From positions 3,361,934 to 3,425,933 of the forward strand of contig OY725494.1 in NCBI GenBank assembly GCA_963281255.1: a stretch of 64,000 bases of DNA, given 5' to 3'. Source of the stretch: Aphrocallistes beatrix (lineage: Eukaryota > Porifera > Hexactinellida > Sceptrulophora > Aphrocallistidae). A program made the position numbers and the translations under genes. The notes beneath the pieces were generated by a model. It was not told the DNA's origin, did no database searches, and saw nothing but the letters and a program-made list of their open reading frames with translations. Shown here in pieces: positions 1 to 64,000 of this stretch (positions within the stretch are counted from its first letter, which is position 1; each line of letters begins with the position of its first letter).

Positions 1-453
1 TAGTGGAGTGGTGCCTCTCATCTCTTGTGGCAATCGGTCATGACGGATATCCTCCTGCATCACAAGGAACGCAGATATATACTGAGACGCTATGGCCAGC
101 ATGCCTTCTATCGAAACAGAGTTCAGTTTATCTTTTACAAATACGACAGGATTTGAATATATTAGTGAATTCCGGTTACTTAGGAATCTGTCATATACGA
201 ACGTGTGTGCAGCCCAATTAATCTTCTCTTTCGCTAACTGGATCAACTTATTTTGCAAATATGGACCATCCTTTTTGGCGAATTCCTTTATATACAAGAG
301 AGTTTGAGAGTGTTCATCCCCAGTTAAGATGGGTCGTATTGTGGCTTGGAATTTGTTTAACGAGTTGTCTAAGTTCGGTACTGGCAGCTCCGGGAGTGAA
401 GCAGCAGTAGAGTAGTAGGACAGCCGTGTGAATAGTTTGCTAAATGGAACCAT
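1..453 (-). CDS. CRAT: Carnitine O-acetyltransferase, N-terminal part (runs off the left edge)
   Basis: Carnitine acyltransferases move acetyl groups between CoA and carnitine in mitochondria and peroxisomes. The minus strand reads without a stop for 151 codons from the ATG at 453-451 to the window edge. The start gives a basic, Ser/Tyr-rich leader (MVPFSKLFTRLSYYST) suited to mitochondrial import. It is followed by LPELPVPNLDNSLNKF, matching the family's opening LPxLPVPxLxxSLxxY. A Trp-containing helix and a YSNPVVF motif then correspond to the conserved 'R-x-P-x-V-x-Y-S-S-P' region of CRAT. The catalytic His lies further on, outside the window. The family is clear; choosing CRAT over the peroxisomal octanoyltransferase rests on the N-terminal match. 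No intron is visible in this stretch. Confidence 0.85.
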   Translation of the reverse strand, partial: MVPFSKLFTRLSYYSTAASLPELPVPNLDNSLNKFQATIRPILTGDEHSQTLLYIKEFAKKDGPYLQNKLIQLAKEKINWAAHTFVYDRFLSNRNSLIYSNPVVFVKDKLNSVSIEGMLAIASQYISAFLVMQEDIRHDRLPQEMRGTTPL

Positions 454-1030
454 ACACTGTACTAGCACAACAATATTTAGAGCTATTCCGATACAATTTT
501 ATAGAGCCTTACTATACTATAATGGATATTTTGCTCCACATATGTTCAAGCCACAGCAATGATGCATTCTGTTCATTACAAATCCCATTACGTATTGCCT
601 TTGATTGTTATTATGTGCACTTGTATTTACATTTATGTCCACGATGGCGCTTGTTGACCTCTAATAAATAACAAACGCGGCAACAAGCATACATAATTAC
701 AGTTATTTAATCGCGTTTGAAATGCGACTTTTAGTATTGCATTGGCACTCGGAGGGCGACTCGCCGCATCGCAAGCAAGAGAAGCGCGCTTGTAATTTTA
801 AAATAATTCACACTTGGAAAGTAGAGCTGTAACGGATTTCAACTCTTGTTTTAAATCATTTTATGAATGACCTTGATGGCGATTTATGTAACTAAAAATA
901 GAAATAAGACTTATTATTATTAGAAATAAGTAATTCATGTTTATTAGCCAAATTTATAAATTAACATCTTAGCACAAATAATACGGCAAAAAGTAATATT
1001 TATATTTTCAAATAAGCCACGTATTTCTTT
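454..1030. other. Intergenic: CRAT upstream region and RING-gene 3' end
   Basis: No convincing coding exon. The region holds the upstream side of the CRAT start and the 3' flank of the RING gene. An AATAAA signal on the minus strand lies at 940-945, about 90 bp past that gene's stop. A short open frame at 444-671 has no recognisable features. Confidence 0.5.
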
Positions 1031-2170
1031 TCAAGGCACACTCTGATAATTCCGAATGTCATCGTGAGGCCGAACTAGTGAGCCTAGCCTAGGTCTGGTA
1101 GGCTGTCTTAGAATCCCAATGTCTGTACTAATTCTCTGAATTTCACTTCCTTCCTCTACTGCGGCTAAGGACGGAGGAATAAGCGGAGTTTGTTCGCTCG
1201 AAATCGATCCTCTGAGTTGGACTACCGGGATAGAAATGTCTTGCTTACACAGTGGGCAATAGTAGTTATCCAGGGAGAACCATTTATCTATACACTTAAC
1301 GTGATATATGTGAGAACAGGGGAGCTGCTTCACGGTGACATTCGTGTAGAAGTCTTCGAGACAGATAGGACATTTGTCATAAAGCTCTGTGATAGTGTTA
1401 TAACGTCGTGTGGGCATCCGCCTCACACGTGGATTTCTGAGAAATCTCTGAACACGTTTGAAGAAGTTGAACAACAATTTGATCACGATGTAGCATATTA
1501 TTGTCAAGATGGAGACGGCGAGGACGATGCCGAAGCTAAGAAGGAGTGCCTGCCAGTTGAAGTCAGACGGTAGCAGCACTACCTCTGACAACTCCGGATT
1601 CCAAGCATACGTCTTGTTCTCATCTTCGTAGGCGTAGTTCATCAGCATCTCGATAGCTGCATAGTTGATCTGCACAGTGGGGATGGAGATCTTGGAGCGG
1701 ATTTCTTTAATGTGCTTCTCCTGCGGAGACAGGTAGTTGATGGAGTAGTAATCTTGAGGTAGGATCACGGCCGAGTAGCCTGCAACCTGGAGGTTGAAGA
1801 TGAGCAGGATAAGGTCGCATTGATTCGTGTCTATCAGTGCAACCCGCTTCAGGCGGGTGATGTTACTTGGCTGTAGGATCTGTGTACACGCGCCTCTGGG
1901 GTAGGGTAGGTACATTGTACCCCTGATACCTCCCCTAGGCAGGGGGGACCCGATATTCGTGAGCTCAACACTGTTGATACTGGCTGATAAGTGATTGAGA
2001 TGAGTCGAGTTGTCATAGAGCCAGAGGAACACCTTCGCTTCGCCGTTCTGCTGCGTGAGTGTAAGTGACAAGGTCAGTGTAAGGAAGAGAGTTTGGGTTG
2101 AGTAGGAGTGCATGTTGTAGTAAAAATAATATTTGTTTCTTGCTAATTGAAATGATTTGCAAGTAGTCAT
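1031..2170 (-). CDS. PA-TM-RING E3 ubiquitin ligase (RNF13/RNF167-like)
   Basis: This single-exon gene encodes 379 residues with the order signal peptide, protease-associated (PA) lumenal domain, one membrane span and RING-H2. The RING near residues 265-308 has the full C3H2C3 set: CPICLEDF, then C-x-H-x2-H (PCSHIYHVKC) and CPLC. The span near residues 207-232 is strongly hydrophobic (ALLLSFGIVLAVSILTIICY). PA-TM-RING proteins are endosomal or lysosomal membrane ligases that use the cytosolic RING to recruit E2 enzymes. The first ATG (2170) puts 19 polar residues before the hydrophobic leader. The second in-frame ATG (2113-2111, MHSYSTQTLF) gives a canonical signal peptide and may be the real start. 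The Ser/Arg-rich tail resembles RNF13/167. The exact orthologue cannot be fixed. Confidence 0.85.
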   Translation of the reverse strand: MTTCKSFQLARNKYYFYYNMHSYSTQTLFLTLTLSLTLTQQNGEAKVFLWLYDNSTHLNHLSASINSVELTNIGSPLPRGGIRGTMYLPYPRGACTQILQPSNITRLKRVALIDTNQCDLILLIFNLQVAGYSAVILPQDYYSINYLSPQEKHIKEIRSKISIPTVQINYAAIEMLMNYAYEDENKTYAWNPELSEVVLLPSDFNWQALLLSFGIVLAVSILTIICYIVIKLLFNFFKRVQRFLRNPRVRRMPTRRYNTITELYDKCPICLEDFYTNVTVKQLPCSHIYHVKCIDKWFSLDNYYCPLCKQDISIPVVQLRGSISSEQTPLIPPSLAAVEEGSEIQRISTDIGILRQPTRPRLGSLVRPHDDIRNYQSVP

Positions 2171-3108
2171 TGTTTCCTCTTTAAATATGTTTCATTTCCT
2201 GCGACATTGTTCAGATATGCGAATCGAAAATAACATTAATTGGGAAATGTATGAACTAAGCCTACCAGAGTTGGCTCGCTTTGATTCTCAAGCCATAAAC
2301 CACTTACGCAGATACCAAGTTCACTCGTAGTTATTCCACACTGATACGGTGGAGTGAAGCTAAATTGCTAATCGTACTAGGCAGGGTTTCCCTAGCCTGC
2401 TTTGCGCGGATTGGCCCGATAACTTTCGGATGGAATTGCATCGTAAACAATTGCGTATCTGCCAGTCGATATACTTTCAAACGAAGTGTATTCCCATTTC
2501 GTATCGATCCTGTTCCAGAATGTAACCTTTCTTACAGTGGCATATCAACCAATATCCCTTAAAATTATGAGAAACATTACAAGAATATTTAATGGTTTAA
2601 ACACGCCGTTGAATTCGTAACTTCGATGTAGTAAAAAAATAATCATAAGTTTTTACCGTTATTAATTAGTTCTTACATATCTGAGAACAAGTTAAGCTTC
2701 AGCACAAGATTTTGTAACAATTCAATCTTCTAAAGAATACCTATATCTCCATCGCAGTATTGCAGCCATTGTGCAATAGCCACTGAAATACGGTGGAGTT
2801 TAGGGAAATTACAAGATATGGACTATCGTTTATTATGCTAAAAGGGAGAATTCGAACTAACACAATGAAGGTTCAGTGGAGGGCCAGGTAGCGAGCAGGT
2901 GGTTTGTCTAATAGATAAAGAGCCAGTGAGTAATTAGAAGAATCAAGGCATTTAAGTATTTTACTATGCCGCATATCCTGAGCGACATAACTACCGCATT
3001 TCCCTGAATATTACGGCTGCTGGTTTATTTCTGAGGTGAAAATGTAACCCGCGTTATAATGTACATAATTTCGAGACGATTTAGAGTAACAATCCTAAAC
3101 TACACAAT
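2171..3108. other. Intergenic, no gene seen
   Basis: This is AT-rich sequence between the RING gene start and the TMEM143 stop. I see no open frame with domain-like composition and no clear repeat. A minus-strand AATAAA (TTTATT near 3022) is a candidate TMEM143 polyadenylation signal. Confidence 0.4.
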
Positions 3109-5027
3109 TTATATCTCCAGTCCGGATCTGTCCAGCTCGCTCCACTCGTAGATAGCCTTGGGAAGGATGTTAAGCGACTCTTCTATCGAACTCACCATCA
3201 ACTGATCCTTCTCATCATGCCTGAATGGAGAGAGAAATGTTTACTACATGTATACTACGATAAATATTAGACAATTTAGTCTAAATCTAAACGAACCTTA
3301 AAAGTCCTAAATCAGACAAATCTTTGAGTGTATCATCCATATCGAAATCTATTTTCAATTTGAAGACAGAGAATACCCATTCTTCTATGGTTGTCTTGAG
3401 TTCTAGTTTGGAACTGATAAATTCATTTTCCTAAAAGATCGGATACAAACAATTCACACTCACTGGTGCGATTATAGTACTGTGGAGGATAGGCGGTGTG
3501 AGATGTCCCCATGATTCCCCTTCTATTAGGTACACACAGCAAGAAACAGTAAGCAAGCACGAGTTGCTTCAGTCTCTCGTCCACAGCTCTGTCAGCGATG
3601 TAGGCTAGCACGCCTCTGTTGTTAGCCAGGTTGTTGTAATAGAGAGTCCGCATCAACTCCACGAGATACGCGTTACGCTTGTTTGCGTAACCGAACCAAG
3701 TTCTGCTTAGTACGATGCTACAGATGATGAGTAGAGTCCAGGTCGCACCCAGGGGAGTGGATCCGATAACAAAGTACTATTAACAACATTCATAAATTGG
3801 AAGAATAAGTCATGATTCATTGAATACTGAATTTAAAATACCTTCAGAAGTAGCGTGATGGCACCTAGAGAGATAGTCCCTATCTGTAGCTTCTTATCGA
3901 AATCTTTCATCCTCACTTTGCCATTGGGTAGAAGATTCTCTATCTGCATCAGATCGACGTCTTTGAAGAGTTTGAGGATTAACTTCCGCTCGTTTCCTTT
4001 ACGGATAGCTAGCACCACTCTAGAAGCTGTCACTTCCTGGTTCTCTCCACTGGACCCCTTCGCACCTATCCACACAGACAGCTTGTGGCGTATCAGGTTT
4101 CCAACTGATCTGAAGACGATCGACTTAGAATAGAATTCATTGCGTATTCAATACAAAATTGTAACCAACTTGTCACTCAGAACTTCGTGTGCCCATCCTC
4201 GAACCCACACCCGACACGTGGTCAGTTCTTTCGTATTGACTTGCACCTTCACCCCTTTAGTATCGTGCGGACGTAGGAGCAGCTCCAGAGAATTCCTGGG
4301 GACCTCTCTGAAGTTACCCAGGCTCAGGATTTTAGACAGATCCTGAAGGAGGGTTGACTCATGTTCGAGTCGCTCTTGTTGCGAGAGGTCTCGAGTTGCA
4401 TATGTATCCTTGTCAGGATTCAGATAGTCGTACCTACACAATATAATTGGAATTTGAGAATTTTAATCTAAATACAGTCGACTCCGATCAATAGGGTCAC
4501 TGTTTAATAGGGTCACTTTTGGCAGGACCGGAATGGATCTCATACATAGAAGTTAATACAAAACATTTTCGGTTAATAGGGTTCTCCGCTTAATCGGGGC
4601 AAAAGTCCTCTGACCGATGTGACCCTATTAAGCAGAGTGGACTGTATATTGTATTTATCAATACGTATTGCTTTAAAAATGTAACCGACTTTTCTTTCAT
4701 CTTCTCGTGTATTCCGTGCATCTTCTGCATCAAACTTTGATGCATGCCACCAACCAACTGACTCAATTTCTTCTGTTCGTGGTGGGAGAGGAACTTCTCC
4801 TTGTTGAGTAGAGCAGTAATTACGTCGAGGCGAGTAATCGGGATGAAGTTGTCCACGCGTGTGATACGTCTCAGTGCGTCTTTGAGTACTTTCTCTGAAT
4901 TTTCATTCAGAACTCGAGTCGGACGGTGCGGGGTAGAAGGAGGTTGAAGGGTGCTGGCAGTGCTGAAACATCTCAAGATCGATTTTGCTCTAATCTCTTT
5001 CGTTCTAACTGCACTCTTTGAAAACAT
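3109..5027 (-). CDS. TMEM143: Transmembrane protein 143 (DUF3754 family), mitochondrial
   Basis: Six exons join in frame: 4690-5027, 4155-4433, 3842-4109, 3464-3776, 3297-3402, 3109-3220, giving 471 residues (human about 459). The phases of all five introns agree. Conserved blocks are YDYLNPDKDTYA (family YDPINPDxET), RVVLAIRKGN with LKLFKDVDLMQIENLLP (family RVVLAAR...LKSFKD...LEQLLP) and LYYNNLANNRGVLAYIADRA (family [20 protein letters not shown]). The N-terminus is basic and Ser-rich, as in a mitochondrial targeting peptide. Two hydrophobic stretches, at the end of exon 3 and in exon 4, flank the central region as in the family. The molecular function of TMEM143 is not established. Intron 1 holds a pogo-like MITE. 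The exon 1 donor (GTCGGT) is weak but gives the exact family spacing. Confidence 0.88.
4475..4644. mobile_element. pogo/Tigger-like MITE in TMEM143 intron 1
   Basis: This 170-bp non-coding element is flanked by TA dinucleotides (4473-4474, 4645-4646). Its inverted termini are CAGTCGACTCCGATCAATAG and, from the right end, CAGTCCACTCTGCTTAATAG, both continuing GGTCAC. A TA target and CAGT start are typical of pogo/Tigger non-autonomous elements. A 170-bp relative lies at 50050-50219. Confidence 0.75.
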
Positions 5028-5489
5028 TCTATTAGTAAATTCTTATTAATATTCTCTCTTGTGCCACGGCGTCTAGGTTCCAAGCCATGAGGCTAGGCTG
5101 GTGGTGGTGGAGGGGAGAAATTATATTAAACTGCTCATACAAATTTTATCATTAATTTTTATGTTCTTACTTTTGTAACTTACAAACATTTAAAGATTAT
5201 ACGTTATCTTAATCAGAGTTTCTCCCAAATTACAAAGATACCAAAAATCCAGCTATAACTTTTTGGACGTATGCATAAATATGATTTAATAAATTACATA
5301 TTTATTAACTATTTTAAGACTTATTAAATATTAAATATATGTATATTCAAATATTAAGATGGCACATCGGCACTTCCGCATTTAGCCAAGACAGCCTGCA
5401 AATAATTCAGTACACCCCAGCTAATTAGATATAGTCAGAGTGGTAAAAATATGATGACAAGGCATACATTATTATTATTATTATTATTA

Positions 5490-6445
5490 TTACAAGCGCG
5501 CTTCGCTTGCTTGCGCTGCGCGACTTGCAGACACTTCGTGTCCGCAGATTTGTTTACCCTATGTACCTATTGAAAACAAAAGTAACCAAATAATTTATCA
5601 TATAGACCTGAAAATATGATATTCGAAATCTACATCCCTAAAAACCCCATGTCAACCGTTGGAAGCTAGTCTCTAGCATATTTTTGAGATTTGTTTACTT
5701 TATGTATCTAATATAAACAAAAGTAAACAAATAATTTATCATATAGACCTGAAAATATGATATTCGAAATCTACACCCCTAAAAACCCCATGAACCCGTT
5801 GGAAGCTAGTCTCTAGCATATTTTTCAAAATTCGTCAAATGGTGTGAAAATATGTATATAAAGGTGTGAAAATACGCACATAATCTTTTTTATTGCTATA
5901 CATTATGATACATTTAAGAGATCAAACATAATTCGCGTTTTAGTTTGCGACATGTCGCGTTTTGTTTTGAGACAGGTCGCGTTTTGTTTGCGACATGTCG
6001 CGTTTTATTTTGCGACATGTCGCGTTTTGATTTGCGACATGTCGCGTTTTAATTTGCGACATGTCGCGTTTTACAAATCTCAAAAATATGCCAGAAACTT
6101 GCTTTCAACGGTTGACATGGGGTTTTCAGGGGTGTAGATTTCGAATATCGTATTTTCGAGTAAATGTGATAAATTATTTGTTTACTTTTGTTTACATTAG
6201 ATACATAAAGTAAACAAATCTCAAAAATATGCTAGAAACTTGCTTCCAACGAGTAACATGGGGTTTTCAGGGGTGTAGATTTCGAATATCGTATTTTCGA
6301 GTAAATGTGATAAATTATTTGTTTACTTTTGTTTACATTAGATATATAAAGTAAACAAATTACAAAAATGGGCTAGAGACTAGTTTCCAACGGTTGAAAT
6401 GGGGTTTTTAGTGCTGTAGGTTTCAAATATTATATTTTCGGATCC
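5490..6445. repeat. Large inverted-repeat element, dispersed repeat family B
   Basis: Two arms face each other. The left (about 5490-5845) holds two direct copies of a roughly 165-bp unit containing GATATTCGAAATCTACA and GTTGGAAGCTAGTCTCTAGC. The right (about 6075-6445) holds copies of the same unit in reverse. Between them lies a short tandem array (5943-6072). The left end begins with a GC-rich GCGCGCTTCGCTTG block. Related copies occur at 21362-21605, 57830-58055 and, in part, at 32557-32620 and 55195-55265. No protein is encoded. It looks like a fold-back non-autonomous element, but its class is unknown. Confidence 0.65.
5943..6072. repeat. Tandem array with palindromic core GCGACATGTCGC
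   Basis: Six units of about 21 bp (TTGCGACATGTCGCGTTTT) lie in the centre of the inverted-repeat element. Five contain the perfect 12-bp palindrome GCGACATGTCGC. The second reads GAGACAGGTCGC. A lone copy of the palindrome appears at about 32610 beside another family B fragment, so the motif belongs to the repeat family. Confidence 0.8.
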
Positions 6446-6504
6446 ATATGAGAAATTATTCGTTGACCTTTGTTTACAATAAAGGAAAAAAATCCCAAAA
6501 TATG

Positions 6505-7032
6505 TTAGATTGAGTAACTCCTGTTACTCATCCGATCGTTTTGGGTATTTAGGGCTTGCTCAACTGTAAATAATTTCTCATCAGAAAAGATTATATGATC
6601 CAGTCCATGACTTGCGAACCGGTCACGTAGAATTTTACTTCTTGCTAACCTCTTCTGCTTGATCGCTGCCGAAATAAAGTGGACTTTCCTTCTTTTATAA
6701 GGAAATAGGCCTAGATCTCTTTTTACAATTGTACGGACAGATTCCCTAGAGATTTTAATTTCTGACGCTATTTTCCGCATCGAACGTCGCGGATTTCGCC
6801 AAATCCGACTCCGCACAACCTTTCTGTTCCGTATGTTGGTTGCAGAGACGGGACGTCCACTTCTTGGTCTGTCTGTGGTGTTGCCAATGTCCCTATACCT
6901 TTTGATAGTGCGGTATATGAATTTACGTCGCGTTTTGGGGAAATCCATAAATTTCAATATTTCGCTCGGACTTTTCCCTTGAAGGTAAAATTTAATAATA
7001 GCCGCCGTCTTCTTCCATGATTCAAAAAATTT
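6505..7032 (-). pseudogene. Tc1/mariner transposase fragment
   Basis: An open frame of about 175 codons matches the N-terminal half of a Tc1/mariner transposase. It has a helix-turn-helix region (FIYRTIKRYRDIGNTTDRP), the GRPVSA GRPR-like linker, a second HTH (SMRKIASEIKISRESVR) and the first catalytic Asp in HIIFSDEKLFTVE. The frame opens from a stop at 7033-7035 with no ATG before residue M of MKFMDF (6957), so the original start is lost. It ends shortly after the first Asp, so the second Asp and third acidic residue are missing. It cannot encode an active enzyme. Confidence 0.8.
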
Positions 7033-7390
7033 TTAATTGGTTCCGATTGTTTGAAATAACTTAGAAATATGATTACAATAAACATATTACTGGACTTGGT
7101 TGGTTACTACACTACATCAAACTATGGGACATAACTTATTTGTCACCTGTAGGCTGTCATTATTATTATTTCCCTCGGACGGCTTGGGGTATTTCCTATT
7201 TATAGTAAATACCCCAAATTTTTATGGCTTCCCCATTGAAAATGGCTTAAACCGGAAATGACGCAACACATTCCTGTGGCAAGCGAGGGATAATTATATA
7301 ATATCTATTATTAATACTACAAAGCAATTACTTATATAGATGTCTCAATTATATTATAGTGAAGAGGTATGAAAATTTCGCTTAGATCTT

Positions 7391-7530
7391 AGAACTTAAT
7401 CGTAATCATATAATTTGGCATCTGCTTGCCAATTTTCATATCCCTACGACTTGCCAATTCTTCAATCAATTTGAACAAACACACACACACAAAATCCTAG
7501 CGTTTTAATATACGTATAAGATTATTATTA
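7391..7530. repeat. Dispersed repeat family A (AAAATCCTAGCGTTTTAATA)
   Basis: The stretch CTTAATCGTA ... CCAATTTTC ... CAATCAATTTG(AC)n followed by AAAATCCTAGCGTTTTAATA recurs at 32640-32770 and, shortened, near 56075-56115. A simple AC-rich tract sits in the middle. The rest of 7033-7884 is AT-rich with no gene seen. It includes a short hairpin GGGGTATTTCC...AAATACCCC near 7180-7220. Confidence 0.6.
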
Positions 7531-7884
7531 TTATTATTAATTATTTAGATATCTTCACCCAAAATTGCACAAAAAATTACATTGGTATGATTTCGCTGAT
7601 GACAGTAATATATAAAGCAGTGATAAGGTGAATTTGTTACAGATTCAGGTGTAAATATTTCTCACAAAAACTCAATGATGTAATTTGAATACAATGGTAC
7701 TGCAAAAAATTAAAAGTTTTGTTTTTGTGCTCTCTATTGATGCTCCGATAGTTTACTTGGAATCAGCATTTATAAACATTGATTATAAATCTGAGCTAAC
7801 ACCAGAGCATAAGCCTGTCAACACACAGACTCTCAAAGAATTATAATTCTATAAATCTACAACAAAGAATTAGTATTTGAGTAT

Positions 7885-10241
7885 TTAGTCATCGATAACT
7901 ATCACTTCTTTCTCTTTTTTCTTTTGAATAGATGCGAAGTGTTTTTCCATTCTTTCCTTTATCCTTTCAAAATCAAAACTACCTCGGTTGAATCCATGAG
8001 GGTCCTATCAAAGTACAAATTTAGTTCGATCAAATATTAATATTAAGGAAGAGAATATTTTCAACTTAATTCTCTCAAAGCTATATGGATAACTTCCTAT
8101 ATGGCAACTTAAATAATGTGTGCAACTCACTCGAAAATGTTTCCCTTGAAATTTCATCATTTCAAGTATCTTCACCATGTAATACTCATAGAATTCAATG
8201 AAGGAATCATTTACGGCTTCACTACAAAGGATATAGGTAGTATTATGAGTTGAGATATAATTATTCTGAATTAGTCAATTGATTAGTGGTGCTCTTACAT
8301 CATAGAAGAACACAAGGGGTGCTTCCCTTCCACAACGTCGCACACGCCAACTCTCAGCGTCTCGTGGTATATCACCATGTTGTAATTCTGAACATCGTCC
8401 TTGTTTCGTTCCTTGATCATAATCATTTTAAAATCACAAGTACTGCTACGTGTTGATTAATTAATACGTATTTATTTCGATATCTTACATATTCATATCC
8501 AGGTTCGTTGTGGTAAGGTTTTTCACACATGAGCGATTGAATGGAGAGTACAACTGAGGTTATATTCTGCGCAGGAGTCCAACTTGGTCCGCTCCATGTT
8601 CTATAAATAGAAAATATGAAGATACAGGGTGTTCTCTAATTGTCCACCCATGGAGAGAGACCCCTGTTGGACTATGAGAGAACAATGGAAAATAAGATAG
8701 GCTTGTTTATCTATTTTCTCCCTTATTGTCCATTAATTGAGGGGTCAAGATAGAATCTGTTACAAAAAACGCACAATTAGAGACCTGACAATTAGAGATA
8801 ACTTACTGTAAATTATTGAATTTAAGTATATGGTTAAAGCCCTACCTAGTATGTAGTATGTACTGCACATGTACGTATAATTAAATATAAGATATATTAG
8901 AACAGGAGTCAGCACTTCCTGGCCGATGTCCTATTCTGAGTGAAATGAATCAATTCAGGCCGTGGTTCTCTTAAACTTTTATCGTTTAGTCTTTAGACTT
9001 GCTTGGACGTAGTATGGGCGTAGTACATTGCCTATGTCCTAAGACGTATTGGAGCTGCACTACACATGCCTTGGAAGCCCCATACTACATTATAATACTA
9101 TAACTAGCAGGCACTTACAGAAGTATATTGATAATGCACATTTCCCTTTAAGATCTAATAGAATGACATTCTTCAGATTAATTGTCGCAGTCTTTCTATT
9201 CGGACTAATCAGCGTCAGCCTATGCTCTCATAAGAGCGAACTGGAGGGGAACAGAGAGGGCAAGAGTGCTGATGAGAGGTGCAGGACAGAAAATGGAGTT
9301 TGTGATATGGGCCAGGTTATCTGTCCAGACAAACAGTCTGAGTGTGCAGAGAATAGCACCTGTTGTTCAGTGGGGGATAATAAATGGGACTGTTGCCCTC
9401 TGCCAGATGCTGTCTGCTGCTCTGACCACAAACACTGCTGTCCGATTGAATACACCTGTAACTCGCACACGGGTACTTGTACTAAAGGTCTATAGCAGAT
9501 ATTCTATTTTTAATTGTTAAATAGTATTGATTTTAATGCACGTAGTTAGTTAGCTTAGGGTTTTAGTGATATTATGTTATTAAAGAGGTAGTGATGTAAC
9601 TAGTAGCTTTATTCTAACTCACCCGAGTATAGACAGACACACTTTCCCGTTAGCGTAGAGATTGGGGTTGAATCTTACTGCTCCACCGCCGGTGGTAAGG
9701 AATTTGACTCGAGGAGGTTGTATGGGGTAGTTGAAGGGCATGCGCATGAAGAAGTGGAAGAATCCCTTCTCGTAAGGAGTCCCCTCAGGACCAGTCACGA
9801 GCACATTCATCTAACTACCGGAGAGATACAGACTTCAAAGAGACCGGATTAGGAGAATCCACGAGGCGTGCAATTCATTTAGATTTTATTTAATAGACAC
9901 GTGATTAGATAATTCAAAGGATATTAAATCCCCTTTTTACAAATATGGACATGAGTATAATTATAATTAAAAACAAAAGAGTGACCTTTGTGATGTCATC
10001 TTGATCTGGGATGACTAGAATTCCGGGAAGAGGATCTCTCAGCAGACAGCTCAAGTCTCTATAAATATTTAATAAATACTGAATAAATATTGATATACGT
10101 AATTATAAGATTTCGCATTTCGAGAAAAGCAATATTTAATGACAACCTTTTGATGCGAGTAATGCAGACACTCGTCGGTTTCAGCGAGGGGGAGTGCTTA
10201 TCTGGATCCCAATCTTCTCTTAATTTTGTCACCGAAGCCAT
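7885..10241 (-). CDS. UBE2Z: Ubiquitin-conjugating enzyme E2 Z (USE1)
   Basis: Seven exons join in frame: 10147-10241, 9986-10058, 9623-9810, 8489-8600, 8299-8411, 8131-8221, 7885-8004, giving 263 residues. UBE2Z accepts ubiquitin or FAT10 from UBA6. The E2 fold is clear: CITRIKRDL helix, [27 protein letters not shown], and the active-site block [17 protein letters not shown] with catalytic Cys near residue 114. The UBE2Z-specific C-terminal part is present: [27 protein letters not shown] and a FIEFYEYY helix. The long Ala/Pro-rich N-terminal extension of vertebrate UBE2Z is absent, so this resembles the short isoform. Intron 3 (8601-9622) contains a granulin gene on the plus strand and a MITE. 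Confidence 0.93.
8625..8808. mobile_element. TA-flanked MITE in UBE2Z intron 3
   Basis: This 184-bp element is flanked by TA (8623-8624, 8809-8810). Its imperfect inverted ends are CAGGGTGTTCTCTAATTGTC and, from the right, CAGTAAGTTATCTCTAATTG. It has no coding capacity. The ends and TA target fit a pogo/mariner-type non-autonomous element. Confidence 0.65.
9163..9495 (+). CDS. Secreted single-domain granulin, nested in UBE2Z intron
   Basis: This is a 110-residue secreted protein. The ATG at 9163 is chosen because it opens a textbook signal peptide ([20 protein letters not shown]). An in-frame extension upstream lacks such a leader. A complete granulin module follows: [27 protein letters not shown] and two single Cys, 12 in all in the canonical spacing. 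Two extra cysteines precede it (ERC...GVC). Granulins are disulfide-ladder growth-factor-like peptides. Most animal progranulins carry several modules; this has one, like the single-module granulins of some invertebrates. It is intronless and lies opposite in strand to UBE2Z, inside its third intron. An ATTAAA lies about 80 bp downstream of the stop. Confidence 0.92.
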   Translation: MTFFRLIVAVFLFGLISVSLCSHKSELEGNREGKSADERCRTENGVCDMGQVICPDKQSECAENSTCCSVGDNKWDCCPLPDAVCCSDHKHCCPIEYTCNSHTGTCTKGL

Positions 10242-10798
10242 TAATAATAAAGTAAAGCTTGGAAAGAATGGATATGTATGAGTCACGTGGCGTAGAGCAC
10301 GAATTCAAGTTGTAAGGAATAAATAAAAATTCCAATAGTCACGCTCACTCCCACAATTTAGCCGTAACAATATAAACCTGCACTCTATTATGTTATATAT
10401 TATCAACAAGCGTCAAATGCTGATCTGTACAATTTCGAGTGCCATGCCTAGAGATATAGTTGGAAATATTATGATTTTTAGACGTGAATAATTTTTGCAA
10501 TAGGCAATTAAATAGCAACAAAATTTTAAAATATCCTATGGAGATAATTCGAGGCGAGAACGAATCGACAAAAAAAAAAGGAATTTTTATTATAGATGAA
10601 TCTAGACATCTTAATCCATATGAGAGGACGGTATTCTGAAAAAGATAGAGAACAAGGTTAGCCTTTTAAATTGTAACTAAACACCAAATTTAGGAGTCAT
10701 ATATTTGCATCCAAACTGTTGATAACTCCTTTTATCTAATCAAAAACAAGAATGACGACTTAACAACATACAAAACTAAATTCATTAAAATATCAGGT
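10242..10798. other. Intergenic: UBE2Z upstream region
   Basis: AT-rich sequence between the UBE2Z start and the stop of the next minus-strand gene. It has a poly-A tract near 10570. No gene or clear repeat seen. Confidence 0.4.
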
Positions 10799-11923
10799 TT
10801 ACGAGCTTTCTGAAGATATCCCCGCTTCTCTGTCCAATCTCGGGAGATCTTTGTTCCTACATTCTGGAGAACAGTATTGGAATACCTGCAATTCTTTCGG
10901 TAGATTCAAGTCCATGAAACGCGGGTTTGGACACATCCTGCAGGTACCTCTTGGGTGGCATACTGTGCACGCCCCTAGAGATTCTGGAAAAAAATTGTTG
11001 CAGGTCTGGCAATGTGTATGATTGGATGGAGGCATTTGCGGCGGCGCTGGGGAGTATCCAGGTTGAGACATCGGAGTTTGATCGTAGAATTGGTTATTAG
11101 CTGGCATATTGTCTACAAAAAATACAATCATTTCCTTTTTTTTCTTATTAAAAAGTTGAGTTGCATTTTTAGTTGGGGTTAGCCAAAGACTGCCAAAGAT
11201 GGTTACAAATCAATAAATGATCTGAAATCCTATGAAAACGCGTAATGTACCCTTAAAACTATAAAAATTCCCGCCAGCCTTAGTCAAACACTGATGTTGA
11301 CGCTTAGGTAATAAATTATACAAGTAGAGCAATACATTCAAGCAGAAATTGTGCAGTTTTCTCTGAAGTAGTATGAACAAAATTAAGCTACATCAAAACC
11401 AGTACCGTAAACTGGGGCGACTTTGGCCCTAAGAGGTGACTTTGTTCCACAATAGCAATTTTAATAAAATATACTCCAACTTAGAAATATTGCGGTTTAA
11501 ATACCTTTGGATATATTGAGAGTTTCATTCAACATATTAGCAGTGTGATTACATTGATTCATTAGTTTGAGTACATTTTATTAAATTTGCTATTGTGGGA
11601 CAAAGTCACCTCTTAGGGCCAAAGTCGCCCCAGTTTACGGTAGTTATAGTGTGATATAAGATAAAAAGGTAACCTGGTGGCTGTTGGTAAAACATTTCCT
11701 GATTTGGTGGCAAATTGGAATCTTGTGGATTCTGATAGGAACCAGACGGTACCATCGGTGGCGGTGCTTGTTGAAAAGAGTTATCGAGTTTTCTGTGCTT
11801 GACAGGAACATGTTGACAACTGCTACATTTTCCATGAGCTTCTGTTTTCGCAAATGAAGGACACCCACAACCAGGAGTATCACATTGTCCTCGTGCTACT
11901 CCATGTGTGTCAATATTAGTCAT
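10799..11923 (-). CDS. Cys/His-rich zinc-binding protein A (unknown function)
   Basis: Two exons (11674-11923 and 10799-11112) join in phase to give 187 residues. Exon 1 has one copy of a Cys/His module: VARGQC, CGC-x2-F, then CSSCQHVPVKH. I summarise it as RGxC-x(4-5)-CxC-x2-F/Y-x(9-11)-C-x2-C-x-H-x-P-x-K-H, which looks like a zinc ribbon. A Pro/Gln-rich linker follows. Exon 2 carries further C-x2-C pairs (CQTC, CTVC, CRMC, and C-x3-C in YCSPEC). The next upstream gene starts with the same MTN-x-D-x2-x-VARG sequence and has two modules, so the pair look like tandem paralogues. I do not recognise the family and assign no function. The intron carries a well-preserved MITE (11405-11640). Confidence 0.72.
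11405..11640. mobile_element. MITE with long near-perfect inverted repeats
   Basis: This 236-bp element is flanked by TA (11403-11404 and 11641-11642). Its two arms of about 72 bp match with only a few differences. They start CCGTAAACTGGGGCGACTTT and run through GGCCCTAAGAGGTGACTTTG. The centre is AT-rich and non-coding. It lies in the intron of the Cys/His-rich gene A and is probably recent. Confidence 0.85.
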
Positions 11924-12411
11924 TTTTGCTATGTACTAATTTGCTGAAATTTTATTTATACTGAAGCATAAAACATCATTCACTTACAATAATTACGGAA
12001 TTCTGATTCTACAAACACAGAGCCCTTGCTACCCTGGCGAGACTGGTGAACACTTTATGTCTGTATCAGACCAGCAGGTGTCTAAATTACCCAGTTAGCC
12101 TAATTAGCCTGGAAACGGTACATGTAAAATTCAATAAAATAAAGGATGACAACAACGTAATATTTTATAATATTTCTCATCCGTGTGTTGATTTCAATAA
12201 AACTGTTTTCCAATGATAATCATATTCCACAGTTATTTATTTGATTTCCGATACGTAACGAAGACTTAATAGTAAACTCATCATTTTCGGTAGCTAAAAT
12301 AACTATAATTGCCATATTAAAATAATATAAAAGTATTAGTGTATACAATAAGAATGAAACATTCTATTATTAACAGCCAAATAGGTTGTACATACTTGTA
12401 TACTGCTGTAT
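11924..12411. other. Intergenic between the two Cys/His-rich genes
   Basis: AT-rich 490-bp spacer holding the upstream region of gene A and the 3' flank of gene B. No coding exon or repeat recognised. Confidence 0.4.
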
Positions 12412-13131
12412 TCAGACAGGCTTGGGAACGATGTTGATCTCAATGGTAATTTTAACAGGCTGGTTGGATGGGACTATTAAGGAGTTGTCAGCTGAGACGG
12501 ATACGGCGTTCGGAGGATCAGATCTGAATGACGTCATCACTTGATGGGAAGGACTCGTGATGTTGGCCTGTAGAGGGCTGAGGGGCATCATGTTCACTTT
12601 AGCAGATACTATAGATTCCGAGACCTGTTGATGGCTACCAGAGGCGCCAAAACTAAGTCGATGATGTGGTGAGTCCTGAGAAGAGAGACTGATATGTTTG
12701 ACAGGAGAGTGTCCGCATGTGAAACATTTCAATCCCGTATCAGGCTTCTGGTAGCTCGTGCAATCGCATGCGGCCTCTTCACACCTGCCCCTGCCAATGC
12801 CTCTAACATCCGTATTATTTTCTCCTTGGTATGACACAGTCAGCTTATTAGCTTGCGAGTAAGAGGACGCGGGAGGACTGGTGGCATTGGGGTCAAAAGG
12901 TGTGAAATTCGGAAGATGGGTAGCATTGGATAGGAATTCATACGAGTCGTGTTGTGAAAAATCTACACTTGTGTCCGCTTGCCTGGTGTTGGTGGTGGAA
13001 TCAATGGTTTTGTGCTTGATCGGTGTATGCTTGCAAGCGGCACATTTTGCTCCCTCGCCTGAGAGGAACTGTGAACAGCCACACTGAGTACAAGCTCCAC
13101 GAGCTACATTATTAACGTCCACGTTAGTCAT
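12412..13131 (-). CDS. Cys/His-rich zinc-binding protein B, two modules (unknown function)
   Basis: This single exon encodes 239 residues. Module 1 (about residues 8-42) reads VARGACTQCGCSQF ... CAACKHTPIKH. Module 2 (about 108-146) reads GIGRGRCEEAACDCTSY ... CFTCGHSPVKH. Each has four to five Cys and one or two His in the spacing of protein A, so each could bind one zinc. The linker and the 90-residue tail are Ser/Pro/Gln-rich and probably disordered. The ATG at 13131 aligns with that of protein A (MTNVDVNNVARG and MTNIDTHGVARG), which supports both starts. The tail ends in the hydrophobic run VKITIEINIVPKPV. Function unknown. Confidence 0.72.
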   Translation of the reverse strand: MTNVDVNNVARGACTQCGCSQFLSGEGAKCAACKHTPIKHKTIDSTTNTRQADTSVDFSQHDSYEFLSNATHLPNFTPFDPNATSPPASSYSQANKLTVSYQGENNTDVRGIGRGRCEEAACDCTSYQKPDTGLKCFTCGHSPVKHISLSSQDSPHHRLSFGASGSHQQVSESIVSAKVNMMPLSPLQANITSPSHQVMTSFRSDPPNAVSVSADNSLIVPSNQPVKITIEINIVPKPV

Positions 13132-13387
13132 AGATTACTAGTCATTAATAATAAAATATTAATCAACCATGAAAACGTACTTACACAATAAAGCAACAAA
13201 ACCATTTAGAAAGTGAGAAAATAATATAGAAATTGTAATTACAAGGCTGGGCACAAATTAAGAAAATGTCGGTCGACAGAACGATAGTGCAGCTCCACTC
13301 AAACACCAACAAGTGAACACATCGTGGAAACCCATATTGCTGTTGAGATCTAACTTCGAATGTAAAAAAATAATATAGTCACTGGTT

Positions 13388-13622
13388 TAGCCGTGTTTTG
13401 CAAAAATCCGATTTTATATAGCGAAATATCCCATATTAGATGTTGAGTTGGGATCCTCGTTATGTCTTGAAAGGTGCTAAAATATGAATATTAAAACCGG
13501 AAGTGATGGAATTTCGCGAAAAAATATTGACAGCGAACATCTACATAAAGCGATCCTACATGCGAATTTGGTAGAAATCGGCCTGCTAGATTTGGTAGGG
13601 AGCAATTTATTTTACACGGCTA
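13388..13622. repeat. Possible MITE with TAGCCGTGT ends
   Basis: TAGCCGTGTTTTGCAAAA on the left is mirrored by TTTTACACGGCTA on the right, about 235 bp apart, with no coding capacity between. The matched ends are short (about 9-13 bp) and no target duplication is certain. The remainder of 13132-13794 shows no gene. Confidence 0.35.
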
Positions 13623-13794
13623 TATATAGATAGTCGGTTCATTATATGAATAAACAATAACAATGTAGCTACTATGTTTACACGTGTAACTAATTAATAA
13701 ACAAAATTAAAGTATTCGAATCGATTCAAAATGAATATAATTAGTTACCTATAAAGTGGAGTTTACGCCGTGGCGTGGATTTAATAGAGATGGA

Positions 13795-15674
13795 CTATTT
13801 GTCTTCGAACAACTTCATCTTGCGCACAACTTCTTCAAAGTCCTCGTCTGTGTACCTCCCAGACAGTACTTGTCTGGCCGCCCCGATGCGGTCTTTAAGG
13901 TTCATCGCGATTATTCCCGAGATCACCCCCTCTCTCAAGTAGAATACGAGGCCCTTCCCGTAGTGGTCTCTCTCGGAGATGCCAGCCTTCGCATGTCCGT
14001 TTGTGCGCCAGAAGCTGACAGTCGGGAGGCGCGAGTCACAGAGACCGATGGCTTCATACGCCACATCCGGTCCCATGTCACTCCAGAACATGGACTGGTG
14101 CGAGTACGCGACCCTGGCTCCAGGACGGGACATGTTCTCCCCCGCTATCCCGCCCGACACCATGGCGTGGTCGTGATGCTCCACGCGCCTCCTGCCTAGG
14201 AGGGGGTCGAAGAAACTGGACACATCTCCTGCAGCCCAGATGTCACTTCGCACCTGCATCTCCTGGTTCACCTAGCAACAGGACAGTGTCACGAGGAGGC
14301 AATAGGAATGTTCTGCATTTCTCTGCCTCTCTCCTAACAGTACTCACTCATGATATTCAACTTAGATCTCAATCGCTTGTTGATGACACAACTGGAATTA
14401 TAGTTTCGCAAAATCGTTTATAAAATCTGGACAATTCAATCCCTATTCCGCGTAATAATGTCTCTGGAGAGAGTTAGGTGATATGTTACCTTGAATCCGC
14501 CTGATACCGTATCCACTTCGAATCCCCCTGACTCAGACAGCTGTGTGTTGGGCTCCAGTCCAACTGCCACCACGATCCTGTCCACAACCAGCTCCTCCCC
14601 CTCAGACGTGACTGCGTGCACCCTGCCTCCGAATCTGTACACGGAGTCTATGAACCTTCCAGGAAATAGCTCCACCCCCTCCTTCCTCACCTTCTCAGTC
14701 GCCCAGCGGGACAGATCCTTCGGGAACACAAGTCCCATGTTCCCCGCCTCTGGGAACACCTGTAACACTCTTCCACACAGGCCCCGGGCTCTCTTTTGCG
14801 CCAGAACTACTGCTAGCTCCGAGCCCAGGAACCCCCCTCCCACCAGCAACACGTCCCGCCCCCTCGCCTCCTCCACCAGCGAGAGGAAGTCCCTGGCACT
14901 GCGGTACGTGCTCACATAAGGGCGGATGACGTCATTGGAGAAGAGGGAGAGGTTGCGCGGCTTGCCGCCTGTAGCGAGCAGACATTTGTCAAAGAATACC
15001 TCCCAGCCATTCTCCAGCGTGACCACTTTCCTCTGAGAGTCGATGGCCCTGACCTTGCGCCCCGTGGCTATGGACACGAGCTGCGTGGGAGGGTCGAGTG
15101 TGAGGGAGGAGGGCGGGGAGAAGGAGGAGACAGGGCGGTACAGGATGGAGTACTGGTCTGCTCCGAACGCGTACTTGAGGGAGTGTATCAAGCTGGGGTC
15201 ATCAGACACCCATAGGTACTTGGACAGGGGCGGACGTCTGTACGGAGGGTAGTCCTCCTCCGTGATGATTAGGATCTTCGCCGTCGAATCGTTCTTGAGT
15301 ATCTCTTCCAGGCAGGCGTGAGAGGCAGTGCCTCCTCCCACCAGCACGTACTGGGCGTAGCCCGGAAGTTCTGGGAGAGCCCAGGTCTGAGGGTCGTAGG
15401 GTGCGGGGTCTGAACTGGATTGCGAGGTGGTAGAGGGGTGGGCGGGGGCCGGAGAGAGAGGAGAGGAAGGATTGGTGACAGTTTCTGAGTTTGCAGGCCT
15501 CTTTGATCTGAAATACACCATAACAGCTGCAACCAGCGCAGCTCCAATCCCCCCGACCAGCCAGATGTTGGCGGGAGGCTTGGAAGGGGTGGAGCTGAGG
15601 GGGCGAGAGGGGGAGCGGAACCGCACAAGAGGTGTGTTCTTACATCTCAGCAGCCGATGCATTCTAATATACAA
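13795..15674 (-). CDS. AIFM1: Apoptosis-inducing factor 1, mitochondrial
   Basis: Two exons (14490-15674 and 13795-14271) join in phase 0 to give 553 residues (human 613). AIF is an inner-membrane-anchored FAD/NADH oxidoreductase needed for CHCHD4-dependent respiratory-chain assembly and released in cell death. The order is as in the family: basic leader (MHRLLRCKNTPLVRFR), membrane anchor (IWLVGGIGAALVAAVMVYF), Ser/Pro-rich linker, FAD motif YVLVGGGTAS near residue 110, NAD motif DVLLVGGGFLGSEL, second FAD motif IWAAGD, the signature GRRRVEHHDHAMVSG, and the C-terminal AIF domain (HQSMFWSDMGPDVAYEAIGL, YGKGLVFYLREGV). The insertion of human AIF between those last two blocks is much shorter here. 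The gene is more GC-rich than its surroundings. Confidence 0.95.
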
Positions 15675-15874
15675 ATAATGGCGGTTCTATATAATGATTC
15701 TGAATGCCTACACTCCCATCGTACCACGAATTCCAGTATTCGATATTCACTTGGATAGACAAGTCTCCTAATCCTGATGAAATATCAGTTCGCTTAATTA
15801 GATCGCAAATGAATGAAGTCAATAATTAATCAATTACAGGACAAATTGAATAGGATAAGATGCGCCATGATTAA

Positions 15875-16945
15875 CTAGTTCGAATCGCTCCCACTCTCAG
15901 AGAGGTGGATGTTGTTCTTGAACTGGAGTTGCGGGTGGTCGTGGAGTGGGGCGAGGTCTGTCTTGTGTGTGGGTGTGTCCTCTGAGGTGTCAGAGCAGTC
16001 AGTGGAAGAACTGTAGTCCGAGGAGCTCGAGTCGGAATCTGAGTCACTGACATCCCGTTTCTCCTTGTCAACACCTGCGTCAGTGGAAGAGTTGGGGACA
16101 GATGCCAAGTTGGGACCAGCTACGAATCCGGACAGTCCGTGTTTGACACTGTTGGTGGCCGCAGGGACAGAGCTGTGTGGGGCAGAGTCTCCTTGGAGAG
16201 GAACGAGAGTCGGTTTGGCGGAGGAAGAAGACTTCTTAGCCTTTGCTTTCCCCTTCGCTTTAGCAGGCTGTGTGCAGTCTGGAGCCACTGCGTAGGTGGA
16301 GGCAGGAGGCGGCCAGTTGCCAGTTCTCTTCTGCTTGAGTGTGGGAGTACACTCCAACCGCTCCAAGGTTATCTCTCCAGAGGTATGGTTCCAAATAAGC
16401 ACGTAGTCCTTCTGACAAGGTCTCTTGGGACCTAGAAACCTTAGAATTAAACTCTTTTTCAGTACGCAAATGCTTACAATGCAATCTCCCGCCTAAATGC
16501 GACTCAGACAGAAGGATTCATTTTCGAAATAATTCCAAATTTATACAAACAAGCACCCTTCACTTGTTAGCGCTGCTCTTGTGTGCATTCTTACTTCACT
16601 AAATGCAACATTGTCTGTTAAATGTGAGTGCCGTTTTCTATTCTAAATAGACACACAATTGAGTTTACCTCTGAAGAGTGTGGACTCGATTGTCTCCGCC
16701 CCTGTCTCTTGCATCCCAGTGGCGGGCTCCCGGGGCACCGTGATGGAGAGGCTGTTCTCCTCGTGGTTCACTGAGAGCTTGGCTGCTTTAGTGTCATTGA
16801 GAGAAATCGGCTTAAAGTCGAAAGAAATGGACTGATAGGAATGATCGTGTTTCCGTCTCGGTTTGTCCACTAGACTTTTGCCAAATTTGACATTGTAGAC
16901 TCTACCAGGAGTGATAAAAGGAGGCATGCTATCTTGACTAGCCAT
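15875..16945 (-). CDS. EAF1: ELL-associated factor (EAF1/EAF2)
   Basis: Two exons (16669-16945 and 15875-16431) join in phase 1 to give 277 residues (human EAF1 268, EAF2 260). EAF binds and stimulates the ELL elongation factor in super elongation complexes. The N-terminal domain has SISFDFKPISL (family YDFKPASI), a Leu/Ile-rich strand pair ending TLFRGPKRPCQKDYVLIWN (family VFKGNKRPYQKDCVLIIN) and SGEITLERL. A Lys/Ala-rich linker and a long Asp/Ser run (DSDSDSSSSDYSSSTD) lead to the C-terminus LSESGSDSN, nearly identical to vertebrate LSESGSDSDD. One gene here stands for both vertebrate paralogues, so EAF1 is used loosely. Confidence 0.93.
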
Positions 16946-17429
16946 ACCTACCTAACCACTCGTGCGAACCTGTATAAGCTCTAGTCACAGATATCCTTTG
17001 CATGGCAGCAGAGGAATCTAGGAACGCGTACACTGGCGTGTACTTTTAGGAATTTCCATTGTTACAAAATAAGTGACAATGGAAACATTTAAAATTTCAA
17101 CATTTTTTGTCTGTCTCATTCATAAAGTTTAAAGTCTGTAACCAGAAACCAGTCTTAAATCTCTTAATTAAGATTTCCATAAGACCAACCTGAAGAGCAG
17201 TTGGGTGCATAGAATTGATTCTGCTAATTACCTAGCCGACACTTCTGAGAAACTCAACAGATGCTATCGTACCATACTGTCTTAAATTCAAAAATCTTAC
17301 ATATTTTTACGCAAATCAGTCACTAAACCTAATTATAAACTAACAATATTATTTATTCAATAATTTCTCCATCATTCAGAGTAAACGCTGAAATCTAGTT
17401 CATACCTAATCCTAAACTGCTAGACGAGT
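16946..17429. other. Intergenic between EAF and RPL34
   Basis: AT-rich spacer of about 480 bp: EAF upstream region and RPL34 3' flank. No gene or repeat seen. Confidence 0.4.
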
Positions 17430-17780
17430 CTATTTCTTGATGCGAGCCTTGCACAGCTTCTGCACCACCTTCTGTTCCTCCACCAAGAACGCCTGGATTA
17501 TTCTATTCCGGAGAGATTTGTGGTCCAAGCAGCCCCCGTAGGCGCGGTTCACCTTTTTCTGACAGCGAGACATGCGCTTGAGTTGGTAGGGCCGCACGGC
17601 GGGAATCCCGTGCAGCCGGACCTTCTGCTTCCCACTCTTAGCGTCTTTAGAGGCGGGGCGCTTGCCCAGTTTCTTCCTGTGTAGGTACACCAGCCGACCT
17701 CCGGGCGTCTTTGAGATCCTCATTTTGTTGGACCTCGTGTTGTACGGCTGCCGCCGCCGATACCTGAGACGCTGCACCAT
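17430..17780 (-). CDS. RPL34: Large-subunit ribosomal protein eL34
   Basis: This coding exon gives 116 residues, close to the usual 117. It shows the eL34 pattern MVQRLRYRRRQPYNTRSNKM, then TPGGRLVYLHRKKLGK, GIPAVRPYQLKRMS and YGGCLDHKSLRNRIIQAF. It is a core protein of the 60S subunit. The start is the ATG at 17780-17778. The upstream frame (MGIVALE) reads through an acceptor-like CTTTAG just before the ATG. This suggests a 5'UTR intron ending there, the common arrangement in animal ribosomal protein genes. Confidence 0.96.
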   Translation of the reverse strand: MVQRLRYRRRQPYNTRSNKMRISKTPGGRLVYLHRKKLGKRPASKDAKSGKQKVRLHGIPAVRPYQLKRMSRCQKKVNRAYGGCLDHKSLRNRIIQAFLVEEQKVVQKLCKARIKK

Positions 17781-18178
17781 TTCTAAAGCTACGATTCCCA
17801 AGCGTAAATGCAGTCATTATTCAGAAAATACACATGAGAATAGTAATTAATAGAATGAAGTCCGAATTGCGCATTGCCCAATATCGGCTATCCTACCAAG
17901 TGTTCAATAAGTTCGAGTAAAAGGATATCAAATTAAGTATAACTGATGAACTACCCCTTTTGAGATATTTTCTGGATTTGAAACAGTCCTTGTTTCTTGA
18001 ATTATACGCCACAAATTTTGCGTCTTCCGACATAAGGACACATTTCAAGTCATTTCCTATGGAAAATTTGAATTTCATGCTACTTCACAAATTTCACATA
18101 TCAAGCTGATTTCATCACTCTATTATGAAGTCATCATCACGCAACAAAAATGATTTTTCGAGTGATATCGATTATAAC

Positions 18179-18694
18179 CAGGGTTGGGTTTTGTCCGTCC
18201 AAAACAGGTTTTGGACAGGGCAGTGGACAAAACCTGGTTTTAACCGGTTAAAACCGGACAAAACTGGACAAAACCTAATTGAAACTGTAAATCATTGCAG
18301 TGGGTACGAAACAGTTTAGGGTAGAAAGAGAGCGAGGACAATGAATGGATTTTCTTGCTAACTCCTGTTTATTACCATAACTATATTTTGTATTCGATTT
18401 ATCATGGAAGACACGAACAACACTTGGACCAAACCTGGACAAAACTTGGACATAACCTGTGAGTTTGAAAATATAGTCTGAATCGTTTTGCTTTATCATT
18501 ACAAGTTATAATGATAGGTTTTGTCCAAATTTAGTCCAAGTTTTGTTCAAGTTTTGTCCAGTTTTGTCCAGGTTTTGTCCAGTTTTGTCCAGGTTTTGTC
18601 CAGTTTTGTCCACCTAAGAGGTTTTGGACAGGACGGTTTTAACCTGGTTAAAACCACTAGGTTTTGTCCAAGTGGACAAAACCTGCCAACCCTG
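18179..18694. mobile_element. hAT-type non-autonomous element with perfect 8-bp target duplication
   Basis: The ends are CAGGGTTGGGTTTTGTCC and, inverted, CAGGGTTGGCAGGTTTTGTCC. The 8 bases outside each end are identical (ATTATAAC at 18171-18178 and 18695-18702). A CAGGG start and 8-bp duplication are hAT hallmarks. The 516-bp interior is non-coding and built of GTTTTGTCCA-like short repeats in both orientations, so the whole can fold into a long hairpin. Confidence 0.88.
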
Positions 18695-18834
18695 ATTATA
18701 ACAGATTAAGACAGACGTATTTAGAGATGTTGTCTATCTTATAATTAATCATTGTGAGCCTAGGTGCCCCAAAGACGCCTCTGGCGGACACAAAGTTTCC
18801 ACCAGCCGCGGAGCGCAAGGAAGGGAATAATGTT

Positions 18835-18912
18835 AATTTCCCGTCATAAAAAATACGATCATAATGTTAATTTCCCGTCATAAAAATTACGATCATAATG
18901 CTAATTTCTCGT
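18835..18912. repeat. 34-bp tandem repeat
   Basis: About 2.3 copies of the unit AATGTTAATTTCCCGTCATA followed by AAAATTACGATCAT. Short, non-coding. The rest of 17781-18170 and 18703-19210 shows no gene. Confidence 0.7.
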
Positions 18913-19210
18913 TTATTTTAAGCACGTACGACTGAATGTCTAAATATTTCCAGATTACGTATACCCGTGAGTGTTGCTCTAAAAATATTTCATTCCGAGC
19001 AAATCAATAGACTAATTAATCCATCTAAAATCTTTAGAAATATAATAAGAATTAGTTCAATCAGATGTATCTTTCTTTCGATAAGAAGGTTTATATTCCC
19101 TTAGTTTGACCAACAGCCTCCTACTCATGAGCAAACAACAAAAATGACTGAAATGCTTTGATACCTACCACGCTACGATTAGACTAGAATATTGTATATT
19201 TGAGAGGGAT

Positions 19211-19586
19211 GGCGGAACTTTCGTCGCCCGGGCATTTCATCGCGGACATTTCGTCCTCTGAACATTAGTTACCGGACAACGGGTAGCGGAACTTTTGCCC
19301 CTGGAATTTTCATCACGATACCCCTTTCGCACTTATTTATTTCTCAATCAAAAGCCCTCAACCATACTTTCAAACATACTCCACTCAAAAAGCCTCAACT
19401 TCCGTTCTTTACACATTAGTACCCGTTTATTTTAGTCACTTGCACAGATTAATTGTTATTTCGTACCTGATAGCGTTAAAAATAGATTGAAATATACGTA
19501 ATTTTGAATATCAATGCCATATATTCCACTAAACAACCAAACCCAAGAAATTCCGCGACAAAGTTCCGGGCGACGAAAGTTCCGTT
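19211..19586. mobile_element. MITE family with GGAACTTTCGTCGCCCGG ends
   Basis: The left end GGCGGAACTTTCGTCGCCCG is mirrored at the right by CGGGCGACGAAAGTTCCG, with further inverted similarity inward (GCGGACATTTCG and CGCGACAAAGTT). A diverged relative with GGAAAATTTGTCGCCGG ends lies at 58977-59397. Non-coding. Superfamily not determined. Confidence 0.6.
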
Positions 19587-19865
19587 TCCCATTTGGGAGA
19601 CAATTGTTAAAGTAAAACATATAATAAACAAACTAAAGGAGAATTGGAAATATAGTGTAAGCTTAGCTTAGAAAGGAGAGAGCATCTATACTCAGTCTAA
19701 AAACAAAAGTATAAAAGGATAGAAAGAAAAGTAAAATATAAGCGAAATTATGGTCGCAGTCTCTCGAAGGACATTTGAAGTTTTATTTAGTCAATATAAT
19801 TTCGCTCGTTTCGAGAATTTGGGTCTTTAGAGGAACAGTTTAGTGGCAGGGATTGAGAGGGAAGA

Positions 19866-21321
19866 TTAACAGTAGTAGGGAGGATATTCCTTGTAAGATA
19901 TGCAGGTTCTCTTCTTTATCGCTGGTTTGAGGGGATTCGTTGAGTCAACATAGTCTTTATGTATTTTCTGTCTGGAAGGGGTGATGTAGGAGCTCGAATG
20001 CATGCTGGTCGATCTCTGTGCAGAGTGGGAGTCCACTAGAGTGGTGACAGTAGACCTCCCACAATTCACGTACTTGTCCTTATCTGAGAGACTATCCATT
20101 GCCTTGGAAAGATCTTCCATAAGAGATTTGTTTTTGAGGCTATCACGGGATACGGAAGTCTCAATCAACTCCTGACTCGACTTAATGACGGCACAGGCCT
20201 CTTCCAGGCTTCCCTGCTTCGCCATCTCAGCTGCCTTAGTCAGCGACTGGACCGTCTTAATTCTATTTCTCTGTTCGTCCACCACTAAGCAAGGAGTCTG
20301 TTCACCCGGGTCCGATCTTCGAGGGATACTGACTGGAACTTCAATATTCTCTACTTTCTTACTAATAACATTTAATCCGTTCAGCGTTATCTCCGCATAA
20401 GTGTAATAGTTGCTAGTGGCACTGCATTTCTCTATGTCAGGAAGGGCCAACTCGATGAGGACATGGTGCTCTTCATTTAGTTGTAGATCGAGGGTTGAAA
20501 TGTTGCCTTTCTTGTTTCCATCAGACAGAACGGGTTTAGTTTTGCAATATATTTCCTTAACAACTGCCCCGTCGCATGTCTCAATGCGAATTGAGATATT
20601 CTGAGCTAGTGGAAAGCAGTCCCCCAAGACAATTCGTGAATACGTCAGGAATTTGTTCAGCACGTTCGATGAAATAGTACAGTCCATTCCCTGCTTGGCT
20701 GATCTCTCTCAACATTTCGGCGTTCTGGTCACTTCCAAACCCAAATGTGTTGACAGTGAATTGCTTAACATCTCCACAGGCAGATTTCATAGCATTTATG
20801 ATTTGGGCCGTCTTTGTGAGTCCTGCATTAGCCATTCCGTCCGTGAACAACAAGACTGAAGCAACGTCCGCATGCTCTCCACTCCTCTCCTTCATTAAGG
20901 AAATCCCTTTCAGCAGCCCTCCGCTCAGGTTAGTGCACCCACCGCTCACAATTTGATCAATTTTACTGTCTAATTCAACGCAATTCTCTTCTGTTACAGA
21001 TGTGAGACCAGCCAGTTCTTGTACAGCGTCATCGTATATAACAATCCCCAAACGATCGACAACTGCCAGATGTGAAACAACAAAACGCAGCACTCTCTTG
21101 ACTAGAAGCAGTTTCTCACCGTCCATCGACCCACTGCGGTCTATGACTGCAACTAAATCTATCGGGGCTCTTGTGGCTCCGTCCGATGCACGCGGGGCTG
21201 TTAATTTCACAACAATGCAACATCGCTCTGATTCTAAATGGTAGCATTTAAATTCAGGGTATGTGTGCAGCTTGATCGAGTTCTGCAGGCTACTTAGTGT
21301 CTCATCCATTGGCATTGTCAT
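19866..21321 (-). CDS. VWA-domain protein with an apparent frameshift
   Basis: The coding sequence is in two overlapping frames. The first (from the ATG at 21321-21319) encodes about 245 residues with a von Willebrand A domain and a complete MIDAS: DRSGSMDG, the Thr in GGCTNLSGG and TDGMAN. It ends in NCLGGLLS. The second frame (to the stop at 19866) continues with LAQNISIRIETCDGAV, the usual follow-on in this plant/animal VWA family (CxGGLLS-xx-AQN). The break is near 20608-20625, beside a run of five Gs on the coding strand. No GT-AG intron there would keep the conserved residues. The rest is a beta-rich domain, a helical region (TKAAEMAKQGSLEEACAVIK) and a Ser-rich tail. It resembles the cytoplasmic VWA/vWFA_3 proteins of plants and invertebrates. 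Function is unknown. It could be a pseudogene, a sequence error or a true shift. Confidence 0.75.
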
Positions 21322-21361
21322 TCTAAAGTTTAAGAGCAATTTTTAAGCAAATTAATTAACA

Positions 21362-21605
21362 AAAGCGCGCTTCGCGCACTTGGGTAGCGCGACTAGTAAA
21401 ACACTTCGTGGTCGTAGAGTCGCCCTGCAAGAGCCTGGGAATGTAAACAAATTCAGAAACCCTTACGGGTGCTAAATACAATACTTTCTTATACTTTCAT
21501 AATTTATCATATAGCTTCGAAAATAAGATATTCGAAATATATACCCCTAAAAACCCCATATTAGCCGTTGGAAGCCAGTCTCTAGCATATTTTTCAAAAT
21601 TCATC
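21362..21605. repeat. Dispersed repeat family B copy
   Basis: It opens with GCGCGCTTCGCGCACTTG. After about 120 bp it has GATATTCGAAATATATACCC and GTTGGAAGCCAGTCTCTAGC, then ATATTTTTCAAAATTC. This matches the left arm at 5490-5845. Single copy, no coding capacity. Confidence 0.7.
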
Positions 21606-21620
21606 ATGTCACGTCATGTC

Positions 21621-21789
21621 CAGGGGCGGTCCCAGGGGGGGGGGGGCATCCGGGGCATTTGCCCCTGGTATGATTCTGCGGCCCCGGATTTCATTCGACC
21701 ACCTAAGCCAAAATCATAGTAAGGGCCCAGGATTTTTTTTCTTTGGCCCCGCCTCGCCCCGGTTTGGAAAATTCCTATGACCGCCCCTG
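21621..21789. mobile_element. hAT-like MITE with CAGGGGCGGTC ends
   Basis: A 169-bp element with ends CAGGGGCGGTC and, inverted, CAGGGGCGGTCATAGG. The 8-bp flanks GTCATGTC and GCCATGCC match at six of eight positions, consistent with an aged hAT target duplication. The interior is G- or C-rich and non-coding. Confidence 0.65.
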
Positions 21790-22064
21790 GCCATGCCAAG
21801 TCATGTCATGGATATTAGAAATGTGAAACAATTAATTGAAGTATTTTAATAAAACACAAACTTAGGACAACTCTCGACATGCTAAGCTTATACAGCAATC
21901 TAACACTAATGCCAGATGACTAACACAATTTTAAGATTATGACAGTAATAGCTAACAAAACAAAAATAGAGACACTGAATGTATCATTACATGCAAACAC
22001 GCTCAGCAAGGACATTAAAGAAGCAACAAGAACAGTACGAATATTAAATAGAGTGAGGTGTTGG

Positions 22065-25000
22065 TTAGGGTAGCGGACTTCCATCTGTCCCGTGTCTGGA
22101 CTTCTTAGGACGCCTTCTACTTGGGGAGCCATCGTGACCCCCTACTTCTCTATGCTTCTTCCTCTCATGTCTGCTCCGCGATTCTCTCTCACTTGTGACT
22201 GCCCCTCTCTCCCCCAGTCTCTTCACCACTCGTTCTCTCGCGTCCCGCTCTCTCATTCGCTCGTGCTTCTCTACCGCTTCTTGACCTGAATTATCAAGTT
22301 TAAAATAACCTTTTACGAAGATACAAGACCATGGATTAATTAGAACCGTGGTATTTTGAGATATTTCGTAGGATTCTGATTTTGTTTAGCTTACTCAAGT
22401 GGCCTTGTGGTTCAATCGGTTTCATCGCAACTTGATAACCGCCGCCACCAAAAGGGGCACATGACACAATTTGAGGACACGCGACACAATTTACTATGGT
22501 AGAACCCTATATGGACCATGGATTTACCTCTGTGCCTAGATCTCTCATGGCTTCGATACTCCTTCTCTCTGTCTCTCTGGTCCCTTTCTCTATCCCGATC
22601 CCTCTCCCGCTCTCTGTCCCTGTTATCTCTGCTCTCCCTGTGCTCTTTGTGGCGATGGTCTCGAGGAGAGTGTCTACGCCTCTTGTACTCACGGAGCCTG
22701 TGAGGGTCGTCTCTACAATATTAGTAATCAGCTTAGAATGGTGTAATGCAAAATAACCCGCAAAATTCTAGTGACAAGTCGGGACGTTAGAAATGTGTTA
22801 CAATAATAAATCATTGAAACTGCCTGCAAGCAGGAATTTCCAGACTAGAGTAATTAAGGGAATTGAAAATCACCGACAAATTACCTCATCAGAGCTCTAG
22901 GCCGACCATGAGACCCGTCAGAACTGAACGAGTTGGCGGAGAGAGTTTCGAGGGAGGGTCTCCTCCGAGGTGAGAAAGATGGACTCCTACTGTGGTTGCG
23001 CTTTTCCATCGCCATAAAGTCTTGCATGAGATCTGGGTACATATGCGGATCTGGAAACAAACCTGGATCCCTGAATCCACCTGGAGGTGGAAAGGGAGGT
23101 TGGAACATTCCATCTCTCCCGGGCTAAAAGGTTGAGTAAAGAAACATTGTCAACAATTCAACCATATAAGATATACTATTACACTTCATTACATTAAAGT
23201 AATCTCACTTCATGCTGAAAAGGATGCATGCCTGGGGGCGGCATAGGCATCGGGGGAGGCACTCCCCCCAGCACGAAGGGGTCCAATTGAGGAACTCCAA
23301 CCACCGGCGGTAACATCGGTCCCATATGGGGCATGCCTGGAGGAGGCATGTGCATGAACGGGTTGAACATAGGAGGAGGCAATTCAGGCAAAGGTCCCAG
23401 TTCACTCTCCCGCTTGAGGATAGGTTTCTCCCCGATCACTCGAATCTCTTCGTTAATCGTATCTTCTAAGATCGTGGGAGGGGCCTTGTAATCTTGTCGC
23501 ATCTGTTTCTGCTTCAGGCTGTATGCCTTCCAAGTTTCCTCTGTGAAGCCTGTCATTGAGAAAACATAATAGAGTGAATAATTCGAGCGAATAATGAAAA
23601 GCAGGACAAACCGTAGTTGAAATAGTCCGTAATGTCTGCTCCAGGCTTCCTCCATGGTTTTTCATCAAAGCTGGCGTCTATGTCATAGTCGTATATGCTG
23701 ACTCCATTTACCTTCCCGACAGCATTGATATCCAGCTGCTTGCTAATCTGAGCAGAGGGCACAGAGGGGCGGTAAGAGGCAGAGAGGGAGTAATCTGTCG
23801 TGAGCTTGACGGCTGCAGACGTAGTTAGCTGGTTGCCCTCTCCGATTTTAATCAGGACATTTTCGTTCTCATCTTCAGAACTGTCTACGTTATCATCCTC
23901 ATCGCTGGAAGCACCAGCATTTGCTGTCGTGATGAGAGAGTGAGGTTAGAAATGGACAGTTACAATGATTTTAAGTGTTTTTGAATTTAGCAATTGCTCT
24001 TCAATTAGTCATGAAAATACCTAGAACAACTCTTACTGACAATCATATATAGCAGGTCAGAGATAATTTTTCTGTAGTGAAATTATATTAAAATATTATC
24101 TTCACCCATAAGCTATAATATAAAATACACAAGGTCCACTTACCTACAACTTACCTGTTCAAAGAATCTAAATAGCATTTGTAAAATATAATATCACAGT
24201 ACACCCCCCATCGTTTAATAGTGAATCTCAGGCATTGAACACAACACAATTATTAAATAAATAAAGAGCAGCAGCAAATGTAAGCAGTGAGACTTCTTAA
24301 TAAATCGTCACCACTTATCCCCGTGAAGAACAATGGCTCTGTGGATTTAATTTAAAACTAAAATAGCAAATTCCAATACCGTAAACAAGTGCATAGTATT
24401 TAGCTCCTAGATCCATGATAGAAAGAAAATAACCTGAATGGCAGGGGTATGTTCATTTTGAAAATAGCTAGCTACGCTCCCAACTACCATAATGGTCTTG
24501 AGATATTAGATGCTCATTTGCTGCTGCTAGCAGAACAATGGCAAGCTCTCTAACTAGTCGAGCCAAGCAACGGCGGCTTGCTTCTCTTGAGACTACCTCC
24601 CTCCTAACCGATAAGCCGAATTAAGACTAGTTTTGTAGTTGTCAGAGAGAAGGGACCTGTAAATTTTACAACAGGGAATTATTAAAGAATGTAGACTACT
24701 TGTACATATTAGGAACCCATCGCATTCATAATTGCTATAGACACCAAAGACATAATTTATTGTGGACGAATTGGGTGCACGTTCAACTGTTTCACACTAA
24801 TGCAGTAAGTCTCGAATAAACTGTACAAGTGTAAGATGAAATATCGAATTAGATATTTTGTGTTTCTATAATCTAGGTAGGTAGGTAGGTAATTAAAGGA
24901 GTTAAGCTAACATACCAGTCGTGTCTCCAGCGGTGTCGCGCGGAGACTGCTGTATGACAGGGACGTGACTGTCCTGCAAGCCACCTCCTTCCGCGGGTTT

Positions 25001-25273
25001 CAGTTCAGGGGCAGCGGAGTCAGTCGGTGTGTCCGCCACCATAGCGGTGTGTCCGTCCCCGAGGGTGTCTTCCCCTGGTTCATCAGGGGAGGGCGTGGCA
25101 GCTCCCTCCTCCATGGTGTTGTGGAGGGACTCGTCCCCTATCACAACCTCTGCCATCTCTGTGGAAGGAGGGATTGCCTCTTCTTGCTCGGGCTCGGGAG
25201 GAGGAGTGGTGATGTTTTGCCCCTCTCTCCCGTACAGATACTCGTCATCTGAATCCACCGCCTCAGTCGCCAT
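22065..25273 (-). CDS. FIP1L1: Pre-mRNA 3'-end processing factor FIP1
   Basis: Six exons join in frame: 24916-25273, 23612-23923, 23209-23549, 22885-23123, 22528-22712, 22065-22285, giving 551 residues (human about 594). FIP1 is the CPSF subunit that tethers poly(A) polymerase and binds U-rich RNA. The conserved Fip1 motif is KPWRKPGADITDYFNYG joined across an intron to FTEETWKAYSLKQ (human [23 protein letters not shown]), near residues 205-240. The order is as in animals: acidic N-terminus, Fip1 motif, Pro/Met-rich middle (PPPGMPHMGPMLPP), then an RD/RE-rich tail (RDRERERDRDRERDQRDRE) with basic KKHR and RPKK segments. Intron 1 is the longest (24915-23924) and includes a GTAG microsatellite near 24876. 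The upstream flank is short (about 320 bp to EPS8). Confidence 0.93.
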
Positions 25274-25594
25274 TCATAGCTAATTATATGGGACACGATT
25301 CGGTAATACTCAGAAAATGACTATTAAAGTTGTAGAGGGTTTATTGAAATATTTTAGGATAAAATGCAAAAATTCTCGTAATTCTTTCGAAATGGAAAAG
25401 CAGTTCCTGCTTCCGATCAAGCGTGATCTTGCTGCTGTTTTGCATCACACCAGCAAGGAAATGACAATCCATCTACAAATACCGATTAGTAAACTATGAT
25501 AGCATTAGATAAATACATATTTTTAAGAAAGTGGTAAAATATTCAATGAATAATTCCGTAGTAAGGAAGTATGTGTATAGAGGAGGGGGACGTA

Positions 25595-28500
25595 TCATAT
25601 GATGGAGGTATAGTTGCGATCGAATGTGCTGTATCCATACGGAGCCGCAGGACCCAGCATAGGGGTGACATGAGGAGGGTAAGAGGCGAACATGGTGGCT
25701 GGACTGGACATCCCCATCGCTTGCTGGCTTCGCAGCTGTTTCAGTCTCATATCTGCATTCCAAGCCTCTTGTTCCGCGTTGGCCACCTGTTGCTGTTGCT
25801 GCTGCTGCTGCTGGAGCAGCATCTGCTGCGTCATCATGTCAGTGTACGGCATGCCTACACCCATGTGTGGAGTGGGGGGGAGGTACCCCAGCTGAGTGGG
25901 GTGAGGGTAGCGTGCTAACGGGACGCCGCCTGGTCCCGCCATGGAGGGGTACATGCCTGGGGGCTGAGGGGGGAACTGAGGTGCAGCGGACGCCGGGGAG
26001 GTAGCAGGAGGGGATGAGTGTTTGGGTGTGTCCTTCTTCTTGTTCTTCTTCTCACGCTTATACTCAGAGTCACTGGTGTCTGAGGAGTCGTAGGAACTCT
26101 CTGAACTGGACTCCGAGTACTCAGACTCAGAATATGAGTCCTGGTACTCACTCCTCTCACTGGAAACTCTCCTACGGTGAGATCTCCCTCTACGTCTATC
26201 CCTCCCCCTCCTCTCTCTCCCTATCTCCTCATCTGCATCGGAGGAATCCTTCGCTCTCGGACGCCGCTTAGACTTGTTCCCCCTGCTAGCCCGTCTCTCC
26301 TCCTTCTCTTCGGGTGGCTCCACTTCCAGTGACTCCCGCCTCTCCTCTTGTTCCCGGGCCCGCCTCCTCTTGGCCCAGATCTCCTCCTTCTGTCTCTGAC
26401 GCCCCAGCTTATCGGCCTGAGCGCGAGACGTCTGCATTTGCTCCCAGAGAGACGGCTCCTCCTTCACAGACTCGACACCCTTACCTGACACTTTGTCCCT
26501 GTGCTCTCTCAGCCACTTCGGCACTCCCCCAGGCCCCACACTCTCCTCTTCACCTCCTCCCTGTACCGGGTTGATCCTGCTCATCTGGCTGGCCTGGCCC
26601 TTGCCCTTACTCTCACGCTGTAAGTGGGAGTACAGTCGCGTGCCCTCTCCGAACCCACACAAGTCTCTCAGTTCCTCCTTGGACGCTGAGACCAGGTCCT
26701 TCCCTTTCATCCCTCTCAGCCTGTCCTTGGCTATCAAGTACGAATAGTGCATCATCCATTCCAGCACCTCCTCTTTAGTGGATGCCAAAGTGATCGGTTT
26801 GACCGACGGATTCGCTTCGTCAGGAGGAGACTCCTTCTGGAATCTCAATGCCAGTTCTGTTGGGGGGGTGTTTGGATCCTTCTTTGGAGTGTTAGTTGTC
26901 TTTCTGAGTGGACGCTTTTTTTTCAGATCTTTGACGATATCCAAGCCTGCACCCTCAAACAGATTCTGCTGCTTCGTCTTTTTGCGGTGAGGATCTGAAA
27001 ACTTAGCTGGCTCCTTGTTGTAGGGCCATCCTTTGGGGATGTCAGGTGGGGGAGGGGGGATGTTGGGTGGGATCGGGGTAGGATCGAAGTTAGGCACATC
27101 TCCGATACTTGAGCCGTGAGCTGATCCGCGTCTGCTACTGACAGGTGGCTGCACCTGTGTGTGAGGATTGGGATGAGGTTGTGTGTAAGCATCCTTGCGA
27201 GGAACGGACTCTTTACGGGGGACAGGCTCCTTGTGAGGAACGGACTCTTTACGAGGGACAGAGTCCTTGCGAGAGAGGTTAGGAGAAACCTTCCTGGAAG
27301 GCATTTCCTGGATAATGTAGGCGACGGGTACGAGGCCTTGCTCTCCGAGGGTGTTGCGGACAAGATAGTAGTCGGAATGCTTCTCCAACACATCCACGAT
27401 CTCTCCCCTGTACACGCTCAGCTGTTCGCGGGATTGGCGCTTGAAGTCCTGCGTGATGACCAGCTGGTTGCTCTGCGGGAGAGCTGTCAGGGAGGAGGGC
27501 TTGTTGGCGCTCTGCGGGGTCTGCTTGCTGCTGCCTAGGGACTGAGTGGATTCTGAGTGCGAGTCCGCTCTGCTACGCACCTGCTTGGCCTGCTTGAACA
27601 CGGCAGACTCGATATCCTTTGAGATCTTGTCTCCCGCCTGGGTGGGCAGCACCTGGATGTGGTCGTACGCGTCTGAGTAGTCGAAGGGACGATTTAGCTC
27701 CGGGAGGGGGTCTAGATTCCCCCAGATGGTGGGTTCCTGGAGAGGGAGGGAGTCCGGGGTGTGTCCGTTCGAGAAGGTAGGCTCGTAGCGAGGGATCGGC
27801 TTGGCTTGTGGCCAGCTGGTGTGTGTCAGCATCCAGTTGGTACCTAGAGAATATTGAATATTCGAATAACAATTTACATTTGTGTGTAAATACGCTGCCA
27901 CAGGGACGAAAAAATTCGGCCAAACATCCATTTCTTATTCTAGCACTGTTGTTTGGTGTTCTGGATTGTGATGTCGTCCGAAGTACTGAAAGAAAGGATT
28001 TGTGTGAGACATATCAAGTGTTCGACAAATTAAATGGGGTAGGTTTTAGTGAGAAAATTCCAGGATTCCGGGGACCCGTGACACCACCAAGTTCACGCCC
28101 CTGCATGGAGTTCCAGTTCTCACTCATTTACAGATATTCATTGAGTCCGCTTAGTAAATTGGATTAAAACCTTTTTGAGTGTAATATTCCCGGTATTGAA
28201 CTTATTTTCTCTCTCATACTACATCTGATTCAACTCTGCCCTACGCCATTCGATGCACTGTGGTGAGGTGAGGAGTATTGACTCACCTAAGTTGTTCCAG
28301 TAGACCTTCAGCTCCTTACTAAGACCTCTAGACATGAGACGCACCGCCCTGTCTGTCAGTAGAGGAATGTTCACACTGGAGATCAGCTTGGCGCCTCCAG
28401 TATAATCCGACAACCCCTTCACAGTCTCGAGCAGGAGGTTCAGGATCTCAGTGCAGCTCGGATTTCGCAGGTGGTGTCCCAGCTTGCCGAGGATGTTGAT

Positions 28501-29709
28501 GGCGTAGCGGGACTTCTGGAATGCGTCCACCAGCTCTGACCTCCCAGGAGGAAGCGCAGGCTCGCTGTTCCTTGAGGCGCTCTTTGCTTTCTTCTTCTTT
28601 TTCTTACTGGCAGCTTTCTGATCTACGACGAAGTTGTGCACCTACCAAACATATAAATACAGAGTTTGCTATGCTATAACTAGTCTCAAAAGAAGCTATC
28701 TTGCCATATCTGCGGTCTGCTCCACGTCATCCAGAGTGGCATTCAGCAGGTCGATGTCCTTCTGAATGAGGTTCGCTTTGTTCCGCTGCTGATTCAGTTC
28801 AGCAGCCGCCATCCCGATGTGATGAGAAGGAGGTGCTCTCTCCGATTTCGCCAGGTTAGTTCCCTGTTGTGAGCCTTTTTCAAAGATCTGAGCTTTCGTA
28901 CGTGTGGAAGGTCGGTTGGCGAGTTTGTCCCAGATGGACAGCTTTCTTAGGTGTGAGCTGGGTACAGGGGCTGGCTCCTCTCCCTCTCCCGAGGAGGAGG
29001 AGTCCTCCTCTATCGTGTCCATCAGCTGGGTGTGAACAAGCTCCGAGGAGTACCTACGGTTGAGGAGGGAGAGCAGCATGTCTCTTATCTCCTGGTTGTT
29101 AGAGCGCTCGCACCCGAACACGTGGATGTAGGGACGGCCCCCTCTGTTGTCGTGAGTATGCACTATGAGGAGGTTGGGGAAGTCCTTCTTGCCAGAGAGC
29201 GCGTACGCCTTGCTGATCTGTGGGATGGGGAACCAGTTGATCACTTCGTTACTCTCGAACTGCCGGATGGCCAGGCTGGAGCTGGACACGACTAGGTACA
29301 CTTGCTGGGAGTAGAGGGAGCCTGCGGTGGCCAGCTCACGGATGCGCTTCAGGCTCTCTTCAGGGGGCTGGGGACGCCCGGAGGGGTAGTGGAGGGTGGC
29401 GAGATGATCCACTTGAAAGCGTTTTGAATTCGAATCAGAGTTATCAGCGATGTGTGCACTTGCTCCTAGGCCAAGTTTCTGTTCGGTATCCATGGTTTGT
29501 TTGAGGGGAACCGGCCTACTCGCTTCAGGTTGGAGGGAGCCCTGCTGCTGCTGGCTGGACTTAGCTGACATCAGGAGGAAGTTCCTGTCTGCGGTACTCT
29601 CTGAGCGCTGTTCATCGAAGCTGTCCCAATACCGCTCTTCTTCGGAGTAATGGTGCGAGAGAGCCTTTTTCTTTGTCTTGCTCTTTTTGTCCTCCTTACC
29701 AGTGCCCAT
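25595..29709 (-). CDS. EPS8: EPS8-family actin regulator with long C-terminal extension
   Basis: Three exons (28705-29709, 28287-28641, 25595-27843) give 1202 residues; vertebrate EPS8 has about 822. EPS8 links receptor tyrosine kinases to Rac and caps or bundles actin. Domains are in family order: PTB (about 97-215; FQVDHLATLHYP, IHVFGCERS), a helical region with KYAINILGKLGHHL-like sequence, SH3 (about 576-632; LVITQDFKRQSREQLSVYRG, DYYLVRN, GLVPVAYI) and the SAM-like effector domain (about 800-870; EEVLEWMMHYS, KEELRDLCGFGEGTRLYSHL). A repeat of SVPRKE/PVPRKE units lies between SH3 and the effector region. Beyond it are about 330 unusual residues: a charged coiled coil, an SES/SDS run, Pro-rich sequence and a short polyGln. 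Intron 1 appears to use a GC donor (ATG|GCAAGA), since no GT donor avoids the stop. Confidence 0.92.
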
Positions 29710-30085
29710 GCCAACAGGAATCAGCTAGAGACGTATTATAATTCGCTTAGATAGGGTGAGTTTTACCGTAAAAGTATATTAATAACAAATTACTGACAGA
29801 AAAAGAGAACTCCACAGACTGGATAGGAGTGTTTACACATTTTGTTGGTTGGTGAAGCAACTATAAAATGTTTCGTCACTAACTCAGGAATGTGGAAGCA
29901 CATTCCCATCCTGTATGTGGGGTTTTCTATCACTCGATAATTATGATAATGTTGATAGTTCTTTAAATTAATTAAACAAGAAATATTAGGTGTAATAGTA
30001 GCACTAATCTCCAGAGAATAAGAGATCATTACAAGTAGAAGTATATATCCACGTGGCTAATTCAAGTAAATTACTTCAAAATAAT

Positions 30086-30385
30086 ATGGCTACAGCTAAT
30101 CCTACTCCTTCAGGTCACGGAGAAGATAACTTTGTATTAGAACTGAGGAGAGTTAGAGAATACATCAATCAGAAATTCGCCGAATTGATTGGTAGCGTCG
30201 GAAGGCTAGAGAACGTGAACTTTTGAAGTTGAGCTTTTGGTTTCATTCTAACAGCACATGAGAGAAAAAAGAAAATGAATTGATTAATTCTACAGAAGAG
30301 TAGAGAAAATATTATAAAACAAAATGAGAGTGAAATTAAGATTATAGCAGAACTTAAAACAGTCCATTTCGTTTTTCGGAATTGA
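30086..30385 (+). CDS. Possible small helical protein, two exons (unknown)
   Basis: An ATG at 30086 opens 43 codons of protein-like sequence (FVLELRRVREYINQKFAELI) up to a GT donor at 30215. A TTCTACAG acceptor ends at 30295, and a second exon (30296-30385) continues in phase (ENIIKQNESEIKIIAELKT), giving 72 residues. Unspliced, the frame stops at 30226 after 46 residues. The composition is amphipathic helical with Leu/Ile heptad-like spacing, unlike the AT-rich noise around it. I do not recognise a family. It lies about 380 bp from the EPS8 start in the opposite direction, so the two could share a promoter region. This is an inference from codon pattern and splice signals only. Confidence 0.4.
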
Positions 30386-30679
30386 ACACTTTTGGTAAGT
30401 TGATAGAAACGGTAAGAAGTATCATTGGATATAAGAGCAAGGTGCATTGTGTGGTGAGTGTTTACGAGAGAGGGAGTGGCATGGGACAGTTGAACTGTGA
30501 AAAAGCACGAAAAAAATGCCCACTAATCCGAACACTTGATTCTTAGAATCCGAACGGTAAAAATATATTTTTATACGCATGTACGTTTTGAATTGACCTA
30601 TCATGATTTTGAATTAGACTATATTTTATTCTGCTGTTTCGTTTCTTGGTTCAAAGCGTACAATACCGTGCCATACTAC

Positions 30680-31265
30680 AGGGTGTAACAAAAGTCTTGG
30701 CCGGTTACGATTCTTATTAGTATATTCAGCATTTACTAGTAACTATATAGCATCCAGTGTAACTACTACACCAGGTATTGAAAAGTCGAGAGAGCATGCT
30801 CTCTCGACTTTTTATTATAAGACGACTTTTCATTATAAGTTATAAAGCAATTGGAATGTTGAAGGAGGCCTGACGCAAAAACAAACTGCTGATTGGCTTG
30901 GGATTGGAGAGAGATGAGTAAGGAGATGGTGGAGCCTTCATAAATCTGGAGAAACTATGGCTAACTAAACCTCGTTCTGGGCGGCCAAAAATCTTGAACC
31001 GGGTTTCTCGGATTGTGATCAAGAAATCCTTGGGGAAGAGAAGGCAGTCAACCAGAAAATTTAGCTATCAAAGGCAACCCCATCATCTAACCCATCTAAC
31101 CCAACACCTGACCTGAATCCAATAGAAAATCTCTGGGGAATTTTGTCTGAACGACTGGGTGAAATGGGTCAGGTTTTGAGGCTTGATGATCTAATTTATA
31201 ACCTCAAAAAAGCATGGACTGAGATCCAACCAAGCCTGCTTGAAAACCTAGTATGCTAGTAGGAT
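30680..31265 (+). pseudogene. Tc1-like transposon relic
   Basis: The left end resembles a terminal repeat (ACAGGGTGTAACAAAAGTC). Fragments of a transposase follow: GLTQKQTADWLGIG from the N-terminal HTH and, after stops and a large internal loss, PDLNPIENLWGILSERLG, which holds the third catalytic acidic residue, then LDDLIYNLKKAWTEIQPSLL. Stops and missing catalytic core make it dead. A perfect palindrome (30781-30812) lies within it. Confidence 0.7.
30781..30812. repeat. Perfect 32-bp palindrome
   Basis: AAAAGTCGAGAGAGCA is followed directly by its exact reverse complement with no spacer, inside the Tc1 relic. Confidence 0.9.
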
Positions 31266-31633
31266 GAAATTAGTGATACAAAATAGTGGGGAATATATTG
31301 GTAAATAATTATAGACAGTACACACTGATTAAGTTATTGAAATATACCATAATACATAGCATTCTATATACTAAGGCAATGGCACTCACCAAAAAATTAG
31401 TACCATGGATTGGTTAAATACTTCAAAACCAATAATTTTGATATTGTAGATACGTATTTCAATTTTCCATCAATTTAGGCATTCACCACCCTGACAAACT
31501 AACTATTATATCAGAACAATTGAAATGAGATATATTATTTGGTTTTTAATGCACATAGTCGAATTATTTAATACTTAATACATACAAAATATCAAAAGAA
31601 TAGTTAATCACAATATTGAGACTTGAGGGACAG

Positions 31634-31790
31634 ACTTGACTTGACTTGACTTGACTTGACTTGACATGACATGACATGACATGACATGACATGACATGAC
31701 ATGACATGACATAACATGACATGACATGACATGACATGACATGACATGACATGACTTGACTTGACTTGACTTGACTTGACTTGACTTGAC
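31634..31790. repeat. TTGAC/ATGAC pentamer microsatellite
   Basis: About 31 tandem pentamers: TTGAC blocks at both ends enclose a longer ATGAC block with one ATAAC variant. Non-coding. Confidence 0.95.
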
Positions 31791-32334
31791 AAATAAACAA
31801 AGAATATATTAAATTAGTTCTTGAATTTAGCCAGTTTACTATTCTCTTGTTTCAATACTAGTGCATTATATATAGGTCTTAACTTTATTAGAAGTGTATA
31901 CAATGTTTTAGTTCCATAGTAGCACATGCCAAATGAATAATATTAGTACGGGAAGAGCCAGAATAAATGTTTTAAATTTCTGTTGAGGGTGCAGATACAT
32001 CGTCGTCATAGGTGTAACTCCAGGGGTGGCAGGGGTATCGTGCCACCACAGACCTAAATGTTATGTTGACTTGGGGTGACATGCCACATTAGTTTGATAT
32101 ATGTTTACAAATCTCGCCACCCCAGCTAACCATGAAAAAATCAAAATAGTTACGCTTATGATCGTCGTTAAACGACTATTCTTCCCTACCCAATTCACAT
32201 TGAACATTTCCTAAACATCATTAACGAATTTCAAGAACTCAACAGTTTAGTTCTGGTCTACACTGTTCTTATCCATCATATAAGCTAACAGTCCGGCTGA
32301 AGTTGACTAATAGGAAATCTTAAGGGCCAAAATT

Positions 32335-32393
32335 ACATTTCGCCTTTCCAACCTGACAACCAGCAGGCTTGTTAGGTTGGAAAGGCGAAATGT
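32335..32393. repeat. Short hairpin: 25-bp arms, 9-base loop
   Basis: The arm ACATTTCGCCTTTCCAACCT(GACAA) is mirrored at 32369-32393 with one mismatch, around the loop CCAGCAGGC. No tandem context or target duplication is evident. It could be a fold-back mobile fragment or, less likely, a small-RNA precursor. Confidence 0.75.
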
Positions 32394-32556
32394 CCCGATG
32401 TTAATTTGGAGCACGTACTAACACTATGACACACATCGGATTTGCATTTAAGTTGAGTGTTTATTAAAAGTTATTAAGTCTCTCTAGTATGGACACTAGT
32501 TCAGTATAGCTGGAGATTCTTGATTCTGATTTGAGAAACAGAAGTTATAATCAATA

Positions 32557-32770
32557 CAAGCGCGCTTCCCGCACTTGCATAACACAGCTAGCTAAATGTC
32601 ATCAACGCGACATGTCGCACTTAATTTAGAATTAAAAAGCGAACTTAATCGTAGACTCGTCCTTTGACACCTATATGCCAATTTTCCTATCTCGACGCCA
32701 ATTTTTCAATCAATTCGGACAAACAAACAAACAAAACAAAAATCCTAGCGTTTTAATATCTAAGATTATG
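32557..32770. repeat. Fragments of dispersed repeat families B and A
   Basis: CAAGCGCGCTTCCCGCACTT and the palindrome GCGACATGTCGC (near 32610) belong to family B. From about 32640, CTTAATCGTA ... CCAATTTTC ... (AAAC)n AAAATCCTAGCGTTTTAATA matches family A at 7391-7530. The rest of 30386-32859 shows no intact gene. Confidence 0.6.
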
Positions 32771-32859
32771 TTTTATATATTTATTTCTTAATCTATTTGA
32801 TTTTATGCTTTTTGTACCTTGAAGATAATTGCTTTACTTTTGGCGTTCATGAATCTCCA

Positions 32860-35800
32860 ATGAACTGCGGTGCAATGAAAAAAACGTGTCCATTTTGTTT
32901 TAAAGAATTATGTAAGCTACGCAGGCATTTGAAATTTGTGCACCCTGAAATTGACAAGGAAGAGCAGGAGCGCACCTTGACGAGAATGAAGAAGAACATT
33001 GTTGGAAAATCCGTGACTTTTCTCTACTGCAGAGTTAAATTGCGTGGTCGTGAATGCAATAGATATATTGCTGACAGTGGGTATGTTTCTTCTTATAATC
33101 AGACTCCTGAATTATTATGAGTGTGAAGTTGGCAGCGAAATAAATTAACAAAATCGAGCACACTTTAACACGCTATAATTGCAATTCCAGGACACGTAGA
33201 GGGGTGTCATTTGGAATATAACAATACTAGCCTAGGAGGTTTCTGTCATTTTAATTTCAATTCAATCTGACACCCCAGTGGCACATGATGAGATTGCAAA
33301 ATTATGGAAAATTTAAAAAAATATTCACTTTTCCTAAAATCGAGCACACTTTAACACGCTATAATTGCAATTCCAGGACACGTAGAGAGGTGTCATTTGG
33401 AATATAACAATACTAGCCTAGGAGGTTTCTGTCATTTTAATTTCATTTCAATCTGACACCCCAGTGGCACATGATGAGATTGCAAAATTATGGAAAATTT
33501 AAAAAAATATTCACTTTTCCTAAAATCGAGCACACTTTAACACGCTATAATTGCGATTCCAGGACACGTAGAGGGGTGTCATTTGGAATATAGCAATACT
33601 AGCCTAGGAGGTTTCTGTCATTTTAATTTCAATTCAATCTGACACCCCAGTGGCACATGATGAGATTGCAAAATTATGGAAAATTTAAAAAAATATTCAC
33701 TTTTCCTAAAATCGAGCACACTTTAACACGCTATAATTGCAATTCCAGGACACGTAGAGAGGTGTCATTTGGAATATAACAATACTAGCCTAGGAGGTTT
33801 CTGTCATTTTAATTTCATTTCAATCTGACACCCCAGTGGCACATGATGAGATTGCAAAATTATGGAAAATTTAAAAAAATATTCACTTTTCCTAAAATCG
33901 AGCACACTTTAACACGCTATAATTGCGATTCCAGGACACGTAGAGGGGTGTCATTTGGAATATAGCAATACTAGCCTAGGAGGTTTCTGTCATTTTAATT
34001 TCAATTCAATCTGACACCCCAGTGGCACATGATGAGATTGCAAAATTATGGAAAATTTAAAAAAATATTCACTTTTCCTAAATCGAGCACACTTTAACAC
34101 GCTATAATTGCAATTCCAGGACACGTAGAGGGGTGTCATTTGGAATATAGCAATACTAGCCTAGGAGGTTTCTGTCATTTTAATTTCAATTCAATCTGAC
34201 ACCCCAGTGGCACATGATGAGATTGCAAAATTATGGAAAATTTAAAAAAATATTCACTTTTCCTAAAATCGAGCACACTTTAACACGCTATAATTGCAAT
34301 TCCAGGACACGTAGAGAGGTGTCATTTGGAATATAACAATACTAGCCTAGGAGGTTTCTGTCATTTTAATTTCATTTCAATCTGACACCCCAGTGGCACA
34401 TGATGAGATTGCAAAATTATGGAAAATTTAAAAAAATATTCACTTTTCCTAAAATCGAGCACACTTTAACACGCTATAATTGCGATTCCAGGACACGTAG
34501 AGGGGTGTCATTTGGAATATAGCAATACTAGCCTAGGAGGTTTCTGTCATTTTAATTTCAATTCAATCTGACACCCCAGTGGCACATGATGAGATTGCAA
34601 AATTATGGAAAATTTAAAAAAATATTCACTTTTCCTAAAATCGAGCACACTTTAACACGCTATAATTGCAATTCCAGGACACGTAGAGAGGTGTCATTTG
34701 GAATATAACAATACTAGCCTAGGAGGTTTCTGTCATTTTAATTTCATTTCAATCTGACACCCCAGTGGCACATGATGAGATTGCAAAATTATGGAAAATT
34801 TAAAAAAATATTCACTTTTCCTAAAATCGAGCACACTTTAACACGCTATAATTGCGATTCCAGGACACGTAGAGGGGTGTCATTTGGAATATAGCAATAC
34901 TAGCCTAGGAGGTTTCTGTCATTTTAATTTCATTCCAATCTGACACCCCAGTGGCACATGATGAGATTGCAAAGTATGATTATACTTACATACTTTGTGT
35001 TAAGTATCCATTCTTAGTAATACCAAAGTGTGTTGATAGATATTGACTGCTTAAAGACTTCTCCTGCAAATAACGAATTGATCGGTTGGCCATTACTATT
35101 TGATGACTGAGTACGTTGAGAAAATTAATGTAAATTTGTCATGCTGAATGCATACATTGACTTCACAGTACGCCCAGGTGAGGTTACTAACGCTCAACAG
35201 ACCATCAGTAATCGGTCAAATTATAATAGATATCTTGAAAATCTGTTATCGTATGCTCTCGAATTACGTTTTGTAACCATTATATCCTGAAATCATAGAA
35301 GTCTGCCATTTCTTAATTATTATGTAATAATACGTCTATGACTCTATATTAATAAATCACTGCAACTAATCAAGTAACATATATCGAGCTTCTTCATAAT
35401 ATACGTAATCATATGCGTAATTATATAACTAGCCTCAGTATAAGTAATATTATTATCCATTTGAAATTATCTTATTTATAATTTTGTCCTTTCTCGAATC
35501 ATATACGTATTTATTTTCATCTTAAATTAATATTTTTTCCAACTACCACGCTATGAGTTCTTTGATACTCCGATGTGGTGATATTGAAACCAACCCTGGA
35601 TCCTTACAAGGTAAGTAATTTCTAAGTTAAATATTAACTATTTTCAACCTAATTGTTATTATCTACTGATTTTTAGTTGACGGAAATTCTCGAAAGGCTA
35701 TGCTATCTCTAATTGTGAATGCATTGTTTGCTTTGGAAATCAAATGGTCTGACGTCGAAAAATATCTAAAAGAGAACCAGAATTGGCGTTACCCATATTC

Positions 35801-38800
35801 ATTGTGGGGTAAGTTATCTAAACATATTTTTGGGAGAAATCGTGCTTGTCAACGTGCAAAAATAATGAACATATGGCGCAAAAACCAAACAAAAATTCAT
35901 CACAAATTTCTGGGTTTACTAATGTCTGATGAACTTGATAAACCTCTTCAGAGTTTACCAATTAGTATTAATTTTCAACAATTCCCAGCAAAATATTTTC
36001 TCACTCCAACTGGAAGATCTCTTCTTCCACAATCTCAAAGTATCACTCTAGAAAATTTAGAGAGTACTAGTACAAGTTCTACTGATTCAAATTTTACGTA
36101 TATTCATACTGAGGAGAGAAACCGTAACTCTATACCTATTTCGTCCCCAAACAATTATGGTGAATTTGAAAAGTTTTCACTTCTGGATAATTCGATATCA
36201 AGCAAAACTGCTGAAAGGAAAAACGAGAGCAAATTCGAATATCCAAAATATTTTGAATTCTCACTGAATAAAAGAGAATGGGATGATATTTCGCCACAAA
36301 TAAATGGAAAACAATTGAAAACCGAATGGACAAACATTTTCAGTCAAAATTTTTCAAAATTCTCCCCATTTTGCGTCATCAAATTTCACTACCATCGTAT
36401 CAACAAATCTACTATCCGAAACTGCTCGTATCTTGTTGGAGAAGCAATTTGTAAATTCAATAACTGTTTAAAATATGAATTTCAGATACAAAATATTCCT
36501 AATCCTGCGACAGAAAATGTTCTTGTTGAGGTACATGTTTCAGGATCTATTTCTTATCAGCACTTTGATAATATAACCACATTTTCGCGAAAATTATCCG
36601 GCCAAGAAAGGATTTTAGTTGCTGGACAATTGGCTCATAATTCTGCGAGTAATTTTCATTACAAACAATTTGAACAATCTAACAGTTTAGACGTTGCGAA
36701 ACATGGCAATCTGAACTTTCTGAAATCTCAAGAGGCCCTTCGAAAAGTTAAATCAGAACATGATTCAAAAAGCAGAATGAGTGATGATATGTGGCAAGAT
36801 ATCATAATCACTCAAAAAACCTATGATAGTAATATTAAAGGGACAATTCTTAATGGTTACATACAGACGGTATCTCGATATCCCATTGTCATCCATATGC
36901 ACACAGAGGAACAAATACGCATTATCAAAAAACTTCAACCTGGAAACTTGATATTGCATTTGGATGCAACTGGTTCCATTGTAAGAAAAATTGATAAATT
37001 CCACAAAAAAATCTTGTATTATGCTTTAACAGTGAGACATCCTGAAGCTAAAACTTCTCCCATTCCACTTGCGGAGATGATAAGCAGTGAGCATACTAAT
37101 GTTGAAATTAGTCATTTCTTAAACAAATGGTTCTATAACGTAAAAAAGGTATTAACTAAAGAAATTATTCCTACACATGTTGAAGTAGATTTTAGCTGGG
37201 CTATGTTACATAGTGTTTGTAACTGCTTTAATTCTCAAACTCTAGACATATACTTGGATGCTTGCTGGCAAAAAGTTAACCAAAAGGAAATTGGTAGCAA
37301 CAGGATAAAAACTATGATTCATATATGCTCCGCACATATAATGAACCGTTTCAGCTACAAGATTGAACATAAATTAAGGCCCACGAAAGAAACTAAACGA
37401 GTGATGATGTTTATAATGGCACGGATTACAAGTTGTACAACTCTAGAAGAAGTGGACCAATTATTTACGTCCTTGTGCATATCATGTTTATCTCGAATGA
37501 GATACCCTGAAGTAGAGCAGTACATAAAAAAGCTTGAGAATGCAATATTTCACTGTAATGAAAATCATGAGCTCGGAATGGATTATTTGTCAGAAATTGA
37601 TGAGGAATTATCTAATGAACTAGGAGATTGTATGACATATAGAAATAAGTCTCCTTTTGGAAAACATTTTGATTCCATTCTACAGAAGAGTAAATCTTTC
37701 GTACAAGATTTACAAACTCGACCCCAAACTATATCTCTAGAAGTGAACCACAGATATTATTTACCTGATTTGCCTGGGTTTTTGGTAACACATTATATGC
37801 CAATATGTCCTTTATGGACCGGGGTGATTATTGGTCCGACTTTGTTCCCTGGAAAGTTAGACGTCACTTTTACAAACTCGATTGTGGAAAATTGGATTAA
37901 AATTGTTAAGCATACTATTTTGAAAGACGAAATAAAACTGAGACCGGGTGATTTTATTAGACGAATTTATGAAGGGCTTTGTGGTAGAATTAAAGCATTT
38001 GATTTTGGTTTTCTTCAAATTAGCAGCAAATTGTTGAAAAGAACCAAGATAAATAGGGAAAAAGACAACACACAATTCGAAGAAATTTGGGAACGACGAA
38101 AAAGAAAGCGAAGTTATTTCAAACAATGTCAATTGTCCAAAACAAAATTTAATGAAATAAGTACGAAACAAAAAAACCTTACATTTAAACCTAAGCGAAA
38201 AAAGAAAATAAGAAGAGGGAAACCGATTAAGAAAGTACAAATATCTGAAATAAATTCCAACGATGTGCAAAGTGATGACAGTATCTTCGATCTAGTAAAA
38301 AATTCAAGTGATGTTATTTTTCATGATCAAGGACAATTTTCTCCTGTTACTTCTGATTGGCAACGCCAGAAATGTAAAGAATTCATGTTTACATATGTAA
38401 GCGGTGTAATTTATGAAAATGAGGCTTTTGATAAAAGTTTAGAAATTAGAAAGTTAGCCCCTTCAAAGGAAAAGCGAGTATCTCCAGATGGGAATTGTCT
38501 TTTTAGTTCGTTATCTTATGTTGTAACTGGTTCAGATCATTATCATAGAGAATTTAGGGAGTTATTAATTAAGAATATGAAAAATAAATATCGAACCGAA
38601 TGTACAAACTATTGCACATCGCATTGCGATTTACTTCCTGAGCAACAATGTAATACCATAGAGGAATATATTTCTGTAAGTATGATGGATAGAGTAGGGT
38701 CGTGGGGGACCGACTTAGAATTGTTTTTAGCAGCTCAACTCCTTCAAACGGATATTTTCGTATTTAAAGATGTACTTCGTTGTTGGAACAAATTTTCAGG

Positions 38801-40146
38801 ATATGGATTCAATGGCAAGCAAAATGTACATGATTTAACTGAGAAGAGGTTGTATTTACGTTTATACTTCAGTCATTTTCAACCAGTGACAAAAGTCAAT
38901 ACAGTGAAGAATGTAATGACTGAAAGTTACGTAGAAGAATTTGATCCAATTCAATGAGATATTTCCTAGCTCTACATAGATAAAAGTTTAGAAATCAGTT
39001 TGAAATAGAAGCTGTACAGGCTAATATCTAGTTAGTAATCTTTCATATTAGTAGACTTTAACATATTGTAATGAAAGTATTGTTGTGCAATAATTTAGGT
39101 GTGGAGATAGGAAATACATACTATACTGGGATGCCGCTGAAATGATAGAAACCTCCTAGGCTAGTATTGCTATTTTCCAAATGACACCCCTCTACGTATC
39201 CTGGAATCGCAATTATAGCGTGTTAAAGTGTGCTCGATTTTAGGAAAAGTGAATATTTTTTCAAATTTTCCATAATTTTGCAATCTCATCATGTGCCACT
39301 GGGGTGTCAGATTGGAATGAAATTAAAATGACTGAAACCTCCTAGGCTAGTATTGTTATATTCCAAATGACACCTCTCTACATGTCCTGGAATCGAAATT
39401 ATAGCGTGTTAAAGTGTGCTCGATTTTAGAAAAAGTGAATATTTTATCAAATTTTCCATAATTTTGCAATCTCATCATGTGCCACTGGGGTGTCAGATTG
39501 GAATGAAATTAAAATGACAGAAACCTCCTAGGCTAGTATTGCTATTTTCCAAATGACACCCCTCTACGTATCCTGGAATTGCAATTATTGCGTGTTAAAG
39601 TGTGCTCGATTTTAAGAAAAGTGAATATTTTATCAAATTTTCCATAATTTTGCAATCTCATCATGTGCCACTGGGGTGTCAGTTTGAAATGAAATTAAAA
39701 TGACAGAAACCTCCTAGGCTAGTATTGTTAAATTCCAAATGACACCTCTCTACGTTTCCTGGAATTGCAATTATAGCGTGTTAAAGTGTGCTCGATTTTG
39801 TTAATTTATTTCGCTGCCAACTTCACACTCATGAATTATTATATTCTAAGAGTCATTATTTTTAAATTTATTTAATAGTTTTTATAATCATTTAAGACGT
39901 TCTCATGGTGTATATGGACTTTTTGAAAGGAGAAAAATCAAGAATTCTGCAAAGAAATTCCTCAAATTATCAAGTGAAACCTCAAATGTAGATCATGAGT
40001 TAGTTGAAGAAAATCCAATAGTAGTGAATGATACGATCCAGCTAGAGCAAACAAACCTTTATCTGGAGGAATTAGTTATCCTTGAGATACACGGTGGAAA
40101 TGGAGAGTATTGGAAGAATGATTCTGTTGTCCGATATGAGCACTGA
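32860..40146 (+). CDS. Zinc-finger protein gene split by a transposon in its intron
   Basis: Exon 1 (32860-33080) and exon 2 (39879-40146) join in phase to give 162 residues. The donor is GTGG|GTATGT and the acceptor TTTAATAG. The first ATG (32860) gives MNCGAMKKTCPFCFKELC with CPFC-x12-H-x4-H (HLKFVHPE). The second finger is created only by splicing: C-x6-GREC in exon 1 and FYNHLRRSH in exon 2 give a Cys...H-x4-H pair. That the finger reconstitutes exactly across the junction supports the join. The C-terminal half is acidic with no known domain. A further upstream exon is possible. The intron is about 6.8 kb, almost all of it the inserted element 33118-39831. I do not recognise the family. 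Confidence 0.6.
33151..34972. repeat. Left terminal array: ten copies of a 186-bp unit
   Basis: Unit starts (at CACTTTAACA) lie at 33161, 33347, 33533, 33719, 33905, 34090, 34276, 34462, 34648 and 34834, so spacing is 186 except once 185. The tenth copy is cut short. Two subtypes largely alternate: one has AGAGAGGTGTC, ATAACAATAC and TTTCATTTCAA, the other AGAGGGGTGTC, ATAGCAATAC and TTTCAATTCAA. Units are otherwise near identical. Confidence 0.95.
35553..38957 (+). CDS. Transposase with 2A-like N-terminus and OTU protease domain
   Basis: Exon 1 (35553-35610) and exon 2 (35677-38957) join in phase to 1112 residues. The first 18 residues, MSSLILRCGDIETNPGSL, match the 2A-like consensus DxExNPG but have Ser where Pro is required for skipping. 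The core fits a DDE nuclease of MULE type: Asp449 (LILHLDATGS), Asp524 (THVEVDFSWAML), a C-x2-H (ICSAHIMNRF) and Glu757 (TNSIVENWIKIVK). A strongly basic stretch (KPKRKKKIRRGKPIKK) is a likely nuclear signal. The C-terminal 180 residues are an OTU cysteine protease: SPDGNCLFSSLSYV with Asp957 and Cys960, WGTDLELFLAAQLL, and a final His in FSHFQPV. OTU domains cleave ubiquitin chains. The DDE assignment is by motif only and the Asp-Glu spacing is long. Confidence 0.82.
39141..39800. repeat. Right terminal array: four inverted copies of the 186-bp unit
   Basis: TGTTAAAGTGTGCTCGAT recurs at about 39220, 39406, 39592 and 39778, 186 bp apart, in reverse orientation to the left array. CACCCCTC and CACCTCTC subtypes alternate strictly. 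These copies differ from the left-array units more than those do from each other (for example TTTTATCAAATTTTCC), except the outermost, which matches the left end. Confidence 0.95.
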
Positions 40147-40375
40147 GCAGAAAATTTATGCTTTGTGGAAAGTATGACTCGATGTATTTTACTGGGAAGA
40201 TTATGGAATATCAATGCAATAGATCTCTCATTCAGACTTGAAATTATAATATCTTCGAAATAGATGTTATTCTAATGTTTATTTTGACTTTTAAATCGTA
40301 TGTGTTTGTTTTTTTCACTTATTAGTGATAAAATTCATATTCATAATTAGCAACAATCTCTTGGTCCTGTCTACC

Positions 40376-42610
40376 ATGGCCTCAGCTCCCATCTGTTTGA
40401 CTCTCTCCGGTGTGTTGGATCACACTAATGTAGATCTATACCGGGAGTTTAAAGGTCACGAGTCCGACATAAACTGTGTTCTCTTCCACCCCACCTCTCC
40501 TCTCGTCTTCTCTTGCTCTGGTGACAAGACCTGTAGGGCATGGACTGTCCCTGACTACACAGAGGCGAAGGAGTAAGTCGATCAGCTAGATTCATAAAAC
40601 TGCAAAAAAGTCACAATTCTTGCGAACCACTCTATAGCGATAAATGTACAGTGCAAAGAGTTAAAAGACACGAACTATTGTTTATTTAATCGAGATAATG
40701 TTATTTAGTTCTTCATCTGCTACCACGAGTACAGACTGCTCTGTGTTGAGTGGACACACCAAGTATATAAACGCGTGCGCTATTTCTACCCTCCACAATT
40801 GCCTCTACACCGCTTCTACTGATGGGACTATTCGCGTTTGGGATCTCGGAAAGATGGAATGCACTGGTATGACAAATGCTAAATTGGATCTCAAGCGAAT
40901 CTCTTTCCCACTCTTTTAACGTTATATACTGTACAGGTTTGATACGAGGACATAAGGGGCTAGTTCAGTGCTTGGCACTCTCCCCAGACAACAGTCTACT
41001 CCTCTCGGGTTCAGGAGACTCTACCATCAAGGTGTGGGACCCCATCAAAAGGATCTGTATCAATACCCTCACTGAACATGACTACACGTGAGCGACACTC
41101 CCTCTAGCTAATTCATGTAGTTTGTTGTGTTACATTCCGTTTGTCAAAGGGTGGTGTACTGTACATTCTCTCATGATGGATTAGCATTCGTGTCCGCATC
41201 TTCAGATGGGAAGATAATCGCTTGGAACACTTCTCTCACGAAATCTATTGCGACCGAGAGCGCACACCCAGAAGTTGGGACGAACATCTGCACTTTCTCG
41301 CCGATAGGTTAGTCACTATTAATTAAATACAGACTGACTACCATGTACCATATATTCTCTCTAGTCCATCCCATGTCCTATGTGCTAGCTACTGCTGGGA
41401 ACGACAACCTGTTCAAGCTATGGAAACTCACATACAAAGGTATGCCGGAAATTTTTTTACGGTGCATATATTAATCTTGGATTTAAACAGGCGGCAAAGC
41501 TAAGTTTGAGCACGTGTGGACCGTAGACGCCCACGGTTCTTCTGTCTACTCTCTCGCGTTTTCTCCGGACGGCTCTATCCTGGTATCTGGGTCAGTTTTA
41601 GGATAGGACTATAGAAATCACTACAGTCACATGTGCTTAATTCAATTGTATTCTCTAGTGGTGGAGATTCCTCTGTTATGTTTTGGAATGTTGTAAGTTT
41701 TCTTGAATATTATTTTAGAGATCTTTGCGTGTGAATTAATGTGGTCATATGCACACAGGAAACTAAAGAACAGTTGCTGGCTCTCCATGCTCATGACAAG
41801 TGAGTGCACGTTATTTGATCAGAAAGGACCTGGGTTGTAATACGTCTACTGTCCTTCTATGTAGATACGTCACCACAGTAGCCTTCTCTAACGACAGCCG
41901 TTTCCTCGCCACTGGAGCATATGACGGTGTTGTCAAGCTATGGAAGTTGGCTATAAGTGAGTGTTACTAGGTGCAGACTTGAAACATAATAAGTCGATCT
42001 GTAAACTTTATCTACAGTTGATGTAGAATTTTCTTTTGGAATAAATAAATAAATAAAGTGTTCTCATTCCACGAGTTTTGCACTGTTCATCAAATGCATC
42101 TATATATTCACTAATTACATCATGCATCTCTAGACATACCTGAACTCGTTTTCAATAAGGACAACTCTTCAAAACTATATCCACACAGTAAGCTAGAAAC
42201 TCATTCATGATAGCTCTTGCAATTGACGTATCTTCTACTATATGCATGTGTTTCCTCTAGTTCCATCGGAATTCATATGTCCTATTTCACTACAAATAAT
42301 GACTGACCCTGTCATCACAGCAGGTAAGATACTGTTCGGTACTGTATGCGAATTATAATATTGTCCATTCTTTATTCGTTCTTTTATTTTTATTTGATTG
42401 ATTTGATTAACATTCCAATTCCCAGACGGATTCACATACGACCGTAGTTCCCTCTTGCTCTGGCTCAACTCCTCAACTCGCGGTCCCATCAGTCCACTGA
42501 CCAACCTCGTACTCCCTAGCATCACACTCACTCCCAACTACCAGCTGAAGGAAGAAATAATAAAATTCCTAAGGAATCCCGCAGGTTATTCAGCTGCAAA
42601 GAAGAAGTAA
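40376..42610 (+). CDS. WD40-repeat U-box protein (WDSUB1-like, no SAM domain)
   Basis: Twelve exons join in frame: 40376-40572, 40709-40866, 40937-41087, 41150-41307, 41365-41439, 41491-41590, 41659-41692, 41759-41799, 41865-41956, 42134-42187, 42261-42323, 42426-42610, giving 435 residues. Seven WD40 repeats can be read (for example HESDINCVLFHPTSPLVFSC, GDKTCRAW, STDGTIRVWDL, SGDSTIKVWDP, GNDNLFKLWKL, GAYDGVVKLWKL). A U-box follows: SEFICPISLQIMTDPVITAD, GFTYDRSSLLLWL, PISPLTNLVL and a closing helix. U-boxes recruit E2 enzymes without zinc. WDSUB1 has a SAM domain between the propeller and the U-box; here only an 18-residue exon links them. All twelve exons keep phase, so SAM loss is not obviously a prediction error. 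Confidence 0.9.
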
Positions 42611-42886
42611 CACTAACAAATCACTCCCTCTGTTATTCGATAAACGTTCCAAGATGCTAATATGTCAGTGAAGAGTCCCCGCTTCTATATTTCTTAGATC
42701 TATTTCGAAACTGAATGAAACATTCTTCAATTTATTGAACTCATGATCTATCAGAGATATATTTTATACTGAGAGTAGTTGTTGTATTTACGCGTGCGTT
42801 TTTATATTTTATATTTTATGTTTTACTAATTAGATTTTCCATTTTGCTAGCATAAGAGGAAAGAATCATTCTATTAGATACATATC

Positions 42887-45800
42887 ATGGAGAAAGTCAG
42901 TATATCAAACATACTCATTTTATCCCAGAAATATAAAGCTGGTCTTTCCAGCTCTTCATTCAAAATAGACCCGGCCATCAAGGGGGAGGTAACCCTCTCC
43001 CCTGACCATGTCCAACTCCTCGCTCTGCGTGACCCCACTGGCAGCATTCCCTGCATATGTCCCAAGTTCTCGATCAACATATTAGGCAACGTCATCAAAG
43101 CAACCCGCTGGCACTTGACTAGCGTGTACAATGCGGCTAGACTCGATCTGCCGACCTTCTACTTGGAGATAGACGAGTTTGAGGTGAGAGAGGTAGCTGT
43201 CACTCCTGTTTTGAATGAAAGCCCGTATGAACATGGACACTCTATCTCGTCAGAGCCAGATTCAGATACGGCGACTCTCTCAGGTCGCCTGCTACACCTG
43301 TATCCTGTGTACAAGTTGAACGTGTATGCATACCTGCTCTTATTCCAGATCAAAGATGAACGTGTGTACGTGCTCTTCACAGGAGATGACCTCCTCAGCC
43401 TCCACTCACTACTCAAGCCAGATCAGGAATATAGAATTACGAACACAACCAAAGTAGAAAGGAATGTCAAAATGTTTTTATCAACTCAAAGAACAAACGT
43501 CATATTACTACCCTCAGATGAAATCACACCAGCTGCTACTCAGCTACACGACAACCACTCCACTCTAGAAGGAGTGGTGACTGGGTTTGTGGAGATGGAA
43601 TCTGGCCATTTCATACTTGACAACTCTGTACATCTCTTTATTTGCCACATGCCAGCTTTCTTGCCTATTTGGGGGTTGAAAGTTGGTGCTAAAATCCGCG
43701 TATCTGAATTTAGGCTGTGCACCACGGGTTCGAATGAAAGTCTTACACAATATGCCTGGTGCTGTCATCACACGAGAATAGAGGTGTTGAGTCTGAGCGG
43801 TGACTCCATTCTCTTCTTTCCTTATCTCCCTAGGATGCTCTCCTCCCTCTTATTATACCCCAGCTTGATCCCTTCCAGTGTTCTCCATCTCACTCTGATT
43901 TTAGAGAAATTGAAACAGTCTTTCGGGATATTTCGTGGCATGATCCATCATCTGATTGAACTATTCAACTTGAAGTATCTTTCTCCATCAGACCCTGTTA
44001 CAGAACTGAAGATGACACTATTCGCCAAAGAGTGTAACATCATTCCATTCACTGAGTTGTATCTTCCCACTACCTTCACTATCACAGAGCTAACTGAATG
44101 GTTATCTCTCTCACTATCTCATGACGAGTTTATAGAAGAACTCAATCACACCAAGTTTGACTTCACGTCTCATCCCTCCTGGGATCGAATCAAGCACTCC
44201 TCCACTCTGGTAGATGACATGATGAAAGGGACTTTGATCGGTAGGATAGTTTTATGTCCAGATACCGGTCATGTGGTCCTAACAGACATGGCTACCAAGC
44301 TCCCTATCCATTTCTCTTCCGGCATATTTCCAGATCAGTTAGTTAAACTTGAAGACTCGATCGTGGCTATTAAAGACTACGACTTGGTAGTGGAACGAAG
44401 TGCCTTCCCCAACCAAATATCCAAACTAACTCATGCTTATATCTGCACCAAATACAAGGACTTGTTCACCATACTCCCTCACACTAACAGCCCGGACAAG
44501 TCTGGACTGTATCTGATACTTGTTATGAGCAAATCACCCTTGAAAATGGATCTCACCCCCGGTAAGAAAGTTGAGTTCAAGTTCATAGTTTACACTAAGA
44601 TCTACATTAACTGTATCACCTCGTACTCCCAGTGTGATAACGACCCTACGCACACTCTGATTGGAGAGCTGCCCCTCGTGTTCCATTCGGACGAGGTGAA
44701 GTGGTGGAGAATGGTTGAGCCCGGTTGGCTCTACTACTGGAGTGGATACGACACCTCCCAAATGACACCTTACATAATTTCTAGAGGTAATATCATGACT
44801 TTTAAGCCGGGTTGGTCTCTCCACCCCATCGGACAGCTCCCCGCTCGACCACTGCTGGCCCCAGAATACGATAGCATCTCACTCTTGCATAAAGTTAAAG
44901 AAGGAGAATGCAAGACTTGCGTCATCATGGGGAAGATTCTCTCAATTGGTTTCTTCCCTAATTGTTTTCTAAAGGCACAGTTTGCGCATAAGAACGAAGA
45001 GTGGGTCGTAGTAAATATACGAAATTTTAATAAGCCGATTCGTCTCTCAGATCTAGAGAAGCACAGCTTTCCACTGCTCCCTTTGTTCTACTCTCTCAGG
45101 CTTCATCTCACATTTCCTGTCACTGACTCCTTGTACCTCCCCATCTACATCAACCTCCCCCTGTGCAGGATGCCGATTGGACTGGAGGTAGGATCGTGGG
45201 TGAAGCTAACTGGGGTCAAGATTAAATACCAAAACTCTCTGCCGAGAGGAAATATTGACAACAGAGGCTCCATCGAGATCATGGCCCATCCTCCTTCCTC
45301 CCAACTTCCTCCATCCATATATGGAAAAATAAAAAATATCTCTCCTGCTAACTTCAGAACCTTCCAAACCTTATCTCTTCGCGTCGCTAAATCCCTAACA
45401 CAAGAAGAAACCGTCGATCAACCATCCCAGACTGCTTCCCCTGCTAAGGGTATGTACTCCAATCGTTTCGCTTTCTGTAAAGAACAGAGAGTGACCGAAC
45501 TGGAAAAGAGACGGATGCAGAAATTCTCAATTCTCTTGAAGTATCACAAGGTCCTCCGTCTAAACCTACACATTGACAAGATGATATCCCTCACCGTTCA
45601 GAAGAGTTGTTACTGCTGCAAGCAACAAGCACGCACGTTCAGTAGCTGCCCGAGAGCCACCTTTAGAATAACTTCAAACCTATTTGCGTGTATTAACAAC
45701 GAAACAATCATAGTTAAAACTACGAACTTGTGTACTAAGCAACTCACAAACATAACTGAATCCCAAATGGATGAGTTGATTCGCCTGCTAGAAGACGGAA

Positions 45801-45991
45801 GTGTGATAGAAATTGATAAAAGTTACTTTGATATGCAACATTCTTCCCCTCAATGGCTCTACAATCTGTTTTTTAACTTCAAAACCTATGAACTAGACGC
45901 CATCGTGACATATTCTATTTCAACTGATGAAACGAAAACCCCTGGAAAATATCCCTTCCAGCTTCATCTCTACCACTTCAAATTCATCTAA
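42887..45991 (+). CDS. CTC1: CTC1-like telomere maintenance protein (CST complex)
   Basis: One uninterrupted frame of 1034 residues, unlike its intron-rich neighbours. CTC1 is the large multi-OB-fold subunit of CST, which binds single-stranded telomeric DNA and recruits polymerase alpha-primase. The N-terminal block VQLLALRDPTGSIPCICPKF with the WHL and YLEIDEFEV strands looks like an OB fold of this family. A later C-x2-C pair (KSCYCCKQQ) and helical tail (MDELIRLLEDGSVIEID, then a final beta region YPFQLHLYHFKFI) parallel the C-terminal TEN1-binding OB of CTC1. Human CTC1 is 1217 residues. CTC1 diverges fast, so this call rests on pattern and length rather than strong motifs. A polyadenylation-type AATAAA follows near 46047. 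It may be a retrocopy that replaced the intron-bearing gene. Confidence 0.62.
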   Translation: MEKVSISNILILSQKYKAGLSSSSFKIDPAIKGEVTLSPDHVQLLALRDPTGSIPCICPKFSINILGNVIKATRWHLTSVYNAARLDLPTFYLEIDEFEVREVAVTPVLNESPYEHGHSISSEPDSDTATLSGRLLHLYPVYKLNVYAYLLLFQIKDERVYVLFTGDDLLSLHSLLKPDQEYRITNTTKVERNVKMFLSTQRTNVILLPSDEITPAATQLHDNHSTLEGVVTGFVEMESGHFILDNSVHLFICHMPAFLPIWGLKVGAKIRVSEFRLCTTGSNESLTQYAWCCHHTRIEVLSLSGDSILFFPYLPRMLSSLLLYPSLIPSSVLHLTLILEKLKQSFGIFRGMIHHLIELFNLKYLSPSDPVTELKMTLFAKECNIIPFTELYLPTTFTITELTEWLSLSLSHDEFIEELNHTKFDFTSHPSWDRIKHSSTLVDDMMKGTLIGRIVLCPDTGHVVLTDMATKLPIHFSSGIFPDQLVKLEDSIVAIKDYDLVVERSAFPNQISKLTHAYICTKYKDLFTILPHTNSPDKSGLYLILVMSKSPLKMDLTPGKKVEFKFIVYTKIYINCITSYSQCDNDPTHTLIGELPLVFHSDEVKWWRMVEPGWLYYWSGYDTSQMTPYIISRGNIMTFKPGWSLHPIGQLPARPLLAPEYDSISLLHKVKEGECKTCVIMGKILSIGFFPNCFLKAQFAHKNEEWVVVNIRNFNKPIRLSDLEKHSFPLLPLFYSLRLHLTFPVTDSLYLPIYINLPLCRMPIGLEVGSWVKLTGVKIKYQNSLPRGNIDNRGSIEIMAHPPSSQLPPSIYGKIKNISPANFRTFQTLSLRVAKSLTQEETVDQPSQTASPAKGMYSNRFAFCKEQRVTELEKRRMQKFSILLKYHKVLRLNLHIDKMISLTVQKSCYCCKQQARTFSSCPRATFRITSNLFACINNETIIVKTTNLCTKQLTNITESQMDELIRLLEDGSVIEIDKSYFDMQHSSPQWLYNLFFNFKTYELDAIVTYSISTDETKTPGKYPFQLHLYHFKFI

Positions 45992-46249
45992 AGTCACTAG
46001 GTTTAATTTCTGAAACGGGTTTTTATTAATAGTGTTATCCGGTTCAATAAAACACTGTTAGGATCCTACTAATTCATCACCTGTATTTTACAAATTATTA
46101 ATATCGCTGCAGATTCAAATGCTATCTCGATGCTTGCTTACTAATGGTTCAACATTAGATGATGAACAGAATGTACTGTTTACACTTGCATAGCAGCAGT
46201 TGGAGCATGCCGTTCTGGGACCACGAATATTTTTGGGAGAAAATTAAAT

Positions 46250-46388
46250 AAAAGCTCAATTGGGACACCAGTTAATCGGAACAAGTCTCCAGGATCCGGA
46301 GCAGAAAGTAAACCTCCATAGCATAGGCGCTACTAATCAGGACAAGATATTGAGACCTCAGATGTGTCCCGATGAGCGGAATGGACTG
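46250..46388. repeat. Damaged pogo/Tigger-like MITE
   Basis: The right end reads, inverted, CAGTCCATTCCGCTCATCGG then GACAC, and is followed by TA (46389-46390), matching the family at 4475 and 50050. Internal CAGTTAATCGGAACAAGTCT and TAATCAGGACAAG are family sequence. The left terminus is not recognisable. Confidence 0.55.
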
Positions 46389-46664
46389 TATTATGTACTG
46401 GTTCACCGCTCTAGTAGAGTTTACATCAGTGCTCGACAAGATCAAAATGTGTGGTTGCTATATTAGCCACATGTTCATTGTTTCTGGTGGCTAAGAACCA
46501 TCACCATCAACCACCAGATTTGCCGAGCACTTGTTTATTCCATTCATCTATGTTGGGAACTCCCCCGTCTGCTCGTTTGGTGCACCTAATGAAACAATTG
46601 TACCGAAATTCCTAAGCCAATCCAGTAATTGTCTTAGTAACCCTGATTTGTACTGGTCACATCG

Positions 46665-46690
46665 ATCCCTAGATTCTAGAATCTAGGGAT
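46665..46690. repeat. Perfect 26-bp palindrome
   Basis: ATCCCTAGATTCT is directly followed by its reverse complement AGAATCTAGGGAT. Isolated, no known role. Confidence 0.9.
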
Positions 46691-48179
46691 GCCCGATTTT
46701 GTCAGTTTGTTGGAATAACATTGACACAAGCCATACATAAAATTCACTGAACACGAGTCTTAATTAATGGCTTCTGTTCAGTCTAGTATCCAACTCGTTG
46801 CTATTGCATTATAACTGTACTAAGAGAGTTGGCTGTAGTTAGTTTATAATCTAACCATAATATCTGCACACTCTCTACTAGCGTATTCATTCCCTTCTTC
46901 GGGCTTCAGATGATTCGTTATATTCAAAGCAGTTACTTATTGCCCCTTTGCTTCCAAGCTGATTGATCGTCATCTCTTTATTCTTCTTCAGCGACACAAT
47001 CCTACCAATGTGTGAGTCACCATGATGCCGCTGTGATCAGGTGAGTATTCATATTTGCTTATTACGTTTTTCTTTGTTTGATGATGCATATACTTGTTAT
47101 GCGAGTTTATACGCTGTCCTTTAATTTATGAAGTAATAATGAAGCATGACGATTCTCATAGTCAATCATTAAGTGCCGACGGTCTCATTGTGACGCTAAA
47201 GCAGCCTATGTGTGTTTATTAGTCGATATTGCATTCAGGGTATTATAAAGCCCTCCAGAGATATGCCTCAATCGGTAAACTTTATGATGCAGGATAATAT
47301 TCCAAATTTTCACGCTCCTAAACACCTTCCGGCTTAACATCATACACCTAAAGAGGCGTCCCATGCTCCTAGATAATCTTAGATTGCATTGTATGTGTAT
47401 CTGCCAGGATTCGACTCCATTTGATATATGATCGTGAAGATTCCATTTGATATATGATCGTGAAGATTCCATTTGGGAATATTGATTCTTGGTTAATTAA
47501 TATCTCCTCACTGGTATCTCATTAGGTAAATGCGTTCGAATATAAAGTCAACCTCGTTTCTAACGTCATTGGCATTATTCAATCCTGTTCAGCACCACTT
47601 TGATAAACTCGTGCGCTTCATTGTAAGACGAAGGAACAGGTAGTTGGATCCCAAGGGTAGCTCTCATGTGAATATGCTTACAAACAAACTACTCGAGTCG
47701 CACATCTTGTGTTACCATCGGCACTGCTATGTTCTGAGGGCTGGGTGGGAACCACTATAGGGGATCATTCTGGGTACATGCCTTCCTAAATTGTCCTAGT
47801 TGCGCCCAGGGTATCGCTAGGATTTTTTGTTCACAGGGAACACACTGCAGGGTGGATCTAGAAGGGTCATGGAGCGAGCTACTGTAAGAGCGGTCAGGGG
47901 GCCTTGCCTCCCGGGAAAACATCTGTTGTCTGGACATATTTGACTGAAAATTCAGGAAAATATGAGTCTCTAACTGAAATTGCGATTGATCCATTAGCGG
48001 AATTCGACTAGGATTTAATGCTTTCATTGTTCCGAATTATTCAAATTTTTCCCCCTGTGCCTATGACATATTTGCTAAGAGGGTAACTACGTATTTTATA
48101 TATGATCACGTTGCTTCATAGGTTTTGCCATTTTACCTACATACTATTTATTATATTAGAGATTCCTATTATTTCATAT

Positions 48180-48290
48180 ATTTAAAAAGTAAGTAGCGCA
48201 TGCGCTGCATTTGAGTAGCGCATGCGCTGCTTTTGAGTAGTACAGCGCATCCGCTACTCAAATGCACGCATGCGCTACTTACTTTTAAAT
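48180..48290. repeat. Hairpin element rich in GCGCATGCGC
   Basis: The outer arms TTTAAAAAGTAAGTAGCGCA and, inverted, ATTTAAAAGTAAGTAGCGCA enclose further AGTAGCGCATGCGCTGC copies and an imperfect inverse (GCGCATCCGCTACTCAAATGC). The core GCGCATGCGC is the binding motif of NRF-1 in animals. The fold-back layout suggests a small mobile element. Confidence 0.75.
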
Positions 48291-49154
48291 AGCTCATTAT
48301 TTAGTTTTGTTTGATATATTGTTAATGTAACAAGAGGGTAGAGCTTAATGTCACAATGAATTAACTGCCGGCACTTTTCGTTCGTGAGAAGAAGTTTGTA
48401 TTTTGGTTGGGTGATGATACCGATATGTAGTATTTGAATTAAATTTAATTTATTTTCTAGAAAAAAATGTTTGAATTTTGAATCCAACATTTGAGCCGCT
48501 TATACTTGGCTCACCGCTTTTCTTTTTGAAAAAGACAAATTCAATACCTTTGGCAATTGCAGAATTTCCGAGCAGACTAATCGGGTAGAACTTTCCAATT
48601 CAGATGTCGACGAACTCGAAATTTTAGGAGTTTTTCAAATTTGTGAAATTTCGTTAAAACCGCTGAACTGGATGGAGTTGATGCTTCAAAATGCGATTTT
48701 TGAATTCCAGCTAATGTACTGCTCGCGACGATTTCGAAGGGAATTTCTAACTAATTTTATCTGATGGTCCGCAAACATTTTCTTGAAGTATCCTGGTGCT
48801 GTGCAAAAATGCAACCTAAATTCCTTATCTTGTCCAGTTGTAATGAATTGTTCGAAAGGATTGGATTTCAAAGATTTTGTGTATTTTATGAAGTCGTAAG
48901 TTGAACTTCCAATCAATCACTCAATAAGTTTATTTATTTTTCTGAGTTTGAATGAACAAATTAATAAATAAAGATTTCCTTATTACCTTGGTTTTAGATA
49001 GATCCCGAATCGAGCAACTGATAACCACAAATTTAGCTCGTTATCTTTTTTTGAGAATTTCAATTTGGGACGATTTCGATTATTGAATTATTGTTCACCA
49101 TTTTATCTGTCCTCTATCCCACTAACTAGCTGTTGCTAGCATCAATTGTTCACA

Positions 49155-51498
49155 ATGTCTGTTAACGGCGGTGCCAGTTTGGCGGAAAGAACGAAAATAC
49201 TTCTGGATAGGACTGGGTACCCACACGACATCCATCCTGGCCAGCGGAGATATGGACCTAAGACCAACTCAAGTGACCCCCCTCGAGAAGCAGAAATATT
49301 CATCGGAAAGATTCCCAAAGTAAGTCGGAATAATCCATTTATTTTATTGAGAGAGTGATTAGTGAACATTGAGCATCTTACTTAGGACTGCTTTGAAGAC
49401 GAACTGGTCCCTCTGTTAGAGGGATGCGGTGAGATATACGACATCCGTCTTATGATGGTCCCTCACGATCCCGATTCAAACAAAGGGTTTGCTTTCGTCC
49501 GCATGACAACGAGAGATGCAGCTTTGGAATGCGTATCTAAGCTGGACAAGTATGCCATCCGTTCCGGGAAGGAATTAGGTGTGTGTATATCTGAGTCCAA
49601 CTGCAGACTCTTCATAGCTGGGATTCCAAAGAACAAGAGCCGAGATGAAATATTGAACGTAAGGAGTTGGCTCATAGATAATATCGCATTCCATAGCTCT
49701 ACCCATATATCCGTGTAGTAATTACTTAGTATTGTACTATCTCCCTCGCAGGAATTCACAACCGCAACGAAGGGGGTAGTTGACATCGTCTTTTACGCTG
49801 ATCCTAAAGACCTGAACAAGAACAGAGGATTTTGCTTTGTCGACTTTGATAGTCACGGAAATGCTTCCAACTGCCGCAAGCGGATCCTCAGCACTCGCCT
49901 CACGGTGTGGAACAAGAGCAACTTGGTGTGCGACTGGGCCATCCCTCAAGATGAGCCTGATGATGAGGTTATGTCGAAAGTAAAGACCCTCTTTATCAAA
50001 CACATAGCAGACTCCGTCAACCAAGCCAAGTGAGTTCATAAAACATGTACATGTGACTCCGCTTAATCGGGACACTTTGGTCCCGGATATTTTGTCCCGA
50101 TTAAGCGGAGTTCCCAATTAACCGATGAAATTTAGTATTCGCTTCTTTGTATGGAAACCATTTCGTTCCTGGAGACTTGTCCCAATTAAGCGGTTGTCCC
50201 GATTAAGCGCAGTTGACTGTACATACAAAATATTCATAAAAATATTAAAAATTATTGAGTCAGTAGAATTCTTTAAATCTTCATTGTTGTATCAGACGGA
50301 CATGTATATGATTGTCTATTTATAACTAGGCTGGAGGAAGTGTTTGGTGTGTATGGTAAAGTAGAGAAAGTGAACAGAATTAAGGACTACGCTTTCGTAT
50401 TTTTTGAAACTCGTGAAGGAGCTCTTTCCGCACAGGAGGGTATGAATGGGTTTGATCTGAACGGATCTCACATCTCCGTGTCTCTAGCGAAACCTGCCGC
50501 TAAGAACAAGGATATCACCCCAAAGAGCGGATACAGGACTGGATCAGGTGATGATACCTTCAATCTGACAGTCACTCAGTGCATGGACTTGAATGCTATT
50601 TCTATTTAGGAAATGAAGGCTACATGGGTGGTCAGGGGCGAAGACCGCGCGGACCTCCAAGAGGCGGGCCATGGGGTGGACCAGGTTACTACGATGACTG
50701 GGGCTATGGGCCGCCTCCTCCCCCTCCTCCGATGCACCACCCGCCTTATGACTACGGCCCGCCCGGAAGCGACTACTACCGCGGAGGTCCCCCCATGGTC
50801 TCCTACCCCACCTCCTCCATGGGGAGAGCCAGGAGTGGTGGAGGTTCCAAGCGCGGGGGTCCGGGAGGCAACAGACGAGGTAATCAGACGGGTTCCAAAC
50901 ACATAGGTGTCAGATTTTGCGTGAGACTCGAGAGCTCATTCATTTGTATCTAGGTCGTGGAGGCTCCAGACCAGAAGGCACCCCCACCAAACCCCCTGGA
51001 GGCGGCAGGGATAGAGACAGGGACAGGGACAGGGACAGGTCGAGCAGGGGACGCGGGCTGAAGAGTGCTCCTCGAGGGGGCGGTCCGGCGGCAGCAAGTA
51101 AGGCAGCGTACCCGCCCAATCCCGCACCGCAGCCCGAGTACAAGCAAGAGTGGAACGCTGCGGACTACACCGCCGCTGGTTATGCGAGCTACCCCGGGTA
51201 CAACTCGGCAGCAGCGCCTACCTGGACAGAAGACTACACGAGTGATACTTGGCAGCAGCCCGGTAAGCGTCCGGCAACCGCAGCCGCCACTCCCGACCCG
51301 AAGCGAGCTCAGTACCAGGCGACCACATCCGCGAACCAGTGGGCCGGACAGTACCAGGCCCCCGCTGCCTACCCCGCCACTCCCCAGACACAGCAGTGGC
51401 CCGCACAGTCCTGGGCCCCACAGCAGCCGGCCCAGGCTCAACCTCAGGATCCGGCTCAGGCGACCGCTTGGAACTACTCAACCACCTGGAAGCAGTAG
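49155..51498 (+). CDS. SYNCRIP: hnRNP Q/R family RNA-binding protein, three RRMs
   Basis: Six exons (49155-49319, 49386-49658, 49752-50029, 50330-50547, 50610-50879, 50954-51498) give 582 residues (human hnRNP Q 623). RRM1 (about 47-118): EIFIGKIPKD and KGFAFVRM. RRM2 (about 127-205): CRLFIAGIPKNKSRDEI and RGFCFVDFDS. RRM3 (about 222-292): KTLFIKHIADSVNQAKLEEV and DYAFVFFETREGA. The leader LLDRTGYPHDIHPGQRRYGP is the hnRNP R/Q N-terminal box. The tail has RGG and GRGG motifs, polyPro, an RD repeat (GRDRDRDRDRDRSSRGRG) and a Gln/Ala/Pro/Tyr-rich low-complexity end, as in hnRNP R/Q. The family acts in splicing, mRNA stability and transport. The coding end is much more GC-rich than the flanks. 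Intron 3 contains a MITE. Confidence 0.93.
50050..50219. mobile_element. pogo/Tigger-like MITE in SYNCRIP intron 3
   Basis: A 170-bp element flanked by TA (50048-50049, 50220-50221), exactly the length of the copy at 4475-4644. Ends: CATGTGACTCCGCTTAATCG and, inverted, CAGTCAACTGCGCTTAATCG. Internal GTCCCGATTAAGCGGAG forms a second hairpin. Confidence 0.75.
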
Positions 51499-52267
51499 GG
51501 CCTGTACGGCTCCACTGCTTGCTTATACTGTTTGGCTCCATACCTTATTCCTCCATCTATACTCAGTCGGATAATTCTTCTTTCTTGTAGTAGTGTATTG
51601 TGATTATTACTTGTGTTTACGTAGGATAGTATTTTCTCACTCGCTTCACATGATCTTGCTTTCATTTCTCAATAATGTAGCAACAACCTAGTAGTATAAT
51701 TCCACTGTTTTAATTCTAACGTCGGTATAAAGGAGTCGAGGTATACAGTATACTCCAGTCCCGCCGTTCCTGCATAAACTATGCATGGTGGTACAGTACA
51801 GGCGTTCAATAATAGTTGGACCTTGGCCGATGTCCAAACGTTATTTTGACATCGAGGCTTACTTTCAATCAACCTGTCATTACTCGGTCAAAGTAGATCT
51901 GAGAGAGCACAACACAATTCCTAGTTTTGAAAAGCTTCAATTCTCCATCGTTTTATAATTCCATATTTCGCCTTCAAAATAGACTTTTAGAACGGCCCCA
52001 ATATCCAAAGTTAGGCGACTACAATCAAACAAGCTTGTTTTAATGATTTGTGCTAGAAGTCGCACTCGTTTTTGATACGTTTCGCTGTGTTCGGATAATT
52101 ATTAATAAGCGAGTTGTAACAAAGATTGGAGTTATCAGCTGATTTACGCTTGCCCACCCCTGGATTAACTGGGTATATTGTGTGTGTGCGGACACGCAAA
52201 GTTCTCTTGTACATTGCAGCAATCTACAATTAAAAAACTCAACTTTCCCCCATAGATTGTTCTTAGA
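51499..52267. other. Intergenic between SYNCRIP and DRC7
   Basis: SYNCRIP 3'UTR and DRC7 upstream sequence. No coding exon or clear repeat was found in this 770-bp stretch. Confidence 0.4.
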
Positions 52268-55200
52268 ATGGACGGATATGAAGAAGAGTTAAAATTATTA
52301 AAAATTCCAAGCAGCCAAGAACATGGAAAGAGCGTAGAACCCATTCAAATTCCAGACTCGTACAAAACGAATACTGAAGCTGAGGAAAAGGCGATAAATT
52401 TCGCCAAAAACTTCCGCCGGCAATACATGCACCTGTACCAAGACAGGAAGCCCTTGATGCTGTACCCTCCGAATGAGTTCGAAGTCCCCAAACTAATCTG
52501 CACCAGCCTTCGTCCCACTCAGCTCAAGTTCAAGCAGCTCTATGATTTTGATCTCTGCGCTGAGTTCGTAGCAGACTACCTCACCTATCAGGTAATTACT
52601 TCTTTGACACTCGAATGCTACCCACACTAGCGCACTATCCCACGAACCGTCTGGTACTTCATTTATAAAAATAGAATTGATTATAATGGGAAATTCTGAG
52701 CCTAGGCCAGCCATTTAGGATATTTTACAAGTAGTTTGTTTTAGCAGCTTAAGAGTTTAGAATCGTGAAGACTACACACGTACTAATTATTTCCAAGGTT
52801 TAATTACCAAAAAGTCGTGATATCGCGGATGTCTCCAGCCATTTTCAATGGGAAAGAAGTCAAGTTGTAACACTGTGCATAGGCGTAGGAGTAGGTGCGG
52901 CAGGTCCGGCTTTGGCCGGACCACTTTTTTGGGCAAGGATCAGATGGTCCGGCTTTTGGCCGGACTTCTTTTTTAGCCGGTCCGGCGGGTCCGGTTTTTG
53001 GCCGGACCATGAATTTTCCTATTTGCTGACTTATAAGTTTGTGCTATTGCATTCCAATGTATGTATATCTTTTGTCTGACCTTATTTATCAAGTTTGCTA
53101 GCTGAATTATATAATTGGAGTTATAACTGGAGTTATAACTGGAGTTATAACTGGAGTTATAACTGGAGTTATAACTGAAGTTATAACTGAAGTTATAACT
53201 GGAGTTATAACTGAAGTTATAACTGGAGTTATAACTGGAGTTATAACTGAAGTTATAACTGGAGTTATAACTGGAGTTATAACTGAAGTTATAACTGGAG
53301 TTATAACAGGAGTTATAACTGAAGTTATAACTGGAGTTATAACTGAAGTTATAACTGGTGTTATAACTGGAGTTATAACTGAAGTTATAACTGAAGTTAT
53401 AACTGAAGTTATAACTGAAGTTATAACTGAAGTTATAACTGGAGTTATAACTGGAGTTATAACTGGTGTTATAACTGGAGTTATAACTGGCGTCAGAGGC
53501 GGCGCCAGGACGCCGCCACTGGGGGGGCACCTTGGGGGCACAAATCATTTCCAGTAGGGCACCAACATTTTTTGGGTACAGATTACCCGCCAATGAGAAC
53601 TAATAGGTATATAGTACTGTTGCATGAAAAAATGCCCCCACTATGGATATTCATGTAAATATGGGGGGGGGCAAAATTTCATGGAGTTAGCGTGAAAAAT
53701 GTTATAACTGAAGTTATAACTGGAGTTATTTTAACTGGAGTTATAACTGGAGTTATAACTGAAGTTATAACTGAAGTTATAACTGGAGTTATAACTGGAG
53801 TTATAACTGGAGTTATAACTGGAGTTATAACTGGAGTCAGAGGCGGCGACGGGACGCCGCCACTGGGGGGGCACAAATCATTTCCAGTGGGGCACCAACA
53901 TTTTTTGGGTACAGATTACCCGCCAATGACAAACAATAGGTATATAGTACTGTTGCATGAAAAAATGCCCCCACCATGGATATTCTTGAGTTTAACACTA
54001 AATATTGCTGATACTATTTATATACGATACATTTATGAAAGTCATTGTTATTACTTCACACGACTAGTTTGTTGATTTGCAATGCTTTAGTAAACGAATA
54101 GAAGCCAAATAGCATTCAAAATGTTTTGTATAAGCATTGGCATACTTTAGAATATCCATGGTGGGGGGCATTTTTTCATGCAACAGTACATATATATACA
54201 CTGCCCTGCCAAAAGTATTCGTACACCTCAACATTTTCCATACTAATAGTTATGAAATGTGTCTATTTAAGAAGTCAATATTATTAATTGGTATCAAATA
54301 TCCTTCTGTTCCCTTCAAATCCGTTATCTGCATATGTTATTTACCGACTTTGGAAGTTTTTAACTCTCAAAATTAACACTAGATCTTAAAAATTTCATCT
54401 TGTGTTATCATGTGCCATTAGTGCCATCATATATAGTGGTAAAAACATGTGAAATCTGGCACAAGGTGGCACTGTTAACATTTTTTTAACTTTGGTAATC
54501 AGTAATCAAATGGAAACTTTCTAAAGTGAGTAATTAACTTATATAGAAAACGAATTTGAAGCAAAAAGAAGGGTATCTGATGCCAATTGATAATATTGAC
54601 TTCTTAAATAGAGACATTTCATTACTATTAGCATGGAAAGTATTGAGGCGTACGAACACTTTTGGTAGGGGAGTGTATATACACATATTATGTTATTTTC
54701 TTACACTTAAATATTGGTGTACACTATTGAATTAGAGAAACCTGTTTATCGATATAATAGAAGCCTAGTAAAATAGTGCGAAGGCATGGACAAATGAATG
54801 ACGCATGTATTCCTGTCGGAAATTGGTGCCCCCCTCTACAGGAGGGGACACCACTAATTATAGGGGGGGCACGTGCTCCCCCTGGTCCCCCCCCTGGCGC
54901 CGCCACTGACTGGAGTTATAACTGGAGTTATAACTGGAGACTGGAGTTATAACTGAAGTTATAACTAGAGTTCTTGGCTTATATATTATAATTGCAGCTA
55001 TAGCTGGAGTCCATGGCTTACCAACATTTTGGCGCAAAATATTTTGAGCACTACACCACTGGGTGTAGATTCCCAATTGCAAATTACCAAAACTATGTGG
55101 CCACTCTTTGTTTTTATTACAATAGATGCATATATTAAACAAAATTTCGAATTGGATTGGTGAAAGTAGTCGATATTAAGTTTTTTTAATACTTCCAGGC

Positions 55201-58200
55201 GTTTGCACGGCGACTTTGCAGACACTAAGTGTTCGCTAGCCGTGCTACGCAAGTGCGCTTATGAATAATCAATTTATAAAATATAGATTGTAAAACAATG
55301 GTACGTCATAGAAAAATTTGCAACTGCAGAAGGTGTTAAAATTATTTTAACCACATTAGGTGTCAAAAATTGATAGGGTTGCATTCATGGTATAATTGAT
55401 TTAAATTATGTTATTGAAATATAATTGTTTAAGATTTAATCAGAACACTTGCACTAGATGCTAGAGAAGCCGACAGAGATTCCTGAGCATCTGTACAGCA
55501 GTACGAAGGTGCTGGAGACACAGAAAGCGCACTGCTTTGAATATTCACACCTCCTCTGTTCCCTCCTCCTGGGGGCCGGATACGATGCGTACGTGGTCTC
55601 AGGATACGCCAGCAGAGCTGTGACCCTGTTAGACCTCACAACTGAAGAGTGTCCCCTCCTGGCGGAGAAAGGGAAAGACAAGGAGGAGGTGGAGGAGGAT
55701 AAAGAACCCCCACGTTACGCCGCCAGGCCCCCTAGGTCTCTGGAGAGTGGGTTCAAGGAGAAGGTAGGCTTTCAGATAGTCCGACATTTGAAATCTGAGG
55801 AGATTCTCACGCATTATAAAGAAAAACAGCTGCTAAAATACAGATTTTCTAATTCCCTCTCCCGAGAATGGATTTGTATTGTTAATGAGATGTTTCAGAT
55901 GCTCAGTCGACATTAGTCGTAGTAATTTATTAGTTCTCACAGTTTCTCAAGCATCTTACATTCAGATCTTGTGAAGAATCATTAGATTAAGATAGAGAGT
56001 TCAAGTATCAATGGTTAGGCAGCTGTTAGATTTATCTAGTCAAACTTTGTCTAAACATATCCCAAAGAAACTTACGACTTCGATCAATTCGCACAAAAAA
56101 AATCTTAGCGTTCTTTCCCCATTTATTTTATGTCATTGAGAAATATTTGTTACGAGTAATGCTAACTGCTTTTAATAACCAGGTGGAGAAGAAGAGACGA
56201 GAAGCCGAGAAGAAGCGCAGGGAAGCTGAACTGGCAGAGGCAGCACGAGAGGAGGGAGAGAAAGATGAGTTATACGGGAAGAGGGTACACTCGTGGGTTC
56301 TTGTCCTCAGTGGGAGTAGAGAGGTTCCCCAGTCTTTCTTCTTGGAGCCGACCAGCGGACTAGCTCTCCCTCTCACTGACCCCAACTACCACTGGATAGA
56401 GTCCATCTGGAACCATAGGAACTTCTGGGTGAACATGCAGCAGTGTATGAATGGATGTGAGTACTTGTACAATTCATCTTGTTCGTTCATAGTGTAAATG
56501 CGACTGTGTAATTAGGCTTGGAAAATATGAAACGACCTTATTGTATCCTTTCAGTATTCTGATTAATTCATTTTATTGGAATACCCCGTAACTTCTACTA
56601 GACACACAGCAGTCCGCATCTAACCCCTGTGTACTTAGGTAAGGACATCTCGTACGACCTGGGAGACGCCCGGCACTGGGAGTACTTCCTGCCTAACGTG
56701 CCAGCCCGTCTCAGCATCCAGCCGGATGAGGAGGAGCCCCCTCGCATCATCAGCTTGACCTCAGAGGTGCAGGAGCGGACGTTCGAGCTACCTCCGTCAT
56801 GGCTGCTGCCCTTAGACATCAGCGAGCACGCGTTCGAGACGAGACATCCAAACGGAAAGAAATCGATTCTCTACAAGAAATGCAGACTCGACAAGTTCGC
56901 ACCTTACCTCAATGAGGATGGCATGGTGGGCCATCTCTCCATATATGGAGATATATTTCTGAGCGTGGAGCTGGAAGTGAGGGAGTGGTTTCAGTTCAGA
57001 GCAGATAAGCTGCAAAGACGCACCAAGTTCGTAGCGTCACAGAAACTGAAGGAAGAGTTCGGCAAAGGCCGTCCTCTCCGTCTGAGAGAGCACACCTTCC
57101 TGCTGGAGGAGCCGGGACTCGAAGGCGCCAGGACCCTCTGCTACTACGACAAGTCCAGAGTGGATGGGCTGGAGCGCAGGGAGCTGAGTAGGTTCCAGAT
57201 GACTGAGCACTTTAAGGGAAGAGACGACTTCCTGCTTAAGAGAGAGGTGAGTGATGTGTTGGTGATGACTGAACTTAAAGGAAAATTTAATCCTCGCGCT
57301 TTCCCTTATTGAAGATGATCTGTTCATCCCTCATAACACTCCCGCTAGGTAGAATATGGGCAGCAACAGACTAGCATCAGTCTACCCGGAGATGAGTCCA
57401 AGGAGAAACAACGTCCTATCATCAAGATAACAAGCATATTTGATAGAGACAGTTCCAAGCACGCAACCCAAGACATCGAGGTCTGTGTGTTTTCTATTTT
57501 GGAGAACAAGATATCTCTATGCTACCACCTGGAGAAGGGAAGAATCACTTCCAACACGAGGGAATTCCTGAAACCTGACACCTCTGATGATTCCATAGCT
57601 CCTAAGTTTGACCCCGAGTGTACGACTGCATTCAAAGTAGACCCGACTGCTCCCGACCCTAAGAACTACCAGCTGTTCCAGCTGTTGACGGAACTCCTGG
57701 CGAAAGAGGAGGCTAGCATTGTGGATGTGAGTGGTTGTGATGATATTATTATGTTTAAAATTCCTATATAGAGCATTTAATAACTACAAATTGAAATAAA
57801 CATTATTGAAAATAAACTTGCAATATACGATTTTTTTTTTCCCAATTCGATATTAGGAATCTACAAAACCGTTAAGTATCGTTGAAAATTAATCTCTAAC
57901 ATTTTTAAAATTTGTTTACTTTCTAGATCTACTGCGAACAAAAACAAACAAATTATGTATCCTAGAACTTGAAAATTCGATATTCAGAATCTACACCCTC
58001 GAAAACCCTCGATGAACCGTTGCAAGCTAGTCCCTACCATATTTGGAATTCGTTTGCTTTAATTTGAAATTAATGAATAAAATTTTATCTTCCTGAAATC
58101 GATCCAGTATCATAGTATTTACGTTCACTTAGATTCGCAAGAGTGAGGATGAAGTGCGTCTCGTTCTTCAGTCGAGGAGAGAGGAGGAGACGGAGCACAG

Positions 58201-58796
58201 CCTGGATGTGAGTGTGTACGATACAGCGAGGAACGAGAAAGCTCGCAAGCACCGGCTGGAGATGGAGAGACAGAGGGAACAAGAGGAGAGGTTGAGGAAG
58301 GAGAAGGAGATGGACTATCTAGCCCCCTACCTCGCGAAGATCGGTGATCCCCCTCACCTCACTACTGAAGATGCCGAGAAGGTCAAATATCCACAATTCT
58401 TTTTACTGAAACGAAATTAATGAAACTCGCATGAGTCTTATCTTTAGTAAGATATCTTCCGTCATCTTGTAACAGACGTTATTTTTGTAGGTTTACAACT
58501 CATGTTTGTCCGACTTCAAGAGCCGCCTTATCAACATGGCCCAGTACATCCAGACCAAGTACGAGAAGGAGAGACAGGCCCTGGAGGCCAAGCAGTCCTG
58601 GTACCAGAGCAACCAGGGATCTGTGAGTAAGCAGGACGAGGAGGAGTACCTCACTTTCTGCTCGGAGGCAATGTTCAAGATTCACACGCTGGAGCAGAGA
58701 CTCAACAAGCACAAGGAGTTGGCTCAGAAGAGGTTTGCCGAGCTCAAAGACAAGTTGCACATGGATCGCCGTCTCGCACAGGTGTTGAATCCCTAA
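52268..58796 (+). CDS. DRC7: Dynein regulatory complex subunit 7 (CCDC135)
   Basis: Seven exons, all joined in phase: 52268-52591, 55458-55763, 56183-56456, 56639-57246, 57349-57726, 58133-58381, 58491-58796, giving 814 residues (human 874). DRC7 belongs to the nexin-dynein regulatory complex of motile axonemes. Matches run the whole length: PDSYKTNTEAEEKAINFAKN with FRRQYMHLYQDRKPL, FVADYLTYQ, EHLYSSTKVLETQKAHCFEY (transglutaminase-like fold with its Cys near residue 137), GAGYDAYVVSGY, RVHSWVLVLSGSREVP, ESIWNHRNFWVNMQ, FETRHPNGKKSILYKKCRLD, VSVYDTARNEKARKHR and the coiled C-terminus (TLEQRLNKHKELAQKRFAEL). Presence implies motile cilia or flagella. Intron 1 is very long for this genome (2.9 kb) because of nested repeats. 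Confidence 0.95.
53115..53490. repeat. 12-bp satellite (GGAGTTATAACT)n in DRC7 intron 1
   Basis: About 31 units, with a GAAGTTATAACT variant and a few GGTGTT units. The same satellite resumes at about 53701-53837 and 54909-54970. The first gap, 53494-53690, holds a truncated copy of the hAT-like left end. The second is the hAT-like element 53838-54908. Upstream, 52885-53010 holds a separate direct repeat of GGTCCGGCTTTGGCCGGAC-like units. Confidence 0.93.
53838..54908. mobile_element. hAT-like non-autonomous element inserted in satellite
   Basis: Ends CAGAGGCGGCGACGGGAC and, inverted, CAGTGGCGGCGCCAGGGG. The 8 bases ACTGGAGT lie on both sides (53830-53837, 54909-54916). They are also satellite sequence, so either a target duplication or the satellite itself could explain them. 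It is 1071 bp and non-coding. Runs of G near the left end and C near the right extend the inverted match. A related left end at 53494 lies in the same satellite. A mariner-like MITE has inserted into it (54199-54675). Confidence 0.7.
54199..54675. mobile_element. mariner/Tc1-like MITE nested in the hAT-like element
   Basis: 477 bp, flanked by TA (54197-54198, 54676-54677), with inverted arms of about 95 bp. The ends are CACTGCCCTGCCAAAAGTAT and, inverted, CACTCCCCTACCAAAAGTGT; both continue through CATTTCAT-like and AAGAAGTCAATATTAT blocks. The arms differ at roughly one base in ten, so the element is not brand new. No coding sequence. Confidence 0.85.
57830..58055. repeat. Diverged dispersed repeat family B copy in DRC7 intron 5
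   Basis: TTCGATATTCAGAATCTACA with CCCTCGATGAACCGTTGCAAGCTAGTC-like sequence parallels family B (GATATTCGAAATCTACA, GTTGGAAGCTAGTC). Two degraded units lie in direct orientation, separated by AACAAAAACAAACAAATTAT. Another eroded unit is near 60110-60200 in GLS intron 2. Confidence 0.55.
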
Positions 58797-58976
58797 CGAC
58801 TACCCTGTCACTTATCCATCCTATATCTCAGTATTTATGTGCTCGATGCCTGTTTGTATTCTAATCAGAACAACTGTTGTACTCAATTGATTAACTAAGT
58901 AGGACAGATATGGCAGAGTGGTCTCATTTAGCTAGAGCTAGAGGGGAGGATATTCCGCACTATCTTAAACAACGAT

Positions 58977-59397
58977 GGCGGAAAATTTGTCGCCGGAAAA
59001 TTCGTCGCTATCGTATCTAATGCTGCATAAATAAGAATATAACCGGCATCCTCTGCATTTCCATTTTCGGATTATTTCGAGTCATAGCGGCTAAAATCAA
59101 GACATCTACATATAGTACAAGTACAAGCTTGTACATAAGCTACGGCTGTAGTGCAAAATCCCATGATTACATTATCATTGGCCTAAAATGCCATGATATC
59201 ACGTGACTACTTTAATTCTCCACCTCAAAAATCCTCTTGACACCTGGTTTCGAGTTCAATTCCTCCTTTCAAATGCAATCGGCCTTCGGCCCCTTCATCA
59301 TATTTCCACACCTAAAAGCACCCACTTCCTCCATTATTACACATTGTATATACAACTTAGGTTTCCGGGGACGAGATTCCCGCGACGAATTTTCCGT
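58977..59397. mobile_element. MITE family with GGAAAATTTGTCGCCGG ends
   Basis: The left end GGCGGAAAATTTGTCGCCGG is mirrored on the right by GCGACGAATTTTCCG. It is related to the copy at 19211-19586. Non-coding. It fills most of the 690-bp gap between DRC7 and GLS. Confidence 0.6.
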
Positions 59398-59488
59398 TAA
59401 CGATTCAACAACATGTGCATAGTATGAACTGCGTCCTGTAGCGCTGTACTAGCTAGGTTGATCCTGAAAGGCTGTGATAATATTTTGT

Positions 59489-62400
59489 ATGATGTTCTCC
59501 CGAATGCTTACCAGACTCTGTTTCGCCTCTCAGCACCATCTCCCATCTCGTTCCTTATTCACTGCGACCTGTCTGAGACAGGAGAGTCTGGTGAGCGGGG
59601 GACATGAAGGGGATGAAGTGGATCATCTCCTGACTAAACACTTCATGGAGGGAGGGTTTGTGCGTCCCCAGAAGCTGATAGAACAGACAGAACGAGTGGG
59701 GATCAGTCTCAGTGATCCTAGGTTCAAACTCACTAATTCTAAAATAAAGAAGGTCATGAGAGAGAACCCGGGAGGTTAGTGTTAGCTGCCATAATTCATC
59801 TGTTTAACGAGTGATCTACAAATATGTAAAACATTTTTAATAGGTGTTTGTTCACTTGAGGAATTCAAGGATGCTATATCAGACAGCCTACCTTTAGTTT
59901 TGAGAGTCATTCAAGGGAAAGTTATCATTCCAAGATTCTCCCAGTTTTCAGAGTAAGTATTTTGGTTCTCATGCTAGCAAATCATAGTAGGACACTTGAC
60001 CATTATATCCAATGCATCATGGTTGGTTGAGGTTTAGAGTGGTGAAATTGACATATTTCACTTTTCTCACAGTGGCAATGAAGAATGTGATATTTATTCT
60101 CACTTAGGCAGATGGAAGAGATTAGGTTTTCAAGGTTCACCTAATGTTTTCAAAAGGTGTAGATCCCGAATAAAATATTTCCGAAGCTCTCTGATAAATA
60201 TTTTATTTGTTTTGATAATCAAGAGTTCACACGTAGTGCGTGAAATTAATGAGAATCTCGCTATTAGAAAGATCAAGGCAATTTACGAGGAGGAGAAACT
60301 GAATGGGGAGGGCAGGGTAGCTGACTACATCCCCCAACTAGCCAAATACTCTCCTGACTACTGGGGAGTCGCTGTCACTACAATCGACGGACAAAGACTT
60401 TGTCTCGGAGATACCAACGTCAACTTTGCCCTCCAATCTAGCGTCAAGCCGTACATGTACGCAGTGGCTATCACTGAGGAGTCTCCACAGTATGTGAGTA
60501 AGATTGTTTGTGGTCCATTACACAAACCTTCATCATATCCACCCTTTTTACTTGAGAATAGTCACATCAAAGATGCATGCAATGTAAATACACTGCTTTC
60601 TGTATCCTTTCGATTTTATTCGCAGGATATGTTACTGCCAGTTTAACCAATATTATCATTGTACATAGCTCTTCAGCAGTAATAAATGCCACACCAAGAT
60701 ACCAAAATAAGAATCAACAATTCATCCTTGGTTTAAGAGATCGGATTACTCCCTCTGATTAATTAACTAACATTTCTTATTGATGCACAGGTGAACGAGT
60801 TCTTCGGGTTTGAGCCGAGCGGGTTTGACTTTAACGAGATCGTTCTTGATGAGGATAACAAGCCGCACAACCCACTCATCAACGCAGGAGCCATCGTGGT
60901 GGCTAGTCTGATCCGCCCGGACCTTCCTCTGCCCGACAGAACGGTACACATGCTGGACGTGATGAGCAAGCTGACTGGCGGAGATAAGATTGGCATCGAT
61001 CTGCCGACGTTCCTCTCTGAACGAGAGAATGCTGATAGGTACTCATTGTTGTATTATGCAAGTATGTCAGGACGGAGCTGGGTTGGTTCAACGCTAAACC
61101 GCCGCTGATGTCCGTTGGAGGTTTGGAATAAATGTATTGGATTGTCAATGTTTTTAGCCGATTTTTTAGTTCATAGTTTTAACAAGAAAATACAACGGAA
61201 GATTTTATCCAGTCGGTTCCTAATGATAAGCGACATAATTGAATATGTATAATACGTACTAATATCTTCAGTTATTTTACGCCTTTATTAATATTGACAT
61301 CGGTTGACCTGCTAACCGCTAGGAAATATCTTTCTGTAACAACAAATTTTTTGGTTAACCAACCCCAGCCCTGAACAAGCCTTGAAATTCTGAATATGCG
61401 AGTATTGATGAATGACTTGTTTATTAAATTCACTCAGAAATTACGCCATCGCTCATTACATTAACGACCATTCGTGCTTCCCGAGCGGAACCAACTTACG
61501 AGCAGCCTGCGACCTCTACTTCCAATTCTGCTCCATCATGATGAATGCTAGCCAGGGCAGCGTGCTGGCGGCCAGCCTGGCCAAGGGGGGCGTGTGTCCT
61601 CTCACCGAAGAGAGAGTGTTTGATGACTCCGCTGTGAAGGACGCTCTCTCTATCATGCATTCCTGCGGGATGTATAACTACTCAGGGACTTATGCGTTCG
61701 AGGTTGGACTACCTTCTAAATCAGGTTTATAAGCAACTCATTCAGTACGTAATATCACGTCAACTCTAGTATCGATCTAAATTTGATTCATGAAGAATTT
61801 TTTTTAATTAGAAAAATCTTTTAAATATGCATAATATTTTGTTCTTTTACTTGTGTTACTCAACTCGTCTATACAGTATGATTATTAGTATTCATTATTC
61901 TTGTTTGGCTGTGTTTTTACAGTCGTATGCAACAAGAAGTATTTATGTCTATATGACTTTTACAATGTGATTAATACCTACGTAGGTGTGTCTGGAATAA
62001 TTCTAACGGTGATTCCAAACGTGATGGGCATCTGCACGTGGTCGCCTCCTGTGGACCTTCGAGGCAACAGTGTGAGAGGAGTGCAGTTTCATAAGAAGCT
62101 GGTGCAGAGGTTTAACTTCCACAACTTTGACCTGATAATGGATAATTACGTGTCACACGGAGGCTTAGATCCTCGCACACGTACCTTCTCGAAAGATCAC
62201 CAGATCACTTCTGTTCTCTTCGCAGCTATGAAAGGTGCGGAATAATTGCAGTATATTATTCAAATCTAGTGATTTTGTGACAAATTATTCCGACTTATTC
62301 AGTCCGTTACCTAATAACTAATTAACCAAATAGTTCGGTAGGATGTTTTCGGCGAGCACGCTCTGTCTACTAGCATTCCTTTAGACAAATATGTCCACGT

Positions 62401-62953
62401 GTTCATACAAGACATATGAGATATATGTGGTCACATCATCCCATTACACCGCTGAAATTATTCGCACTAATTAAACATTCATAAGAATAATAATCTTATA
62501 TCCACAAATAAATTTTTGCTATTGTCCAGTTCTTATGTTCATTCCTTATCTAGAAAACTGTTTAATAGATCAAAACTCATGAAATTACTGATTAAATTAG
62601 TGATGATACTACTTTCAAATAATTGTCTCCTCAGTACTTTTCTGCATTCAGAATTGCTGAGTTAACAGTCAATATTACTTGTATGCGGTGCATGTTTAGG
62701 AGACCTGAAGCTGATGCACATGTACGCTTTCAGTGGCTACAACTTCGATAGTCCTGACTATGATGGACGCACAGCACTGCACATCGCAGCTGCAGAGGGA
62801 CAGCTGGGCGTGTGCAGGTTCCTGCTTGATCGGTGCAAAGTACAGCTGAGTCCCAATGACCGCTGGGGACAGACACCCCTCACTGAAGCTGTTCGATCAG
62901 GGCGGCATGAAGTGGCGGCCCTTTTGAGGAAGTATGGAGCAGAAGAAAACTAG
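59489..62953 (+). CDS. GLS: Glutaminase (kidney-type), mitochondrial, with ankyrin repeats
   Basis: Seven exons join in frame: 59489-59774, 59844-59952, 60226-60493, 60791-61038, 61438-61724, 61986-62234, 62700-62953, giving 566 residues (human GAC 598, KGA 669). Glutaminase hydrolyses glutamine to glutamate and ammonia. A basic leader (MFSRMLTRLCFASQHH) suits mitochondrial import. The serine-dependent beta-lactamase-like domain has VADYIPQLAKYSPDYWGVAV, the active-site block LQSSVKP (Ser near residue 202 and SxxK Lys), DEDNKPHNPLINAGAI, CFPSGTN, MHSCGMYNYSGTYAFEVGLP-like sequence, SGIILTVIPNVMG and WSPPVDLRGNSV. Two ankyrin repeats close the protein (YDGRTALHIAAAEGQLGVCR and RWGQTPLTEAVRSGRHEVAA). 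The start may be either of two adjacent ATGs (59489 or 59492). The long C-terminal tail of KGA is absent. Confidence 0.95.
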
Positions 62954-64000
62954 GCTGAGTTTTGTAACCAGACATCACTTTTTATATTTCACAACACATT
63001 CCAAGCATAATTTATAAACATGTGTACTATTGGATTTAAATTTACCTCTAAACATGTTGAACCCTTCTGTTTCTTGAGTTGTATTATTACTTCAATCTGA
63101 ACTGTGAATATTTCTTTGAGCAATTAGACTGTTGGGGGATGTACAGTACTCTCACTTTTAATTTCACCATTGACCCTTGTTAATTGTAGAACATTCTTTC
63201 ATATTTCAATACGTAACATTTGTTCTGAGTCTTTTGTGTCAAGACATTTTAACTTGAGCTCATTAGTCAGTAGAAATTTCCAATAATTTCTCAAAGTTGA
63301 ATGAGGCAATACGACACGAGATTGAATAGTTAACCTTATAAGCTTAGAATCTAATGGATGCTCTTACACTCCGTATCCCTGTATACCTACGCATGGGTAC
63401 TTAGCTTATATGGAACCCATGTCATAGATAAGTTTTCTTTCAATGTAAGTCAAAATATTTAATTCGACATTTTTCCAATATCTCTTAATAAAACGATAAC
63501 ATTTTCCAATTTGTAGAAATATCCAGATTTTGTCAGTTTTCTGGTTTTCCTATGGGTTTGTGGGTATATCTACTGGCAAGAGTATATAAGAGGTAATAAT
63601 CTATTGACAAGATTCATTGTTATCGAATAGCACAACACACATGGTGGGCAATGGTTTCTCTTTCTTTGTATTTTAACAATACTTGTGTTTCTTTATTATG
63701 CGTGTTGAAACCTTCTTTCTCCAAAGCAATAAGTTGTACATCTTGATGCACTATATGCATTCCCAATACTATTAGTTATTATTGCCAATTCTGGACCTGT
63801 CGAACTTTAAGTATTAATTCGCACTAGTTCCACCTGGTTATAGTATATTGCGTTACAATCTACCATCTCATGTCTGACCTGCACGAGTTCCTATCTGGTA
63901 TTACTTCATATTCTCTATGCTCAGGGATTGTGCAAATGCTATATTATCAAGATACGTCCAGCCTCGTGCAAATATATCTAGTTACGTACTAATTTTAGGT
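62954..64000. other. Intergenic, right end of window
   Basis: AT-rich sequence after GLS. No coding exon, RNA gene or clear repeat recognised. An AATAAA lies near 63488. Confidence 0.4.

Follow-up and report, generated by a model that had tools for sequence, protein, structure and literature searches.

The window, a 64,000-nt stretch of a contig of the hexactinellid sponge Aphrocallistes beatrix (OY725494.1), contains what is very probably (probability about 0.85) a DNA transposon built like FoldBack elements, autonomous, of the cut-and-paste kind, and mobile until recently. The element is 6,716 bp long, and its extent was set as given in Table 1 because the other recognisable termini of the same family (family A) begin at the same base as position 33117; the first-pass annotation had correctly recognised an element, but its span of 33118..39831 fell one base short at each end. 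The arms (33117-33809 and 39140-39832) are 96% complementary along 693 nt, and 186-bp tandem arrays lie on both sides, which bears out the earlier description of matching ends with inverted tandem arrays. Eighteen of the first 20 bases of the A terminus are common to family B. The element is flanked by a direct repeat of exactly 8 bp, within the 8-10 bp proposed for its target duplication, although the original duplication may have been the 9-bp GAATTATTA, had one A been lost where the left flank meets the element. When the first 150 bases of the left-array units were compared, their order read a-b-c-b-c-f-b-c-b-j, and mean identity between units, 97.7% for neighbours (lag 1), was 98.9% for lag 2 and 99.5% for lag 5; this order and the higher identity at lags 2 and 5 imply recent duplications of two and of five units.

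Table 1. Features of the transposon, in positions of the window
Feature	Position	Strand	Basis
Left target-site duplication, GAATTATT	33109..33116	.	junction comparison
Whole transposon	33117..39832	+	arm alignment, shared terminus of A copies, duplication
Left outer terminal segment, begins ATGAGTGTGAAGTTGGCAGC, 33 bp	33117..33149	+	comparison of A and B ends
Left tandem array, 9.8 x 186 bp (single unit 185), 98% matches	33150..34973	+	
Exon 1, MSSLILRCGDIETNPGSLQ	35553..35610	+	predicted gene model
2A-like motif GDIETNPGS, final Pro replaced by Ser	35577..35603	+	
Intron, 66 bp, GT...AG, predicted	35611..35676	+	
Exon 2, transposase and OTU, stop 38955-38957	35677..38957	+	
Catalytic core: D 36963, D 37188, CxxH 37326-37337, E 37887	36963..37889	+	
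OTU domain, as matched by Pfam; codons 38496 (Cys) and, past the match, 38874 (His) are catalytic candidates	38484..38768	+	
Right tandem array, 3.5 x 186 bp, inverted, 93% matches	39140..39799	-	
Right outer terminal segment	39800..39832	-	
Right target-site duplication, GAATTATT	39833..39840	.	junction comparison

A single gene without lesion had been reported, and this was upheld: the main ORF (35700-38957, 1,085 aa) is open, and the predicted spliced product from MSSLILRCGDIETNPGSLQ comprises 1,112 aa, with its sole stop at the end. The in-frame joining of the leader exon to the gene was traced in family A only. The proposed OTU protease was recovered: Pfam places an OTU domain at the C-terminus (E 1e-9) and gave no other credible match in the window protein. 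The best match in a PDB sequence search was likewise an OTU protein (E 0.015 alone, 0.00057 with an alignment), with the core unmatched, while NCBIfam gave one weak match (E 0.095, in a single member) and none to a transposase model. Single-sequence structure models of the OTU part and the core were unusable (pLDDT 34.7 and 34.5).

A protein search of the genome gave 62 matched stretches (the best 42 of 739 candidates), which were sorted into families A-G, characterised by a D...D...CxxH...E core and a C-terminal OTU domain. Numbered from 35670, the core residues of the window protein are D432, D507, C553-x-x-H556, and E740; the D, D, C, and H were kept in all 13 core sequences and the E in the 12 that reach that far, with CxxH reading CSAH in 13 of 13, these sequences representing seven families and several of them coming from one family. 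The OTU match was found in six of seven aligned members, all six retaining DGNC and the later His, and the seventh (L027) is broken ahead of the OTU domain, with an OTU match directly downstream. Family B, at 52% relative to A, includes five copies of equal score that share the same open frame of 1,041 aa. No difference separates the five within their 2,691-bp core; along 5,691 bp, three copies show 0, 1, and 3 changes relative to the first, and a fourth shows an array shift; a private 9-bp duplication was present at four of the five. A search for relatives in IMG/VR and a prokaryote genome set returned 14 and 54 pattern matches, respectively, none of which was confirmed. OTU matches are numerous in this genome generally, with 149 found among the best 150 of 263 candidates, many of them in other ORFs.

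The long TIRs with tandem repeats and the duplications of 8-10 bp, mostly 9 bp, agree with the FoldBack-type architecture first assigned to the element. FB-NOF, another FoldBack element, likewise has long inverted ends built of tandem repeats. Membership of the Mutator superfamily, also part of the first-pass annotation, was supported by the 9-bp duplication and the D-D-CxxH-E arrangement but gained nothing from Pfam MULE or from profile-profile comparison. The same-genome MULEs, which we take to be Phantom-type, have the same D, D, CxxH, E order and share the third-acid motif TNxxVExW, yet show no significant sequence or profile match to the element, and their core spacings are shorter.

It is reasonably probable that the element simply belongs to the Mutator superfamily, in the Phantom, FoldBack, or Rehavkus branch, and is novel as a family alone. 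Apart from the 9-bp duplications, long TIRs, and residue order, this reading draws on the third-acid motif, TN(S/A)IVENW (TNSIVENW in the window), which resembles TNNAVEGWH of a same-genome MULE, and on two described elements with similarly long inverted tandem-repeat ends, Tm1 of a nematode, where duplications are 8-10 bp and mostly 9 (in the portions of PMC3169594 available), and Tetris of Drosophila virilis, where they are 8-10 bp (PMC4079207, in part). Against it, there was no Pfam MULE match in the window protein or in the seven members scanned, the window locus was absent from the 121 MULE matches listed (best 150 of 168 candidates), and the distances of 46 residues from D2 to C and 187 from C to E exceed the 20-21 and about 110 of the same-genome MULEs. 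Alignment of the core with eight MULE and six P-type sequences of the same genome by hhalign gave a Prob of 0.1 for MULE, no better than the 0.2-0.3 for P, but the profiles were thin, and MULE against P of the same genome was also not significant, so this comparison is without power. Rehavkus, a sister of Mutator, likewise has a minisatellite adjoining the TIR, although the arrays here lie inside both TIRs, and one of its hallmarks is a PHD finger (both Rehavkus traits according to the sections of PMC6446971 available); there was no Pfam PHD match among seven members, two of them partial, which also counts against this reading.

A less likely alternative, though one deserving of consideration, is that the core represents a separate DDE superfamily in which FoldBack-like ends arose convergently, in the way that Galileo acquired them within the P elements. 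No transposase profile matched, and family members were absent, by reading, both from the 121 MULE matches and from the 131 P-type matches listed (best 150 of 168 and best 150 of 177 candidates). There is precedent in Galileo, which belongs to the P superfamily and has ends resembling those of foldback elements (PMC3573991, as far as the available text goes), and independent origins are mentioned in the part of PMC4079207 at hand. This alternative is, however, opposed by the 9-bp duplication, by the motif-level likeness to MULEs, and by the CxxH, where the P-type proteins of the same genome have DxxH (six of six read). A search of the genome for hAT transposases listed at least 150 matches.

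No integrase profile of the kind expected for the Gypsy-like integrase of Ginger1 was among the Pfam matches, and Ginger1 has a short target duplication. Ginger1 nevertheless offers a close parallel for the domain order, since it too carries an OTU protease C-terminal to a DDE transposase, but that transposase is Gypsy-integrase-like and the tabulated TIRs are 44-270 bp (PMC2836005, in the portions available). The same source, in part, documents that the OTU-DDE fusion of Ginger1, OTU proteins in Helitrons, and Ulp1 in Mutator were already known.

The case for transposition comes from the 100.5-Mb assembly (28 contigs), which was searched for copies. The neighbouring genes point to an animal host. 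The left end used as a DNA query was found in at least 47 places, and the terminal pattern TGDGTRTGAAGTTRGCAGC had 47 exact matches compared with none for a reversed control; 28 of the 47, by reading of the list, form 14 inverted pairs, while C10:1160287 is a single end among the matches listed. A duplication was present at 14 of 16 end pairs, 13 of these being of 9 bp and that of the window copy 8 bp. All seven further pairs of A ends have perfect 9-bp direct repeats, each different, and B-type pairs have a 9-bp duplication in six of seven: the copies on C7 and C4, with the family B terminus ATGGGTGTGAAGTTAGCAGC, and four of five more pairs. A duplication was lacking at two pairs, one of B type on C6 and the other, A-like and decayed, on C7. 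Within its single-copy interior, the window element is 99.7% identical to a copy on C16 over 4,151 nt and 99.8% identical to one on C13 over 3,848 nt, and two overlapping pieces on C4 match at 99.5 and 99.6%; older A copies are at about 94-97%, with one short piece at 92%. The C16 copy is the second A copy with the entire frame open, and stops were present in the remaining A copies listed. At an old copy on C2 (402-406 kb), no ends were recognised in the stretches examined there.

Copies of A elsewhere thus have different flanks and the same terminal base, and the first-pass annotation's stated objection, other copies ending elsewhere, was not observed. That the element is an inactive relic, with its open frame and twin copies derived from recent segmental duplication and not from transposition, is highly improbable: such duplication does happen, C13 holding two copies of the right end together with its flank, and two end pairs lack a target duplication, but at 14 of 16 pairs the flanks are different and the duplication is private, which largely contradicts this reading, and segmental duplication was rejected as the main source of copies because the flanks differ between them. 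As to an empty site, a genome search with the right flank returned its own locus alone, and with the left flank none was seen among the best 40 of 1,962 and the best 40 of 1,820 candidates, both of which are dominated by two short repeats.

The 2A-like leader noted in the first reading is real and is common to sister families: C, D, and E, like A, have it upstream of the gene, except that in A the motif ends in NPGS, so that the octapeptide D(V/I)ExNPGP is present with its NPGP in C, D, and E and departed from in A. The motif was absent from the family B and F stretches examined, and the leader is, judged from sequence, a trait of the lineage with losses. Genome-wide there are 30 exact matches to GD(V/I)ExNPGP, compared with 0 for a reversed control, and 25 of the 30 are C, D, or E leaders (9 C, 6 D, and 10 E, assigned by leader or motif sequence). 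Of the other five, two have a mutually shared leader, one of these being part of the C7 element that is A-like and decayed, and three are unassigned. These assignments used 20 excised motifs and nine read in their loci, with C20:2422155 placed by its motif letters alone; among the 20 excised, 15 were C, D, or E leaders, and tblastn similarity to the transposase was found downstream of 10 of these 15 and of none of the five others. The A-family leader is probably weakened or may be inactive, its activity being doubtful because its motif ends in NPGS. Proline was best at the final position in the one tested context, and more than half of the substitutions kept over 40% of activity (PMC12846837, in the part available). 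According to the same partial source, RNA viruses commonly use StopGo and cellular genes seldom do. A close parallel is in the 2A signal sequences of sea-urchin NLRs, in which an N-terminal hydrophobic stretch likewise leads into GD(V/I)ExNPGP, but those belong to immune receptors (PMC4981915, in part), whereas here the leader precedes a DNA transposon gene and, in A, occupies its own first exon. As a carrier of such motifs the transposon lineage is unusual, its leaders accounting for 25 of the genome's 30 exact cores.

Tandem arrays are present at both ends in family B too, and the array periods of the families are closely similar, at 186 (A), 185 (B), 187 (C), 185 (D), and 186 bp (E, read on one side of one copy only); none was found in the stretches of family F examined. 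Pairwise unit identity among A-E is 38-62%, with 0-3 gap events, a count lowered by the gap penalty of the aligner, so that it is chiefly the unit lengths (185, 185, 186, 186, and 187) that support a conserved period. In the alignment of the five units, 33 columns are identical in all, compared with at most 7 in 2,000 row shuffles. With 100 rotation-aware shuffles per pair, A-B, A-D, A-E, B-C, and D-E were clearly above all shuffles and A-C narrowly so, and B-D, B-E, C-D, and C-E fell among the values of the shuffles or bordered on them; the homology of the units across A-E rests on the chain formed by the five clear pairs. The best conserved block of the unit is TGAnnnTGCAAA, a putative protein-binding site. 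That the period has been kept while the sequence has drifted suggests that selection may act on unit spacing.

For a recently mobile FoldBack-type transposon, these features can be assembled into a tentative mechanism. The transposase would cleave at the conserved 20-bp terminus that it recognises and would also recognise, within each unit of about 186 bp, the conserved TGAnnnTGCAAA core and a GAGCAC box, so that the arrays would serve as multi-site docking arms. The docking-arm idea has its precedent in Galileo, because extra transposase sites are found in the tandem repeats of its ends (PMC4079207, in the text at hand). Insertion would proceed by cut and paste with a target stagger of 9 bp, and arrays would gain and lose whole units, presumably by unequal exchange or gene conversion. 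The OTU domain may strip ubiquitin, or a tag resembling it, off the transposase itself or off chromatin or repair proteins where the element inserts; such domains have been proposed, for Ginger1, to act on repair factors during transposition (PMC2836005, in part). In the NPGP families, the 2A-like leader might yield two protein forms.

A bolder reading, which we consider doubtful, is that this is a new animal transposon lineage with phased arrays of nucleosome length, whose period would be selected and would give a fixed placement of sites per nucleosome, and in which the 2A leader would produce free nuclear and secretory-diverted forms of the transposase-OTU protein, as a control of dose. If true, this would be the first known StopGo leader on a DNA transposon. 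The combination of an OTU domain and a 2A-like leader was unfamiliar at first reading, and in one open-licence library no account was found of a FoldBack element bearing OTU or of a DNA transposon with a 2A-like leader. OTU has 0 occurrences in PMC6446971, PMC3169594, and PMC13359780.

The repeats of Tm1 are much shorter, at about 14 bp (PMC3169594, in part), than the 185-187 bp of the five families here. Those of Tetris, at about 220 bp, occur in elements without conserved ORFs, as described in the available portions of PMC4079207, whereas an intact transposase-OTU gene is present here. The transposases of FoldBack elements have been hard to study because some of these elements, such as Tetris, are known solely as copies lacking conserved ORFs (PMC4079207, in part). 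With near-identical, open, full-length copies and diverged sister families in one genome, the role of the arrays, the retention of their period, and the contribution of the OTU domain become askable. FoldBack elements have also been associated with rearrangements of genomes.

Matches to the OTU (ubiquitin-protease-like) domain, which lies C-terminally in the transposase protein of the element, numbered at least 149 in the whole genome, and many were located in separate ORFs of 200-245 aa outside transposon families A-G. These separate ORFs probably represent another mobile or expanded gene group. Three 2A-like NPGP leaders (L082, L086, and L091) were also found without assignment to the transposon families, and two of these leaders had CGDIEANPGPQLSGK in common.

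Ends of the element and of its relatives occurred at other loci. On contig C13 (940109-949974; L043, L044, and L045), the right end of a family A copy has undergone segmental duplication: together with its flank, it was present twice, at a distance of 3.7 kb. A pair of family B-type ends on contig C6 (4038109-4046118; L110/L111) showed no target duplication, and possibly consists of ends from two recombined elements.

Two short repeats were present in the left flank of the element, the first of which, MITE-like and in part self-complementary, was found at a minimum of 39 further places in the genome at 97-100% identity (best 40 of 1,962 candidates scored). The second was likewise found at 39 or more further places, with about 82-89% identity (best 40 of 1,820 candidates scored).

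Repeats and a transposase-like fragment in the window
Feature	Window position	Strand	Remarks
141-bp repeats	5574-7032		adjoining the helix-turn-helix fragment
Helix-turn-helix transposase-like fragment	6508-7032	minus	
Pentanucleotide array GACAT	31629-31791		32.8 copies; 1.3 kb left of element
117-bp repeat (first)	32300-32416		
Short repeat (second)	about 32640-32790		
12-bp-unit arrays (TATAACTGGAGT)	53110-53837		about 32 and 11 copies
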